A DNA stretch of 64,000 nt from Chitinophaga pinensis (lineage in GTDB: Bacteria; Bacteroidota; Bacteroidia; UKL13-3), in contig CAMBSD010000004.1 in the NCBI GenBank assembly GCA_945870425.1, positions 124,001-188,000 of the forward strand, read 5' to 3'. The notes beneath the pieces are model-generated. The model saw only the letters and a program-made list of their open reading frames with translations, did no database searches and was not told where the DNA came from. The position numbers and the translations under genes were made by a program. Shown here in pieces: positions 1-64,000 of the stretch (within the stretch, counting starts at the first letter, position 1; each line of letters begins with the position of its first letter).

Positions 1-1
1 T

Positions 2-724
2 TTTAGTGCTTGGATTTTTAAGTTTTTCATCAAACAAAAACAGAAAAATTATTTCATAATGGAATTGCCAAGTTACAAAATGCCTGTATTTAGCAATTTA
101 ATGATTACACTTTACGAAAAATCCGGTGCTTTTGTGTGGGGTGCTGGAAAAATTATTGTTGCAGTATCGGTTGTTTTATGGGTATTAGCCTCAACTGGCC
201 CTCAAGGTAATATTGCCAAAGTGGAACAAAAATTTGCAAGCACAATAAATAACGATACTTTACCAGAAACAGTGCGAGAAGAAGCCAAACTACAAATGAA
301 TTCGCAGAAACTTGAAGCGAGTTATGCAGGTGAATTTGGCAAAATGATCGAGCCTGCAATTCGTCCCCTTGGGTTTGATTGGAAAATTGGTATTGCATTG
401 CTAACATCCCTTGCAGCAAGAGAAGTTTTTGTTGGAACAATGAGCACCATCTATAGCGTAAATGATGATGGTGGTGAAGAAACCTTTAGCAATATTAAAA
501 CGAAAATGCAAGCAGAGATAAATAGCCAAACAGGTAAACCAAGCTATAGTCTGGCTACTATACTTTCATTGATGATTTTTTATGCATTTGCCTTGCAATG
601 TATGAGTACCATTGCTGTAGTAAAAAAAGAAACCCATAGTAATAAGTGGCCAATTATTCAGTTTGTGTATATGACAGTCTTAGCCTACGCAAGCAGCTTT
701 TTAGTTTTTACGATATTTAGCTAG
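2..724 (+). CDS. feoB: Ferrous iron transporter FeoB, C-terminal part (cut by window edge)
   Basis: This is the last 240 residues of an open frame that runs in from the left edge; the first ATG at position 59 is internal. FeoB is the inner-membrane GTP-driven Fe(II) importer. The fragment has the conserved ELPSYKMP segment that follows a membrane helix in FeoB, then the Gate-type membrane region (GAGKIIVAVSVVLWVL), the LTSLAAREVFVGTMS stretch and two C-terminal membrane helices. The G domain must lie left of the window. An insert of about 60 charged residues separates the membrane parts, as in other FeoB proteins. No FeoA or other partner is visible. Family assignment is firm; the N-terminus cannot be judged. 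Confidence 0.93.
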   Translation, partial: FSAWIFKFFIKQKQKNYFIMELPSYKMPVFSNLMITLYEKSGAFVWGAGKIIVAVSVVLWVLASTGPQGNIAKVEQKFASTINNDTLPETVREEAKLQMNSQKLEASYAGEFGKMIEPAIRPLGFDWKIGIALLTSLAAREVFVGTMSTIYSVNDDGGEETFSNIKTKMQAEINSQTGKPSYSLATILSLMIFYAFALQCMSTIAVVKKETHSNKWPIIQFVYMTVLAYASSFLVFTIFS

Positions 725-755
725 ACACAAATCAGGTTATAAGTAATTAGTCTTT

Positions 756-1367
756 CTAAGTTCTTTTTACTTCCCAAGAAATGATGTCTGATTTTCTCTT
801 TAGGCCCCACATATAACCACCTAAACTTCCATTGGATTGTACTACTCTATGACAGGGAATTAAGTATGCTATTGGATTGCTACCAATGGCTGTTCCCACA
901 GCTCTTGCTGCTTTTGGTTTGTTGATAGACTTAGCCAATTGACTATAGCTAATTAGTTTTCCAAAGGGAATTTCTAGTAACTTACGCCAAATCTGAACTT
1001 GAAATTCAGTTCCTTTTAAATGCAGAATTAAAGGTTTGGGTATTGAATTACCATTAATAGTTTGCAAAACTAAATTTTGTATAAGCGAATTGGCTTGCTC
1101 AAATATCGCTTTAGGATAATAGTTTTTCAAATCTTGAATAGCTTTTGTTTTATCATCAGCAAAAGACAAAAAACAAATTCCTTTAATTGTGGAGGCAATT
1201 AATATTTCTCCAAATTGTGTTTCCTTAAAACTATATTGAATACTTAATAACGAATTGTTTAGTTCCTCCGCAGTCATTTTTTCAATAATAACATATTGAG
1301 ATGCCGATGCTATTCCATAGTATTCACTAATGTTTTCATTCCCAAATAATGTGGTTTGTGCAACCAT
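756..1367 (-). CDS. ogt: Methylated-DNA--protein-cysteine S-methyltransferase (Ada-derived, Ogt-like)
   Basis: Suicide DNA-repair enzyme that moves alkyl groups from O6-alkylguanine to its own cysteine. The C-terminal half carries the active-site PCHR motif (Cys about 172) followed by NGSLGGYMWGLKRK, and the helix-turn-helix region FGKLISYSQLAK before it. At 203 residues it is longer than a minimal Ogt. The segment around residues 31-70 (MTAEELNN then a ferredoxin-like domain) resembles the linker and N-domain before the transferase part of Ada, so it looks like Ada stripped of its zinc and AraC-type domains. It starts 12 bases after the stop of the E1 gene and is probably co-transcribed with it. 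Confidence 0.9.
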   Translation of the reverse strand: MVAQTTLFGNENISEYYGIASASQYVIIEKMTAEELNNSLLSIQYSFKETQFGEILIASTIKGICFLSFADDKTKAIQDLKNYYPKAIFEQANSLIQNLVLQTINGNSIPKPLILHLKGTEFQVQIWRKLLEIPFGKLISYSQLAKSINKPKAARAVGTAIGSNPIAYLIPCHRVVQSNGSLGGYMWGLKRKSDIISWEVKRT

Positions 1368-1379
1368 TATTACTATGAA

Positions 1380-3437
1380 TTAGTAAGCTAATAACTGTCT
1401 GAGCTTTTCAGCCACTTTCTCTGCATTAGGCAATATCTCTGCTTCTAAACCCATGTTTAAAGGAATGGCAGGAACATTTTTAGCACCAATTGTCATAACA
1501 GGAGCATCTAACTTTGTAAAACAATCTTGCATGATACGTGCCGCAAGACTTTCAGCAAAAGAGTTTAACAATGGCTCCTCAGTAACTATCAAACATTTTC
1601 CATGTTTCATCACTGAGTTCATAATGGTTTCTTCATCCAAAGGCTGAAGGCTTCTTAAATCTACAATTTCAATTTGGGATGTGAAGGATTTACTGGCAGC
1701 TAAGCTCCAATAAACACCCATACCCCAAGTAATAATACAGCAACTTTCACCATTCTCAATTGCATCATCAGAGGCAAATTGAACAATATTTGCTTTGCCA
1801 AATGGTAGAATATAATTCTCATCTGGTTCTATACATCTAGCCAATTCAGTTCCTGGATTCTTGCTCCAATAAAGGCCTTTGTGTTCAAGCATGATACATG
1901 GATTACCATCATAATAAGCCGCTTTCATTAAACCTTTCATATCGGCTGCGTTACTAGGGTAGGCTATTTTGATTCCCTTTAAGGTTAATAATGTGGACTC
2001 AATGCTTCCACTATGGTATGGACCGCCACCCCCATATGCGCCAACAGGTATCCTTAAAACACAACTTACAGGAAATTTACCCATAGTCAAGTAGCTCGAT
2101 TTTGTAATCTCACACACCAATTGATTTACCCCAGTCCACACATAATCGCCAAACTGTATTTCAACAATAGGTTTAACGCCCGTAGCACTCATTCCTACTG
2201 TAGAACCTACAATATACGCTTCTTGTATGGGTGTATTGAACACCCTATTTTCACCATACTTATCAGCCAGGGTGGCAGCTTCACGAAAAACACCACCCAG
2301 TCTTTTACCCACATCTTGGCCATAAAAAATGGCTTCAGGATGAGTCCGCATAATTTCATCTATGGCGTGCAGCGCTGCATCCACCATAACAGATGGTTCT
2401 TTGCCCACAGGACATCTAATACCTGTTTCAATAGTTGCTTTACTAGGGGTATAAATATGATCTAAAACACAATTAACATTTGGATCATTTGCATTTTTTG
2501 CATCTTCAAATTGCTCAGCAACTTCTAAGGCTGTTTCCTCTTCAATAGCTTTTAGATCAAAATCACTCGCAATATTTTCATTTATCAGGTATAGCCTTAA
2601 TTTTGGTCCTGGGTCATCTGTTTGATGTGAAACTAAGTCTTCATCTGTTCGATACCATTCTTTCCTCACACCGCTTGTATGATGTCCCAGTAAAGGAACT
2701 TTAGCGTGTAAAAGCATGGGTGCTCGATGCACCCTAACATATGCAATGGCTTCTTTAACTGCTTGCCAAGATTCAACAAAATCGCTGCCATCAATACTAC
2801 GTCTTTCTAATCCTTTAAAGCCTGCAGCATACTCATAGGCATTCATGGCACGCATTTCAGCAGCAGTTGCACTAATACCCCAATCATTATCTTGAATAAA
2901 ATATAAAATAGGTAGCTTCTTTAAAACCGCCATCTGCAATGCTTCAGCAACCTCACCTTCGGTAACGGAACCATCACCCAGGCTACAAACAACAACTGCT
3001 TTTTCAAGTGGATTACTAAGGCCTTGGCTCTCTTTATAAGAGACACCATGTGCAATGCCAGTTGTCGGTATCGCCTGCATTCCTGTTGCACTGCTTTGGT
3101 GCGGAATGACTGGCATACCATCTCTACGCAAACTAGGATGTGAGTAATAACTCCTTCCACCACTAAAAGGATCATCTTCTTTAGCCAATAGCTGTAACAT
3201 CAGTTCATAAGGTTTTAAGCCAATACCTAAAAGCAAACTTTCATCACGATAATATGGAGAAACATAATCAAAGGCCTTCAACTGAAAACCCAAAGCTAAT
3301 TGGATGGCTTCATGTCCTCGGCTTGTGCTGTGCACGTATTTAGTTACACTTCTATTTGCATCATACACTTCTGCCATTGCTTTGGCTGTGCACATTAGTC
3401 TGTAGGCTTTAATTAAAATATCTTTTTCTGGTGCCAT
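1380..3437 (-). CDS. 2-oxo acid dehydrogenase E1, alpha and beta subunits fused
   Basis: Thiamine-diphosphate E1 component of a branched-chain or pyruvate-type 2-oxo acid dehydrogenase complex, with both subunits in one 685-residue chain. The alpha part (about 1-330) has the ThDP motif that begins GDGSVTEGE near residue 154 and ends in QDN, and the HTSGVRKEWYRTDEDL loop typical of branched-chain alpha subunits. The beta part (about 345-685) has the transketolase-like pyrimidine domain (DVGKRLGGVFREA, FGDYVWTGVNQL, GGGGPYHSGS) and a C-terminal transketolase domain. The fusion is common in Bacteroidota. No E2, E3 or lipoylation gene is nearby, so the substrate is unresolved. It leads the two-gene unit with the alkyltransferase. 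Confidence 0.92.
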   Translation of the reverse strand: MAPEKDILIKAYRLMCTAKAMAEVYDANRSVTKYVHSTSRGHEAIQLALGFQLKAFDYVSPYYRDESLLLGIGLKPYELMLQLLAKEDDPFSGGRSYYSHPSLRRDGMPVIPHQSSATGMQAIPTTGIAHGVSYKESQGLSNPLEKAVVVCSLGDGSVTEGEVAEALQMAVLKKLPILYFIQDNDWGISATAAEMRAMNAYEYAAGFKGLERRSIDGSDFVESWQAVKEAIAYVRVHRAPMLLHAKVPLLGHHTSGVRKEWYRTDEDLVSHQTDDPGPKLRLYLINENIASDFDLKAIEEETALEVAEQFEDAKNANDPNVNCVLDHIYTPSKATIETGIRCPVGKEPSVMVDAALHAIDEIMRTHPEAIFYGQDVGKRLGGVFREAATLADKYGENRVFNTPIQEAYIVGSTVGMSATGVKPIVEIQFGDYVWTGVNQLVCEITKSSYLTMGKFPVSCVLRIPVGAYGGGGPYHSGSIESTLLTLKGIKIAYPSNAADMKGLMKAAYYDGNPCIMLEHKGLYWSKNPGTELARCIEPDENYILPFGKANIVQFASDDAIENGESCCIITWGMGVYWSLAASKSFTSQIEIVDLRSLQPLDEETIMNSVMKHGKCLIVTEEPLLNSFAESLAARIMQDCFTKLDAPVMTIGAKNVPAIPLNMGLEAEILPNAEKVAEKLRQLLAY

Positions 3438-3510
3438 TATTGACTACAAGTTTAGTTAAATAGTTTAATTATTTAACCGAAAATGAGTTTAGAATATTAG
3501 ATTGTACATA

Positions 3511-3540
3511 AAAAAAGCCGCGCAAAATGCGCGGCTTCTT
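3511..3540 (-). terminator. Rho-independent terminator after the lipoprotein gene
   Basis: A 9-bp GC-rich stem (AAGCCGCGC pairing with GCGCGGCTT, five-base loop) is followed on the minus strand by seven T residues. It lies just past the stop of the lipoprotein gene at 3559 and closes the barrel-lipoprotein operon. Confidence 0.9.
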
Positions 3541-3558
3541 TATACTTTAAATTCTAAA

Positions 3559-5424
3559 CTAGAAAGGACAAGTTGCCAATGTAACAGGGATTAGTGTTAC
3601 AGCCCCTTTGTATGATTCAATTTGTGCAGCTGTTAATTTTGGACCCGTTAAACCCGTTGGGTCTTGGCTTTGAGATGGATTGACCATTTCTGGGAATAAT
3701 TTATCTTCTCTTGAGCCTGATGAACCAACACCAGTGTCATAGTAAACAGCAAAGCGATAATTAGATCCCGCAAGAAGCGCTGTTGATGGCAGTGTAATAA
3801 TATTAAAATTTGTTCCGCCAATATTTCTTACGCCAGCAATTACAGCTTGCCATGGATTATTTGGTATAATATCTGAAGGATCAACTTTATGTTGAGCATT
3901 TCCTTGACCGACAATAGTATTATTATATACAGTATTGTCTACGAAATACACTTTAGTTCCAGCAGGTAACAATACAGTATTACCATTCGAACATCTTATT
4001 GAAACCTTAAATACCATTTTTGTTAAAGAAGGAGTAGAGGTGTATGAGGGTGGTGTAGATCCACATAATTCAGTGGGTCCAATAGATTGAAGAGGAGTTT
4101 GATTTCCAGGTTCAAAAAACTGAACAAAATACTTTCTTCCAGCTGTTGGCTTCCAATTATTAAATTGAGTGGTCGTATTTAGGGTTGAACCTGCTGGAAC
4201 GGTAATGAATGCACTTCTAATCAAATTTCCTTTAGCAAGCGGATTACTTGTGCTTGGAGTATAAATACATATTAAAAAATTAGATGCATTTTCTGTGTCA
4301 TCATTTGTTAAGTTTAAGGTAAATCTAGTAGAACATGAAACACTAAAATTTGCAGCAGCCCATACAGATAAATGGCTTATAATCATCGGTATTTCTAACT
4401 TCCCAGTACTTGGGTTTTTAATTACACCTGCAACAGACTCTAATACCCAATTTTCATCTCCTTCAGATTTTGAGTAAATATTGATTGAATCTCCTTCAAT
4501 ATAAGGGGCATCTGTGTTTGGGTTAATCGTATTTGGATCCACTTCAATGTTTACTACGATAGGCGTGCTAAAGTTTTTCACTTCTGTATTTCCTATTTTC
4601 ATATCAATGTTAATCCAACCTGCAGGTGCTAATGTGCCTTGCTTTTGTTCGTTTCCACTCGTATCTGTAATATTTGAGGTTTCTAATCCCCCAGGAAATG
4701 AGTTTAACGCTTGTTCAGTAGGTAGGAAAAACACAAGTTCTGTTGTTAAAGTTGTGGCTGTATCACCTGACGGTAACTCAATTGGTTTACCATCTTTATC
4801 TTGCAACTGAGTACCAGCTGGAACAGTTACAATAGCGGTTGGCGGAGGTGTACCGCCAGTATTGTTAGTTGTATCCGTTTTGATAACAATTGGAGTGGTG
4901 GTTTTTTTTGTAACTGTATCAATGGTAACCGGAGGAGCAGTGGTGGTTACTGTACTTCCTTTCGGTAAATTAGTTAAACTAACCATACCTATTTGAAAAC
5001 TTGTTGGCTCTGCAGATGTCAATTTAACGGGATATGTTACAGGTAAATAACCATCTGGATCAATATTGACATTGAACTCAATTGGATTGTCAACTGTCGG
5101 ATTAATACCATTTCTTAGTGATATCAAAATTTGACCTTGCGAAACACTAAATGTTTGAAAACCACCTGGTGTATAAATTTGGTAAGCATCCTTACCAGAA
5201 ATAGTAACAGGCACGGTACCGTTGGGGTATTTTGCTAAGTCAACATTTAGTCGTGTATTGGTTGTAACATCATATACTTGAATTGTACTTGGCGGAGTAG
5301 TAGCATCTGCTTTAATTGATATCTTAAAATCCTTAATTGGATTTTTGCAGGTATAGAATACGCTTGTGATACAAGCAAATCCTATAAGCAGCATGATTAC
5401 CTTAATTGAATTGTGAATTTTCAT
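3559..5424 (-). CDS. Large secreted lipoprotein of unknown function
   Basis: A 621-residue protein with a lipoprotein signal: a hydrophobic segment ending in SVFYTC, so Cys at about residue 26 should be lipidated. Most of the chain looks like beta-rich extracellular modules. A threonine/proline-rich linker lies near residues 150-200 (runs such as TTTAPP, TKKTTTP, TGGTPPP). No enzyme motif is recognised. The start lies 4 bases after the stop of the barrel gene, so the two are translated from one message and may form a surface pair. The middle resembles carboxypeptidase-regulatory or ZU5-like modules only loosely, so no function is given. Confidence 0.8.
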   Translation of the reverse strand: MKIHNSIKVIMLLIGFACITSVFYTCKNPIKDFKISIKADATTPPSTIQVYDVTTNTRLNVDLAKYPNGTVPVTISGKDAYQIYTPGGFQTFSVSQGQILISLRNGINPTVDNPIEFNVNIDPDGYLPVTYPVKLTSAEPTSFQIGMVSLTNLPKGSTVTTTAPPVTIDTVTKKTTTPIVIKTDTTNNTGGTPPPTAIVTVPAGTQLQDKDGKPIELPSGDTATTLTTELVFFLPTEQALNSFPGGLETSNITDTSGNEQKQGTLAPAGWINIDMKIGNTEVKNFSTPIVVNIEVDPNTINPNTDAPYIEGDSINIYSKSEGDENWVLESVAGVIKNPSTGKLEIPMIISHLSVWAAANFSVSCSTRFTLNLTNDDTENASNFLICIYTPSTSNPLAKGNLIRSAFITVPAGSTLNTTTQFNNWKPTAGRKYFVQFFEPGNQTPLQSIGPTELCGSTPPSYTSTPSLTKMVFKVSIRCSNGNTVLLPAGTKVYFVDNTVYNNTIVGQGNAQHKVDPSDIIPNNPWQAVIAGVRNIGGTNFNIITLPSTALLAGSNYRFAVYYDTGVGSSGSREDKLFPEMVNPSQSQDPTGLTGPKLTAAQIESYKGAVTLIPVTLATCPF

Positions 5425-5428
5425 AGAT

Positions 5429-6166
5429 TTATTTTGTTAGTTTTACGTTAATGCTTAATGATATTCTTGGTAGCCATTGGTTTGGACTTAAATTGTCTGT
5501 TAAAACAGTCTTCATACTAGATGTTGGCTCCAACATTTTTGTACAATAAAAATCAACATTTGGTGAACCCATATAATAAGTACCTATTTCAAATGAAACA
5601 CCAACTCTATTCTTTGGAATTGCTCTTCCGAAACCTATACCTATATATGGAGCAATGTTGCTACTAGGTTTAATTTCAGCTTTTATTTGGCCAACTTCAT
5701 CAGGTGAAATTTGTATATCGCCTTGAGGTGTTGAGTCTCTCAATTGAGCTGTACTTGTTACTTTACTCATCAAATAAGCTAGTCCACCCGTTAATTTGAA
5801 AGCATTTCCAAATGGATGCCAATCAATATAAGCACCTATAGAGCCCAATACAATATTTGCATTCGCTAACAAATATTGAGGCTTAGATTTAGATCCGTTA
5901 TTGTAAGGAAAATCTTTTAGATCATAAGCCAAATAATTTCCGCCAAGTCTGGCAACTAACTTTCTATTTGTAGTGATACTTCTCGCTAATTCTACACCAA
6001 TTCCATTAGATGTTACATTTAAAGAAGCGCCCCAAGCATGGGAAACGCCATCATTTTCAACTACACCACTTTGAGCGGAAGAGGACATAGGCGAGGCTGA
6101 TTGATCTTGGGCCTTGACAAATGTTGCAATGGTAAGAAGTAAAAAAATAGTAATAATCCTTTTCAT
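5429..6166 (-). CDS. Outer-membrane beta-barrel protein
   Basis: A 245-residue protein with a clear signal peptide (MKRIITIFLLLTIATFVKAQ) and no lipobox. The mature part alternates polar and hydrophobic residues, has several glycine-rich turns, and ends in a beta strand (LPRISLSINVKLTK), as in small outer-membrane barrels of Bacteroidota. It is the first gene of the two-gene unit with the downstream lipoprotein. A conserved-barrel role is inferred from this pattern; a specific substrate cannot be named. Confidence 0.78.
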   Translation of the reverse strand: MKRIITIFLLLTIATFVKAQDQSASPMSSSAQSGVVENDGVSHAWGASLNVTSNGIGVELARSITTNRKLVARLGGNYLAYDLKDFPYNNGSKSKPQYLLANANIVLGSIGAYIDWHPFGNAFKLTGGLAYLMSKVTSTAQLRDSTPQGDIQISPDEVGQIKAEIKPSSNIAPYIGIGFGRAIPKNRVGVSFEIGTYYMGSPNVDFYCTKMLEPTSSMKTVLTDNLSPNQWLPRISLSINVKLTK

Positions 6167-6403
6167 AAGCTTTTAATTTCGACAACATTAAATGTTTTGG
6201 TTTGGTAATACAAGCTAATTCTTCCATTCAAATAAATTTTACAATATTGATGTCCTAAATACTAGGGAAAAAAGGGCGATAGGTTAAATGTAAATTAATT
6301 TTAAATTAAATGAATATAAAAAAATAAAATAATTAGCTTCTCAACCAAAAACTTGATTTAATTTTAATTAGTATAAAATTGAGGTATTACAAAATGTTTA
6401 ACC

Positions 6404-6411
6404 TACTTTTG
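6404..6411 (+). promoter_or_regulatory. -7 element of the typA promoter
   Basis: TACTTTTG matches the Bacteroidota -7 consensus TAnnTTTG and lies 20 bases before the typA ATG. A TTG at 6379-6381, 22 bases upstream, could be the -33 element, with slightly long spacing. Confidence 0.55.
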
Positions 6412-6431
6412 CACCCGTTTTTAATAAGATA

Positions 6432-8243
6432 ATGCAGAAAATCAGAAATATAGCTATTATAGCTCACGTTGATCACGGGAAAACAACTTTGGTTGACAAA
6501 ATTTTACACCAAACTCAGCTTTTTAGAGAAAATCAACAAACAGGAGATTTAATTTTAGATAATAACGACCTTGAAAGAGAGCGTGGTATTACCATTTTGG
6601 CAAAGAACATTTCAGTTCAATACAAGGATACAAAAATAAATATTATTGATACACCTGGTCACGCAGATTTTGGTGGAGAAGTTGAACGTGTGTTAAATAT
6701 GGCTGATGGGGTACTTTTATTAGTTGATGCTTTTGAGGGACCAATGCCACAAACGCGCTTTGTGCTTCAAAAAGCCCTTGCTTTAGGTAAAAAACCTATT
6801 GTTGTTATAAACAAAGTGGACAAGCCAAACTGTCGCCCAGATGAAATTCATGATCAAGTTTTCGACCTATTCTTTAACTTAGATGCTACAGAGGAGCAAT
6901 TGAATTTTCATACTATTTATGGAAGCTCAAAACAGGGATGGATGGGAAGCGATTGGAAAAATCCTACAAATGACTTTACACAACTATTAGAAGATATTTT
7001 AGCTGAAATACCTGCTCCACATGTGGAAGAGGGTAACCTACAAATGCAAATCACCTCGCTTGATTATTCCTCATTTACAGGTCGTATTGCTATTGGTCGC
7101 ATTTTACGTGGAAGTATAAAAGTAAATCAACCAATAAGTTTAGTTAAACGAGATGGCTCAATTCAAAAATCTCGTGTTAAAGAGTTATATACTTTCGAAG
7201 GTTTAGGCAAAAGAAAGGTGGAAGAGGCATTTGGTGGAGACATAGCTGCAGTTATGGGAATTGATGGATTTGAAATTGGTGATACAATTGCAGATTTTGA
7301 AAACCCTGAAGGTTTGATTCCAATTGCAATTGATGAGCCAACAATGAATATGTTGTTTTGTATCAACAATTCACCATTCTTTGGTAAAGAAGGAAAATTC
7401 GTTACTTCTCGCCATTTGAGAGATCGATTGTTTAAAGAATTAGAAAAGAACTTAGCGTTGAGGGTTGAAGAAACTGATGCTGCTGATTCGTATTTAGTTT
7501 TTGGACGTGGCATTTTGCACTTATCGGTTTTAATTGAAACCATGAGACGTGAAGGCTATGAATTACAAGTGGGTCAGCCACAAGTAATTATAAAAGAAAT
7601 TGATGGTGTAAAATGCGAGCCTATGGAAATTTTAACCGTAGACGTACCTTTAGAATCATCTGGAAAAGTGATTGAGCTTGTAAGTCAGCGTAAAGGCGAT
7701 ATGCTTGTGATGGAACCAAAAGGTGATTTGATTCACCTTGAGTTTGAAATTCCATCACGTGGTATTATTGGATTGCGTAATAATGTGCTAACAGCCACAG
7801 CTGGTGAAGCTATCATGGCACATAGGTTCAAAGCTTTCGAACCTTGGAAAGGTCCAATACCTAATAGAGGTGCTGGTGTTATGATTTCTGGTGAACAAGG
7901 AACATCAATTGCATACTCTATCGATAAATTGCAAGATAGAGGAAGTTTCTTTGTTGAAGCAGGTGACGAAATATACATGGGTCAAATCATAGGTGAAAAT
8001 AACCGCCAAGATGATTTAGTTGTAAATATTACTAAAGAAAAGAAACTAACCAATATGCGTGCCTCGGGCAGTGATGATAAAACACGTATTGCTCCAAAAA
8101 TAAACTTCTCTCTTGAAGAGTGCATGGAGTACATTCAAGGAGATGAATACGTTGAAATCACGCCTCAATCACTTCGTTTACGCAAAATTCATTTGAACGA
8201 AAACGACCGTAAACGATTTAAAAATTCTATCGCTTCTTCTTAA
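6432..8243 (+). CDS. typA: Ribosome-binding GTPase TypA/BipA
   Basis: Translational GTPase of the EF-G family, 603 residues, the normal length. The N-terminus has G1 (AHVDHGKTT), the switch I region ending RERGITI, G3 ([12 protein letters not shown]) and G4 (NKVDK). Domain II, an EF-G-like domain ([18 protein letters not shown]) and the TypA-specific C-terminal domain ([12 protein letters not shown] then [10 protein letters not shown]) follow in order. It acts on ribosome assembly and stress adaptation. It has its own promoter and a strong terminator, so it looks monocistronic. Confidence 0.97.
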
Positions 8244-8268
8244 TAGATTGGACGTTGCAAAAATTTCT

Positions 8269-8320
8269 GAAGGGATTTTATTATTGTTGAAAAGCAATTA
8301 ATAAAATCCCTTCTTTTATT
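8269..8320 (+). terminator. Terminator after typA
   Basis: Long hairpin: GAAGGGATTTTATTA plus TTG pairs with CAA, a bulged T, then TAATAAAATCCCTTC across an eight-base loop, followed by TTTTATTT. It lies 25 bases after the typA stop and before thyA. Confidence 0.85.
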
Positions 8321-8349
8321 TAGTAATTCGTATTCGCAATTTTTAAAAA

Positions 8350-9144
8350 ATGAACCAATACGAACAACTGTTAAAACATGTTTACAAAAATGGTGCCTTT
8401 AAATCAGACAGAACAGGCACTGGAACAAAAAGCATTTTTGGAGCCCAATTGCGCTTTAATCTCTCTGATGGATTTCCATTAATTACTAGTAAAAAGGTTC
8501 ATTTAAAATCAATTATATATGAGCTTCTTTGGTTTATCAAAGGTGAAACTAATACAAAATATTTGAAAGATAATGGTGTTAGCATCTGGGATGAATGGGC
8601 TGATGAAAATGGAGAATTAGGGCCTGTTTATGGCTACCAATGGCGCAGCTGGCCTAGTGCTGATGGAAAACACATCGACCAATTAACTGAATTAATCGAA
8701 ACCATTAAGAAAAATCCTGATAGCAGAAGAATGATTGTGAGCGCATGGAACGTAGCAGATTTGTCTAAAATGGCACTTATGCCTTGTCATGCTTTTTTTC
8801 AGTTTTATGTAGCTGACGGCAAACTAAGTTGTCAATTATACCAAAGAAGTGCAGATATGTTTTTAGGTGTGCCTTTTAATATTGCAAGCTACGCTTTATT
8901 GACGATGATGATTGCCCAAGTTTGCGGATTAGAGGCTGGAGATTTTGTACACACCTTCGGTGATGCTCACATTTATAGTAACCATTTCGAACAGGTAGAG
9001 TTGCAGTTATCAAGAGAGACTAGACCGTATCCAACTATGAAAATCAATCCAATCGTAAAATCCATTTTTGATTTCGATTTTGAAGACTTTACACTCGAGG
9101 GATATGACCCACACCCAGCTATAAAAGGCAAAGTAGCTGTATAA
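8350..9144 (+). CDS. thyA: Thymidylate synthase
   Basis: Folate-dependent enzyme that makes dTMP from dUMP; 264 residues, the usual length of the short ThyA type. The N-terminus has the phosphate-binding RTGTGTKS stretch, the catalytic cysteine lies in [13 protein letters not shown], followed by [19 protein letters not shown] and the HIYSNH element. dUTPase and dihydropteroate synthase in the same window supply dUMP precursor and folate. It converges on the transglycosylase gene with only two bases between stop codons. Confidence 0.98.
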
Positions 9145-9146
9145 AC

Positions 9147-11213
9147 TTAATTGGTTAATGGCACATTGATATCAAAAAAATCATCCTCTGGCTTGATGGT
9201 ATCCAACACAATCGTATCGTTTTTGTAAATATACTTCTTTGCAAGCCCCGTTATGTTAACATGAGGCGTCAGACCAATGGTGTCCTCTGGCGTAATAACT
9301 TGTCTTGCTATCATCAAATTGGTCAGGAAACGATAACTCCTATCTATCCAAGGTTTAGAGGTGCCATCGCTATTGAAACGCCACATAAAGCCCTTGGGTC
9401 TTGGAATAATTGATGCCAAATACAAACATTCACTTAGCGTTAAATCAATTGGTTTCTTTTTAAAGTAAAACTGAGAAGCCTCTCCAATACCATATACATT
9501 TGGTCCCCATTCAATTATATTTAAATATACTTCAAACATTCTATCCTTTGGTACTATGAAGTTGTTTTCTAGTATATATACCAAAAGAATCTCTTGAAGT
9601 TTGCGAGCCATTGTTTTCTCTCTTGTTAGAAATACATTTTTTATGAGCTGCATACTGATGGTACTCGCGCCTCTCTTAAACTTACCAGTTTTAATATTCT
9701 TTGCTATGGATTGTCTGAAAGCTTCAGTTACAAAACCTCTATGGTAGTAAAAAGAAGGGTCTTCGGTTGTCAGAATACATTTTTTTAAAAATGGTGTGAT
9801 TAGATCTATGTTTGTAAAATTTGGGTTTTCCGGTCCAATCAATATAGGTCGCATTGGTCTACCATTTTCAAAAGGTGTATATACAAAACTTCCGTTCAGC
9901 TTTGCGAGATTAGCCTCACCATACTTCAATATTTTGAAGTTGTCTTTATCAAGTGTGCTGTTAAATATAAGTTTATTAGGATCATCATTAAAATAAGCAA
10001 AATCCAAGCGATACGTAAAACTTCCTTCGGTTTGCATGCCTTTTACATCATCAAATAAACCAGTTGGCAGAGAGTTAATGAAATCCTGGGCATTTAATTT
10101 TTCTGTGGCAATGTTTAAGTACATATTGTACTTATTAAATATCCTCGAAACAGCACCTGAATTTTTGCTCAAATCAAACCAAGGCTTTATTTTCGATTCT
10201 TCAAGTTTGAAGTAAGGGTGGAACACTATTTTGTTAAATCTAACTGTACTTGAACTATCTAATGAAATAAAATCTGAACCAAATAAATAGTCATAATAAA
10301 CTTCTGCGTCTTCGATAATTACATCCTGCTTAGAAATTTTTGGATGGTTAAGCATTAAGTTTTTTATAGAAGCAAAGCCATCTACTTTTAAGACATCATT
10401 TTTAAAACTAATGCCATTCAATTGCAGGCGTATACTATCAAAGCCGGCCTTTAAATTAAATTTTTCATCTATAACTGGTATATGAACGCTGCCTGAATCC
10501 TCTCTGAAAAATGTGACATCAGCTCTCTCATTACTAGCATCAGCATAACCAGAAATTTTCCAAAGCTGCCTGTTATCATTTGTATTAACCTGGATACTGG
10601 ATTCGATTTTATTATCATCTAGCTCCATTTTGGTCATATTAAATTCCGACTTTATTCCGTCATCATCAACAAGAAGCCTGAAATTACAGATAGAAACATT
10701 ATTTGGGACTTGCTTCAGAATTTTCCGAATCAACTTATAGGCTAATTTTGAATAATTTATATTATCATCAGCTAAAACATTTCTATTGTCTGAAACACTA
10801 TCAGCCTCTGCTCTAAAAAAGTTGCTGTAATTGCTACTATCTCCAACTTTCACCAGTTGAATAAAGCCTTCATTTAATTCAATTTCTTTTAACCTAATTT
10901 CACCAGTAAGTAATGATAAAAGCCTTACACTTGCATTAAATTCATCTAGTTTGATGAGTGTGTCCTTGTTACTTGGTATCAAGGAGATTTTACCTAAATG
11001 AATTCCACTTAAACCGGAAAATCTGTGCTCTTGAACACGAAGGTTAACGTCATACTTATCCCTTAATTTATCGCTAACTTTTAGAATGGCTTTCTCAAGA
11101 ATCAAATTTCGAAAAATCAGATAAAGCGAAAACGATAGAATTACCAAGGCAAAAGATACCTTAGTAGATATAGAGAAAATGCGTCTAATTTTATATTTAC
11201 TTAAGTTAAGCAA
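9147..11213 (-). CDS. Peptidoglycan transglycosylase (GT51) with long AsmA-like N-terminal region
   Basis: A 688-residue membrane-anchored protein. One membrane helix near residues 17-36 is followed by about 430 residues of beta-rich sequence resembling AsmA/TamB-type proteins. The C-terminal part (about 475-640) is a GT51 glycosyltransferase with every motif: TEDPSFYYHRGF (catalytic Glu about 484), GASTISMQ, RKLQEILL and FEVYLNIIEWGPNVYGIGEAS. GT51 enzymes polymerise lipid II glycan strands. There is no transpeptidase domain. An in-frame stop lies one codon before the TTG at 11213 and no ATG is near, so TTG is the likely start. The AsmA assignment rests on general pattern; the GT51 assignment is firm. 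Confidence 0.88.
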   Translation of the reverse strand: MLNLSKYKIRRIFSISTKVSFALVILSFSLYLIFRNLILEKAILKVSDKLRDKYDVNLRVQEHRFSGLSGIHLGKISLIPSNKDTLIKLDEFNASVRLLSLLTGEIRLKEIELNEGFIQLVKVGDSSNYSNFFRAEADSVSDNRNVLADDNINYSKLAYKLIRKILKQVPNNVSICNFRLLVDDDGIKSEFNMTKMELDDNKIESSIQVNTNDNRQLWKISGYADASNERADVTFFREDSGSVHIPVIDEKFNLKAGFDSIRLQLNGISFKNDVLKVDGFASIKNLMLNHPKISKQDVIIEDAEVYYDYLFGSDFISLDSSSTVRFNKIVFHPYFKLEESKIKPWFDLSKNSGAVSRIFNKYNMYLNIATEKLNAQDFINSLPTGLFDDVKGMQTEGSFTYRLDFAYFNDDPNKLIFNSTLDKDNFKILKYGEANLAKLNGSFVYTPFENGRPMRPILIGPENPNFTNIDLITPFLKKCILTTEDPSFYYHRGFVTEAFRQSIAKNIKTGKFKRGASTISMQLIKNVFLTREKTMARKLQEILLVYILENNFIVPKDRMFEVYLNIIEWGPNVYGIGEASQFYFKKKPIDLTLSECLYLASIIPRPKGFMWRFNSDGTSKPWIDRSYRFLTNLMIARQVITPEDTIGLTPHVNITGLAKKYIYKNDTIVLDTIKPEDDFFDINVPLTN

Positions 11214-11242
11214 GGGTTAATGAGGTATTTAAAGTTATAAAA

Positions 11243-11809
11243 TCAAACTTGCATGATTTCAGCCTCTTTTATGGCTAATAAATCTTCGATTTTTTTGATA
11301 AAACTATCTGTGGTTTTTTGAACGTTTGTTTCACCAGTCTTGGCCTCATCCTCTGGCAAACCTTCTTTTTGCAGTTTTTTAATTGCCTCGTTCACATCTT
11401 TTCTTATGTTTCTGATTGCAACCTTAGCTGTTTCTGATTCTGCCTTTACTTTTTTAACAATTTCGCGTCTTCTCTCTTCAGTTAATGGAGGTAGAACTAC
11501 TCTAATAATTGTTCCATCGTTACTTGGATTGAATCCTAAATTAGATATGATAATACCCTTTTCAATAGCTTGAAGCATGTTTTTCTCCCAAGGTTGAATT
11601 ACAATACTTTTTGCATCAGGAGTGTTTATATTACCTACTTGGCTAATTGGGACCAAATTGCCATAGTAATCAACTTTTACGCTATCTAACATGCTAGGAT
11701 GTGCCTTACCTGCTCGTATTTTACTAAATTCCATTTGGGCATGGTCAACTGCTTTTTCCATAGCATCTTTCAAACCATCTAATACTGATTTTAAACGTGG
11801 GTCGCTCAT
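11243..11809 (-). CDS. frr: Ribosome recycling factor
   Basis: Splits post-termination ribosomes together with EF-G. At 188 residues it matches the family, with the conserved KIRAGKAHPSMLDSVKVDYYG segment shortened here to its key parts KIRAGKAHPS and VDYYG, VPISQVGNI in the head domain, and the C-terminal helix rich in Lys and Glu. It lies upstream of the transglycosylase gene on the same strand, 29 bases apart. Confidence 0.97.
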   Translation of the reverse strand: MSDPRLKSVLDGLKDAMEKAVDHAQMEFSKIRAGKAHPSMLDSVKVDYYGNLVPISQVGNINTPDAKSIVIQPWEKNMLQAIEKGIIISNLGFNPSNDGTIIRVVLPPLTEERRREIVKKVKAESETAKVAIRNIRKDVNEAIKKLQKEGLPEDEAKTGETNVQKTTDSFIKKIEDLLAIKEAEIMQV

Positions 11810-11972
11810 AATTTATGTCAAAAAATTTCACGCAAAGTAATAAAAATTGCAAGTATTCTCAGCAGTACATTCAAGATTTTATTAAGACCTTGATATTGAT
11901 TTTGCTTAGTCAATATAGAAAAATGAGTAGCGATTCATTGGCTGATTACCATGCTAAAATAGGAATTTAGGA

Positions 11973-13445
11973 TTAACTAAAATCGTCTGAAATCAATTGA
12001 CTAACAATTTTAGCAGAATTTAAACAGAGGGGAATTCCACCTCCTGGATGAACGCTTCCTCCACAAAAATACAAACCCGCTATAGTAGAGGAGAAGTTTT
12101 TATGACGCAGAAAGGCAGCATACCTATTATTGCTGGCATTTCCATACAAAGCACCTGCGTATGAAGATGTTTTGATCTCAATACTTCTTGGATCTAAGAT
12201 TTGTTCAGTTAAAATCAACTTACTAATATCCACTTTGAATATCCTTTGAAGTTTAGTTAATATATTATTTTTAGATTCCTTAATCAGGACATCCCAATCC
12301 TGCCCTTGGTTATTGGGCACATTAATCATCACAAACCAATTTTCACAATCTTTTGATGCATCATCGGGCTTCAATTTTGAAGTGATATTGATGTATATCG
12401 TTGGATCCTGATAAATGCTTTTTTTAGTAAATATGGAATCAAACTCTTCTTTATAATTTTGTGTAAATAGGATATTATGTAAATCCAATTCACCAAAAAC
12501 TTTGTTTATTCCCCAATAAAATATCAATGCAGACGAGGACTTTTCCTGCTTCAAAATTCTATTTGGTGCTTTTACAGTTGGTAGTAATTTTTTGTAGGTA
12601 GGGTATATATCCATATTACTCACAACCACATCTGACAGGAACTCGTTGCCATTCACCTTTACACCATAAGCTATTTTGTTTTTTATCAAAATCTCTTCCA
12701 CTTTGCCATTGAAATGAAACTCAACACCTAGTTCCTTTGCCAAATCAAAAATACTTTGAGTAATACTCTGCATGCCTTTTATCGGAAAGTATGAACCAAT
12801 ATTGTGTTCCAAATGAGGAATCATATTAAGTAGGGCAGAAGTTTGATATGGGTTTGAACCATTGTAGGTAGCAAAACGATTGAAATAAAAGCGCAAATAT
12901 TTGTTAGTAAAAATCTTTTCATTTTCTTGGTTCATGCTTTCAAATAAATTCAGTTTACCCATGTTCAATATACCTGTAAGGGTTTCAATACTAAAATGAT
13001 TTTTTAAGCGATGAAGACTCTTCTCAATAAATATTGGTGCGGTAATCTGGTAGCGAAATTTGGCATTATCAAGGTGCTTGAAAAAAGGTTTAGTATCTTT
13101 TACTCCCAATTTAATACTCAATTCTTCAGCCATTTTCCCCCTTTCATGATAAGCCGAAAACCTAGTACCATCCTCAAAGAAATAATTACACGCATTGTTT
13201 AATTGTATGTATGAAAAATGCTCATTGGGCACCTTTCCAGCAAGTGTAAAAAGCTCATCCACTTGTTGAGGTAAGGTAAATAATGAAGGGCCTGCATCAA
13301 ATCGAAAACCATCTGAATAAATTTCGCTTAGCTTCCCTCCAGGATAGGTGTTGGCTTCAAACACCGTTACTTGATAACCTGCACATGCAAGCCTCACAGC
13401 ACTTGCCAATCCTGCAATTCCCGAACCGATGATTATGACTTTCAA
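11973..13445 (-). CDS. Phytoene desaturase-family FAD oxidoreductase (CrtI/CrtD-like)
   Basis: A 490-residue flavoprotein of the carotenoid desaturase family. The N-terminus has the dinucleotide-binding motif GSGIAGLASAVRLA followed by FEANTYPGGKLSE and the family motif FDAGPSLFTLPQ; the C-terminus has the FAD-contact motif FCGGSVHPGGGIPLCLNSAK. These enzymes desaturate phytoene or hydroxylated carotenoids. No crtB, crtY or crtZ is adjacent, so CrtI and CrtD cannot be told apart. The only workable start is a TTG, with a stop two codons upstream. Confidence 0.85.
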   Translation of the reverse strand: MKVIIIGSGIAGLASAVRLACAGYQVTVFEANTYPGGKLSEIYSDGFRFDAGPSLFTLPQQVDELFTLAGKVPNEHFSYIQLNNACNYFFEDGTRFSAYHERGKMAEELSIKLGVKDTKPFFKHLDNAKFRYQITAPIFIEKSLHRLKNHFSIETLTGILNMGKLNLFESMNQENEKIFTNKYLRFYFNRFATYNGSNPYQTSALLNMIPHLEHNIGSYFPIKGMQSITQSIFDLAKELGVEFHFNGKVEEILIKNKIAYGVKVNGNEFLSDVVVSNMDIYPTYKKLLPTVKAPNRILKQEKSSSALIFYWGINKVFGELDLHNILFTQNYKEEFDSIFTKKSIYQDPTIYINITSKLKPDDASKDCENWFVMINVPNNQGQDWDVLIKESKNNILTKLQRIFKVDISKLILTEQILDPRSIEIKTSSYAGALYGNASNNRYAAFLRHKNFSSTIAGLYFCGGSVHPGGGIPLCLNSAKIVSQLISDDFS

Positions 13446-13487
13446 TAATTATGTTTTGAGGAGATAACAATTTGAAGTGAATAATGT

Positions 13488-15218
13488 TTAATCAACCAAA
13501 TTCTTCTCGGTTATTTTCTTTTGCAAAAACTCTCCCTCTCCTCCTAATTCTTTTGATTTCAACCAACTTTCCATGGCTCCTTGTTTGTCGTTGAGTTTAA
13601 ATTTTACATCTCCTAAATGTTCAATTACCTCGGCATTATTAGGAGACATTTGCAAGGCATTTTCAATATATTCCTTTGCTTTTTTGAATTCCTTTTTTTG
13701 GTACAAAATCCACCCATAGGTGTCCTGATAACTTGGGTTTCCAGGCTCTAATTCGATGCTTCTCAAGCTCATGCTATCTGCCTTGTCCAATCGCTCTTTT
13801 CTCAAACTCAAGAAGTAGGCATAGTTATTTAAAGCATATGCATTGTCTTTATTCAAATTCAAAGCAGCATCATAGGCTGAGTCACAAACTTTATAATTCT
13901 TAGCATAATGACCCGCATCCCCCATTTGGGATAATAATTGCAATAACAATTCAGGTTCATCTTCTGCATATTCACTTCCAGTCCTAGCTGCATTAATAGC
14001 TTTATCATAATCTTTTAGCCTAAAACTTGCAAAAGCTAAATAAGCAAAAAAACGTGGCTGGGTCGGAAAAATCTCTACTGCTTTTTCACAATCGCTTTGC
14101 ATATATTGATTGTTTTTCAACTCGTCATCACAATACATGATTTGCTCCCACGCTGCATAAGCATTAGGGTCGGCATGCGTAGCTTGCAAAAATTGTAACC
14201 TAGCTTGCTCATAATTTTTTTCTTTAATAAACAAATCACCTTTCATCATATAAGCAATCGGTTCACTTGGATTTGAAGCAATCAAAATATCACTTAGCTC
14301 AAAAGATTTTTTAGTACCTTCAGGAACCTTATTATCTGTAACAAAATCAGCCATTTCTTGTATCTTAGATTTAATATCAACATTACTAGCCATAGCACGT
14401 TTCAAGTAATTGAAATAAGGCTCATATTCACTTTTTGAATTATAATAATCAGCCATTGCAAACAAGGCAAAGCCATTTTTGGAATCTTGTTCTAAAATTT
14501 TATTATAAATATCAAGAGCTTCTTTGATCCTACCATTAGCCATAAGTAAATCTGCTAACATCCCCTTATAACGGAGCTCATTAGGATGGGCATTGACCAA
14601 TCGTTCTACTTCTTTTATTGCCTTCTTGAGCTTATTACTGAAAAGATAAATCTGCTCTTTTTGCTTCACTATTTCCTCATTAAGTCCTGTCTGTTTCTCA
14701 ATTTTGTCAAGTGTTTTTATTGCATCAGCGTATTTTTTATCCAGCGTGAAAAGCAATACAGCATCGTATAAATTCTGTGGGTTCTTTCCACCTGTTTCAT
14801 AAATCAAAACATTCAGTTTGGCTGCTTCCGTAAAACGCTTTTGATTTTTATAAACCTCAGCTAATTGAGTTTTATACCAGAAATTTTTGCTATCTAATCC
14901 AATTGCTTTTTGAGCAGCATCTTCAGCTTCTTTTACTTTTTTTGTTGCCAAATACAATTGACTTAATTGAAACTGGGTATTTGCATCATAGGGATTGATT
15001 TCTGCAGCTTTTCTAAAGTCTTCAATTGCTTCAGGGTAATCACCCAACATCTTTTCTTTAGCTGCTTTGAAAAATTCCTTTTCAAACTCTAGCCTTGTAT
15101 GCTCAGGAAGTTCTCCTTTTCCAAGCTTTTTTTGACCAAAAGCCAAACTGCCAATAAAGATGGCAACTACTAGTAATATATGTCGCAAATGGTTGTTTAT
15201 CTTATTCAATATCATCAT
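13488..15218 (-). CDS. Secreted tetratricopeptide-repeat protein
   Basis: About 576 residues. I chose the ATG at 15218 over the in-frame TTG at 15227. A signal or anchor segment (ILLVVAIFIGSLAFGQ) is followed by about a dozen TPR-like helical hairpins, for example NPYDANTQFQLSQLYLATKK and SKNGFALFAMADYYNSK. TPR proteins act as protein-binding scaffolds. In Bacteroidota a gene of this type often follows dut and the nucleotidyltransferase, as here, in runs for cell-envelope biogenesis. No enzyme motif is seen. Confidence 0.85.
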   Translation of the reverse strand: MMILNKINNHLRHILLVVAIFIGSLAFGQKKLGKGELPEHTRLEFEKEFFKAAKEKMLGDYPEAIEDFRKAAEINPYDANTQFQLSQLYLATKKVKEAEDAAQKAIGLDSKNFWYKTQLAEVYKNQKRFTEAAKLNVLIYETGGKNPQNLYDAVLLFTLDKKYADAIKTLDKIEKQTGLNEEIVKQKEQIYLFSNKLKKAIKEVERLVNAHPNELRYKGMLADLLMANGRIKEALDIYNKILEQDSKNGFALFAMADYYNSKSEYEPYFNYLKRAMASNVDIKSKIQEMADFVTDNKVPEGTKKSFELSDILIASNPSEPIAYMMKGDLFIKEKNYEQARLQFLQATHADPNAYAAWEQIMYCDDELKNNQYMQSDCEKAVEIFPTQPRFFAYLAFASFRLKDYDKAINAARTGSEYAEDEPELLLQLLSQMGDAGHYAKNYKVCDSAYDAALNLNKDNAYALNNYAYFLSLRKERLDKADSMSLRSIELEPGNPSYQDTYGWILYQKKEFKKAKEYIENALQMSPNNAEVIEHLGDVKFKLNDKQGAMESWLKSKELGGEGEFLQKKITEKNLVD

Positions 15219-15277
15219 GGAAAGCAAACATAATTAAAAGCTTATAGTTTTGATAAAACTAAATTATCGTTAAACAA

Positions 15278-15312
15278 AAAACCTGCCAAGTAATAACGTG
15301 GCAGGTTTTAAA
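15278..15312 (-). terminator. Terminator after the nucleotidyltransferase gene
   Basis: AAACCTGCCA pairs with TGGCAGGTTT over a ten-base loop. On the minus strand it ends in a T-rich tract. It separates the nucleotidyltransferase from the downstream TPR gene. Confidence 0.8.
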
Positions 15313-15350
15313 TAATTATCTATTTAGTACCTTCATTCAATAATTTTATA

Positions 15351-16361
15351 TTACAAGATAGCGGTGTAATCTCCAATGCTCAAATCTTTAGACTCACCAG
15401 TATAGGCAGCATAATTACCTATCATAGCATTGTCAATTACAGCATTCTTTATTTGTGTATTGGTTTGAATAATGCAATTTCCAACTACTGAATTTTCAAC
15501 TATACATCCATCTCCGATGCTTGCATAAGGCCCAACCAAACTGCGCATTAACTTAACATTTTTACCTATATATGATGGTTGGATGATCATTGAGTCTTGG
15601 TTGCTAACTGTTTCATCAACCAATTTTTCTTTGTTATCATACATGAACTGTAATATTCTTCCATTGGTAAATACAGTTGAATTTTTATTGCCGCAATCCA
15701 ACCATTCAGTCACTTTTCCTGGTTCAAATTTATAACCCTTTGCTTTCATGTTTTCCAAAGCATTTGTCAATTGATATTCGCCTTTTTCGCGTATATCATT
15801 GTCCAATAAATACTGTAATTCGCTACGCAAATACTCACCATCTTTGAAGTAATAAATACCAATAATGGCAAGGTCGCTAACGAACGTTTCCGGTTTTTCT
15901 ATAAAATCTGTGATAACATTGTTAGCATCAACTTTTACAACTCCAAAAGGTTTAGGGTCTTCAACTTTTTGTACCCAAATAATACCATCTTTACTTCTAT
16001 CCAAAACAAAATCAGCTTTGAACAAAGTATCAGCAAAAACCACTAACACATTACCCGACAAACTCTCTTTCGCACACATTATGGCATGTGCAGTTCCTAA
16101 AGCTTCTTCTTGGTAATAAATGGTTCCTTTAGCTCCTAATTTTTCAGCCACTGATACCAATTGCATTTCAACAGTTTTGCCAAAACTTGGGCCAATAATG
16201 TAAGCAATTTCTTCAATACCTGCACCACAAACTTTTTCAAGGTCTTCAATTAGCTTTTGAACAATAGGCTTTCCAGCCACTGGCACTAAAGGTTTTGGAG
16301 TAGTAAGGGTATGAGGTCTCATTCGTTTACCCATACCCGCCATAGGTACTATTATTTTCAT
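15351..16361 (-). CDS. Sugar-phosphate nucleotidyltransferase with left-handed beta-helix tail
   Basis: A 336-residue enzyme that activates a sugar phosphate as an NDP-sugar. The N-terminal Rossmann-like domain has the signature MAGMGKRMRPHTLTTPKPLV, and FADTLF supplies the metal-binding Asp. The C-terminal 80 residues are hexapeptide-like repeats (VGPYASIGDGCIVENSVVG, IKNAVIDNAMIGNYA), as in GlmU- or RmlA-like proteins. Substrate specificity cannot be read from sequence. It lies just downstream of dut and a flippase, which suggests supply of precursors for surface glycans. Confidence 0.88.
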   Translation of the reverse strand: MKIIVPMAGMGKRMRPHTLTTPKPLVPVAGKPIVQKLIEDLEKVCGAGIEEIAYIIGPSFGKTVEMQLVSVAEKLGAKGTIYYQEEALGTAHAIMCAKESLSGNVLVVFADTLFKADFVLDRSKDGIIWVQKVEDPKPFGVVKVDANNVITDFIEKPETFVSDLAIIGIYYFKDGEYLRSELQYLLDNDIREKGEYQLTNALENMKAKGYKFEPGKVTEWLDCGNKNSTVFTNGRILQFMYDNKEKLVDETVSNQDSMIIQPSYIGKNVKLMRSLVGPYASIGDGCIVENSVVGNCIIQTNTQIKNAVIDNAMIGNYAAYTGESKDLSIGDYTAIL

Positions 16362-16436
16362 ATTTTTAGGTTTTAATTCTCAATCCAAATATATTTATTT
16401 ATTTCTATCAAATATTCACATTCTCACATGGTAGCC

Positions 16437-16868
16437 TTAATTTCCTGTGCTGCCATATCCTCCGGTCCCTCTGTTGGTTTCATTTAGTGTTTCAACCAAG
16501 GCAAATTCTGCCGTTGCATGCTGACCAATAACCATTTGGGCAATGCGATCTCCATTATTAATTTCAAATGCCTCCATGCCTAGGTTTATCAAAAGCACCT
16601 TTATCTCACCTCGGTAATCTGCATCCACTGTGCCTGGACTGTTTAATACTGTGATTCCGTGTTTAAGCGCCAATCCGCTACGCGGACGAATCTGCGCCTC
16701 ATAACCTACCTGAAGCTCAATAAATAAACCTGTTGGTATTAAATGCCTTTGCATGGGTTGCAGCAAAATAGTTTCTGATAAAAATGCACGCAAATCCATA
16801 CCAGCCGCATGTTCGGTTTCATAGGCGGGTAGGGCATTGTCACTTTTGTTAATTATTTTTATATTCAT
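16437..16868 (-). CDS. dut: Deoxyuridine 5'-triphosphate nucleotidohydrolase (dUTPase)
   Basis: Hydrolyses dUTP to dUMP. All five trimeric dUTPase motifs are present in order: [42 protein letters not shown] and the C-terminal [11 protein letters not shown] chose the ATG at 16868, giving [14 protein letters not shown], over an upstream TTG; the result is 143 residues, normal for the family. Its product dUMP is the substrate of ThyA. Confidence 0.96.
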
Positions 16869-16916
16869 TTTAATCGCTTGCAAAACAATAAGAAGTTTAT
16901 TAAAACGTCTTTACCC

Positions 16917-18383
16917 TTAAATGTTGAATCTATTTTTCTTCTCAATCATAAACACTGCAGAGGAAAACAAAGCAAACAATAAAGTTTGAATACCTACCAA
17001 GGTCCATTGATTTGAAACAATACTAATTAAAAATTTGTGTAAAAAGAAAACGCCTAATGTGAAGGCAAGGTATGTCGCAAACTTTTTGAGGTTATAGGGT
17101 ATCGGATATTTTTTTTGTCCAAACCAATAACTTACCGCTGTTATGCTAAAATAGGTTATAAAGGTAACCCATGCGGCACCGTGATAACCAAAGGAAGGTA
17201 TCAAAAATATATTGAGCGTAATGGTTAAAACCGCACCAAATAAGGAAATGTAAGCACCATATTTGGTTTGATCGCTGAGTTTGTACCAAATGGATAAATT
17301 GTAATAAATACCTAAAAACATATTGCCTAACAATAAGATAGGAACAATACCTAATCCCTCATGAAATTTAGGACCAATAAAGCCCTTAAATTGATGAATA
17401 AAGAGTGTAACCAGTAAGAAAATAAGCATACATGCAATGCTAAAATAATGCATCACCCGGGCATAGGTTTTGTCTCTATCTGCATTTTTTGATTGGCTAA
17501 AAAAGAAGGGTTCTGCAGCATACCTGAAAGCCTGAATGAACAAATTCATCAGAACTGCAAAACGAATGTTGGCACCAAAAATTCCCAAATCGTTCATCAC
17601 ATGCTCGTTATTAGGCATTAAAAATTTAAACATCACTCGGCTGAAAGTTTCATTAATCATGCCTGCTAAACCCACCACTAATATTGGGAAAGCATATAAG
17701 AATAGCTCTTTCCAAAGTTTTGAATCAAAGCCATTTTTAGCTCCTGAAATTTCTCTCCATAACAAAGGAACACAAATTAAACTTCCAGCTAAATTGGCGT
17801 AAAACACATATCCAATACCTATGGTAGGGTTATATGTTTGAAGTAAGAAATTATCAGGATAATGAATTTGTAGATAGGGACAAAGCATCAAAAAATATAG
17901 ATTTAAGGTAATGGTTATACCAATATTGATGTTTTTGATGATAGCAAATTTAATAGGGCGTTTCAGCTGTCTAAGCATAGCGAAAGGTATGGAAGCCAAG
18001 GCGTCTAATGCTAAAATACCTGCAAACAAGGTTATATATTCTGCGTGATTGGGATAATCTAAAAAATGAGCGATGGGTGAGGCAAAACCAGCAACTAATG
18101 CAAAGAAAACAGCAGAAGAAATTAAAACAGAATTGAACGAAGTGCTAAAAACTTTGTTAGGGTCTTGTTTCTGACAAAAGCGAAAAAAAGCAGTTTCCAT
18201 CCCATAAGTTAATACCACAGTGAAAAAAGCCACATAGGAGTATAACTCAGTTACTGCACCATATTCACTCGGATTGAAAATACGGGTGTGCAAAGGTACC
18301 AATAAATAATTGAGCAAACGCCCAACTATGGTGCTCATGCCATATATGGCTGTTTCGGAAGCTAGTTTTTTAAGTGATGCCAA
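16917..18383 (-). CDS. Polysaccharide/oligosaccharide flippase (MOP superfamily)
   Basis: A 488-residue inner-membrane protein with about 12-14 predicted helices. The N-terminus (SETAIYGMSTIVGRLLNYLL followed by a FNPSEYGAVTELYSY stretch) is typical of Wzx-like exporters of the MOP superfamily, which move lipid-linked glycans across the membrane. Genes for dut and a sugar nucleotidyltransferase follow on the same strand. The frame appears to begin at a TTG (18383); no ATG is available close to the conserved N-terminus. The carried glycan is unknown. Confidence 0.88.
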   Translation of the reverse strand: MASLKKLASETAIYGMSTIVGRLLNYLLVPLHTRIFNPSEYGAVTELYSYVAFFTVVLTYGMETAFFRFCQKQDPNKVFSTSFNSVLISSAVFFALVAGFASPIAHFLDYPNHAEYITLFAGILALDALASIPFAMLRQLKRPIKFAIIKNINIGITITLNLYFLMLCPYLQIHYPDNFLLQTYNPTIGIGYVFYANLAGSLICVPLLWREISGAKNGFDSKLWKELFLYAFPILVVGLAGMINETFSRVMFKFLMPNNEHVMNDLGIFGANIRFAVLMNLFIQAFRYAAEPFFFSQSKNADRDKTYARVMHYFSIACMLIFLLVTLFIHQFKGFIGPKFHEGLGIVPILLLGNMFLGIYYNLSIWYKLSDQTKYGAYISLFGAVLTITLNIFLIPSFGYHGAAWVTFITYFSITAVSYWFGQKKYPIPYNLKKFATYLAFTLGVFFLHKFLISIVSNQWTLVGIQTLLFALFSSAVFMIEKKNRFNI

Positions 18384-18598
18384 ACGAATAACTTTTTGAA
18401 AACGAAAGTTTGAGAACTATCGTATTTTTAATTCTTATTTGACAAATATAGAAATATTACTCATTGTTGGAAGCCAATTTTAAAGGCTCGAGTTGAATTG
18501 CAAATCAATAAAAGTTAAACTTTATCGTTCCAAATAAATTTCTTACAAACAAATGCAGCATTATATAAATTAGCTTCCTACTTTCGTTTTTTCAACTG

Positions 18599-20410
18599 AT
18601 GAAATTTTATTTAAGATTTTCTATACTTTTTATTCTAGTAATATTCTCTGTTCTGTCTTTCGGACAGGCCAAAGACGAGCAATTGGCATCGCAGTTTTTT
18701 AGTAACAATGAGTTTGACAAAGCTGCTGATGTGTATGAAAAGCTATTGAATAAAAACCCGCAATCCATTTACTTTTATGACAATTTACTCTCTTGTTATT
18801 TCAATCTTAACAAAGCTGAAGAGGCAGAGAAATTAGTAAAAAAACAGCTTAGAAAAAACGATAGAAACCCATACTACACCGTAGATTTGGGCTATGTCAT
18901 GAAAAAATTTGGCAAAGCAGACAAAGCCAAACAACAATTTGACGACATTATTAAGAAGCTAAAACTTGAAGGTGATCAGATAAACGAAACAGGTAATGCT
19001 TTTATCAAAAGGGGTGAAAAAGAATATGCCATTGAAACCTATTTGAAAGGCAGAAAAATGCATGGAAGCAATTTGGCTTATTCAACAGAACTGGGAAATC
19101 TGTATGGTGAGACTGGAAATGTGAAGGAAATGATTGAAGAGTATTTGAACAGCATGAGTATTGATGAGAAGTTGTTGGATGATATTCAAGGCTATTTTCA
19201 AAATTATATTCAAAAACCTGCTGAGTTCGATTTGCTTAAATCTGCGTTATTAAAACGCACTAAAACCCAAGCCGAAAATCCTATTTTTTTTGAAATGCTA
19301 GTTTGGATGTATGTTCAGAAAAAAGACTTTGATAATGCTTTACTTCAAGCCAAATCATTAGACAAAAAATTCAAAGAAGAAGGCGCAAGACTAATAGAAT
19401 TAGGTAATTTAGCTATATCAAATGAGTATTATGATGATGCTGTAAACATCTTTAATCAGGTTGTGCTAATGGGTAAAGATAAGAACAATTACACCTTGGC
19501 TAAAATGGGAATTCTTGAAGCCCAAAGAAGAAAAATATTAAATAGCAATTACACGGACACAGACCTTAAAATAGTTGAAACAAACTATAAAGCCTTTTTA
19601 GACGAATTTGGTAAAAACCCATTTACACAAAATTCTCAAAGGGAATTAGCAAGACTTCAAGCTTACTATTTAAATGATTTGCCCTATGCCATGGCTAATT
19701 TCAACGAACTAATAAGTGCACCTAGAAGTGAGAATAAGTTTAAGGCAGAGTGTAAATTGGAGCTCGGAGATTTGTACGTTTTGAAAGGTGAAGTGTGGGA
19801 TGCTATGCTCCTTTATGGACAAGTGGATAAGGAGTATATGGAAGAACCTATTGGTCAGGAAGCCAAATTACGTAATGCTAAGTTAAGCTATTATATAGGA
19901 GAGTTTGAATGGGCCAAAGCCCAATTGGATGTTTTAAAAACAGTTACAACACAGCTGATTGCTAACAATGCTCTTGAGTTGTCATTACTTATTCAAGACA
20001 ATACAGTTGATAGCGTGGAAGACGCTTTAAAAATGTTCTCAAGGGCTGATTTGAACTATTACCAAAACAAAACGGATGTTGCCTTACAAATACTAGATAG
20101 TATCAATTTGCTTTTTCCAAAACATGCGCTTGCTGATGATATTTATTTCAAAAAGGCACAAATTTTCGTGAAAAAGAAAAACTATTCTGAAGCTGAAAAA
20201 TTCTATAACATTGTTGTGAACGAGCATGGTAGCGATATTCTGGGTGATAATTCACTCTTCAGCCTAGCCGAACTTTACGAAAAGAAACTAAACAATAAAG
20301 AAAAAGCCAAGCAACTCTACGAACAATTTATTGAGAATTACCCTGGTAGTTTCTTCTTAACTGAAGCAAGAAAAAGGTATCGATTACTAAGAGGTGATTT
20401 GTTAGAATAG
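18599..20410 (+). CDS. Secreted TPR protein
   Basis: A 603-residue protein with a signal peptide (FSILFILVIFSVLSFGQ) followed by TPR repeats along the whole length, for example NNEFDKAADVYEKLLNKNPQ near residue 35 and KNYSEAEKFYNIVVNEHGSD near residue 545. The C-terminal repeats resemble the BamD/YbgF-like TPR type. It is divergent from the flippase gene; a TACTTTCG at 18579-18586 resembles a -7 element. The stop lies three bases from that of purQ on the other strand. Role unknown. Confidence 0.85.
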   Translation: MKFYLRFSILFILVIFSVLSFGQAKDEQLASQFFSNNEFDKAADVYEKLLNKNPQSIYFYDNLLSCYFNLNKAEEAEKLVKKQLRKNDRNPYYTVDLGYVMKKFGKADKAKQQFDDIIKKLKLEGDQINETGNAFIKRGEKEYAIETYLKGRKMHGSNLAYSTELGNLYGETGNVKEMIEEYLNSMSIDEKLLDDIQGYFQNYIQKPAEFDLLKSALLKRTKTQAENPIFFEMLVWMYVQKKDFDNALLQAKSLDKKFKEEGARLIELGNLAISNEYYDDAVNIFNQVVLMGKDKNNYTLAKMGILEAQRRKILNSNYTDTDLKIVETNYKAFLDEFGKNPFTQNSQRELARLQAYYLNDLPYAMANFNELISAPRSENKFKAECKLELGDLYVLKGEVWDAMLLYGQVDKEYMEEPIGQEAKLRNAKLSYYIGEFEWAKAQLDVLKTVTTQLIANNALELSLLIQDNTVDSVEDALKMFSRADLNYYQNKTDVALQILDSINLLFPKHALADDIYFKKAQIFVKKKNYSEAEKFYNIVVNEHGSDILGDNSLFSLAELYEKKLNNKEKAKQLYEQFIENYPGSFFLTEARKRYRLLRGDLLE

Positions 20411-20413
20411 GAA

Positions 20414-21106
20414 TTAGGCCTCTACCAATTGTAGTAAGCTTTCAAACAAAATTCTTCCGTCTGTATTATATATTTCAGCATCTACAACCCTTTCAGGATG
20501 TGGCATCATCCCAAATACATTTCTTCCAGCATTGCAAATGCCAGCAATATTTTCAAGTGATCCATTTGGGTTTGCGTCATTTGAAATATTCCCATCGGCA
20601 TCACAGTATTTGAATAAAATTTGTTCATTGGATTTGAGGGTGGTCAGTGTAAATTCATCACAGTAAAATCTGCCTTCTCCATGCGCGATAGGTATTTGAA
20701 GTACCGATTGTGGCTTAATTTTATTAGTTATTTGAGAATTGCTACTCTCACATGTCAAATATATGTTTTTGCAATTAAATTTTTGGTGATCATTATGTAA
20801 CAAAGCCCCTGGCAATAAGCCGCTTTCACATAAAATTTGAAAACCATTACAAACACCCCAAACCAAACCACCTTTGTTTGCAAATTCAATAACGCTTTGC
20901 ATAATGGGTGAAAAGCGAGCAATGGCACCACTGCGTAAATAGTCTCCATAGCTAAATCCCCCAGGTAGAAAAACTAAATCAACACCTTGTAAGTCTGTAT
21001 CTTTGTGCCACAATTCAACAACTTCTTGGCCAAACATATTTTGAAATGCCCAAACTGCATCTTTATCACAATTGGAACCTGGAAAAACTAAAACACCTAC
21101 TTTCAT
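20414..21106 (-). CDS. purQ: Phosphoribosylformylglycinamidine synthase, glutaminase subunit
   Basis: Glutamine amidotransferase subunit that feeds ammonia to the FGAM synthase PurL in purine synthesis. 230 residues, class I glutaminase: oxyanion-loop region LPGGFSYGDYLRSGA, nucleophile in GVCNGFQILCE, and the catalytic His in MMPHPERV. Start MKVGVLVFPGSNCD is canonical. PurL and PurS are not in this window. The next gene upstream on this strand is a small exported protein 18 bases away, perhaps co-transcribed. Confidence 0.97.
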   Translation of the reverse strand: MKVGVLVFPGSNCDKDAVWAFQNMFGQEVVELWHKDTDLQGVDLVFLPGGFSYGDYLRSGAIARFSPIMQSVIEFANKGGLVWGVCNGFQILCESGLLPGALLHNDHQKFNCKNIYLTCESSNSQITNKIKPQSVLQIPIAHGEGRFYCDEFTLTTLKSNEQILFKYCDADGNISNDANPNGSLENIAGICNAGRNVFGMMPHPERVVDAEIYNTDGRILFESLLQLVEA

Positions 21107-21124
21107 GGGTACAAACTTAAATTT

Positions 21125-21580
21125 TTATTTCAAGTAAATATAAAAAGCTGCGGGTTTATTTGTTTTATCTTTATTTAAATTTGGTTCTACAACACTTAAT
21201 CTAACCTCGCTAAACATGATGCTAGAACCAGGCTTACAGCCAAAAATATATGTTTGAATTTCCTTCGTTAGAACTGGGGTTTTCATGGTAAAAACTTTCA
21301 AATTTTGATTATTTTCATCTCTTACAAAAGCTGTATAAGATTGCACCAAATTTCGTTTTGATTCATTGTATCCAGCATTTTTTGTTATCATAAAAAGGTG
21401 AGGTGTTCCTCTAGTAAAGAATGCTCGGCTAATTTCTAAAGTTTGAGTCAGATCAATTTTATCGAAGCCATTATCAAAGATATAAACAAAGTTCTGCATA
21501 TTGTCTTTACGTAAGTATTGACTTTTGGCTTGAATAAAAAATGTCAAACATAGAATAAATAGGACTGTGGCTTTTTTCAT
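21125..21580 (-). CDS. Small exported protein, function unknown
   Basis: 151 residues with a signal peptide (MKKATVLFILCLTFFIQAKSQ). The mature part, about 130 residues, is mixed alpha/beta with no recognised motif and two cysteines (one in the signal, one in IFGCKPGSS). It lies between the AlbA_2 protein and purQ on the same strand with short gaps. Confidence 0.7.
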   Translation of the reverse strand: MKKATVLFILCLTFFIQAKSQYLRKDNMQNFVYIFDNGFDKIDLTQTLEISRAFFTRGTPHLFMITKNAGYNESKRNLVQSYTAFVRDENNQNLKVFTMKTPVLTKEIQTYIFGCKPGSSIMFSEVRLSVVEPNLNKDKTNKPAAFYIYLK

Positions 21581-21622
21581 GCTGTAAAAATATCAAATAC
21601 CGTGCTTAAAATTTTCCTAAAA

Positions 21623-22252
21623 TCAACTTAATGTGAAAAATTCGGTTTTTTCTGTGGTATGATTTCTAATTATACCAGCACTTACAAGGTTTACAAGCAT
21701 TTTTTGTGCTCTCCATCTTGAAAAATTAAGTAGTTTGCAAATATCTTTTAAAGTGGCCTTTTCAGTTTTTTCTAAATATTTCAGCAAACCCTCCTCGTGC
21801 TTTGAGTATTGAATCATTGCACCTTGAGAATTAGTATTTCTCCTCAATACATCAACTACCACCTTACTGGCTAGGAGCGTTTTGTCTTTTACACGAATAT
21901 GAACCCACCATTTTCCATCTTCATCCTTGGCATAATAGGGTTTCTCTTTTCCTTCAGCTATAATGCATTCAATAACTGGCATGCCTCCTATCTCCCAATC
22001 AATCAATTCAATGCTTATTTCTGGTTTACAATAAAAATGGGCTGCCAAATCAAGCATATATTTATCGTCTTCACTTCGTGTACCTGATATGGTTTTGTTA
22101 TCATTAACCCCTACTAATAAGCGACCACCCTTATGATTGGCAAAGGCTGCCATTGTTTTAGCAATTTTTGAAGCGGAAGAAATTGTCTTTTTAAAATCCA
22201 ATGTATCATTTTCGCCTTCGGCTATCAATTTAAATATCGGGTGAATATTCAT
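21623..22252 (-). CDS. AlbA_2 (Schlafen-like) domain protein with C-terminal helix-turn-helix
   Basis: 209 residues. The N-terminal half is an AlbA_2 domain: EGENDTLDFKKTISSASKI, then AAFANHKGGRLLVGVNDN and a strand with WWVHIRVKDKT. The last 65 residues look like a winged helix (TLKDICKLLNFSRWRAQKML then NLVSAGIIRN). Such proteins are thought to bind nucleic acid and act as regulators; some have nuclease activity. It is divergent from icd across 127 bases, so it could regulate itself or that region, but this is only inferred from position. Confidence 0.78.
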   Translation of the reverse strand: MNIHPIFKLIAEGENDTLDFKKTISSASKIAKTMAAFANHKGGRLLVGVNDNKTISGTRSEDDKYMLDLAAHFYCKPEISIELIDWEIGGMPVIECIIAEGKEKPYYAKDEDGKWWVHIRVKDKTLLASKVVVDVLRRNTNSQGAMIQYSKHEEGLLKYLEKTEKATLKDICKLLNFSRWRAQKMLVNLVSAGIIRNHTTEKTEFFTLS

Positions 22253-22340
22253 TTCAAGTTCAAAAGTAAAATTAAGTTGCTTTGTTTTGACAATATAGAA
22301 AATTTAATACACAAGATTATGTCAACCTCAACAAAAACAA

Positions 22341-22348
22341 TACTTTTG
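22341..22348 (+). promoter_or_regulatory. -7 element upstream of icd
   Basis: TACTTTTG fits TAnnTTTG, 31 bases before the icd ATG. No good -33 TTTG is seen at the expected spacing. Confidence 0.45.
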
Positions 22349-22379
22349 CACCCTCTTAAATTTTAATATAATATTAATA

Positions 22380-23846
22380 ATGACGAAAAAACAAAAAATA
22401 TCAGTTGCAAAAGGTGATGGTATAGGCGCTGAAATAATGGATGCTGTTTTACAAATATTTGATGCCGCTCAGGTACCTCTTGAGTATGAATTTATCGAAA
22501 TGGGCAAAGAAATATATTTACAAGGACACAGCTCAGGAATGACAGAAAAAGCAAAAGAAAGTGTTGAAAGCAATGGTATTCTATTTAAAGGACCTATGGA
22601 AACACCTAAAGGAAAAGGTGTAAAAAGTATAAATGTTACTGCTCGAAAAACTTGGAGCACTTTTGCCAATCGAAGGCATTTTCGCTCTCTAGTTGGAGTT
22701 GACACTGTTTTTTCAAAAGCTGGCATTCCCATTGACCTAACCATTGTTCGTGAAAATATTGAAGGAACGTATGGTGGAATTGAGCATATGCTTACCCAAG
22801 ATGTAGCTCTTTGCCGCAGATTCATTACACGCCCTGGAAGTATTCAAGTTCACAAATTTGCCTTTGAAATGGCTAGAAAAGAAGGCTTTACCAAAGTTAC
22901 TTGCGCCCATAAAGCCAATATAATGAAATTAACTGATGGATTGTTTTTAGAAACTTTCTACGAAGTTGCCAAAGATTTTCCCGAAATTGAAGCAAACGAC
23001 ATCATTGTAGATGACTTAGCTATGAAATTGGTAGCAAAGCCTCAACAATTTCAGGTAGTTGTGCTAACTAACTTGCAAGGTGATATCATGAGTGACCTAT
23101 GTGCGGGTTTGGTTGGTGGACTTGGTTTTGCTCCATCTGCAAATATTGGCGAAAACATTTCCATTTTCGAAGCAGTTCACGGTACAGCTCCAGATATAAC
23201 AGGTAAAAATATTGCCAACCCAACTGCACTATTATTAAGTAGCTTTATGTTGCTTCGTCATTTGGGTCTAATGGAATATGCAGCGAGAATTGAAAATTCA
23301 CTCTTATACACGCTTGAAAATGGAGCACATACAGGTGACTTTGGAAACAAGGAGACCCCATCGTTGAGTACAACAGAATTCGCTAACGCTATTATTTCCA
23401 ATTTAGGAAAAGAACCTGCTGAGGGTAAGGCAAGGGTCAGTACACTAAAAGCTGAATTTCATTTACCTGAAAGACCAGAAAATCAAAAAATGATGGTAAC
23501 ACCAAGGATAAATTCGATTGAAAAAATTGTTGGAGTAGACCTATTTATAGAAAGCGACCAAAATGCTAATTCATTTGCTTCGCTGCTAAAAAAACAAGAA
23601 ACAGATGATATCAAAATGATCATGATATCCAATCGAGGAACTCAGGTTTGGCCTACAGGTTCTGTTTTTACAGAATGTGTTGATCAATATAGGGTGAGAT
23701 TTGAGTGTATAAATAATTCTGAAACCACTCTAAGTAAAATGCTTGAATTAACGGAAGCTATATCAAAAGACATCTTTATTTGTTCGGTTGAAATTCTCAG
23801 AAGTTATAATGGTAAAAAAGGTTACTCATTAGCTCAAGGACAATAA
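22380..23846 (+). CDS. icd: Isocitrate dehydrogenase (long Thermus-like type)
   Basis: TCA-cycle enzyme that oxidises isocitrate to 2-oxoglutarate. 488 residues; the first 340 are the isocitrate/isopropylmalate dehydrogenase fold with VAKGDGIGAEIMDAV, TIVRENIEGTYGG, and the metal-binding region LQGDIMSDLCAGLVGG followed by EAVHGTAPDITGKN. A C-terminal extension of about 145 residues occurs in the long form known from Thermus and many Bacteroidota. NADP use is usual in this form but not proved here. A bidirectional terminator follows directly. Confidence 0.94.
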   Translation: MTKKQKISVAKGDGIGAEIMDAVLQIFDAAQVPLEYEFIEMGKEIYLQGHSSGMTEKAKESVESNGILFKGPMETPKGKGVKSINVTARKTWSTFANRRHFRSLVGVDTVFSKAGIPIDLTIVRENIEGTYGGIEHMLTQDVALCRRFITRPGSIQVHKFAFEMARKEGFTKVTCAHKANIMKLTDGLFLETFYEVAKDFPEIEANDIIVDDLAMKLVAKPQQFQVVVLTNLQGDIMSDLCAGLVGGLGFAPSANIGENISIFEAVHGTAPDITGKNIANPTALLLSSFMLLRHLGLMEYAARIENSLLYTLENGAHTGDFGNKETPSLSTTEFANAIISNLGKEPAEGKARVSTLKAEFHLPERPENQKMMVTPRINSIEKIVGVDLFIESDQNANSFASLLKKQETDDIKMIMISNRGTQVWPTGSVFTECVDQYRVRFECINNSETTLSKMLELTEAISKDIFICSVEILRSYNGKKGYSLAQGQ

Positions 23847-23870
23847 AAAAGGGGCTTAAGCCCCTTTTTT
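23845..23870. terminator. Bidirectional terminator between icd and the DUF4468 gene
   Basis: A near-perfect palindrome: six A, GGGGCTTAAGCCCC, six T. It can terminate both the icd transcript and the convergent minus-strand gene. Confidence 0.92.
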
Positions 23871-23887
23871 ATTTGAATAAATGATAT

Positions 23888-24556
23888 CTACCAATCATCT
23901 TCATCTAATAATTTTGGATCCCTCATAGCAAGTTGAAACTTTTGAATAGTTTCCTTAATATCTTTATCAGCATAACGCAAAACCTTGTCGTAAGCTTGAA
24001 TATTACTTGTGCTATTATTATAGTATTCGAAATAATTTCTTACAGGTTTTCCTCCAGATGCAGAAACTTCAGACTCATGAACAAAGTTGGTAATGGTATA
24101 TTTGTATCTACCTTCTTTAACTAATATTGTCATTTTAAATTGGAATTTACCAATAGTTTTTTTATTAAACTTATTAATATATGCGAAGGCAGGAATAGAA
24201 CCATTTACAACTAATTTTTGGTTGCGCTTATCCAACTCATATAGCTCTTTACCTTTACCTAAATTTTTTTCGGAAAATCTTTTTGCGCGAGCATAAAGAG
24301 AATCACTTCCACTTTCTTCCTGCTCAACTATGCCATTATAAGTAATTAAATTGGTAACAGAGTCAAATGGCATAAGAATTCGTTGATATACTTTAACTGT
24401 TTCCTCAGCCGCTGATTCAGTTGAAGAGGAGTCGCTAGTTGTTTGGGTACTATCAGTATAATTGTAGTCATAAACAGGTGAGTTAGGGTCTTGGTTCTGA
24501 GCAAAAACGAACAAGCCTAACATGCTTAATACTATAGTTAATATCGATTTTTTCAT
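23888..24556 (-). CDS. DUF4468-type exported protein
   Basis: 222 residues with a signal peptide (SILTIVLSMLGLFVFAQ), a serine/threonine/glutamate-rich linker to about residue 52, and then a domain matching the DUF4468 pattern: NLITYNGIVEQEESGSDSLY, RAKRFSEKNLG, FKMTILVKEGRYKYTITNF. DUF4468 proteins are Bacteroidota-specific, periplasmic or surface, and uncharacterised. The fold is suggested to resemble TBP-like domains. No partner gene is evident. Confidence 0.75.
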   Translation of the reverse strand: MKKSILTIVLSMLGLFVFAQNQDPNSPVYDYNYTDSTQTTSDSSSTESAAEETVKVYQRILMPFDSVTNLITYNGIVEQEESGSDSLYARAKRFSEKNLGKGKELYELDKRNQKLVVNGSIPAFAYINKFNKKTIGKFQFKMTILVKEGRYKYTITNFVHESEVSASGGKPVRNYFEYYNNSTSNIQAYDKVLRYADKDIKETIQKFQLAMRDPKLLDEDDW

Positions 24557-24703
24557 TTCCTCTTTTCTTTATTTTAACGAGTGTTAAGAGTTTGTAAATA
24601 TATGATTAGCAAAATATTTTTTTTAAAATATTTTTTGGAGCGCAAGCATAAACAAATTTAACAAATTGTTTGCCACAAATTTGATAATCAAATGAAAAAC
24701 TGA

Positions 24704-25123
24704 TTAATTTTTAGGACCATAACCACTTTCCCTAAGTGCATCCCAATATTCTTTGCCATAAGAAACGTAAATTTCATCACTTGGATTAAGATTTCTGCTT
24801 GCAACGATGTATGGTTTACCTTTGATAATTTCGTAACGGGCATTGTTTTTCATTCCCTCAATTCTTACAAATCCTGCCGCATCATTGGCATATCTAGCTA
24901 GAGAGTCAAGGTGATTTTGAGCATCAATACACTTTTTTTCAGAAACGTAAAAATAATAGGCGCCAAATCCATCTTTCATACCTTCATTTCGCTTCTGACA
25001 TTCTTTCCAAGTAATCACATCCCCGGTATATTCAATAACCTTCTCACCTCGTTTTATTAATTCTTCGGCAAATAGACCTTTCCCAGCGCCCGGTATTTTA
25101 CTTTTTTTGATACTTAATTTCAT
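24704..25123 (-). CDS. SET-domain protein (putative lysine methyltransferase)
   Basis: About 139 residues, almost entirely one SET domain. The start at 25123 (MKLSIKKSKIPGAGKGLFA) puts the domain at the very N-terminus; an upstream ATG adds 11 unlikely residues. Motif 1 is GKGLFAEELIKRGEKVIEY; the substrate and SAM region reads LARYANDAAG, where classic SET proteins have RFxNHxC; the end has the EIYVSYGKEYW tyrosine motif. It would transfer methyl from SAM to a protein lysine. Bacterial targets of this subgroup are unknown. Confidence 0.85.
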   Translation of the reverse strand: MKLSIKKSKIPGAGKGLFAEELIKRGEKVIEYTGDVITWKECQKRNEGMKDGFGAYYFYVSEKKCIDAQNHLDSLARYANDAAGFVRIEGMKNNARYEIIKGKPYIVASRNLNPSDEIYVSYGKEYWDALRESGYGPKN

Positions 25124-25209
25124 TTGTTGCAAATGTGCTAAATTGTAACACAACATAAAAATATTATTTTAATCAAAATTGCTTTGTTTGCAGCACAATC
25201 CATAAGTCA

Positions 25210-25977
25210 ATGAAAATAGTTAGTTACAATGTAAATGGAATTCGCTCAGCTATGAGCAAAGGACTGGTAAATTTTATGCAGCAAGAAAATGCTGATGTGT
25301 ATTGCTTTCAAGAAACCAAAGCCATGAAGGAACAAATAAATGATGCATATATTTTTGAAGTCGCAGGATACAAAAACCACTATTGGTTTTCGGCCGAAAA
25401 GAAAGGATATAGTGGAGTTGCGCTATTTTGCAAAAACGAACCTGACCATGTTGAATATGGTTTTGGTAACGAAGATTATGACAAAGAAGGAAGAATTATT
25501 AGAGCGGATTATGGTGATACAAGCATCATAAGTATATACATTCCTTCAGGGTCTAGTGGGGATTTAAGACAATCCTATAAAATGGTTTGGCTTGACTTTT
25601 TTCATCAATATATTGATGATTTGAAAGCAAAAAGACCAAATTTGATAATTTGTGGGGACTATAATATTTGCCATCAAGCCATAGATATACACGATCCTGT
25701 GAGTAATAAAAACAGTAGCGGTTTTTTACCTGAAGAACGTGAATGGATGAGTCGTTTTATTGAAAGTGGATTTGAAGATTCATATAGAGCCTATATTAAA
25801 GCCCCTCATAACTATAGTTGGTGGAGCTATCGCGCTGGGGCAAGAGCAAGAAATAAGGGTTGGAGAATAGACTATTGCATGGTGGCTGACAAAATAAAAA
25901 ACCGCATGAACGATGCAGGAATTATACCATCAGCTATGCACTCTGATCACTGCCCGGTTTGGGTTGATATGAAATAA
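25210..25977 (+). CDS. xth: Exodeoxyribonuclease III
   Basis: AP endonuclease and 3'-5' exonuclease for base-excision repair, 255 residues. EEP-fold motifs: YNVNGIRSAMSKG, CFQETKA (metal Glu), GYSGVALF, ICGDYNICH (catalytic Asp and Asn), WRIDYCMVA, and the C-terminal HSDHCPVWV. It is followed by a strong terminator shared with the convergent aminopeptidase gene. Confidence 0.97.
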   Translation: MKIVSYNVNGIRSAMSKGLVNFMQQENADVYCFQETKAMKEQINDAYIFEVAGYKNHYWFSAEKKGYSGVALFCKNEPDHVEYGFGNEDYDKEGRIIRADYGDTSIISIYIPSGSSGDLRQSYKMVWLDFFHQYIDDLKAKRPNLIICGDYNICHQAIDIHDPVSNKNSSGFLPEEREWMSRFIESGFEDSYRAYIKAPHNYSWWSYRAGARARNKGWRIDYCMVADKIKNRMNDAGIIPSAMHSDHCPVWVDMK

Positions 25978-26005
25978 AAAAGTGGAGCATCTACTCCACT
26001 TTTTT
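25976..26005. terminator. Bidirectional terminator between xth and the aminopeptidase gene
   Basis: AAAAAAGTGGAG pairs with CTCCACTTTTTT over a six-base loop, so each strand has a T-tract. Confidence 0.92.
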
Positions 26006-26009
26006 GTAT

Positions 26010-27305
26010 TTACTTTTTCATCAATTCCTCGATATGGTCAGCCTCTATTGGAATATGTTCCATTAAATCAACACAACCATTTTCGGTAATTAAAATTTCG
26101 TTTTCTATTCTTACACCAATACCTTCTTCTTTTATATATATACCAGGCTCACAACTAAAAGTCATTCCGGGTTTCATTGGCTCGTAGCGCATTCCCACAT
26201 CATGCACATCTATACCTAAAAAATGACTTGTGCCATGCATAAAATATCTTTTATAGGCTGGCCATTTAGGATCTTGTTTCTTAATATCATCCATAGTTAA
26301 CAAACCTAAATCCACCAATTCTTTTTGTGTGATTTCACCAACTTGGGCCTGGTATTCCATAAGCAACACGCCAGGTTTTAATAGTTTTTTGGCTTCTCGC
26401 AAGGTTCTTAAAACTGCATTGTAAACTTGCTTTTGACGGGGCGTATATACACCATTCACTGGAATGGTTCTCGTCATGTCACTCGCATAATTGGCATAAT
26501 CAGCTCCTGAATCCAAAAGAAGGATATCACCATCTTTGCATTGTTTATTATTATCTACGTAATGTAAAATACATGAATTGGCACCACTAGCTACAATGGG
26601 CGAAAATGAATGACCGCTTGCACGGTTAGAAAGATATTCGTGAATTACTTCTGCTTCAATTTCGTATTCACACACACCAGGCTTGACAAACTTCAAAATA
26701 CGAGCAAACATTTTTTCACTAATACTCACGGCTATTTTCATTAACTCTAATTCATAATTCGATTTAATACAACGCAATCTATGTAGTATCGGTGTTGCCC
26801 TTTCAAACTCATGCAAAGGGTACTTATCTCTCATCAATTGCGCAAAACGTAAATCCTTATAAGGAGTGCTAATGGTTGAACGATCATTTTCATTCAGACT
26901 TAAATAAATATTAGATGCATAATTAATTATTGGGCGCATTTTCACCTCAAATTCATCAGCCCAATAAATATTATTGATTCCACTCACTTCACGTGCTTGA
27001 TCCATATTAAGTTTATACCCATTCCAAGTTACCATAGCATCATTGGTTCTCTTGATAAAAAGAGCTTCGCGAAACTCTTCAAGGACACAATCAGGGTATA
27101 TTACCAAAACAGAATCCTCTTGATCCACACCACTTAAATAAAATAGGTCAGAGTTTTGTTTGAAATTATGATGGGCATCACCATTCATAGGATGCTCATC
27201 ATTGCTATTAAATATGGCAATACTATTAGCTTTTAAGTGCTTAATAAAATTGGCTCTGTTAAGTATAAACAGTTCCTTGTTGAGGGTATGATATTTTTTA
27301 TACAT
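26010..27305 (-). CDS. pepP: Xaa-Pro aminopeptidase (M24B)
   Basis: Metalloenzyme that releases N-terminal residues before proline. 431 residues: an N-terminal aminopeptidase-P domain (about 1-165) and a C-terminal pita-bread domain. The metal ligands are visible: Asp in LLDSGADYANYASDMTRT, His in MHGTSHFLGIDVHDVG, Glu in SCEPGIYI and Glu in RIENEIL. The protein has no signal peptide and is presumably cytosolic. Confidence 0.95.
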   Translation of the reverse strand: MYKKYHTLNKELFILNRANFIKHLKANSIAIFNSNDEHPMNGDAHHNFKQNSDLFYLSGVDQEDSVLVIYPDCVLEEFREALFIKRTNDAMVTWNGYKLNMDQAREVSGINNIYWADEFEVKMRPIINYASNIYLSLNENDRSTISTPYKDLRFAQLMRDKYPLHEFERATPILHRLRCIKSNYELELMKIAVSISEKMFARILKFVKPGVCEYEIEAEVIHEYLSNRASGHSFSPIVASGANSCILHYVDNNKQCKDGDILLLDSGADYANYASDMTRTIPVNGVYTPRQKQVYNAVLRTLREAKKLLKPGVLLMEYQAQVGEITQKELVDLGLLTMDDIKKQDPKWPAYKRYFMHGTSHFLGIDVHDVGMRYEPMKPGMTFSCEPGIYIKEEGIGVRIENEILITENGCVDLMEHIPIEADHIEELMKK

Positions 27306-27356
27306 AGTTCAAATGTAATTTTTGTCGTTTAAATAAATAATGATAATTGATAAAAA

Positions 27357-27388
27357 ACAAAAAGGGCAACCTAAACGGCTACCCTATT
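27357..27388 (-). terminator. Second minus-strand terminator-like hairpin upstream of pepP
   Basis: On the minus strand GGGTAGCC pairs with GGTTGCCC (eight pairs including G-U) over a five-base loop and runs into CTTTTTG. It does not follow an annotated gene: the HU terminator is already at 27502-27534. Confidence 0.6.
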
Positions 27389-27501
27389 ATAAATTTAGTT
27401 CAAAATATTAATTAAGTATGTCGCCATTTAATTCAAAAATACTTTATTGCCATCAATTGAATTATGAGCAATGAGCGCATTACATTGACAAGAAATGCAA
27501 T

Positions 27502-27534
27502 AAAAAAAGCCTCGACAATGTCGAGGCTTTTTTT
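27502..27534 (-). terminator. Terminator after the HU gene
   Basis: AAGCCTCGAC pairs with GTCGAGGCTT over a three-base loop, flanked by A and T tracts on either side. It lies 22 bases past the HU stop. Confidence 0.93.
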
Positions 27535-27555
27535 GAATAAGTAGCTAGGAAAAAA

Positions 27556-27828
27556 TTATTTTACTTTAGCTTGCAAACCTGAACCTGCTTTGAATTTTAC
27601 AACCTTTTTTGCAGGGATGTTAATTTCTTTACCTGTTTGAGGGTTACGTCCTTTGCGTGCAGCACGTTTAGTTACTGAGAAAGTACCGAATCCTACTAGG
27701 ATTACTTTGTCACCTTTTTTCAAAGCTGTTTGAGTAGAAGCCATGAATGAATCTAAAGCAGCTGTAGCTTGTACTTTAGTTACACCAGCAGCTTTTGCCA
27801 TGTTGTCAATTAAATCTGATTTGTTCAT
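27556..27828 (-). CDS. HU-family DNA-binding protein
   Basis: Histone-like nucleoid protein, 90 residues. It has the typical HU start MNKSDLIDNMAKAAGVTK, the GFGTFSVTKRAARKGRNPQT arm region with PQTGKEI, and a lysine-rich end. It bends and compacts DNA as a homo- or heterodimer. Monocistronic with a strong terminator. A TACTTTTG at 27947-27954 on the minus strand could be its -7 element, which would give a leader of about 115 nt. Confidence 0.96.
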   Translation of the reverse strand: MNKSDLIDNMAKAAGVTKVQATAALDSFMASTQTALKKGDKVILVGFGTFSVTKRAARKGRNPQTGKEINIPAKKVVKFKAGSGLQAKVK

Positions 27829-27997
27829 AATTAAAAATGTTTATTTGGTTTGTAATACTAAACGAATGTACTAATTGAATATGAAATGTCAAGTGTTTTC
27901 GGGGCTTAAAGGAAAAAAAAATGAAAAAAATTTTCACAGCTTATCAACAAAAGTAGCTTATTTATTGGGACATAGTGTAAAATGAAGGTCATAATAC

Positions 27998-28504
27998 CTA
28001 CATAATAACTTGACTTACAATGTCTTTTAAGCTCTTTATTGGTAAATCAATATGTACATTAGCCGCTAAATAGAAGGGCTCCCTTATAATCAATAGTTTC
28101 TCAATTCTCTCCTTCATTTGAACTCGAGACATCCCTAAAAAAAGTGGTCTTTGGTTCTTACTACCTTCAATTCTATCTGTAAGAAGTGAGGCGTTTGCCT
28201 TAAAGTAGATGCTTTTTCCATGTGAATTAATCCAATTCATATTATCAAAATAGCAGGGTGTACCGCCCCCACAAGCAACAATTGTGGTAGTAAAGTTGGA
28301 TGTTTGATGAAGGATTTTTTTTTCTAACTCTCTAAAATAATCTTCTCCTTTTTCAATAAAGATTTGTCCAATTGAGGTGCCTTCATTTTCTTCAATAATC
28401 AAATCTAAATCTACAAAATTATACTTAAGAGTGTTGGCTAATCGCTTACCCCATGTGCTCTTGCCACTGCCCGGCATACCAAGTATATAAATGTTTTCTT
28501 GCAA
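27998..28504 (-). CDS. aroK: Shikimate kinase
   Basis: Phosphorylates shikimate in aromatic amino acid synthesis. 168 residues with the P-loop GMPGSGKST, the shikimate-binding DLD, and the VACGGGTPC loop; the lid region carries NQRPLF. The frame seems to start at a TTG (28504), 12 bases after the BT_3928-like gene stops, so it is probably translated from the same message as that gene and DUF1599. Confidence 0.94.
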   Translation of the reverse strand: MQENIYILGMPGSGKSTWGKRLANTLKYNFVDLDLIIEENEGTSIGQIFIEKGEDYFRELEKKILHQTSNFTTTIVACGGGTPCYFDNMNWINSHGKSIYFKANASLLTDRIEGSKNQRPLFLGMSRVQMKERIEKLLIIREPFYLAANVHIDLPIKSLKDIVSQVIM

Positions 28505-28516
28505 TGAATGTATTTG

Positions 28517-29638
28517 CTATTTATTCATGTACCTTAGCACCACTTCATAGCTTGGCAAATTATAAGCACTCCATTTTTTAATGATGGTGCTTTTCTTCAT
28601 TAATATCACCCCCGGGTTTGAGCGGATAATTGATTTTAAAGGAACTTGATCCATTGAGTAATAAGGAAAAGCAAATTGGTGCTCGTGACGGTATGCTTCT
28701 AATTGGTCTTTCCCACTAGATGTTAATGCCCAAAACTTAAGATTTGATTTACTTGTCCAATCATTGGCAAGCTTTGCAATTTTGGCCTCTTCACCTGTTC
28801 TACCTTCAACAACTTTTTTCTGAACCAAAATCAATTTATAACCTTCATCATTCAATAATGAATCGGTATATTCATTAACGCTTGAATCATATAATTTGAA
28901 ATCATGAATGGGTGGCTTACAACCTTCTCTAACCAATTTGTCCTTTCTATCTTTAAAAATAAAAGTCGTATCATCAGGTATATGGTTCATATCAAACTCG
29001 TAATCCTGTCCTGCTTTTGTATAGATAAATACCATCACCATAGAATCGGTTGGTGACCCTGGAGGACAAACCATTTTTTCTCTAATGTCATTGCCCACTT
29101 TGTATGGTAAAAAGTCTTTAATTGGCAAAAACATATATGTATAGAATGTAAAAAATGTTATAACACTAAAGGAGGTGTAAATAGCAATACTCAAAATGCC
29201 TTTGTTAAACAGCGGTTTGATATGTTTTACTCCAATAAATATGAACACTATAAGTACCAATAAAACCAAATCTTTATAAAACGATTCAATGGGTTTTAGT
29301 TTGATGGCATCTCCAAAACAGCCACAATCTGTCACCTTTCCTGTAATGGCAGAATAGCCTGTTAACAAGGTAAAGAATATGATCATAAGCAACAATAACC
29401 ATGCATTCAATCGGGCAAATGCCCCCAATAGCAGTGCTACTCCACACATAATTTCGAAGATGCAAATAAACATTGCCAATGCTACTGCATAAGGTGCAAA
29501 AAATGGCATGTGAAATACTTCAAAATATTCATCCAACTTATAACTGAAACCTATTGTATCATTGGCTTTGATAAGACCCGAAATGATAAATAAAATACCT
29601 ACAAAAATTCGGCTAAACTGTGTTATTATTCTCATCAT
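28517..29638 (-). CDS. BT_3928-like DoxX/MauE-type membrane protein
   Basis: 373 residues. The N-terminal 140 residues form four membrane helices of the DoxX/MauE type with the conserved cysteine loop TDCGCFGDAIKL; a fifth helix follows, then a soluble domain of about 200 residues, likely periplasmic, that resembles a thioredoxin-like fold (ends FAFPYYSMDQVPLKSIIRSN, then PGVILMKKS). In Bacteroidota this gene is usually beside DUF1599 and folP, as here. A redox role is plausible from the cysteine loop but untested. Confidence 0.85.
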   Translation of the reverse strand: MMRIITQFSRIFVGILFIISGLIKANDTIGFSYKLDEYFEVFHMPFFAPYAVALAMFICIFEIMCGVALLLGAFARLNAWLLLLMIIFFTLLTGYSAITGKVTDCGCFGDAIKLKPIESFYKDLVLLVLIVFIFIGVKHIKPLFNKGILSIAIYTSFSVITFFTFYTYMFLPIKDFLPYKVGNDIREKMVCPPGSPTDSMVMVFIYTKAGQDYEFDMNHIPDDTTFIFKDRKDKLVREGCKPPIHDFKLYDSSVNEYTDSLLNDEGYKLILVQKKVVEGRTGEEAKIAKLANDWTSKSNLKFWALTSSGKDQLEAYRHEHQFAFPYYSMDQVPLKSIIRSNPGVILMKKSTIIKKWSAYNLPSYEVVLRYMNK

Positions 29639-29643
29639 ATTTG

Positions 29644-30180
29644 TTATTCTTTCATTCTAATTAATGCAAAAACAGAATAGTTTACCATATCCATTAGGTT
29701 GGAATCTATTCCTTCACTCATGATGGTTTTTCCATCGTTTTCAAGTATCTGTCTCATGCGGTGTATGCGCATCAAAAGCATATCAGTAAAAGTACTCACC
29801 TGCATATTACGCCAAACCTCGCCATAGTCATGGTTCTTTTCCATCATTAAATCTTTGCAAGCTTTTATATATTTATCATACAAAGTAGCTACCCTTTCCC
29901 CACTAAGTTCTATCTCTGTTTCGTTTTTCAATTCAATTTGTATCAATCCCATCACACAATAATTGATGATGCCCATGTATTCAGGTTCAATGCCTTCATT
30001 CACTTTCATCATTCCATTTTCTTCAATGGTACGAATGCGGGTTGCTTTGATAAATATTTGATCCAATATGGATGATACACGCATGATACGCCATGATGTG
30101 CCATAATCTTTATGTTTTTTTATAAAAACCTCTCGGCAAGTTTTTATCGCATTATCAAATTCAATAGATGTTTTATTCAT
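29644..30180 (-). CDS. DUF1599 protein (internal duplication)
   Basis: 178 residues made of two copies of one helical unit: the first has KHKDYGTSWRIMR, the second NHDYGEVWRNMQ, each followed by a helix rich in Arg/Met/Ile and ending in a MGIINYCVMGLIQ or MDMVNYSVFALIR stretch. PF07659-type proteins have been linked by name to nucleotide modification. It is adjacent to BT_3928-like (five bases) and divergent from folP. Biochemical role unknown. Confidence 0.88.
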   Translation of the reverse strand: MNKTSIEFDNAIKTCREVFIKKHKDYGTSWRIMRVSSILDQIFIKATRIRTIEENGMMKVNEGIEPEYMGIINYCVMGLIQIELKNETEIELSGERVATLYDKYIKACKDLMMEKNHDYGEVWRNMQVSTFTDMLLMRIHRMRQILENDGKTIMSEGIDSNLMDMVNYSVFALIRMKE

Positions 30181-30264
30181 AAGTTCGAAGCCAATTGTTA
30201 CGAATGTATATAGTCAAACGTGCAATAGCTGTATTATTGCACAAAAATAAACCCTGTATTCAAA

Positions 30265-31116
30265 TTGCAAGTAATTAGAACTAAAAATATTCTTAATTGT
30301 GGTGGAAGGCTTGTTAATACTGAAAAACCATTGGTAATGGGTATCCTAAATATTACCCAAGACAGCTTTTTTGATGGAGGCAAACACCTATCAATAGACA
30401 CGGCATTGGCACAAACCGAGAAAATGCTAAGTGAGGGCGTTAGCTTTATTGATGTGGGCGCACAATCAACCCGACCAGGGGCTGATATGATAGGTGAAGA
30501 AGCCGAACTAAAAGCAGCAATACCCGCCATTGAAGCAATGGTAAAGCACTTTCCAAATGTGTTGATTTCCATTGATACCTTCAGGGCCAGAGTAGCGGAT
30601 GAAGCCATACATGCTGGTGCAGTAATAATAAATGACGTATCCGCAGGAGATGATGATGAAGCCATGTTTGATATCGTTGTAAAACACAAAGTGCCTTACA
30701 TCATGATGCATAAGCAAGGCAATAGCAAAACCATGCAGCATAAACCTAGCTATAATGATGTGGTGCTTGATATTATAAATTATTTTATTCCTAAAGTGGA
30801 ATACCTAATGGCAAATGGAGTGGCTGATATTATTTTAGACCCTGGATTTGGCTTTGGTAAAACCATGGAACACAATTACAATTTACTTAACAGACTCGAT
30901 AGGTTTAAGATATTTGAATTGCCTATATTGGTGGGTATGTCGCGTAAAAAGATGATACAACATGCCGCCAAAACAGATGCCAATGGTGCATTGAATGGCA
31001 CCACTGCAGCCAATACCATTGCCTTGATGAAAGGTGCTAATATCCTTAGGGTACATGATGTGAAAGAAGCGGTGGAGGCGGTGAATGTTTTTATGCAAAT
31101 GGTAAATATTGAATAA
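30265..31116 (+). CDS. folP: Dihydropteroate synthase
   Basis: Condenses pteridine pyrophosphate with p-aminobenzoate in folate synthesis. 283 residues, TIM barrel: VMGILNITQDSFFDGG, DVGAQSTRPGAD, INDVSAGDDD, LDPGFGFGKT, and the sulfonamide-site region MSRKKMIQ. No ATG is placed before the first strand, so the start is probably the TTG at 30265. Together with ThyA and phhB it belongs to pterin/folate metabolism. Confidence 0.94.
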   Translation: MQVIRTKNILNCGGRLVNTEKPLVMGILNITQDSFFDGGKHLSIDTALAQTEKMLSEGVSFIDVGAQSTRPGADMIGEEAELKAAIPAIEAMVKHFPNVLISIDTFRARVADEAIHAGAVIINDVSAGDDDEAMFDIVVKHKVPYIMMHKQGNSKTMQHKPSYNDVVLDIINYFIPKVEYLMANGVADIILDPGFGFGKTMEHNYNLLNRLDRFKIFELPILVGMSRKKMIQHAAKTDANGALNGTTAANTIALMKGANILRVHDVKEAVEAVNVFMQMVNIE

Positions 31117-31236
31117 AAAAAAGAAAGTAATTACTTTGAAAATATATAAAAAATTTAAGTTTAATTCAAATAGCTTAATTGCTGTCAATTTCCATCCATA
31201 GAGGAGGTAGGGGTAGGTATATTAAAAATAAAACTT

Positions 31237-31244
31237 TATTTTTG
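31237..31244 (+). promoter_or_regulatory. -7 element of the small-ORF/nucleotidyltransferase pair
   Basis: TATTTTTG fits TAnnTTTG and lies 13 bases before the ATG at 31258. No TTTG is found at the usual -33 spacing. Confidence 0.45.
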
Positions 31245-31257
31245 ACTCAATAAAACA

Positions 31258-31410
31258 ATGTCACATCAACATAGTATCATAGTAAGCGAAGAGGATAAAA
31301 TAAAAAGGCGTTTGGCTATGAGTTATAGCGAAAGGTTTAAAGCCGCCATGCAAATGATTAGGCTCAAACAAAAACTTCAATCTGCTACTATTATTAAACC
31401 CAAGTCTTGA
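31258..31410 (+). CDS. Small 50-residue protein preceding a nucleotidyltransferase
   Basis: An ATG-started frame of 50 codons, MSHQHSIIVSEEDKIKRRLA then MSYSERFKAAMQMIRLKQKL and a short end (QSATIIKPKS). It is basic and mostly helical. Its TGA overlaps the ATG of the next gene (TGATG), which is strong evidence that it is a real translated partner. Short helical ORFs directly before MNT-type nucleotidyltransferases are seen in other Bacteroidota. Function unknown; a partner, adaptor or antitoxin role is possible. Confidence 0.7.
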   Translation: MSHQHSIIVSEEDKIKRRLAMSYSERFKAAMQMIRLKQKLQSATIIKPKS

Positions 31411-31880
31411 TGGATATTTTAGATGAAGAAATTATTGCTTTTTGGCGAGAACTTGCAAATAACAAAGTAAAATACATCATGATTGGAGGTTTTGCAGCTA
31501 TTCTGCATGGTGGTTCGCGTATTACCCAAGATGTTGATATTTGGATAGAAGACACACTTGAGAACAGAATAAATTTAAGAAAAACAATTGCCAACCTAAA
31601 CCTTGGTGACTTTAAAGAACTAGAAACTATTCAGTTTGTGCCTGGCTGGACAAGTATCTTTTTAACCCATGGAATTGAATTAGATATTTTAACCTACTTA
31701 AAAGCTTTTCCTCAATCAAAATTCAGCTATTGCCTTAACTTAGCTTATGTAGCAGATATAGAAGGGGTATCTGTACCTTTTTTGCATATCAACCAATTGA
31801 TTGAAGAAAAACAAGCCACTGCCAGACCCAAGGATTTATTGGACATTGAAGAGTTGCAAAAAATAAAAAAACTTTCCTAA
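31410..31880 (+). CDS. MNT-type nucleotidyltransferase (DUF6036/AbiEii-like)
   Basis: 156 residues from the ATG at 31410 (a TTG one codon upstream is less likely). It carries the minimal nucleotidyltransferase signature: MIGGFAAILHGGSRITQDVD with GG and the DVD metal-binding aspartates, and a third acidic position in GIELDILTYL. No HEPN protein is adjacent. Relatives act as toxins (AbiEii/MenA type) or as antitoxins (MNT with HEPN); which applies here cannot be read from the sequence. The overlap with the 50-residue gene makes them one unit. Confidence 0.8.
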   Translation: MDILDEEIIAFWRELANNKVKYIMIGGFAAILHGGSRITQDVDIWIEDTLENRINLRKTIANLNLGDFKELETIQFVPGWTSIFLTHGIELDILTYLKAFPQSKFSYCLNLAYVADIEGVSVPFLHINQLIEEKQATARPKDLLDIEELQKIKKLS

Positions 31881-32286
31881 GTCCATCTGCTCAATGCAGC
31901 ATTAGAATCATAACAAACTGGAAAATTTCATCCAAACTTAAACTATCAATAATTTCAGACCTTATTATGTTTAGTAAAATTAGAATTCAATCTAGGATCA
32001 TTAATGTTGGAAGTATAAATAGGGTAGCCAATAACTATTCTAGTATTAGCAAAAATCAGGTATCATTAATTTGAATAAGAATAATTTTAATAGAATATCT
32101 ATATGAAAACTATGGCTGCTATTTTTGGCTTTATATATGGACAATTCAATTTACATAAAGATAAAAACAGCGCAGCCCCAGTTGAAATAACTGAGGCTAC
32201 GTTATAAAGTTAATTAACTTCTATGAAATATAAAAAGGCTATGTTTATAAAATAATTTCTCTTTTATGTTAAATATTTAGTACTTT
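31881..32286. other. Intergenic stretch between the nucleotidyltransferase gene and gap
   Basis: About 400 AT-rich bases. I see the gap terminator at 32161-32200 and a 34-codon ORF at 32103-32207 that overlaps that hairpin and is probably not a gene. Nothing else is recognised. Confidence 0.7.
32161..32200 (-). terminator. Terminator of gap
   Basis: On the minus strand GTAGCCTCAGTT pairs with AACTGGGGCTGC (two G-U pairs, five-base loop), followed by GCTGTTTTTAT. It is 87 bases past the gap stop codon. Confidence 0.75.
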
Positions 32287-33285
<999 letters not shown>

Positions 33286-33325
33286 TTAGTGTTTATTGTT
33301 TAATGGGTGAATAATTAAATCGGCA

Positions 33326-33356
33326 CAAAATTATAAGGCTTTTGTTCATTATCAAT
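33326..33356 (-). promoter_or_regulatory. Promoter of gap
   Basis: On the minus strand ATTG, 19 bases, then TAATTTTG (33333-33326), matching TTG-N19-TAnnTTTG. The leader to the gap ATG would be about 35 nt. Confidence 0.65.
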
Positions 33357-33413
33357 CAAATATTGTACTTTTGAAGTAAGATTTAAGGAAAGACAAAAAA
33401 AGTTAAAAAAAAC

Positions 33414-33444
33414 TTTGGCAAATTGGAAAAGCTTCCTATTTTTG
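33414..33444 (+). promoter_or_regulatory. Promoter of tRNA-Glu
   Basis: TTTG at 33414-33417, 19 bases, then TATTTTTG at 33437-33444: a full match to the Bacteroidota consensus, placed 15 bases before the tRNA. Confidence 0.85.
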
Positions 33445-33459
33445 CCGTCCCAAAAACTT

Positions 33460-33531
33460 GGCCCGTTCGTCTATCGGTTAGGACAAATGGTTTTCATCCA
33501 TTAAAGAGGGGTTCGACTCCCCTACGGGCTA
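33460..33531 (+). tRNA. tRNA-Glu (UUC)
   Basis: A 72-base cloverleaf. The acceptor stem GGCCCGT pairs with ACGGGCT, the anticodon loop reads TTTTCAT with anticodon TTC, and the T arm is GAGGGG-TTCGACT-CCCCT. The D arm has the CTATCGGTTAGG pattern usual for Glu tRNAs. CCA is not encoded. rpsO begins 41 bases later and may be on the same transcript. Confidence 0.97.
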
Positions 33532-33572
33532 CTAAACTAGCGATGTTGCTGGTTTTTTAATAAAATATAATC

Positions 33573-33848
33573 ATGCATTTGACCACAGAATCGAAGCAAG
33601 CAATCTTCGAAAAGTTCGGTAAAGCCAAGTCTAAAACAGACACGGGCTCGGCTGAGAGTCAGATAGCTCTATTTACAGAGAGGATTAACCATATCACAGA
33701 GCATCTGCGTAGAAACAAAAAAGATTTCTCGGCTGAATTAAGCCTAGTTAAACTTGTAGGAAAAAGAAGAGCGCTTCTAGACTACTTGACGCGCGAAGAT
33801 ATTTTCCGTTACAGAGCAATCATCAAAGAACTTGATATTCGTAAATAG
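33573..33848 (+). CDS. rpsO: 30S ribosomal protein S15
   Basis: Primary 16S-binding protein, 91 residues. It has KSKTDTGSAESQIALFTERI, ITEHLRRNKKDFSAELSL and the GKRRALLDYL region expected for S15. It precedes pnp, as in many bacteria, but a hairpin and T-run lie between the two genes. Confidence 0.98.
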   Translation: MHLTTESKQAIFEKFGKAKSKTDTGSAESQIALFTERINHITEHLRRNKKDFSAELSLVKLVGKRRALLDYLTREDIFRYRAIIKELDIRK

Positions 33849-33904
33849 GTTTTTAAGAATAGTGAAATCCGATTTCACCTTCTCATTAACTTAAAATTTC
33901 AAAG

Positions 33905-33944
33905 AAAGCAGGGCCATCAAAAATTTTGATAGTTCTGCTTTTTT
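33905..33944 (+). terminator. Terminator/attenuator between rpsO and pnp
   Basis: AAAGCAG pairs with CTGCTTT, with an inner ATCAAAA/TTTTGAT stem, followed by TTTTTTG. It should end most rpsO transcripts before pnp. Confidence 0.8.
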
Positions 33945-34040
33945 GATTTAAAAGTCGAAAACAAATCCAAAACACAGCCTTATTCCCATCATAATACTGT
34001 GAAATATTTAAACTTAACAGATGGGGCTGAAAAAAATAAT

Positions 34041-36197
34041 ATGCAAAACGCAACAATTAAAACATTTGAAATTGGTGGTAAGACCATCAGTATTGAAACC
34101 GGTCGTTTGGCTCGCCAAGCAGATGGCGCAGTAGTAGTAAAAATGGGTGATACCATGATTATGGCCACTGTAGTATCAGCGAAAGAAGCCAAAGAAGACG
34201 TGGATTTTATGCCACTAACTGTTGATTACCAAGAAAAATTTGCTTCCGTTGGTCGCATACCTGGTAGTTTCCATCGCAGAGAAGCAAAGCTTTCTGACTA
34301 CGAAGTGCTAATTAGCCGTATCGTTGATAGAGCTTTACGTCCTTTGTTTCCCAGCAATTACCACGCTGATACCCAAGTGGCTCTGACTTTAATTTCATCA
34401 GACCAAAATATTATGCCTGATGCATTAGTAGGTTTAGCAGCATCTGCAGCCTTATTGGTGAGTAATGTACCTTTTAACGGCCCTATTTCTGAAGTTCGTG
34501 TTGCTCGTGTGGATGGTCAGTTTATCATTAATCCATACAAAGACGAACTAGATCGTGCGGATATGGATTTGATAGTAGCAGGTACCGAAAAAGATCTCAA
34601 CATGGTTGAAGGTGAGTGCCAAGAAGTGAGTGAAACTGATATGCTTGCTGCTTTAAAAGTGGCTCATGAAGCTATTAAATTACAAATCAAAGCACAGTGG
34701 GAACTTTGCGAAATGCTAGGTGGTAAAAAACCTGTTCGTGAATATAACCACGAGCGCAGCAATCCTGAATTAGAAGCTTCAATCCGTGAATTTGCTTATG
34801 ATAAAGTATTGGCAGTTGCTAAATCTAAATCTGGTAAAAACGAAAGAAGTGCAGCTTTCAAAGCCATTAGAGAAGAATATAAAGCTTCATTGCCTGAAGG
34901 TACTGAGCTAGATAAGTTCTTAACAAATAAATATTTCCATGATGTTGAATACGATGCTGTTCGTGCTATGATTATGAATGACAGACAACGTTTGGATGGT
35001 AGAAAATTAGATGAAATCAGACCTATTTGGTCAGAAGTTGGATACCTTCCTGCTGCTCACGGTTCGGCTGTTTTCACTCGAGGTGAAACTCAATCTTTAA
35101 CTACGGTTACTTTAGGCTCAAAACTAGATGAGCAATTGCTTGATAGCCCAATGATGGCCGGTTATTCAAAATTAATGTTACACTATAATTTCCCTTCTTT
35201 TTCTACAGGTGAGGTTAGACCAAACCGTGGTCCTGGAAGACGTGAAATTGGACATGGTAATTTAGCATTACGCGGTTTGAAACGTGTATTGCCTCCATTA
35301 ACAGAATGTCCTTATACCATTCGTATTGTATCTGATATTTTAGAATCAAATGGTTCTTCAAGTATGGCTACAGTATGTGCTGGTTCATTGGCATTAATGG
35401 ATGCTGGTATCAAAATTACAGGTGCTGTAAGTGGTATTGCTATGGGATTGGTAAGTGATGAAACCACTGGTAAATATGCTATTTTATCTGATATCTTAGG
35501 AGATGAAGATCATTTAGGTGATATGGATTTTAAAGTAGTAGGAACTGCAAAAGGTATCACTGCTTGCCAAATGGATATTAAGATCAATGGTTTACGTTGG
35601 GAAATGGTTGAAGAAGCCTTAAACCAAGCAAAGGCTGGTAGAGAGCATATTAGAACAGAAATGAGCAAAACCATTTCATCTCCTGCGGGCGACTTGAAAC
35701 CACATGCACCACGTATCGAAACGATTTTGATTGATAAAGAATTCATCGGTGCTGTAATCGGACCAGGTGGTAAAGTAATTCAAGGTATTCAAAAAGAAAC
35801 AGGCGCTGTCATTTCAATTACAGAAACTGAAAAGAATGGTGTGGTTGAGATTGCTTCAAACAATGCAGATAGCTTGAACCGCGCAAAAGCCATGGTAAAA
35901 GGTATTGTAACCATGCCTGAAGTAGGTGAGGAATACGTTGGTAAAGTAAAAAACATAGTTGAGTTTGGTGCTTTCGTTGAATTTTTACCTGGTAAAGAAG
36001 GTTTGTTGCACATTAGTGAAATAAGCTGGAAACGCATCGAGAAAATGGATGGTGTTTTACAAACAGGCGAAGAAATCAAAGTAAAATTGATTGAAATAGA
36101 CAAGAAAACAGGTAAATACAGACTTTCTAGAAAAGTGTTATTACCTAAACCTGAGAGCCCAAAGGTGGAAGCACCTAAGGAAGAAGGAGCAAACTAA
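34041..36197 (+). CDS. pnp: Polyribonucleotide nucleotidyltransferase
   Basis: Phosphorolytic 3'-5' exoribonuclease of RNA turnover. I start it at the ATG at 34041 ([20 protein letters not shown]), giving 718 residues; the longer frame from a GTG at 33999 adds 14 unlikely residues. Two RNase PH domains (first [20 protein letters not shown], second [16 protein letters not shown] with the [20 protein letters not shown] region), then KH ([16 protein letters not shown]) and S1 ([20 protein letters not shown]) domains. The protein ends in a short charged tail. Confidence 0.97.
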
Positions 36198-36215
36198 TAT
36201 AAGGTTTGTTAAATA

Positions 36216-36247
36216 AAAGAAGCCCGCGATGTATCGCGGGCTTCTTT
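36216..36247. terminator. Bidirectional terminator between pnp and thiL
   Basis: AAAGAAGCCCGCGAT pairs perfectly with ATCGCGGGCTTCTTT over two bases. It serves the pnp transcript and the convergent thiL transcript. Confidence 0.93.
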
Positions 36248-36277
36248 GTTTATTGGCTTCATGGTGGTTACTTTTTC

Positions 36278-37315
36278 TTAAAAAGCTTTCCATCCTTGGG
36301 CTTTTAACTCATGTTTGTTATTTGATTTGGTGATTAGGCTTATTCCTTCTGATTTGTTGGCACAATGCCCGATAATACTAATGTCTGCATTGTTTTTTAC
36401 CTTATCATAATCTGCTTGAGAAATAGTAAACAGCAATTCGTAATCCTCGCCACCATTTAATGCACACATGGTAGGGTCTAATTCCATTTCACGAGCCATA
36501 TTGTAAGTCGTGGTATCAATTGGAATTTTTTCTTCATAAATCACAATTCCTACATCTGATTGTTTGGCAATATGCATCAATTCTGATGACAGACCATCTG
36601 AAATATCAATCATAGAGGTGGGTTTTACTGAAAGACCTTTCAAAGTTTCAATCAAATCTTTTCTGGCTTCAGGCTTCAATTGTCTTTCAAGTATATAATC
36701 GTGGCCTTCAAGGTCCGGTTGAATTTCAGGATTACTCAAATACACTCTTTTTTCGCGTTCTAATATCTGATAACCCATGTATGCGGCACCTAAGTCCCCA
36801 CTTACACATATCAAATCATTATCTTTTGCACCGGAACGATAAACCACATCATCTATCGCAGCTTCACCCATAACCGTCACAGAAATTAGTAAGCCCTGTT
36901 TGCTGGTGCTAGTGTCTCCGCCTATAATATCTATTCCATAGTGTTTTGCTGCTAATTGTATTCCTTGGTATATTTCTTCAATGGCATCTACCGAAAATTT
37001 GCTAGAGATTCCCAATGAAACAGTGGCATGAGTGGGCTTTCCGTTCATTGCAAATATATCGCTCACATTGACAGTTATGGCTTTAAATCCCAGATGTTTA
37101 AGAGGCATATAACTCAAATCAAAGTGCACACCTTCCAAAAGTAAATCAGTACTAACCAACATACATTTACCATTTTCAGTTTTTATTACGGCCGCATCAT
37201 CCCCAATTCCCTTAATGGTTGAGGCTTGTGTGGGCGTTAAACCTGCTGTAATCAGATCAATTAAACCAAATTCGCCAACCGATTCAATGGAGGTAGTGTT
37301 TTTATCTTCAAGCAT
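36278..37315 (-). CDS. thiL: Thiamine-monophosphate kinase
   Basis: Phosphorylates thiamine monophosphate to the diphosphate cofactor used by, among others, the E1 protein in this window. 345 residues: KGIGDDAAVI near the N-terminus, DIFAMNGKPTHATVSLGIS, DIIGGDTSTSK, and GGEDYELLFTI near the C-terminus, all ThiL signatures. A minus-strand TATATTTG at 37337-37344 may be its -7 element. Confidence 0.96.
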   Translation of the reverse strand: MLEDKNTTSIESVGEFGLIDLITAGLTPTQASTIKGIGDDAAVIKTENGKCMLVSTDLLLEGVHFDLSYMPLKHLGFKAITVNVSDIFAMNGKPTHATVSLGISSKFSVDAIEEIYQGIQLAAKHYGIDIIGGDTSTSKQGLLISVTVMGEAAIDDVVYRSGAKDNDLICVSGDLGAAYMGYQILEREKRVYLSNPEIQPDLEGHDYILERQLKPEARKDLIETLKGLSVKPTSMIDISDGLSSELMHIAKQSDVGIVIYEEKIPIDTTTYNMAREMELDPTMCALNGGEDYELLFTISQADYDKVKNNADISIIGHCANKSEGISLITKSNNKHELKAQGWKAF

Positions 37316-37365
37316 GTATTGTAAATATTAAGTCTGCAAATATAATTTAAATTAAGTACGGCTAA

Positions 37366-37396
37366 TTTGCTTCACATTGCTAATTTCATATTTTTG
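37366..37396 (+). promoter_or_regulatory. Promoter of the first parvulin gene
   Basis: TTTG at 37366-37369, 19 bases, then TATTTTTG at 37389-37396: full consensus match, with the ATG 31 bases further on. Confidence 0.8.
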
Positions 37397-37427
37397 CAAT
37401 CCTTTAAAAAACATACTAATCCGCAAA

Positions 37428-39431
37428 ATGAAAAAAATAGTATTTGTAATTGCAGCATTCAATGTAATCATGGCGAGCAATACTTTTGCTCAAAAAGCAA
37501 AACCAAACGCGGCTAAGGCTAAGCCAGCAGCCGTTGTTGCAACAGTAAAGCCCAATCCTTTGGTGTTTAGTTTTGCTAACGAATCGGTACTTAAAAATGA
37601 GTTTGAGCGTTTGTTGAACAAAAACAGAAAAGACAAAGCAACCCCAACAGAAAAGGAAGTTCGCGAGTATTTAGATTTGTACATCAACTTTAAATTAAAG
37701 GTTAAAGAAGCTTTAGCGCTTCAATTGGACACCAACCCAACATTTGTATCTGAATTGGCAGGTTACCGCAAACAATTATCAACCCCATATTTAACTGACA
37801 AGAAAGTTACGGATGACTTGATCAACGAAGCTTATGATAGAATGAAGCAAGAGGTAAATGCAAGTCACATTTTAATTATGTGTAACGAGAACGCTTCTCC
37901 AGCTGATACTTTAGCGGCTTTCAACAAATTACTTGACTTAAAAAGACGTTACGCAAAAGGAGAGAACTTTGATAGTTTAGCTTCAAAATATTCTGAAGAT
38001 CCATCAGCTAAGAAAAACTATGGTTCACTAGGTTGGTTTGGCGCTTTCAATATGGTGTATCCATTCGAAACCAATGCATACAAAACAGCAAAAGGTGATG
38101 TTTCAGCCCCTTTTCGTACACAGTTTGGATATCATATTTTGAGAGTTAATGATAGACGTGCTGCTAGAGGAGATGTCAAAGTAGCTCATATCATGGTAAG
38201 AGTTAGTCCTCAACCATCAGAGACTGAATGGAACGATGCCAAATCTAAAGCGGATTCAATCCACCAAAAACTTAATACAGGTGAAACCTTTGAAGCTATG
38301 GTTGAAAAACACTCACAAGATGAAGGCAGCAAACCTAACAAAGGTGTGATGAATTGGATGGCAAGCCTAAGTGGTTACCCTGAAAACTTTAAAGATGTAA
38401 GTTTTGCTTTAAAAGAAAACGAAATCTCAAAGCCATTTAAAACTGACTATGGATATCACATTGTGAAATTGGTTGAACGCAGACCTCTTGCTGATTTTAA
38501 GGAAATGCAAGATGTTATTAAATCAAAAATCACCAAAGATAGTCGCTCGCAAAGTTCGAAAGTGGCTGTAGTTAACAGGATTAAAAAAGAAAACAACTAC
38601 AAAGAAATTTTAGTTAATGTAAAAGAATTTGCCAACGGCTTAGATTCATCATTTATCAAAGGAAATTGGACTTATGATGAGAATAAAATGGGCACTAAAC
38701 CTGTTTTAACCATTGGTGATAAAACCTTTACGCAAAAAGATTTTGCTGCTTATGTGAAAGCCAATCAAACACCAATTGAAAAAGGTTCAACGCAGGTAAT
38801 CGTTCAAAATATGTTTAAGTCATGGTCAGACGATAAGTGCATGGCTTATGAGGAAAACATGTTAGAAAACAAATACGAAGACTTTAACAATGTTTACAAA
38901 GAATACCATGATGGTATTTTGTTATTCGATTTAACCGACAAAAAAGTGTGGAGCAAAGCGGTGTCTGATACTGCCGGTTTGGAGAAGTTTTATGAAAGCA
39001 ACAAAGGCAAATACATGTGGAAAGAGCGTGTTCATTACCAAACTTTCACTTGTCTAAATGCTAGCGCTAAAGCAGATGCTATTAAAATGTTGCAAAAAGG
39101 AAAATCGATAGATGAAATTCAAGCTAAGCTTAATAAAAAAGTAGCAGGTACAGTTAGTTTCAGAGATACTAAATCTGAAAAAACAGATGCGACCGCTGAG
39201 AAACTATGGGACAAAAAAGGATTGGTTGATATTCCAAAAGAAGGCGAGAACGACAAATTCTATTGGGTAATTGGAAACCTTTCTGCTGAAAGCAAAACCT
39301 TGAAAGAAGCTAAAGGAATTGCTACTTCTGACTATCAAAACTACTTGGAGAAAGAATGGATTAAAGAGTTAAGAGCTAAATACCCTGTTCAAGTAAACGA
39401 AGAAACCATTCGCGGTTTATACGCTAACTAA
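37428..39431 (+). CDS. Periplasmic peptidyl-prolyl isomerase with two parvulin domains
   Basis: About 667 residues from the ATG at 37428, which begins a signal peptide (VFVIAAFNVIMASNTFAQ). A SurA-like N-terminal helical domain is followed by two PpiC domains: the first has VNASHILIMCNEN and GYHILRVNDRRAARG, the second VKVAHIMVRVSPQ and GYHIVKLVERRPL. The C-terminal 270 residues are extra helical sequence with no named domain. It is probably a folding helper for outer-membrane proteins. It has its own promoter and terminator, with a second parvulin-type gene next. Confidence 0.93.
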   Translation: MKKIVFVIAAFNVIMASNTFAQKAKPNAAKAKPAAVVATVKPNPLVFSFANESVLKNEFERLLNKNRKDKATPTEKEVREYLDLYINFKLKVKEALALQLDTNPTFVSELAGYRKQLSTPYLTDKKVTDDLINEAYDRMKQEVNASHILIMCNENASPADTLAAFNKLLDLKRRYAKGENFDSLASKYSEDPSAKKNYGSLGWFGAFNMVYPFETNAYKTAKGDVSAPFRTQFGYHILRVNDRRAARGDVKVAHIMVRVSPQPSETEWNDAKSKADSIHQKLNTGETFEAMVEKHSQDEGSKPNKGVMNWMASLSGYPENFKDVSFALKENEISKPFKTDYGYHIVKLVERRPLADFKEMQDVIKSKITKDSRSQSSKVAVVNRIKKENNYKEILVNVKEFANGLDSSFIKGNWTYDENKMGTKPVLTIGDKTFTQKDFAAYVKANQTPIEKGSTQVIVQNMFKSWSDDKCMAYEENMLENKYEDFNNVYKEYHDGILLFDLTDKKVWSKAVSDTAGLEKFYESNKGKYMWKERVHYQTFTCLNASAKADAIKMLQKGKSIDEIQAKLNKKVAGTVSFRDTKSEKTDATAEKLWDKKGLVDIPKEGENDKFYWVIGNLSAESKTLKEAKGIATSDYQNYLEKEWIKELRAKYPVQVNEETIRGLYAN

Positions 39432-39435
39432 TTAT

Positions 39436-39497
39436 AAAATCCGTCATAGTATTAGGCTTACATTTTAGGCTTTTCAGTGCTTTGACGGATTTTTTTA
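39436..39497 (+). terminator. Terminator between the two parvulin genes
   Basis: AAAATCCGTCA pairs with TGACGGATTTT across a 37-base loop, ending in a T-run. Confidence 0.75.
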
Positions 39498-39539
39498 TTA
39501 AATCTCATTGTGCTGCCTATATTTACAGCCACTTTAAAA

Positions 39540-40919
39540 ATGATAAACAAGCCAAGCATAAGCTATTTTTTTAAGACCATATTGTTTTTTGCGCTCATAT
39601 TTTTGGGTATAAAAAGTTTTGCTCAGCCTAAGTCAGGTCAGGTAATTGACGAGATAGTGGCAGTGGTGGCAGATAAAATTGTTTTGCATAGTGAAGTAGA
39701 GTTTGAATACCAACAGCTAAAGCGTGAGTATGGTCCTGTAGGCGATACTATCAAATGTGATATCCTTACAAGAAAGTTAACCGACAACTTGATGCTTGTG
39801 AAAGCACAAGTGGATAGTGTTGAAATTAATGAAGACCGTGTGGATGCAGAATTGGAAGAGAGAATCCGATATTTCGCTAAACAATTTGGTGGTGAAAAAG
39901 GCCTTGAAGATTTTTATGGAAAAACCATTGCTGAAATAAAATCCCAGAACCGTGAAAAAATCCGCAATACCCAGTTGATTGGTGAAATGCAACGCAAAAT
40001 CATCAAAGACGTTAAGGTTACCCCTACAGATATTAAGAATTACTACAACCAAATGTCAAGGGACAGTTTGCCTTTATACAGCGCAGAATTGGAAGTTTCT
40101 CAGATTATCATAGAACCAAAAGTGTCAAAAGCATCGAAGGACGCGGCCAAAGAGAAAATTATAGAACTTAGGCAACGTGTAATTGATGGAGAAAACTTTA
40201 AGACCTTGGCACTCATTTATAGTGATGATAAGGTTTCGGCCAAGCAAGGAGGAGAGTTGGGCTATTTCTCGAGGGGTATGATGGTTCCTGAGTTTGAGGC
40301 TGCTGCTTTTAAATTAATGCCTGATAGCATTTCGCGTGTAGTTGAAACCAAATATGGCTATCACATTATCCAAGGTATCAATCGCAAAGGAGATGATATG
40401 AATGCCCGACATATTCTTATCATGCCTAAAATATATAAAAATGATGTAGAGTTAGCCAAAATTAAGGCAGATAGCATTTTGTATTTAATCAAATTGGATT
40501 CTATTTCTTTTGAAAACGCAGCTAAAAAATTCTCTGATGATGCACCTACAAAAAACAATGGCGGTTTGATTACGGATGCCAACGGTGGTGGAACTAAAAT
40601 CCCTGTAGACGAATTGGACAAAGATATTTACCTAAAAGTTTCAACCCTTAAACCTAGTGAATATACCGAGCCTGAGATGATTACCATCAGCGTGCCTGAA
40701 CCAAAGAAAGTATGGCGTATCTTATACCTTAAATCTGAAACCCGACCACACCGCTGCAACCCTCGAGACGATTACCAAAAACTACAACAAATGGCTTTGG
40801 TAAAGAAACAAAACGACACCATGCAAAAATGGTTGGAGAAAAACCGCAACAAGTTTTATGTTTATGTTAGCGATTCATTTAAAGATTGCGATGAATTGAA
40901 ACTTTGGTCAAAAAAGTAA
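39540..40919 (+). CDS. SurA-like periplasmic chaperone/isomerase
   Basis: About 459 residues from ATG 39540; the upstream GTG at 39510 is less likely. A signal peptide (KTILFFALIFLGIKSFAQ) is followed by the SurA N-terminal signature VDEIVAVVADKIVLHSEVEF in slightly changed form, then two parvulin domains (first AELEVSQIIIEPK with GYHIIQGINRKG, second ARHILIMPKIYKN, with no clear GYHI closing motif, so the second is divergent). It likely carries outer-membrane proteins through the periplasm. Confidence 0.92.
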   Translation: MINKPSISYFFKTILFFALIFLGIKSFAQPKSGQVIDEIVAVVADKIVLHSEVEFEYQQLKREYGPVGDTIKCDILTRKLTDNLMLVKAQVDSVEINEDRVDAELEERIRYFAKQFGGEKGLEDFYGKTIAEIKSQNREKIRNTQLIGEMQRKIIKDVKVTPTDIKNYYNQMSRDSLPLYSAELEVSQIIIEPKVSKASKDAAKEKIIELRQRVIDGENFKTLALIYSDDKVSAKQGGELGYFSRGMMVPEFEAAAFKLMPDSISRVVETKYGYHIIQGINRKGDDMNARHILIMPKIYKNDVELAKIKADSILYLIKLDSISFENAAKKFSDDAPTKNNGGLITDANGGGTKIPVDELDKDIYLKVSTLKPSEYTEPEMITISVPEPKKVWRILYLKSETRPHRCNPRDDYQKLQQMALVKKQNDTMQKWLEKNRNKFYVYVSDSFKDCDELKLWSKK

Positions 40920-40952
40920 GAATCAAGCCTACCCCTTATTCATAATAAATTC

Positions 40953-40960
40953 TATCTTTG
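40953..40960 (+). promoter_or_regulatory. -7 element of prfA
   Basis: TATCTTTG fits TAnnTTTG, 19 bases before the prfA ATG. No clear -33 element. Confidence 0.45.
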
Positions 40961-40979
40961 CGCCTCAAAAAACAGAGCA

Positions 40980-42053
40980 ATGTTAGATAAATTAGAGGCT
41001 ATATACCAACGATCAAAACAAGTAGAAGATATGCTATCACAGCCTGATATATTGGCTGATATGAAGCGTTATACCCAAATGAATCGTGAATACAAGAGTT
41101 TACAGCCCTTGGTTAACAAATATTTTGAATACAAAAACCTCATCGGAAATATTGAGAACGCTAAGGAAATCCTTAAAAACGAAAAGGATGCGGACTTGCG
41201 TGATATGGCCAAAATGGAATTAGATGAATTGGATCCTTTGGTGGCACCTATGGAAGAGGAAGTAAGAATCTTGTTAATTCCAAAAGACCCAGAAGATGAT
41301 AAGAATGCAGTAGTTGAGATACGTGGTGGTACAGGTGGAGACGAGGCGAGTTTGTTTGCTGGTGAGCTTTTCCGTATGTATGAAAGATACTGTGACAAGC
41401 GTGGTTGGAAGACTGAAGTAATAGATTTTACCGAAGGCACAGTTGGTGGTTTTAAGGAGATTGTGATGGAAGTTACAGGTGATGGTGTTTATGGGGTTTT
41501 GAAATATGAAAGTGGTGTGCATCGCGTGCAACGTGTTCCTGATACCGAAGCTCAAGGTAGGGTTCATACTTCTGCTGCATCAGTTGTGGTTTTGCCAGAG
41601 GCTGAAGAGGTAGATGTAGAAATTAATCCTGCAGATATTGAAATGCAAACTGCCCGAAGCGGTGGTGCTGGTGGTCAGAATGTAAATAAGGTGGAGAGTA
41701 AGGTAATGCTAACACACAAACCAACAGGGATTGTGGTTGTTTGTCAGGTAGAGAGAAATCAATTAGGTAATCGTAACCGTGCTATGCAAATGTTGCGTAC
41801 CAAGCTATATGAAATCGAATTGCAAAAGCATAATGATGGCATTGCAAACAAGCGTAAAACCATGGTTTCAACGGGTGATAGATCTGCTAAGATTAGAACC
41901 TACAATTACCCACAAGCTAGGGTAACTGATCATCGTATTGGTTTAACTAAATACAATTTACCCGATGTGATAGCAGGTGATATCCAGGAATTTATTGATA
42001 AGCTTCAAATAGCTGAAAATTCAGAGAAGTTGAAAGAAGGTCAAATGAACTAG
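40980..42053 (+). CDS. prfA: Peptide chain release factor 1
   Basis: Reads UAA and UAG and releases the peptide. 357 residues. The stop-codon reading PxT motif is PDT in [16 protein letters not shown], the catalytic GGQ lies in [14 protein letters not shown], and the end has [15 protein letters not shown], as in RF1 rather than RF2. Domain 1 is normal in length. Confidence 0.97.
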
Positions 42054-42099
42054 AGATTAGACTCTTACTAAAGCAAAAAGTCAAATTATTATTTGAAAT

Positions 42100-42132
42100 G
42101 TTGTAAAAGACATTTTAATTGCTATATATTTG
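42100..42132 (+). promoter_or_regulatory. Promoter of the PAS sensor gene (near-leaderless)
   Basis: GTTG at 42100-42103 and TATATTTG at 42125-42132, spacing 21. The ATG begins six bases after the -7 box, so the mRNA would have almost no leader. Confidence 0.55.
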
Positions 42133-42137
42133 TCCTG

Positions 42138-43664
42138 ATGGACAAATCTCATAATATTCATGATTTTGTAAATACGGCATTTTTTGTGTCTGTTTTACGA
42201 TCTTTGATTCTTGTTGAGGTATTGGTATTTTTCTATATCGGCATACAATCCTCTTTTTCACTTTTGTATTGTTTGCAGGCTCTTTCACTTGTTGTACTGC
42301 ATATTACCACCTTTCAGTCTTCAAAGTATTTCTCATTTAATTTTTTTCCTTATAGCATAATTATTTCGCTTGCGCTAATGCTTTTGTATAATGCTTTTAG
42401 TCCATTATCCATTTCGTTTGTTGGCTTCTCTGTTTCGTTGGTTTTTTATTCTATTTTTTTAATTAAACACAATTGGCTTCAATATTTTTATGTAAGCATC
42501 ATTATCATCTCTGCTTTTGCTAGTGAGGTTTATAAAGGTACTGATTATGAAATTGCCCTGATGGTTCTTATACCATCCATTGGATTCACAAGTCTTTTTT
42601 ATACGGCTATTTTGCATTTACAGAAAACCCATCTTCAGTTGGCAAATAACATCCATGAACTTGTTAAGGCAAAGTCAGAATTTCGGCTATTACTAGAAAA
42701 TACGAATGTTGATATTTGGAGTGTTGACAAAAATTATAAATACATTAAAGGAAACTCTAAGTTTGAGAATTACCTATTCATAGTTTATAACAAAACGATT
42801 ATATTAAATCAAAATATACTTGAATTTACGGAGGATAATGAAGATAAATTGTTTTGGAAAAAGATTTATGATAGGGGTTTAAATGGTGAGGTATTCACTT
42901 TAGAAAAGGAGAAAAAAATTAATAATGACCTTATCACATTTGAGATTAATGTTAATCCTATATATGATGTTTCCAACAAAGTTTATGGCGTTACCTTATT
43001 AAGTAAAAATATTACTCAAAAGAAACTTTTTGAAAAGCAAAGGGTTGATAGTCAAAAGTTTTTGGATATTGTTTTAAATGAAATGCCAATCGGCTTTGAA
43101 CTCTTCAATAATGAGGGATTTTTAATAAGGATGAATGAGAAACAAATGAAGAATTTAGCTATCTCTAAGCCTGAAAATTACATAAATAATTATAATATAT
43201 TGACCGACTCATTCAGTTTGGTAAGTGGCCAGTATGAATATTACAAAAGGGCTTACAGTACGGGTGAAGTTGTTAATTATGAAATTGTTATTGATTTTGA
43301 TTTGCCTGAAAACCCTTTTCTAAATATGAAATCAGTTTCTACATTTGAGGTTAATTTGTTTTCAATAAAAGGCGAGAATGGAAACATAAAGGGTTTGATC
43401 GCACTAACATCAGATATTTCGGTTAGAAAGCGAAACGAGCAAATTCTTCTAGAGCAAAATAAGCGCTTTGAGGAATATAGTTTTACCTTGTCTCATGTAA
43501 TACGCAGACCCGTTGCAAATCTGATTTCGTTAACAGGCTTGCTTCACGATTATGCTGATATAAATGTTGAAGACCAGAGCACATTAAATTTTATTCATGA
43601 TTCGGTGCAGGAGTTGGATGGTATTATTAGAAATTTAAATTCAAGACTTAACTCTAATATATAA
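42138..43664 (+). CDS. Membrane PAS-domain sensor with H-box but no ATPase domain
   Basis: 508 residues from ATG 42138. About six membrane helices (residues 15-175) are followed by two PAS-like domains (about 190-315, starting FRLLLENTNVDIWSVD, and about 325-435, starting FLDIVLNEMPIGFELFN). A phosphoacceptor-type helix follows with SHVIRRPVANLISLTGLL, His about 453. The protein stops 55 residues later, with no N, G1 or G2 box, so a HATPase domain is absent and no in-frame continuation exists before the next gene. It lies 12 bases before a CheY-like gene. It may take phosphate from another kinase or serve as a regulator. Confidence 0.85.
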   Translation: MDKSHNIHDFVNTAFFVSVLRSLILVEVLVFFYIGIQSSFSLLYCLQALSLVVLHITTFQSSKYFSFNFFPYSIIISLALMLLYNAFSPLSISFVGFSVSLVFYSIFLIKHNWLQYFYVSIIIISAFASEVYKGTDYEIALMVLIPSIGFTSLFYTAILHLQKTHLQLANNIHELVKAKSEFRLLLENTNVDIWSVDKNYKYIKGNSKFENYLFIVYNKTIILNQNILEFTEDNEDKLFWKKIYDRGLNGEVFTLEKEKKINNDLITFEINVNPIYDVSNKVYGVTLLSKNITQKKLFEKQRVDSQKFLDIVLNEMPIGFELFNNEGFLIRMNEKQMKNLAISKPENYINNYNILTDSFSLVSGQYEYYKRAYSTGEVVNYEIVIDFDLPENPFLNMKSVSTFEVNLFSIKGENGNIKGLIALTSDISVRKRNEQILLEQNKRFEEYSFTLSHVIRRPVANLISLTGLLHDYADINVEDQSTLNFIHDSVQELDGIIRNLNSRLNSNI

Positions 43665-43676
43665 TAAACAGTACAT

Positions 43677-44069
43677 ATGAAACTTAAATTATTGCAAATT
43701 GATGATGATAGTATCAATAACATGGCCAATGAGCGATTACTAAAGAAAATGGGCATTGAATTGGAGGTTACCAATTTTTTAAATCCATCTGAAGCAATTA
43801 GCTTTTTAACCAACAGTGAGGCCTCCTATGATTTAATGCTTCTTGATATCAATATGCCACAATATAGTGGCTGGGAATTTCTTGAGAAATATGCTTCGTT
43901 AAACAAAACAATACCTATAGTTATGCTAACCACGTCCTTAGATCCGCGCGACCAAAACAGGGCTTTAGAGAATAGTTTGTTACATGGTTTTTATTCTAAA
44001 CCACTCACAAAACAAATGTTGATTGAAATATTCCATACATGCCAATTACCTATTGATATAGTTATTTAA
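43677..44069 (+). CDS. CheY-like response regulator, receiver only
   Basis: 130 residues, one receiver domain and no output domain. The acidic pocket DDD (9-11), phosphoacceptor Asp about 57 in LMLLDINMPQYSGWEF, the switch Thr in MLTTS and Lys in YSKPL are all present. It is 12 bases downstream of the ATPase-less sensor, so the pair is one operon. Output would come through protein contacts or phosphotransfer. Confidence 0.93.
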   Translation: MKLKLLQIDDDSINNMANERLLKKMGIELEVTNFLNPSEAISFLTNSEASYDLMLLDINMPQYSGWEFLEKYASLNKTIPIVMLTTSLDPRDQNRALENSLLHGFYSKPLTKQMLIEIFHTCQLPIDIVI

Positions 44070-44122
44070 TGAAAAGCACGAGAATATCCATTGCAGAGCT
44101 TTTTACAACAACATTATCAATT

Positions 44123-45181
44123 CTATACCGTCTGCATTCTAGCATATTCTCTTTCTGTTTGTTTGTTTCTATTGCTAAAGGTTAGCATTAGCATACTTAC
44201 CATCGTTACAATACAAGTAAATGTGAAGAAGGAGAATGAATTTTCAATTACCAATGTTAAGTAAATAACAAATGCACATAAAAGGGTCATTACAATCACT
44301 GGAGGCCTCAAATAATTGGCACCAAAATTAATTTTATTGAAGTTTTGTGTATTTATTCCATCTATTAATATTTTGGCACCTAAATAGTAGTAGTAGGCAA
44401 ATAAAAACGATTGTTTTAGATGGAAAGCCAATTGCTTGCTTTTTGATTCTTTACTATAATCTGTTAGGGTAGCATTTTCAGCAAACCCAATTGGGTTATT
44501 ATATAGCACCAGATTTGATTGAAGTTTTTTGTCATCATCAAAATTACTTGGGTTTAGGTCTATCAACTTTAGTGTTTGTAATTTAATGAAAAATCCGTGG
44601 TGGCAAATGGTGCTCGAAAGTCCGGCCTTTATGCGATTGCTTCTTTCAACCATATTTCGGACATTGCTTTTGTTTAACCCTAGTATTGATTCATCAGATT
44701 TTATGATGTTAGCTTGTGCTACCTTATAACCTTGGTTAAACAAAACATTGATATTTTTAATGAAGTCAGCATCAAGTGTGCAATTTCCTTTTATGTAGGC
44801 AACGACTTCTGAGTCCGGTTTAACTACATTTACAACATAGTCAATTATCTGTAATTTACTCTCTAATAAGCATCTTTCCAAGATTCTATATTTCTTCAAA
44901 TTAATGGATGATGGCATTTTTACTCCGTTTGCAATTATGAACAAAACTTTAAAATTTTGGTAGCTTTGGTTTTGCAATGATCGTAATAAATTGTCCCAAT
45001 TAAAGTTTTCGGTAACATGCACTATCAATGTATATTTGTATTGATAGAAATCATTTGACATTTTTTCTTTGACTTTCGATTTTAGGGCATTCATTTTAAC
45101 CATTATTGTTAAATAAACGGCTGAAAGCATAATAAAACAGAATGCTGTTTTAAAAATGGTAATGAAAATTTCTGTTGCCAT
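44123..45181 (-). CDS. Membrane GT2-like glycosyltransferase, divergent
   Basis: 352 residues: one N-terminal helix (about 8-28), a soluble domain (about 45-270), and two C-terminal helices. The domain follows the GT-A layout: YTLIVHVTENFNWDNLLRSL, LQNQSYQNFKVLFIIANG and TLDADFIKNI, where DAD stands at the DxD position. The acceptor-site motif (ED then QxxRW) of processive enzymes is not seen, so activity is uncertain. It begins six bases after the 90-residue membrane protein ends, forming a two-gene unit. Confidence 0.65.
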   Translation of the reverse strand: MATEIFITIFKTAFCFIMLSAVYLTIMVKMNALKSKVKEKMSNDFYQYKYTLIVHVTENFNWDNLLRSLQNQSYQNFKVLFIIANGVKMPSSINLKKYRILERCLLESKLQIIDYVVNVVKPDSEVVAYIKGNCTLDADFIKNINVLFNQGYKVAQANIIKSDESILGLNKSNVRNMVERSNRIKAGLSSTICHHGFFIKLQTLKLIDLNPSNFDDDKKLQSNLVLYNNPIGFAENATLTDYSKESKSKQLAFHLKQSFLFAYYYYLGAKILIDGINTQNFNKINFGANYLRPPVIVMTLLCAFVIYLTLVIENSFSFFTFTCIVTMVSMLMLTFSNRNKQTEREYARMQTV

Positions 45182-45187
45182 GATATT

Positions 45188-45460
45188 TTATAATAAATTG
45201 CTTGAAACTGCATCGCTTGCCACTCGTTGATAGTTATCAAACGGGGTGTCAACACCTGGGAAAATATCTACATTATAGATTGTTTTAAGTTCAAGTAATG
45301 CTGATAATAATAGCACCAATACTAAAACTAAATACAAGAACTTAGCAAAATCCACCATTCCATTTTTAGCTCTTATGATTTTATAAAAAAAGTATCCTTT
45401 TAATGATTCTTCTTTTTTTAATTGAATGTAATAACCGATTGTATTTTTTTGAGCTTCCAT
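45188..45460 (-). CDS. Small single-span membrane protein
   Basis: 90 residues with a lysine-rich N-terminus and one membrane helix (FAKFLYLVLVLVLLLSALLE). No family recognised. It is the first gene of the unit with the GT2-like protein. Its start is preceded by an unusually complete Shine-Dalgarno sequence (see separate entry), which argues that it is a real, well-translated gene. Confidence 0.75.
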   Translation of the reverse strand: MEAQKNTIGYYIQLKKEESLKGYFFYKIIRAKNGMVDFAKFLYLVLVLVLLLSALLELKTIYNVDIFPGVDTPFDNYQRVASDAVSSNLL

Positions 45461-45791
45461 ATTGACCTCCTTTTGAATAATTTTATTGTTACTGATTTAC
45501 TTGTACAAATATATAATTCAAATGGTGGTAAAAGCTATGTAAGTGGTGAAATGACGTAAAATATCTCTTAAGCAGGATTATTTAGCTGAATAACAGCCAC
45601 ATTAATTTTGAAAAATTGAAAAATTTTGTTGAAAATGAGGTCGAAATTGGATGAAATTGAAAGAAAAAGTAGTATTTATTCTACAAGAAAAAGCAATATA
45701 TTTATTTAAGTGGGGTAATTTATTATTCAAATGGCGATTTTTTGATTTCCCTTTTGAGCCTTTAAAATGAACTATGATTAAACAATTGCCC
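45461..45791. other. Intergenic stretch between the small membrane gene and the LytTR regulator gene
   Basis: About 330 AT-rich bases. It holds the Shine-Dalgarno site and, on the minus strand, TATATTTG (45513-45506), a candidate -7 element for the membrane pair. Nothing else recognised; the end of the regulator message must also lie here, but no clear hairpin is seen. Confidence 0.6.
45464..45474 (-). promoter_or_regulatory. Strong Shine-Dalgarno sequence
   Basis: Minus strand AAAAGGAGGTC, five bases before the ATG of the 90-residue membrane protein. It has AAAGGAGGT complementary to the 16S tail. Bacteroidota genes seldom carry such a site, and I see no equally complete one before other starts in the window. 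Confidence 0.75.
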
Positions 45792-46511
45792 TTACAAACT
45801 CATCATTTCTTTGAATTTAACGGCCTGTCTTCTGCTTACTTCTACCTTCAATCCATCTTTCATGTGTATCAGAAACCCGGAGTTAAAAAATGGCTCAATC
45901 TTTTCAATATAGCTTAAATTGATTATTTGCTGTCTGTTAGCCCTAAAGAATACGTGCTGACTAAGCCTTTCATCCAAGGCGTTCAGCGTTCTATGAATAA
46001 GTGGTTGATACTTTTCAAAATGTACTTTTGCATAATTGCCAGCAGATTCAATCATTCTCACATCACTTAATTTTACAAACCAGCATTTCTCTCCGTCCCT
46101 TATAAATACTTGGTCTTCGGCTCCCAGTTTACCTCTGTCTTTGTTTTCTTCTAAATCGCTAATTTGTTTTTTTGCCCTAGTAATAGCATCCCTCAGCCTT
46201 TGCGACTGTATAGGCTTCATTAAATAATCTAGGGCGTTCACATCAAATGCTTTTGTGGCAAATTCATTATAAGCAGTAGTAAAAATAACAATGGGTGTTT
46301 CAATTAACTCCTCAAGCAAATCAAAGCCAGTCTTTTCGGGCATTTGAATATCTAAAAAGAGTAATTGTGGCTTCAGTTTATCAATTATCTCCAAAGCTTC
46401 ATCTACATTAGCAGCCTCTCCAATAATCTCTATTTCGCTAAATTCTTTTAGAAGGCCTTTAAGCCCTTCTCTAGCCAAACGTTCATCGTCAATTATTATT
46501 GTTTTAATCAT
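45792..46511 (-). CDS. LytTR-family response regulator
   Basis: 239 residues. A receiver domain (DDE at 8-10, phosphoacceptor Asp about 54 in LLFLDIQMPEKTGFDL, conserved Lys in YLMKPI) is joined to a LytTR DNA-binding domain (IESAGNYAKVHFEKYQPLIH, FFRANRQQIINLSYIEKI). It binds promoters as the output of the adjacent kinase. Its ATG overlaps the kinase stop by eight bases, so the two are translationally coupled. Target genes are not evident. Confidence 0.95.
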   Translation of the reverse strand: MIKTIIIDDERLAREGLKGLLKEFSEIEIIGEAANVDEALEIIDKLKPQLLFLDIQMPEKTGFDLLEELIETPIVIFTTAYNEFATKAFDVNALDYLMKPIQSQRLRDAITRAKKQISDLEENKDRGKLGAEDQVFIRDGEKCWFVKLSDVRMIESAGNYAKVHFEKYQPLIHRTLNALDERLSQHVFFRANRQQIINLSYIEKIEPFFNSGFLIHMKDGLKVEVSRRQAVKFKEMMSL

Positions 46512-47538
46512 GGGTTGGTATGCATATTTGGGTTAATACTACTTCTTCATTCATATTACTTATTTCAAAAGTTGCTTTTCCTTCATACAGCAGCAGCAGG
46601 CGCTCTTTGGTGTTTTCAAGACCTAGTCCATCGTGATTCTCTTTTGGATGATATTGGCCTGAATTACTTATTTCAATGCAAAGTTTGGATTCTTTTTGGC
46701 ATGTTTTAATGTTTACAAAACCACCGTTTTTAAGATTAGAAATTCCATGCTTTACTGAGTTTTCTACCAATGTTTGCAGCATCATTGGCGGTACTTCCAT
46801 AGATAAAGTGGATTGATCAAGACTATATGATATATTTAGCCTTTCATCAAACCTAATCTTTTCAATGGCTAAATAATCCTCAAGGGTGCTTATTTCATTT
46901 TTAAGTGGTACCGTTTTCTTATTATTCATCTGTAATGAACTTCTTAATAATCCAGATAAGCGTGTGATGGCCTCTTTTGACAAATCGGGATTTAAATCAA
47001 TAAGTGTCCTGATGCTATTAAGTGAATTGAACAAAAAATGAGGATTTAACTGGGTTCTCAGGTTGTGGTACTGATTTTCCTTTAGGGTTGCTTGTAATAA
47101 TAATCGGTCTTTCTCTGCTTGCAAACTGCGCTCCCAATATTGAAACAAATGGTAAATTAGTGCCCACATTAAAATGTACCTACTCCAGTTAAATAGATAG
47201 TTGAATACTAATACACCGTCAATAGGTAATTGTCTTAGCAATGGAACAGTAAATCGATCTAGAAATATATTTAACAGAGCCATCAGCACGCTAATGGTTA
47301 CAATACTTATTGATGCCCTTGGGATAAGTTTTGCAGAAGACAATGTCAGCCAGTTAGTATGTATGAGGAATAATCGATAAAGATGCGTTAAACCCAATCC
47401 TATGAAAAAATTCACAACCACATTTAAAGTAAGTAATTTATTAAAACCAAACACATTCCCATAGCTTATCATTTCGATTAGCATAAAAAATGCCCAACCT
47501 CCAATTTGGCAAACCCAATATAGTTTGTATTTCTGCAT
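46504..47538 (-). CDS. LytS-type sensor histidine kinase
   Basis: 344 residues. Four membrane helices (to about 145) followed by a short coiled stretch and the His_kinase domain: phosphoacceptor in LNPHFLFNSLNSIRTLI, then a HATPase domain with TLVENSVKHGISNL and GLGLENTKERLLLLY. It has no separate sensory domain, so the membrane part or its links probably sense the signal. It pairs with the overlapping LytTR regulator. Confidence 0.95.
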   Translation of the reverse strand: MQKYKLYWVCQIGGWAFFMLIEMISYGNVFGFNKLLTLNVVVNFFIGLGLTHLYRLFLIHTNWLTLSSAKLIPRASISIVTISVLMALLNIFLDRFTVPLLRQLPIDGVLVFNYLFNWSRYILMWALIYHLFQYWERSLQAEKDRLLLQATLKENQYHNLRTQLNPHFLFNSLNSIRTLIDLNPDLSKEAITRLSGLLRSSLQMNNKKTVPLKNEISTLEDYLAIEKIRFDERLNISYSLDQSTLSMEVPPMMLQTLVENSVKHGISNLKNGGFVNIKTCQKESKLCIEISNSGQYHPKENHDGLGLENTKERLLLLYEGKATFEISNMNEEVVLTQICIPTHD

Positions 47539-47624
47539 CTGTCGGTAAATGTAGGATGTGGTAACTTTAATTTATAAAATCTTACACAAAAGGACTTTTC
47601 ATTTTTTAGGTGGGAAAATTAGGC

Positions 47625-47657
47625 AATAAAAAAGCCATTCCGATTTGGAATGGCTTT
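47625..47657 (-). terminator. Terminator after atpC
   Basis: AAAGCCATTCC pairs with GGAATGGCTTT over five bases and runs into a T-tract on the minus strand, 20 bases past the atpC stop. Confidence 0.9.
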
Positions 47658-47676
47658 CAAAATACTTTGTTAGTAA

Positions 47677-47907
47677 TTAAGCAAGTACAACAACCTTGTT
47701 TTTTAAAACCTCAGCCACACCACCCGAGATTTCGAATTTTTTCTCTCCTTCTTTGGTTTTAATTTTAACTGTACCTTTTTCAAGACTTGAAATCAAAGCT
47801 GCATGGTTGTTTAAAACCTGAAACTGTCCTTTACTGCCAGGAAGTGTTACGGCATCTGCCTCTCCCGAAAATAAAGTTTTATCTGCTGTTATTATGTCTA
47901 ATTGCAT
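47677..47907 (-). CDS. atpC: ATP synthase F1 epsilon subunit (short form)
   Basis: 76 residues, only the N-terminal beta-sandwich: LFSGEADAVTLPGSKGQFQV, NNHAALISSLEKGTVKI. The C-terminal helical hairpin that inhibits ATPase in many bacteria is absent, as usual in Bacteroidota. It lies 85 bases after atpD and ends at a terminator. Other ATP synthase genes are not in the window. Confidence 0.95.
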   Translation of the reverse strand: MQLDIITADKTLFSGEADAVTLPGSKGQFQVLNNHAALISSLEKGTVKIKTKEGEKKFEISGGVAEVLKNKVVVLA

Positions 47908-47992
47908 ATTTTAATGAGTGAATGTGACTATTTGTGAATGTGATTAAAAATGCATTTGCAGATTCTCAAATTCACACATTTTCAAATTGGGT

Positions 47993-49522
<1,530 letters not shown>

Positions 49523-49615
49523 TTAAAAAGTGTTGCAAAAATATGTTTTATTGGCTAAAAACAAACCTCTGACGCAAATTTATCGAACTGATATTTAACA
49601 GAAAAATAAGGCCTA

Positions 49616-50122
49616 TCAATTTTTGAGTTTTGAAACCAAGGTTTCAACCAAGCTTGCATCATCAGGTGATAAGATGACTTTTCGCCCCTCTTTTTGTTCA
49701 ATGAGTACGAGGTTTTTTCTTTGGGTTGTATACAAAGATAATTTGCCCATTGATGATGAATAATAAAAACCAAAATACCCAAATAATCCACCTACACCAA
49801 AAGTTCTAACGAGAGTTCGTATTTCTGATTTGTCAACTAATCTTACACTCGAGAAATTATTTAAAGCTAAGTCAATATTGCCAATGGGCCTTATGATAGA
49901 GAGTTTATCACTTTCAACAATATAGGCTTGAGGCGCATATAAATAACAGAATAGAAAAGTTCCCAAAAAGATTGATTCAATCAAAAGGGCGGCCCACAAA
50001 GGGATTTCGTTGGGATTAGTTGGATCTAAATTGTAAATGATTGAAGCCCCTATGACAAGGAATATGAGTATAGCTATACTCATACCTTTAGCCAAGCTAT
50101 CCAAACTTGCTTTGTATAACAT
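49616..50122 (-). CDS. Two-span membrane protein with PH-like domain
   Basis: 168 residues: two membrane helices (about 15-35 and 42-64) and a C-terminal beta-rich domain of about 95 residues that looks like a bacterial PH domain (YIVESDKLSIIRPIGNIDL, then LSLYTTQRKNLVLIEQ and a final helix). Its ATG overlaps the stop of the Fic-like gene (TAATG), so the two are coupled. No function is known. Confidence 0.7.
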   Translation of the reverse strand: MLYKASLDSLAKGMSIAILIFLVIGASIIYNLDPTNPNEIPLWAALLIESIFLGTFLFCYLYAPQAYIVESDKLSIIRPIGNIDLALNNFSSVRLVDKSEIRTLVRTFGVGGLFGYFGFYYSSSMGKLSLYTTQRKNLVLIEQKEGRKVILSPDDASLVETLVSKLKN

Positions 50123-51330
50123 TAATTGCTTTCATTTTCCGAATCCATTGCCATTTTCATCATTTGTTCTTCTGAATCTTTGATGAATGAAGCATTGTAT
50201 TGGTCAAGCACCGATGATTGATGTTCGCGAAGGTTTAGAGCATATCTTAAAGCACTACCCGCGCCAATAATTTTTACTAAGCCCAATTCTAATAGCAAGG
50301 TAAAATCTCTTTGAATGGTTTTTCTGTTACATCCAAATTCGCTAACTAGGTCTTTGGTAGAAATGAAGCCTCGATGCTGAATGATATACATGATGAGCTT
50401 TTGTCTCTTGTTGATTATGCTTTCATCAATATCTTTCAACTTATATCCACGCTTGAAAACATAGTTCATTATGTTTTTTTGCCTTGGATTTAATTTCTCA
50501 TAGTCAACTTGTTTACGGAAGTATGATTGTAATAAAGTCTCAATCCTATTTAGTTGAGAGCTGTGCATTTTTAAACCAAATGCCAATTGGTGATTCAGGT
50601 CAAATTTATCTTCACCATCTCCTTTTTCATCAGGCGAAGGTCTGTGTTCAATAAAATAGGAACGATACTCGATTTTGTTAAGGTAAACTTCATGCTCAAC
50701 AGTTAACAAACCATGCAAGTCCATGTCATTTTTCTTCAACCAAAAATTTTGCAACAAACAAGCTATGCGGCTTTTGCCTTCAGCAAACAATTGCATTTCC
50801 AAAATTCTAAAATTAAGCATCCAAGATTGAACAATGGGATGAAATTCAGTGTCATTATTTAAAAATTCAAACAGAGATTCAAGTTGTAATTCCGCCTCTG
50901 TAGTAAGTTTTTCGGCCTGACGAGGTACTTGTTTGTTAAATAAACTTACCTCAGAATGGGTGTTGTATAAATCGGTAATTAATATTTTGTGAAGATGATA
51001 AACCATTGATAGAGAAAGTGGCTCATTAGACACTTCATTCATGAATTCTTCAGCTTTCAAATATTGGAAAACAGCTCTTTCGTTTAGGCTATTTGGCTTT
51101 ACATTTTTATTTATAATGTATTTGACACTTTTTATGTCAAGTAAATTATGGTCAATTGCATTAGAATAGTAATTTCGAAGTATGGCACTGTTGCTCTTCT
51201 CTAAATCTCTGAATTGCTCAGGCAAATCAATAAATTCATAGATTTTTTTCAACTCATTGTACTGATGCACAATGTTTACAAAGGCATCATCCATACTTAT
51301 CTCCGGCTCGTATTTATTGATTAGAATCAT
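50122..51330 (-). CDS. Degenerate Fic-fold protein with C-terminal winged helix
   Basis: 402 residues. Residues 45-200 follow a Fic protein: an inhibitory-helix-like SNAIDHN at about 56-62, VYHLHKILITDLYN, FLNNDTEFHPIVQSWMLNF, and then MQLFAEGKSRIACLL where active Fic proteins have HPFxxGNGRxxR. The catalytic His is replaced by Met or Gln and the GNGR loop by GKSR, so AMP transfer is unlikely. The C-terminus has a DeoR/HTH_11-like winged helix (MYIIQHRGFISTKDLVSEFG, NRKTIQRDFTLLLELGLVKI). It is probably a DNA-binding regulator. The next gene, with a PH-like domain, overlaps its stop. Confidence 0.78.
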   Translation of the reverse strand: MILINKYEPEISMDDAFVNIVHQYNELKKIYEFIDLPEQFRDLEKSNSAILRNYYSNAIDHNLLDIKSVKYIINKNVKPNSLNERAVFQYLKAEEFMNEVSNEPLSLSMVYHLHKILITDLYNTHSEVSLFNKQVPRQAEKLTTEAELQLESLFEFLNNDTEFHPIVQSWMLNFRILEMQLFAEGKSRIACLLQNFWLKKNDMDLHGLLTVEHEVYLNKIEYRSYFIEHRPSPDEKGDGEDKFDLNHQLAFGLKMHSSQLNRIETLLQSYFRKQVDYEKLNPRQKNIMNYVFKRGYKLKDIDESIINKRQKLIMYIIQHRGFISTKDLVSEFGCNRKTIQRDFTLLLELGLVKIIGAGSALRYALNLREHQSSVLDQYNASFIKDSEEQMMKMAMDSENESN

Positions 51331-51494
51331 TCATACGAAACTAATTACTATTTAAATATGTGTGGGAGTATGTTTTATTCAACATGAAGTTAATTGTATC
51401 AAAAAAAAGACAAATCGCTAAATTGTCATATTATATTAGTGGCGCAAAAACAATTATTGGCTGCAGATTTTGGCTCTTAAGTATAAATGTGATT

Positions 51495-52070
51495 TTATTG
51501 ATACAAGCCCAAACGCAAAATTTCCAATCGCGCTTTTTCAGGTACTAGGTAGTGTATGCTTTTGCTTGCCTGCAAAATTTCACGGATATAGGTTGATGAA
51601 ATATTGAGAAGAGGCACATCAAATAATTTTATTTTTGGGTGATTGGCTAACAATGGGTTTTCGTGAAATCCAGCTCTTCGGTATACATACAATTCATGTT
51701 TGTCTAGAATTTTTTCATAGTCTTTCCACTTATGAAAACTCTGCAAATTATCACCACCAATAATGGGTACAAATGTATGTTCAGGATATAGATTGCTTAA
51801 ATGATTTAATGTGTGAATGGTGTATGAAGGCCTTTCGAGCGAGAATTCAATATCGCAAGCTTCAAACCTCTCATCATCTTCAATAGCTAGTTTCAATAGA
51901 TTAAGTCTTTGCTTTTCATCAAGCAAATCATCATTCACCTTAAATGGATTTTGTGGAGAGATAACAAACCATATTTTATCCATATCGGTAAAGTCGACCA
52001 TGTAGTTGGCTATTAGCAAATGCCCAGAATGAATGGGATTAAACGAGCCGAAAAATAAACCGATACGCAT
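51495..52070 (-). CDS. nadD: Nicotinate-nucleotide adenylyltransferase
   Basis: Makes deamido-NAD from nicotinate mononucleotide. 191 residues: GLFFGSFNPIHSGHLLIAN with the HxGH motif, WFVISPQNPFK, and ISSTYIREIL, the ISSTxIR motif, near the C-terminus. It lies in the cluster yicC, gmk, nadD, in that order of transcription. Confidence 0.96.
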   Translation of the reverse strand: MRIGLFFGSFNPIHSGHLLIANYMVDFTDMDKIWFVISPQNPFKVNDDLLDEKQRLNLLKLAIEDDERFEACDIEFSLERPSYTIHTLNHLSNLYPEHTFVPIIGGDNLQSFHKWKDYEKILDKHELYVYRRAGFHENPLLANHPKIKLFDVPLLNISSTYIREILQASKSIHYLVPEKARLEILRLGLYQ

Positions 52071-52094
52071 CTTAAATACTTTTAGAGGAGTTTA

Positions 52095-52658
52095 TTATTG
52101 TAAAAAATCAAAAACCAATTGCTCTGCCTTATTAAGTGCATTGCTCAACACATCGTTCACTAATACCACATCAAATCGGGCTTCATAATCTAATTCAAGT
52201 ACAGCTTTTCCAACCCTTATGCGTAGCATCTCTTCAGTCTCTGTTGAGCGTTCTCTCAGCCTTCGAGCTAGTTCTTCTATATTGGGTGGTTTTACAAATA
52301 CCGCCAATGCTTGATCACCAAAATAGTTTTTTAAGTTTAATCCACCTTCTACATCCACATCAAAAATAACGGTTTTGTTCAAGGCCCAGATTCTTTCCAT
52401 TTCTGATTTTAGGGTGCCATAGTAATTACCACCATACACCTCTTCATATTCGATAAATTCGTGGGCTTCTATTTTTTGTTTGAAGGTATCAACATTGATA
52501 AAATAGTAGTCTTTGCCATGCACTTCATTGGGTCTTTGTTTGCGTGTGCAAGCCGAAACCGAAAACATCAAATTATCATTTACCGACAGTAAATGTTTTA
52601 CGATGGTAGTTTTTCCACTGCCTGATGGGGCACAAAATATGACAGCTTTGTTTCTCAT
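52095..52658 (-). CDS. gmk: Guanylate kinase
   Basis: Phosphorylates GMP to GDP. 187 residues; P-loop CAPSGSGKTTIV, GMP-binding SVSACTRKQRPNEVHGKDYY and the EYEEVYGGNYYGT element. Follows yicC by eight bases, and nadD follows in turn. Confidence 0.97.
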   Translation of the reverse strand: MRNKAVIFCAPSGSGKTTIVKHLLSVNDNLMFSVSACTRKQRPNEVHGKDYYFINVDTFKQKIEAHEFIEYEEVYGGNYYGTLKSEMERIWALNKTVIFDVDVEGGLNLKNYFGDQALAVFVKPPNIEELARRLRERSTETEEMLRIRVGKAVLELDYEARFDVVLVNDVLSNALNKAEQLVFDFLQ

Positions 52659-52666
52659 GCTTTTCC

Positions 52667-53536
52667 TTACAACACGTTGTTTATTTGTTCTTTAATTTTC
52701 TCTAGGTCGTCTTTCATTTCAATCACCCTACGTTGGATATTAACCTCGTTGGCTTTAGAGCCAATGGTATTTATTTCGCGACCTATTTCTTGCGCAATAA
52801 ACGAAAGTTTTTTTCCGCTTGAAAGTTCTTTTACTGTTTTTAAGAAATAATCACCATGCTGTTTCAACCTCGCCTTTTCTTCGCTGATATCAAGTTTTTC
52901 AATGTAGTAAATCAACTCTTGCTCAAAGCGATTCTTGTCTACTAAATCACTGTTTAGGTTTGATAATTCCTTGTTGATTTTTTCCTTAATGTTTTGTATG
53001 CGCAGCTCTTCGTAGGGCTCTATTTCAGTGAGCTTGGCCAATATCGAATGGCATAGTTTTTCTAACTCACCCAATAGCATATTGCCTTCCGTTTTTCTAA
53101 AAGATTCAAAATTGTCAAAAGCATCTTTCACTGTTTGAAGGATGAGTTTCCAATCTTCATCATTGCTTTCGTTGTCTTTGTTGGTAAGCACCCCAGGCAT
53201 ATCAAACACATTGTTTAATAACTGACTTAATTCAATGCCTGCATTTTCTGAAATAGGTTTTAGCTGATTGATATAATATGTAACCACATCCGCATTAATG
53301 GGTGATACCACATCTTCTGCTTGTTTGTAGCTTAGGTTGATGTTAACCGTAACTGAACCTCGTTCCACCCATTTGCTCAAATCTCTACGTAGTTCCGATT
53401 CTTTATGCTGCCATTGACGTGGCATACGAAGGTTCAACTCAAAAAATTTTCCATTGAGCGACTTCACTTCCACCTTAATATTTATTTTATTGGTTTCGGT
53501 TTCTGCAATACCAAAACCCGTCATTGAACGTAGCAT
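52667..53536 (-). CDS. yicC: YicC-family RNA endonuclease
   Basis: 289 residues, the family length. N-terminus LRSMTGFGIAETETNKINIK, then EVKSLNGKFFELNLRMP, and C-terminal GKKLSFIAQEIGREINTIGS. YicC proteins have been described as RNA-cleaving enzymes linked to small-RNA turnover. First gene of yicC-gmk-nadD. A TACTTTCG on the minus strand at 53562-53555 may be its -7 box. Confidence 0.94.
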   Translation of the reverse strand: MLRSMTGFGIAETETNKINIKVEVKSLNGKFFELNLRMPRQWQHKESELRRDLSKWVERGSVTVNINLSYKQAEDVVSPINADVVTYYINQLKPISENAGIELSQLLNNVFDMPGVLTNKDNESNDEDWKLILQTVKDAFDNFESFRKTEGNMLLGELEKLCHSILAKLTEIEPYEELRIQNIKEKINKELSNLNSDLVDKNRFEQELIYYIEKLDISEEKARLKQHGDYFLKTVKELSSGKKLSFIAQEIGREINTIGSKANEVNIQRRVIEMKDDLEKIKEQINNVL

Positions 53537-53579
53537 ATTTTAAAATTTAGGCTGCGAAAGTACTGTTTTTTTGAGCGTT

Positions 53580-53816
53580 TTATACCACTTCATCTAGGGC
53601 GGCTGCCAATAGGCGGTCTTTATCGCTTATGGTATTGCCTGCGTCATGCGTTGTTAAGCGCACATGCACCTTGTTGTATATGTTGGTCCACTCAGGGTGA
53701 TGGTCCATTTTTTCAATGATGTATGATGCCTTTATCATCCAAGCCATGGCATCGCCAAAGCTTTTAAAGGTAAAGGTTTTTTGCAAGGCATTGTTTGCTT
53801 CGGTCCAGTTGCTCAT
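53580..53816 (-). CDS. phhB: 4a-hydroxytetrahydrobiopterin dehydratase (pterin carbinolamine dehydratase)
   Basis: 78 residues from the ATG at 53816 (MSNWTEANNALQKTFTFKSF); the longer frame from 53876 adds 20 residues unlike the family. The active-site motif is MDHHPEWTNIYNKVHVRLTT, and THD completes it. It recycles pterin cofactor for aromatic hydroxylases or helps in folate metabolism. No hydroxylase gene is in view. Confidence 0.93.
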   Translation of the reverse strand: MSNWTEANNALQKTFTFKSFGDAMAWMIKASYIIEKMDHHPEWTNIYNKVHVRLTTHDAGNTISDKDRLLAAALDEVV

Positions 53817-53875
53817 GTTTTTTATACAATGATATGTAATTATTTTATTTCTTTGTTGTATTAGTAATCTTCGCA

Positions 53876-53898
53876 ATCGCTAGCGTCCCGCTAGTGAT
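53876..53898. repeat. 23-base palindrome
   Basis: ATCGCTAGCG, TCC, CGCTAGTGAT: a ten-bp stem with one G-T pair and a three-base loop. It lies 60 bases upstream of the phhB ATG and marks the left edge of the repeat-rich zone. Confidence 0.7.
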
Positions 53899-53954
53899 TC
53901 TATTGATAAGGCTCAGGCTGTTTCTGCCTATCTTCATTTCAAAACGCAATTCCT

Positions 53955-54090
53955 TCTATCCTTAGTTAGCGAAACGCTCTTAGTATTTAAAATGAAGTGT
54001 CTCGGACACGGTTTATTTAGAATGAGTTGCAAACTCTTTTTTCATTTATTAATTGGTAGTCTCCTCTGCTATATCCAAGCGCGCAAGACT
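53955..54090 (+). repeat. Dispersed ~145-bp repeat, copy A (most diverged)
   Basis: Aligns end to end with copies B and C in the same orientation. It keeps the GTGTC/GACAC hairpin (loop TCG), the GAGTT/AACTC hairpin followed by TTTTTT, and the GTAGTCT-to-AGACT closing arm. The first palindrome of the element is degraded here. Confidence 0.85.
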
Positions 54091-54144
54091 GCGAACAGTA
54101 AGTGGTCATGTTTTTTACAAAGTTAAAAACTTTGATTATTTAGG

Positions 54145-54177
54145 CTCACAAGTGACGCTTCGCTTAACACTTGCGAG
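54145..54177. repeat. Constant-loop palindrome (10-13-10)
   Basis: Arms CTCACAAGTG and CACTTGCGAG (one mismatch) around a 13-base loop that reads TTAAGCGAAGCGT on the minus strand. The same layout recurs at 63139 with different arms. Confidence 0.75.
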
Positions 54178-54546
54178 AGCAAGGAGAGAGCAAGGAGCTT
54201 TCCTCAACAAATAGTATAGTTTAGCATAATAAGTCTGTTATTTTTAAGGATAAAAACACGCGGTAAATTGATTCAAAAAAGAAAGGTCGGCTTTTGATAA
54301 AAATCCGTAAATGAATAGGATTTAGCCTCCACAGGAGTCGCAACCTTCTAATGTCCCGAGTACAAGTACCCAAAATCCCACGAAGGTAAAAAAGCCTGGT
54401 TTTGACAAAGCGGTTCAGCTGTAATAAAATTAGTATTAATTTTTTCAAATATTACACCGACCTTTCATGAGCAAATGTAAGGATTTTGGTTGATAGTTGT
54501 TGGTTGACAGTTGATAGTTTTTATTCGCTGGATTGTATCAATCCCT

Positions 54547-54690
54547 TTACTATCCGAAGCTTAAGCGAAGCGCTCTGCGGACTTAAAATGAAAGGTAGTG
54601 TCTCCGACACGGATTATTTAGAATGCGTTACAAACTCTTTTTTTATTTATTAATTCGTGGTCTCCTTTGCTATATACAAGCGCACAAGAG
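54547..54690 (+). repeat. Dispersed ~145-bp repeat, copy B
   Basis: By eye roughly 85-90 percent identical to copy C over its full length, beginning TTACTATCCGAAG and ending near AAGCGCACAAGAG. It borders the accessory operon on its downstream side, 45 bases before the stop of the last gene. Confidence 0.88.
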
Positions 54691-54734
54691 TCCTACAAAC
54701 AGTATGGACATATTCTCAACTCCTATTTATTATC

Positions 54735-55187
54735 TTACTCCAAATCGTTAAGTAATTTTAATAATAAATCCTTTAAGTTTTTTAAACGGACTCCCAATTT
54801 AGCTTTATTATCTGTACCTAATTCAATAGGAATATTAGCAATCACTTTTAAAATTTTTATACGAGCTAATACTATTGAATATGTGTGTCCAGGCAACTCA
54901 TCACTGTCATGCATGTTAACCATTTTATTTAAAGGAGAAAACATTGTTTTGGACGAAAATTGAATAGCTAACTCCATAGCATCTGTTTGCATTTGTATGA
55001 TTATATAATTTAAAAATTCATCAGAAATGTTTGACCAAGTTGTAGTATCAATTAAATACAAATTGTATCGAATTTCAACTAGCAACCTGCGCTTTAAAGA
55101 ATCCTTATGTTTTATCCAATAATTAATTTCTTTAACTGAGTTTATCACTATATCCTTAACCTTGAATGGTTGCTCTAACAAGTTCAT
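54735..55187 (-). CDS. Uncharacterised helical protein, last gene of the accessory operon
   Basis: 150 residues, mainly helical, no signal peptide or membrane segment, so likely cytosolic. No motif is recognised. Leucine-rich ends (start MNLLEQPFKVKDIVINSVKE; end NLKDLLLKLLNDLE) suggest a coiled or bundled fold. It starts 13 bases after the DUF1566 lipoprotein gene and stops 45 bases before repeat copy B. AT content is high, like the rest of the operon. Confidence 0.7.
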   Translation of the reverse strand: MNLLEQPFKVKDIVINSVKEINYWIKHKDSLKRRLLVEIRYNLYLIDTTTWSNISDEFLNYIIIQMQTDAMELAIQFSSKTMFSPLNKMVNMHDSDELPGHTYSIVLARIKILKVIANIPIELGTDNKAKLGVRLKNLKDLLLKLLNDLE

Positions 55188-55200
55188 AATTTATTAATTT

Positions 55201-56661
55201 TTAAAATGATCTTACAGCTCGAACACCATAATTATAAATTTTCCAAGTAATGTCTTGAATACCAGTTAAAAAGTTAACAGTATAGGCATTATTCGTGGCT
55301 GTATCGTCAGTGGAACTCCAATATAATTTCAATGTTGTTTCATTAAAAATTACACCTCCATTTGCTAATGCAGTTTTATTAATTTCAGATTTATTTAGAT
55401 ATATTTTATTCAATTCATTTATACTTGGTAAAAACCAATCTGAATATCCATTTAAATTTAAATTATCACATAATCTTGCGGCAATATCTTGTTCAGGACA
55501 ATTAGTTATAATAATATTAGTATTGGATTTGCCAAATCCAATATTACTTGACAAATTAGGTATCGAATACATTAGGCATCCCCAAGGTGTTCCGAGGGAT
55601 GTATTTTGGTCTTTTGGTGCTACAATAATTCCATGAATTTCTCCCGAAACATATCCAGGATCCCCTAATTTAAATACATATCCAATAATACCACCTTGAT
55701 AAAAAGAACCAATAGCTGTGGTAGTTTTTACAATTATCTGCTCACCGTATCCAGTTCCATGAAAATTCGTTGCGTAAGCTCTTATATAATAAGTTGTTTC
55801 TGGATTTAAATTATTTAAAATTTCAGTAAAATTTGATAAATTGGAACTATTGACAACTATATTATCTGATATAGTTGGGTCTGGGGATGTGCCATAACAC
55901 AGACCCTTTTTTGTAATTGCGCTAGCCCCTGGAAATAAAATAATTCCTCCACAAGTTAAGTTGTTAAAATTAACATTACTTGCCGCAATTGTGGAAATTG
56001 TTGGCTTAATATCAAAGGTTTTAAATTGTTTTGTAATTCCATAAAAAGTTCCAAACATATTGGTTGCATATGACCGAACGTAATATTGAGTATTTTCCTT
56101 GAGATTATTAATTTCACTATCGAATTCACCTACTCCTGATCCATATATAGTTACATTATCCTCTATTGTGGGATTACCTGTTAAATTGTAGCAAACTCCT
56201 CTTTTGGTAATTGCACTACCACCATCACTTGATATCACTCCTCCACATTTTGCAGAATTATGTGTTACTTGGCTCACATCTTTGGTTAAAATTAATCCAT
56301 ATTCAATCTCACTTGTAGGTCCATAACTTGTGCCATTTTTATTAGTTGCATAACTACGAACATAGTATCTTACATCTGGCTTTGTTCCTTTAATTGCACA
56401 AACAAAATTCCCAATATTACTTATGTTATTGTTGGTTATTTTATTGTCGTTTATACTTGGATTATCTTGCAAACTCCAACAAATGCCTTTTTCTTTTATG
56501 TCATCAATTGAGGCAAACACACTACTCTTACATAAGATTGAATCTGTATATAGGTTGAAAGATACTTTTTCCAAAAGCGGTAAATCATCTAGTTTTTTAC
56601 AAGAATTAAATAATACGACCAAAAGTGCCGCGAAAATCAATATAACTTTGAAATGCTTCAT
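55201..56661 (-). CDS. Surface lipoprotein: three fibronectin-like repeats and a C-terminal DUF1566 domain
   Basis: 486 residues. A lipobox (LFNSC, Cys about 21) is followed by three tandem units of about 90 residues, each with a KGICW, KRGVCY or KKGLCY motif, a PTIEDN- or PSINDN-like turn, and a closing YYVRSYATN or YYIRAYATN plus GTxYG. The last 160 residues match DUF1566/Lcl: GGIIGYVFKLGDPGY, GYSDWFLPSINELNKIYLNK and WSSTDDT, ending YGVRAVRSF. Such proteins are surface-exposed and thought to bind or adhere; no substrate is known. It lies nine bases after the barrel-type gene. Confidence 0.82.
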   Translation of the reverse strand: MKHFKVILIFAALLVVLFNSCKKLDDLPLLEKVSFNLYTDSILCKSSVFASIDDIKEKGICWSLQDNPSINDNKITNNNISNIGNFVCAIKGTKPDVRYYVRSYATNKNGTSYGPTSEIEYGLILTKDVSQVTHNSAKCGGVISSDGGSAITKRGVCYNLTGNPTIEDNVTIYGSGVGEFDSEINNLKENTQYYVRSYATNMFGTFYGITKQFKTFDIKPTISTIAASNVNFNNLTCGGIILFPGASAITKKGLCYGTSPDPTISDNIVVNSSNLSNFTEILNNLNPETTYYIRAYATNFHGTGYGEQIIVKTTTAIGSFYQGGIIGYVFKLGDPGYVSGEIHGIIVAPKDQNTSLGTPWGCLMYSIPNLSSNIGFGKSNTNIIITNCPEQDIAARLCDNLNLNGYSDWFLPSINELNKIYLNKSEINKTALANGGVIFNETTLKLYWSSTDDTATNNAYTVNFLTGIQDITWKIYNYGVRAVRSF

Positions 56662-56670
56662 AATATTAAA

Positions 56671-57633
56671 TTAGTTTTTGTTTTTCTTTTTTATACAAAG
56701 GCTAAGCCCAGCATTTAAAGAATATGATGGTATTAAGTTGGAATTAATTAAATGTAAGTTAAGGTTTGGTTTTAATGAAAAGGTTATTCTGGATATTGAA
56801 GAATACCTGAGCTGCAAATACAGGGGGACTGTAATATAATTTATTCGACCACAGAGAATATCTGGTCTTCCTTCAATTGAAGTTATAAAATCATTTTGCG
56901 TAATTGAAATACCTGAGCCGATGCTTGCTTTTAGAAGCTTTTGATAGAAACAATGGCCAATATTTAAGGTAGCACTATTGTTTACAAAATCAAATTTTGT
57001 GTATGGCGCATCAATTGAACTTTTTAGTTGGCTAACATCAAGCATAAAGCTTAGATTTTTTCGTTTACTATAATTTACTAAATACTCTATATTCAAGTTA
57101 ATTCCTTTAAATAAAGAAGCATTTTGGATTGGAAAGAGTTCAATATTATTTGCAGCTTTCACCATATTTTCGATCCCATTTTCATTAATAGAAAAAACCG
57201 AAATACCCCCGCCTACATATAAATAATTATTGAAATGCATTTGATTTATTAAGTCTTCTTTTTCTTTTCTTTTTACTTCTTTTAGAGATAACTTCTGTTT
57301 TTCTCTTTCAATAGCAGTTAATGAATCGTTTTGCCTCTTTTGCTCAGCTATTTTTATTTGCTCAGCCATTTGATTTTCTTGATCGGCTTTTGCTTTTACT
57401 TTAGCATTTTCCTTTTCATCCAATTTTATATCCCGAATTTCAGAATACAATACTTTAAACACTTCGTCATTCATCAACTTAACTTTAATGAATTTACTTG
57501 GCTCAATCTCAGTAATTGTACCCTTAATTGGAAAACCCGACTTCAAATTAATAACTACGACATCATTAATTTTTTGTGCACTTACTGTTTTAATTAAAAG
57601 TAGCAGTACAAAAAGAATAGTTATTTTTTTCAT
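56671..57633 (-). CDS. Secreted protein with SH3-like N-domain, coiled coil and putative beta-barrel
   Basis: 320 residues. Signal peptide (ILFVLLLLIKTVSAQ), then a small beta domain (VVVINLKSGFPIKGTITEIE, then a YSEIRDIKL strand), a coiled coil rich in Lys, Glu and Gln (about 75-130), and about 185 residues of amphipathic strands starting YLYVGGGISVFSI. The end resembles an outer-membrane barrel, but the final strand (SLNAGLSLCIKKKN) is basic. Seven bases separate it from the small lipoprotein gene upstream. Confidence 0.72.
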   Translation of the reverse strand: MKKITILFVLLLLIKTVSAQKINDVVVINLKSGFPIKGTITEIEPSKFIKVKLMNDEVFKVLYSEIRDIKLDEKENAKVKAKADQENQMAEQIKIAEQKRQNDSLTAIEREKQKLSLKEVKRKEKEDLINQMHFNNYLYVGGGISVFSINENGIENMVKAANNIELFPIQNASLFKGINLNIEYLVNYSKRKNLSFMLDVSQLKSSIDAPYTKFDFVNNSATLNIGHCFYQKLLKASIGSGISITQNDFITSIEGRPDILCGRINYITVPLYLQLRYSSISRITFSLKPNLNLHLINSNLIPSYSLNAGLSLCIKKKNKN

Positions 57634-57639
57634 GGCGTA

Positions 57640-57987
57640 TTATTTTGTAAATTCAACAATATCAGCTGTTATTTTAACTGTAACTGTTTCAAAAATTACC
57701 AATGCTTTTACATTAGCAATGTCAACTGCAACATTTGCGTAAGTTTGATTTTCCTTTAGGGGGTATTTCTGATACATATCCAATTTAGCACGTGCAATTA
57801 AATCAGTTATATTATCACCAATACCAATTACTGAAGAAGCACTTGATTCACCTTCTACCATTCTTACATATTTAAAGTTTGCGCTATTTAAAGTTGTGGT
57901 TGGGTTAAAATTTCCTGTTCTAGAAACCATACAGCTAGTTAAACTTAATAAAAATAAGCCTACGAGTATTGTAATAGTTTTTTTCAT
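57640..57987 (-). CDS. Small lipoprotein, first gene of the accessory operon
   Basis: 115 residues from ATG 57987 (MKKTITILVGLFLLSLTSC); the alternative ATG at 58005 adds six residues. The lipobox is LTSC. The mature chain (about 95 residues) resembles small Bacteroidota lipoproteins of the DUF6567 kind, with RAKLDMYQKYPLKENQTYAN and strands ending TVKITADIVEF. I hold the family name loosely. It shares the divergent intergenic region with the Xre gene. Confidence 0.75.
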   Translation of the reverse strand: MKKTITILVGLFLLSLTSCMVSRTGNFNPTTTLNSANFKYVRMVEGESSASSVIGIGDNITDLIARAKLDMYQKYPLKENQTYANVAVDIANVKALVIFETVTVKITADIVEFTK

Positions 57988-58228
57988 ATTTGTAATTGTT
58001 TTCATTTGTTTTATATTAATTTTAATTGTTTCTGTTATAATTTTTTTCTAGGTCAATTAGTTTTAATTATTCAATTGATACCTTTAGTTGTATTGTTTTT
58101 ATGCGCTTGTATAGTTTAGTCATTTTAGATTAAGATTAAATGTTGAATTACCTAAATCATTAAAACTATAATTTCATTGTTTGATATCTCTAACCGTTTA
58201 CAAAACTAAATCAATAAATATCCTGATT

Positions 58229-58269
58229 AAGGTTTTTTTACAACATTCAAGGTTTTTTTATTACTTTTG
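58229..58269 (+). promoter_or_regulatory. Promoter and putative operator of the Xre gene
   Basis: The 12-mer AAGGTTTTTTTA occurs at 58229-58240 and 58249-58260, 20 bases apart, and TACTTTTG (58262-58269) fits the -7 box, four bases before the ATG at 58274. Binding sites spaced by two helical turns beside a promoter suggest autoregulation; the mRNA would be leaderless or nearly so. Confidence 0.5.
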
Positions 58270-58273
58270 TTTC

Positions 58274-58621
58274 ATGGAAGAGCTATATAAAAACATTAAA
58301 AAATTTAGAGAAATAAAAAATTTAACCCGCGAACAGGTTGCAAGTAAAATTGGTATGAGTGTGAGTGGTTATAGTAAAATTGAAAGGGGTGAGGTTGATT
58401 TAACTATTTCACGAGTTGAGGAAATTTCTAAAATACTAAATATAGAAATTGAAAAACTAATGAATTTTGATGTTTCACAAATATTTAATGTAAGCAATAA
58501 CAAGCTCGTTCAAGGGGTTGGAAAAGCCGAAAATAATCATTTTCATAATGATGATTACAGAGAAAAATATATAATTATGCTTGAGGAGGAAAACAAACGG
58601 CTTAAAGAAAAACTTTTGTAA
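58274..58621 (+). CDS. Small Xre-family transcriptional regulator
   Basis: 115 residues from ATG 58274; the earlier in-frame start at 58181 adds 31 residues that do not look like the family. Residues 4-62 form an HTH_3 domain: NLTREQVASKIGMSVSGYSK then IERGEVDLTISRVEEIS. The C-terminus is a coiled-coil tail (MLEEENKRLKEKLL). It is divergent from the four-gene surface operon, and no toxin partner is present. It most likely controls itself and the operon. Confidence 0.88.
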   Translation: MEELYKNIKKFREIKNLTREQVASKIGMSVSGYSKIERGEVDLTISRVEEISKILNIEIEKLMNFDVSQIFNVSNNKLVQGVGKAENNHFHNDDYREKYIIMLEEENKRLKEKLL

Positions 58622-58721
58622 ACATCCTCAATACGCTGGTTTGTATATGCAATCCCAATCACTTACTAAACGGCCTCTACCTAACATAAAGTATTTGTAT
58701 AAAAAGGCAATTCATTTTGGC

Positions 58722-58867
58722 TTACTATCCGAAGAGTTAGCGAAGCGCTCTTCGGATTTAAAATGAAATGTAGTGTCTCCGACACGGGTTATTTAGAATG
58801 AGTTACAAACTCTTTTTTCATTTATTAATTCGTAGTCTCCTTTGCTATATACAAGCGCACAAGACTA
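58722..58867 (+). repeat. Dispersed ~145-bp repeat, copy C (best preserved)
   Basis: Same orientation as A and B. It carries, in order, a perfect ten-bp palindrome (58727-58757: ATCCGAAGAG, loop TTAGCGAAGCG, CTCTTCGGAT), a GTGTC/GACAC hairpin, a GAGTT/AACTC hairpin followed by TTTTTT, and the arms TAGTCT and AGACTA. Confidence 0.9.
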
Positions 58868-58911
58868 GGCATAGCGCGAGTTAGCATTTAGGGTTGGTAA
58901 TGCTGCGCTAT

Positions 58912-58951
58912 AACACCAAGCATAGGCAAATGCATGATAATGCCTGGTGTT
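58912..58951. repeat. Palindrome near copy C
   Basis: AACACCA pairs with TGGTGTT and GGCA with TGCC, with a bulge on one side. The flanking GCTTCGC resembles the loop of the constant-loop palindromes. Confidence 0.55.
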
Positions 58952-59053
58952 GCTTCGCTATCATTCAAGCTTTTAAGAGCAACGAAAATAGGGATGTGAA
59001 TAAAACTTTATTGGCGTTTAAGGTTTTGCCATAAAAGTTTACAAATTTGCTGA

Positions 59054-61519
59054 ATGAAAAAAATATTTTCCCTTTTCCTGACAGCCTTGTCAATTGCCGC
59101 ATTTGGGCAACCCATTGTCAATTCTTACCTAAAAGACAATACCACATACCGAGAGCATTCTTTGGATATCACCTATATGAAACTTGATGTGTCGTTTAAA
59201 GAAAACGAAGGAAAAGTAATAGGTAAGGTGTCTCATAGTTTTACTGTGCTTCAACAAAAAGTAGATTCTGTATTCTTTGATGGACCGGGAATTAAAATTT
59301 CAAAATCCACTTTAAATGGACAAGAATTAAAATTCAAAGCGGTACCTACAGGATTATGGGTGTATCCCAACAAGAGCCTGAAATGGGATGAAACAGGGGT
59401 AATTGGTTTTGAATACGAAGCCAATCCTCGCAAAGGAATATATTTTATTGGTTGGAATGAAGAAGCCCCGAAAGAAAACAATCCCTTTGCTGTAAGAAAA
59501 CAAATATGGACCCAAGGACAAGGCATAGACAACCGCCAATGGATACCGATGTATGATGATATGAATGACAAGTTTATCACCGAAACTTCTATCACCTTCA
59601 ATAAGGATTACCAGGTATTATCGAATGGATTATTGGTGAAGAAAACCGCTAGCGGCAACAGCATCACATGGAATTATAAAATGAGCAAACCACATGCGGG
59701 TTATTTGTTGATGATAGCCATTGGAAAATATGCAGTTCAAACCGCTAAGAGTAAAAGTGGTGTGCCGCTGCAATATTGGTACTACCCTGAATTTGCCGAC
59801 AGAATGGGACCTACCTACCGTTATACACCTCAGATGATTGATTTTCTTGAGCGCGAAACAGGTGTCAAATATCCTTGGGAGTCCTATAGCCAAGTAATGG
59901 TACAAGATTTCATATTTGGAGCCATGGAAAATACCACTGCTACCATTTTTGGTGATTTCTTTAATGTAGATGAGCGAGCCTTCTTGGATAGAAATTATAT
60001 TGGTGTGAATTGTCATGAGATGACACATCAATGGTTTGGGGATTATATAACAGCCCGCGATGGCCGCGACACTTGGCTTCAAGAAAGTTACGCAACATAT
60101 TGGCCTAAACAGTTTAGCAAAGAATTAGATGGTGTTGAAGAATGGGATTGGCAGCGCAGAGGTCATCAAAACTCAGCGGTGGATGCAGGCAAAAAAGACA
60201 ATTATCCCGTGCATCATACAGCAGGAGGAACGGCTAGGGTATATCCAAAAGGGGCTGCTGTAATATCCATGCTTGAATATGTATTGGGGGACGAACAATG
60301 GAAAAGAGCATTGAACCATTACTTGAAACAACATGCTTATGGCAATGTTGAAACTAATGATTTGCAACAAGCCATCAAAGATAAATTGGGTTTAAACTTA
60401 GATTGGTTTTTTGACCAGTGGATTATGCGTGGTGGCGAACCTCATTATAAAGTGCAGTACCAAGATGTTACTTATGGAAATGGCTCAAGAGCCACTGAAG
60501 TAATTGTTGAACAAACACAAAAAACCGATGAAACAGTTCGTCATTTTCAAATGCCTGTGGTGATTGAAGTGCATTATGCTGATGGTAGTTTTGATAGTGT
60601 AAAGGAAATGAACAAAGAGGCTTATGAAAGGATCAAAATTCCTAATCCAAATAAGAAGGAAATAGCCTTTGTTTTGTTCGACCCAAATTCAAATATTATC
60701 AAACAAGTAACGTTTAAGAAATCATTTGAAGAGATTGAAGAACAAATTGAAAAAGCCAAATACTACCTTGATAGGTATGATGCAGCCCTGGCATTAAGGG
60801 AAATACCATTAGATACAAAACGAGAAGTATTGATAGAAGCATTAAACCGTGAAAAACATTATGGAATTATCAATGAGATTGTTTCGCAATTGATAAGTGA
60901 TAAAGACCCAAAGAGCCAAGTGGCCATGATGAACTTGATGAATATCAAACAAAAATCATCTACCCGTGAAGCGGTGTTAAAAGGATTGGTAGATATGAGT
61001 GGCCCTTGGAAGCAAATATGCATAGTGGCTCTTAGTGATAGTAGCTATGATGTAGTTAAAGTAGCCATGGAAAAACTATATCAAAAAAGCTTTGATAAAA
61101 AAACCATGGAGTATGTGTTGGAAGCTACTAAAAACACTTGGGGCATGAATAACAACATCATGATAAAACGCTATGAAATAGGCGCCCTAGCAGGATTATT
61201 GATAGATAAAAGCTTTAATCGTGAGGATGCTTTGAACAAGATTACAAGTTTTGCTTCTTCACAATATGAGTTTAGAACCCGCATACAAGCATTCAATAGC
61301 TTGAAGGTGTTGAACCACTTGGACAATGAAGTGGCCAAGAATTTATTCCAAGCCATATTGAGTCCTAATGGCAGATTAGCGGCACCTGCAGCTGAATTGG
61401 CCAACCATTTCTCTAATCAAATTAGCTATAAGAATACCATGAAAGGCTATTACCAAATGCAAAGCTATGAGCAATGGCAGAAAGACATATTAACAAAACA
61501 GTTAACATGGCTCAACTAA
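59054..61519 (+). CDS. M1-family zinc aminopeptidase
   Basis: 821 residues with a signal peptide (IFSLFLTALSIAAFGQ), so it is exported. The substrate loop is GAMENTT and the zinc site is HEMTHQWFGDYITARDGRD followed by WLQES, the HExxHx18E pattern. The C-terminal 250 residues are helical repeats, as in other M1 enzymes with HEAT-like ends. It trims N-terminal residues from peptides. It lies beyond the repeat zone and looks like a core gene. Confidence 0.95.
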   Translation: MKKIFSLFLTALSIAAFGQPIVNSYLKDNTTYREHSLDITYMKLDVSFKENEGKVIGKVSHSFTVLQQKVDSVFFDGPGIKISKSTLNGQELKFKAVPTGLWVYPNKSLKWDETGVIGFEYEANPRKGIYFIGWNEEAPKENNPFAVRKQIWTQGQGIDNRQWIPMYDDMNDKFITETSITFNKDYQVLSNGLLVKKTASGNSITWNYKMSKPHAGYLLMIAIGKYAVQTAKSKSGVPLQYWYYPEFADRMGPTYRYTPQMIDFLERETGVKYPWESYSQVMVQDFIFGAMENTTATIFGDFFNVDERAFLDRNYIGVNCHEMTHQWFGDYITARDGRDTWLQESYATYWPKQFSKELDGVEEWDWQRRGHQNSAVDAGKKDNYPVHHTAGGTARVYPKGAAVISMLEYVLGDEQWKRALNHYLKQHAYGNVETNDLQQAIKDKLGLNLDWFFDQWIMRGGEPHYKVQYQDVTYGNGSRATEVIVEQTQKTDETVRHFQMPVVIEVHYADGSFDSVKEMNKEAYERIKIPNPNKKEIAFVLFDPNSNIIKQVTFKKSFEEIEEQIEKAKYYLDRYDAALALREIPLDTKREVLIEALNREKHYGIINEIVSQLISDKDPKSQVAMMNLMNIKQKSSTREAVLKGLVDMSGPWKQICIVALSDSSYDVVKVAMEKLYQKSFDKKTMEYVLEATKNTWGMNNNIMIKRYEIGALAGLLIDKSFNREDALNKITSFASSQYEFRTRIQAFNSLKVLNHLDNEVAKNLFQAILSPNGRLAAPAAELANHFSNQISYKNTMKGYYQMQSYEQWQKDILTKQLTWLN

Positions 61520-61525
61520 TGTCAT

Positions 61526-61555
61526 TTTGTTTTTTAATTAATAATGATACTTTTG
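61526..61555 (+). promoter_or_regulatory. Promoter of metK
   Basis: TTTG at 61526-61529, 18 bases, then TACTTTTG at 61548-61555. Transcription should start near 61560, leaving a leader of about 165 nt. Confidence 0.75.
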
Positions 61556-61559
61556 CCAC

Positions 61560-61725
61560 GCATTAAGAAATTCCTAGAGGGATACCAACCGAGAAAAAAA
61601 CCACGGTGGTAAATACAATGCGGGCTTTACAAGGTCAAAATATATAATTTGAAAAACCTCACAAAGCAGCATTGGGCATTTCTTTCAAGCAATTATTTAT
61701 AACCTTAATAAAAAAATAATAAAAA
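61560..61725 (+). promoter_or_regulatory. Structured metK leader, candidate riboswitch
   Basis: Three stems can be drawn. TACC and ACCG (61583-61591, one bulged A) pair with CGGTGGTA (61604-61611). CAATGC plus GCTTT (61616-61628) pair with AAAGC plus GCATTG (61663-61674). Inside the second, AGGT pairs with ACCT (61632, 61656) and CAAA with TTTG. The leader is long for this genome. It does not match the S-box (SAM-I) pattern well. Confidence 0.5.
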
Positions 61726-62979
61726 ATGTCGTATCTATTCACATCAGAGTCCGTATCAGAAGGACACCCAGACAAAGTAGCCGATCAGATTTCGGATGCA
61801 TTAATTGACAATTTCCTAGCTTCTGACCCTGAGTCGAAAGTAGCTTGCGAAACCCTTGTAACTACTGGACAAGTAGTGCTTGCGGGTGAAGTAAAATCTT
61901 CTGCTTATTTGGACGTACAAACCATTGCTCGTGATGTAATCAAAAAAATAGGTTATACCAAAAGTGAATATATGTTTGAAGCAAATTCTTGCGGTGTGCT
62001 TTCTGCTATCCACGAGCAATCTGCTGATATCAATCAAGGTGTTGACCGTAAGAAAAAACAAGACCAAGGTGCTGGTGACCAAGGTATGATGTTTGGTTAT
62101 GCAACCAATGAAACTGACGACTATATGCCTTTGGCTTTAGACTTAGCTCATAAGATTTTGATTGAGTTAGCTGATTTGAGAAGAGAAAACAAAGCCATCA
62201 AATACCTTCGCCCGGATGCAAAAAGCCAAGTAACTTTAGAATACAATGATAACAATGTGCCTGTGCGCATTGATTCAATCGTGGTTTCTACACAACATGA
62301 CGATTTTGATGCAGAAGCTAAAATGTTAGCTAAAATCAAAAAAGATATTGTTGAGATTTTGATTCCTCGTGTTAAGAAAAAATACAAAAAATTCGCTCAT
62401 TTATTCAACGATAAAATCAATTACCATATCAACCCAACTGGTAAGTTTGTAATTGGTGGACCACATGGCGATACAGGCTTAACAGGTCGTAAAATCATCG
62501 TAGATACTTACGGTGGAAAAGGTGCACATGGTGGAGGAGCTTTCTCTGGTAAAGATCCAAGTAAAGTGGATAGAAGTGCTGCTTATGCAACACGTCACAT
62601 TGCTAAAAACTTGGTAGCTGCTGGCCTTTGCTCTGAAGTATTGGTTCAAGTAAGTTATGCCATTGGTGTTAAAGATCCTATGGGTATCTACATCAATACT
62701 TATGGTACTTCTAAAGTAAAAATGTCAGATGGAGAAATAGCTAAAAAAGTGTCAAAATTATTTGATATGACTCCTTATGGTATCGAAACGCGTTTGAAAT
62801 TGCGTAACCCTATCTATAGCGAAACTGCTGCTTATGGCCACATGGGTAGAAAAAATGAAGTAGTATCAAAAACCTTCAAATCGCCTGATGGAAAATCTAA
62901 AACCATGAAAGTAGAATTATTTACATGGGAAAAATTAGACATGGTAGATAAAGTGAAAAAAGAATTTAAAATAAAATAA
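61726..62979 (+). CDS. metK: S-adenosylmethionine synthetase
   Basis: Makes SAM from methionine and ATP. 417 residues with [34 protein letters not shown], the [20 protein letters not shown] segment, and [19 protein letters not shown]. Slightly longer than the typical 385-390 because of inserts in the middle region. Supplies methyl groups to the SET protein among others. Transcript starts from a good promoter with a long structured leader. Confidence 0.97.
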
Positions 62980-63000
62980 TTTTCATCCAGACTGATACAA

Positions 63001-63032
63001 AATCCCGAAGCGAAAGTTTCGGGATTTTTTTT
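63001..63032 (+). terminator. Terminator after metK
   Basis: AATCCCGAA pairs with TTCGGGATT over an eight-base loop, followed by TTTTTT, 21 bases after the stop. Confidence 0.92.
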
Positions 63033-63138
63033 GCCGTTGTAGGTGTTTTGCCGCTGTGTTCTTCACCATGTGCGTCAACTTTAAATCTATACAATAGGTC
63101 TAATATGTTAACAATTACGGCACATATCAGTATTGCTT

Positions 63139-63171
63139 ATGGTTGGTGTTTAGCAAAGCGTCACCAACCAT
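63139..63171. repeat. Constant-loop palindrome (10-13-10)
   Basis: ATGGTTGGTG and CACCAACCAT are perfect complements around a 13-base loop TTTAGCAAAGCGT. The loop differs at two positions from that at 54145 on its minus strand, while the arms are unrelated. Confidence 0.8.
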
Positions 63172-63233
63172 ATAAGGAGCAGTTTTTTGTCACCAACCTT
63201 GGACAAAGCATTGAAAAGACTTAATTTATAGGA

Positions 63234-63935
63234 TTATTTCCCAGGCTCATGGCAAACTTCCACTGCTCCTTGTTCTTGTTGGATTTTGGTGCTTAGGTAA
63301 GGCACACCCAAATTCATACCTCTCAAGATAAACACACAACCAATGATAATGGCAAATACAGGCGTAAGTTTATTGATGCGTCTGCGCAAATCTATAGATA
63401 GAAACTGCCCCAACATTGAAACCCCAAGCATTAAGGGCAAGGTGCCCAAGCCAAACAAGACCATAAACAAAGCCCCTTGGTAAGCATCTTGCGTAGCCAC
63501 CGAACCCACCAATCCAATGTAAACAAAACCACATGGCAATAGCCCATTAAAAACACCAATAAGAAACAAGGCTGCGTATGATTTCTTTTGAAAGAGCCTT
63601 GTTATGCTTTGTCCTTTAATTATTGAAAAGGGATTACCCGTAAATGAATGAAGCCATTTGGAGCTAAGCAATACACCTAGGATGATGATAACTCCTGCAC
63701 CAATACTGATGCTTTGTTGCAGACCTGCCAATTTTAAACCCATACCAAAACTTCCCAATAGAAGGCCCAATATGGCATAGGTAAAAACCCTACCTAGGTT
63801 GTATAAAAGTTTAGCAAGTAATTTTTCGAAAAAGCTTTGCCCAATATTAGGCGTAGCCAATGCAATAGGTCCACACATACCCACACAATGAAAACTGCCT
63901 AATAGTCCTGTGAGAAAAGCGGTAATGAAGATCAT
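63234..63935 (-). CDS. TauE/SafE-like (DsbD_2 type) membrane protein
   Basis: 233 residues with about six membrane helices, starting FITAFLTGLLGSFHCVGMCG. The GSFHCVGMCGPIALA motif with paired cysteines and the NGLLPCGFVYIGL repeat are typical of the TauE/SafE-like family that accompanies cytochrome oxidase assembly genes in Bacteroidota. Metal or electron transport for oxidase maturation is likely but not proved. Its ATG overlaps the stop of the preceding gene (ATGA). Confidence 0.87.
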   Translation of the reverse strand: MIFITAFLTGLLGSFHCVGMCGPIALATPNIGQSFFEKLLAKLLYNLGRVFTYAILGLLLGSFGMGLKLAGLQQSISIGAGVIIILGVLLSSKWLHSFTGNPFSIIKGQSITRLFQKKSYAALFLIGVFNGLLPCGFVYIGLVGSVATQDAYQGALFMVLFGLGTLPLMLGVSMLGQFLSIDLRRRINKLTPVFAIIIGCVFILRGMNLGVPYLSTKIQQEQGAVEVCHEPGK

Positions 63936-64000
63936 TTTATCTCAATGTTTTTCTCTGAAGCCATTAACTTTTCGCCTATCTTCCATTCGAATGTGGCTTT
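63932..64000 (-). CDS. C-terminal end of a probable FixH-type protein (cut by window edge)
   Basis: The minus-strand frame from the right edge encodes 22 residues (KATFEWKIGEKLMASEKNIE plus two more) and stops with TGA overlapping the next ATG. The beta-hairpin pattern and the position before the TauE/SafE gene fit FixH/CcoG-operon genes. The evidence is short, so the name is tentative. Confidence 0.4.
   Translation of the reverse strand, partial: KATFEWKIGEKLMASEKNIEIK

Follow-up and report, generated by a model that had tools for sequence, protein, structure and literature searches.

The leader of metK, in a 64,000-nucleotide stretch of Chitinophaga pinensis DNA (hereafter, the window), is very probably a SAM-I/IV riboswitch, in which bases of the aptamer can alternatively be taken up by a downstream switch helix. 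The element adds a new member to an already known class of riboswitches, with an ordinary aptamer, and feedback control of metK by S-adenosylmethionine (SAM) is very probable in this Bacteroidia lineage. Two computational inferences are mildly new, namely a switch-helix register that is specific to the family, and a class-wide alternation between pairing with P1 and pairing with the start region. A search of the open literature turned up no paper on how SAM-I/IV expression platforms work in Bacteroidota; because the subscription literature lay outside this search, we make no claim of priority.

The aptamer and its relatives

An Rfam covariance-model search, a comparison that the first-pass annotation of this DNA had proposed, yielded a full-length match to the SAM-I/IV riboswitch RF01725 (model positions 1-99 of 99) at 61555-61652 on the forward strand, with 53.1 bits against a cut-off of 41.1 and an E value of 7.1e-6 over the whole 64 kb. 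It is the sole riboswitch match within the window and lies directly 5' of metK, 73 nt from the ATG at 61726 (Table 1). Taken together with the comparative analysis, this match agrees with the earlier claim of a putative SAM-responsive element before metK. The accompanying suggestion of a SAM-Chlorobi motif (RF01724), made from gene context, does not hold. That motif shares the place before metK, but the other SAM families, SAM-Chlorobi, SAM-II and SMK included, give no match on 61480-61780 even at E <= 10, and we consider these three ruled out as the class by the clear match to SAM-I/IV, a member of the S-box clan CL00012. The view that the leader holds SAM-Chlorobi or a new, unrelated SAM-binding RNA is refuted by the Rfam result and retains practically no probability; in preliminary in-line probing, SAM-Chlorobi itself bound neither SAM nor SAH (PMC2864571). 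The annotation had likewise found no fit to SAM-II or SMK, and its failure to fit the S-box follows from the internal loop of P2 in SAM-I, which SAM-I/IV lacks. A pemK match at 61541-61621 (21.6 bits, cut-off 34.8), overlapping the promoter and the aptamer, was discarded as due to chance.

RF01725 is the 'SAM-I-IV-variant' of Weinberg et al. 2010 (PMC2864571), and the sequence of the solved RNA, 4L81, is given in PMC5393176. The class differs from SAM-I in missing the P2 internal loop (PMC2864571) and from SAM-IV in the undivided state of P2 and the absence of PK1 (PMC6890682). The window copy conforms to SAM-I/IV in the length of the match, the order P1-P2-P3-P5, an uninterrupted P2 (5 bp, 4-nt loop), the CAACC and P1 core and its position before metK. 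With SAM-I (S-box, RF00162, for which no match was reported on 61480-61780) it shares the clan and the SAM pocket formed by CAACC of P3, J1/2 and P1, but it lacks the P2 internal loop or kink-turn, the P2-loop pseudoknot and P4. With SAM-IV it has the core in common and, in relatives, P5 and PK2 on the 3' side, but its P2 is undivided and PK1 is absent. Unlike the solved SAM-I/IV RNA, the window copy has no P4 hairpin; the Rfam consensus structure has none either, and P4 is hence not required by the family model. PK2, which joins the P3 loop to the 3' tail, is clear in several relatives (for example, L019, L020, L035 and L048), but in the window it amounts at most to AAA/UUU (p 0.45), and in the genus as a whole to at most three A-U pairs.

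Covariation among relatives, on which the element had been staked beforehand, was found in an alignment of 39 Bacteroidia leaders, where P1, P2 and P5 all covary with compensation. The outer P1 pairs occur as G-C, U-A and A-U and as C-G and U-A, and the innermost P1 pair as U-A, C-G, U-G and G-C; pairs of P2 take two to six standard types and those of P5 three to four. The SAM-I-type core, consisting of the J1/2 purines, CAACC in P3 and the two middle P1 pairs (A-U/U-A), is present in the window and never varies across the 39 leaders. P3, which the first-pass annotation had drawn as an 8-bp stem with one bulged A (UACC-A-ACCG/CGGU-GGUA, 61583-61591 with 61604-61611), is nearly constant and hence uninformative for covariation. 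Comparison establishes both the class of the aptamer and its covarying helices. That the leader is merely long and unstructured, with a fold arisen by chance, is refuted by this comparison, by the Rfam match and by the place before metK, kept in 21 other loci of the family and in L060; the one point in favour of such a reading, to which we give next to no credence, is a promoter pattern that alone is no rarer than chance.

The poor support for PK2 in the window copy, together with the two G-U pairs of P5, may indicate a low affinity of this aptamer for SAM. The same two features, along with L061, a relative in which the element appears to have been lost, would suit a decaying SAM-I/IV copy, devoid of PK2 and of some of P5 and blind to SAM at cellular concentrations. 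We regard such decay as improbable, given that the score resembles those of relatives with PK2, the second species of the genus (L015) has almost the same element, and the switch helix has been kept (p 0.010).

The promoter boxes that had been claimed at 61526-61555 are present. As a bare pattern they carry little weight, with 5 occurrences in the window against 4.3 expected; the promoter is made credible by TTTG and TA-N-TTTTG-like boxes at the same position before other family metK leaders that carry the element. Transcription would start at about 61560, which gives a leader of about 165 nt, as had been predicted. The promoter adjoins P1, and the presumed start is the first base of P1, so that the aptamer would open the transcript. 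In family genera without the element, the distance between a promoter-like box and the metK ATG is only some 40 nt, and the long leader thus goes with the element. Elsewhere in the window, the same promoter-like pattern, as TTTG-N-TANNTTTG, occurs at 33414-33444, 15 nt before a tRNA gene (33460-33531).

Table 1. Features of the metK leader, in window coordinates
Feature	Positions	Strand	Evidence
Bacteroidota-type promoter: TTTG (61526-61529), 18 nt, TACTTTTG (61548-61555)	61526..61555	+	Pattern; same boxes in related metK leaders
SAM-I/IV aptamer, Rfam RF01725	61555..61652	+	53.1 bits, cut-off 41.1, model 1-99/99
P1 5' strand GCAUU, pairs with 61617-61621	61560..61564	+	Covaries in 39 leaders; middle A-U/U-A invariant
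J1/2 AAGAA; in the predicted SAM-free fold AAGAAAU (61565-61571) pairs with 61678-61684	61565..61569	+	Folding, shuffle comparison
P2 hairpin AUUCC-UAGA-GGGAU, no internal loop	61570..61583	+	Fold and 39-leader alignment
P3 with unpaired A of CAACC; A-rich loop L3	61583..61611	+	Rfam and alignment
Switch helix, aptamer side: CAAUGC, GCUUU	61616..61628	+	-13.6 kcal/mol, p 0.010
P1 3' strand AAUGC	61617..61621	+	Rfam and alignment
P5 GGCU/GGUC, two G-U pairs	61623..61636	+	Rfam; helix covaries in relatives
Only candidate PK2 3' side: UUU with A-run of L3; weak or lost	61648..61650	+	p 0.45 in window
Switch helix, downstream side: AAAGC, GCAUUG	61663..61674	+	Folding, shuffle and swap tests
GGCAUUUCUU: predicted partner of J1/2 (no SAM) or, through GGCAUUU, of AAAUGUC at the start codon, 61724-61730 (SAM)	61675..61684	+	Anti-5' p 0.047; start pairing p 0.066 / 0.19
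metK, S-adenosylmethionine synthetase, 417 aa	61726..62979	+	Pfam PF00438, PF02772, PF02773

The switch helix and its register

A 174-nt leader folds with -32.1 kcal/mol (z -2.58), a value equalled by 2 of 200 shuffles, and its unconstrained minimum-energy fold consists of an 11-bp stem and an outer helix, AAGAAAU/AUUUCUU. The stem, described before as a two-part pairing of CAAUGC and GCUUU (61616-61621, 61624-61628) with AAAGC and GCAUUG (61663-61667, 61669-61674), corresponds to the switch helix. It uses bases of the P1 3' strand and of the P5 5' strand, so the two stems of the first-pass annotation belong to alternative folds; alternative structures of this kind are as expected of a riboswitch. 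The aptamer-enforced fold reaches -21.0 kcal/mol compared to -32.6, that is, it is 11.6 less stable before ligand and tertiary energy are taken into account.

We measured the complementarity of 14-nt segments along each aptamer to the downstream leader of the same locus against dinucleotide shuffles. At p <= 0.05 for the best segment, 17 of the 22 family metK leaders stand out, only over J3/1, the 3' strand of P1 and the 5' strand of P5 (anti-3'). In the class loci, the segments that stand out are those over J1/2 and the 5' strand of P1 (19 of 21), and this anti-5' register recurs in six of the seven family loci that do not precede metK, including the second copy in this genome (p 0.003); related leaders not being independent, all these counts represent fewer events than sequences. 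Because the class leaders and the second copy capture the P1 5' strand and the family metK leaders the P1 3' strand, the latter appear to use a different switch register; capture of the 3' strand by the window helix likewise sets it apart from SAM-I/IV elsewhere. The separation is incomplete: three metK leaders (L026, L027 and L029) are in the anti-5' register (p 0.007-0.013), and the window has a weaker anti-5' pairing (p 0.047) as well.

As an independent control, downstream regions were swapped between leaders in 5000 permutations. For the class anti-5' pairing, matched regions give -10.4 kcal/mol against -5.6 for swapped ones, and none of the 5000 permutations was as good. For the family metK anti-3' pairing p is 0.015, and among 12 combinations the window's own pair comes out on top. 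The helix is near-continuous in L019 (-20.5 kcal/mol, compared to -13.6 in the window). Its aptamer side is held constant by the aptamer, and covariation in the helix is mostly one-sided. The existence and the place of the switch helix are established by these comparisons.

A candidate output at the start codon

Under the mechanism that we propose, the transcript would start at or beside the 5' strand of P1. In the absence of SAM, the P1 3' and P5 5' strands (61616-61628) would pair with the downstream element at 61663-61674 and J1/2 could pair with AUUUCUU (61678-61684), such that the aptamer would be broken, the A/U-rich start region open, and metK translated. With SAM present, P1 and P3 would close round the ligand and free the downstream element, of which GGCAUUU could then cover the metK start codon and lower expression, making an OFF switch. 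We infer both SAM binding and the OFF sign; plentiful SAM would most likely bring metK down.

Bacteroidota make little use of Shine-Dalgarno sequences, the masking of which is the usual readout. The weakest step of the mechanism is the output by direct covering of the metK start codon, which we propose with slightly more doubt than confidence. In the window, pairing of GGCAUUU (61675-61681) with AAAUGUC (61724-61730, which holds the AUG) is suggestive only (p 0.066 or 0.19). Among the class loci, closing the aptamer makes the start region (-14 to +5) less accessible in 18 of 20, the downstream leader then folds better than its shuffles, with a mean z of -1.8, and the segment shielding the start region usually shares bases with the anti-P1 element; in L042, the pairing AUGUAUUGA/UCAAUACAU adjoins the AUG. 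Among the family metK leaders, L019 and L022 show such covering clearly but the majority do not, and as a common rule it is not supported in the shuffle comparison (median p 0.60).

This lack of a common rule, along with the A-rich last 40 nt before the ATG, which stay largely open in either state, is compatible with another output that would keep the same aptamer and switch helix: the SAM-bound leader would be subject to Rho-dependent termination or RNase cleavage, leaving less metK mRNA. We consider this possible, albeit on the unlikely side; the leader contains no intrinsic terminator, and the relatives in the class speak for covering of the start region instead. An attenuator with an intrinsic terminator, a frequent output of SAM-I riboswitches in Firmicutes (PMC2258182), is very improbable here, given that no terminator-like site was detected in 61400-61800 and no hairpin followed by a U-run in the leader.

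Returning to start-codon covering, it could be one case of a general SAM-I/IV expression platform of Bacteroidia for mRNAs without Shine-Dalgarno sequences, an idea that we find plausible, if short of probable. A downstream element would alternate between capture of a P1 strand without SAM and cover of the A/U-rich AUG region with SAM, and in the family metK leaders capture would have moved from the 5' to the 3' strand of P1, with the second copy in the genome staying at the 5' strand. About 50 leaders with a readable switch helix, in a phylum thought to use little Shine-Dalgarno masking, make riboswitch action directly testable there.

Distribution and associated loci

SAM-I/IV matches were found in 23 of 64 genomes of the family, from 4 of its 14 genera (an order-level search gave the same 64 genomes), and in 33 of 395 sampled genomes of the class. 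In the family, 22 of 29 loci precede metK, window included. Re-examination of 30 family genomes, nearly all of them without a match, identified metK in 29. Among the leaders read, L060 carries the element at 51.3 bits, a copy missed by the stricter filter; in many others the ATG lies about 40 nt away from a promoter-like box, and the scanned leaders of that kind gave no match to any SAM family. The metK leader at L061:1440-1500 (G018) comprises the family promoter and the first nucleotides of P1 and J1/2 (CCATTAAGAAT), with the ATG coming almost immediately after them, and looks like a natural deletion of the riboswitch. The same genome has a second, partial metK match (L084).

Five class genomes, G099, G374, G164, G165 and G330, have clusters of two or three SAM-I/IV matches, about 0.1 to 1.5 kb from one another on a single contig (L030, L039, L042, L044, L046); the two in G099 are 61 bases apart. 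Some matches (L032, L034, L044, L031, L033) precede genes that are rarely linked to SAM, encoding AAA ATPase-like (GKAGTGKT motif) and TPR-like proteins.

The second SAM-I/IV copy in the window's own genome (56 bits) belongs to a group of loci in several Bacteroidia where the riboswitch stands before a small protein of about 120-140 aa (L001:1501-2075 on G000:C6, in this genome; L003, L004, L005, L025, L028, L049, L051; L088, L092). In two further members, a SAM-I/IV match on the same strand lies upstream at a distance of about 1.1 kb. Searches of Pfam and NCBIfam assigned the protein behind the second copy to no family. Its predicted fold (pLDDT 83) weakly resembles 3pjy and 3m7a, DUF192-like proteins without an assigned function (E 3e-3 to 6e-3, TM about 0.5). 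An uncharacterised protein under putative SAM control may merit a study of its own. Downstream of the leader, at 63145-63165, the window contains an inverted-repeat-like sequence, GGTGTTTAGCAAAGCGTCACC, with six copies in the genome at up to two mismatches and none in a reversed control, and two stretches more or less like it flank the second riboswitch locus (L001).
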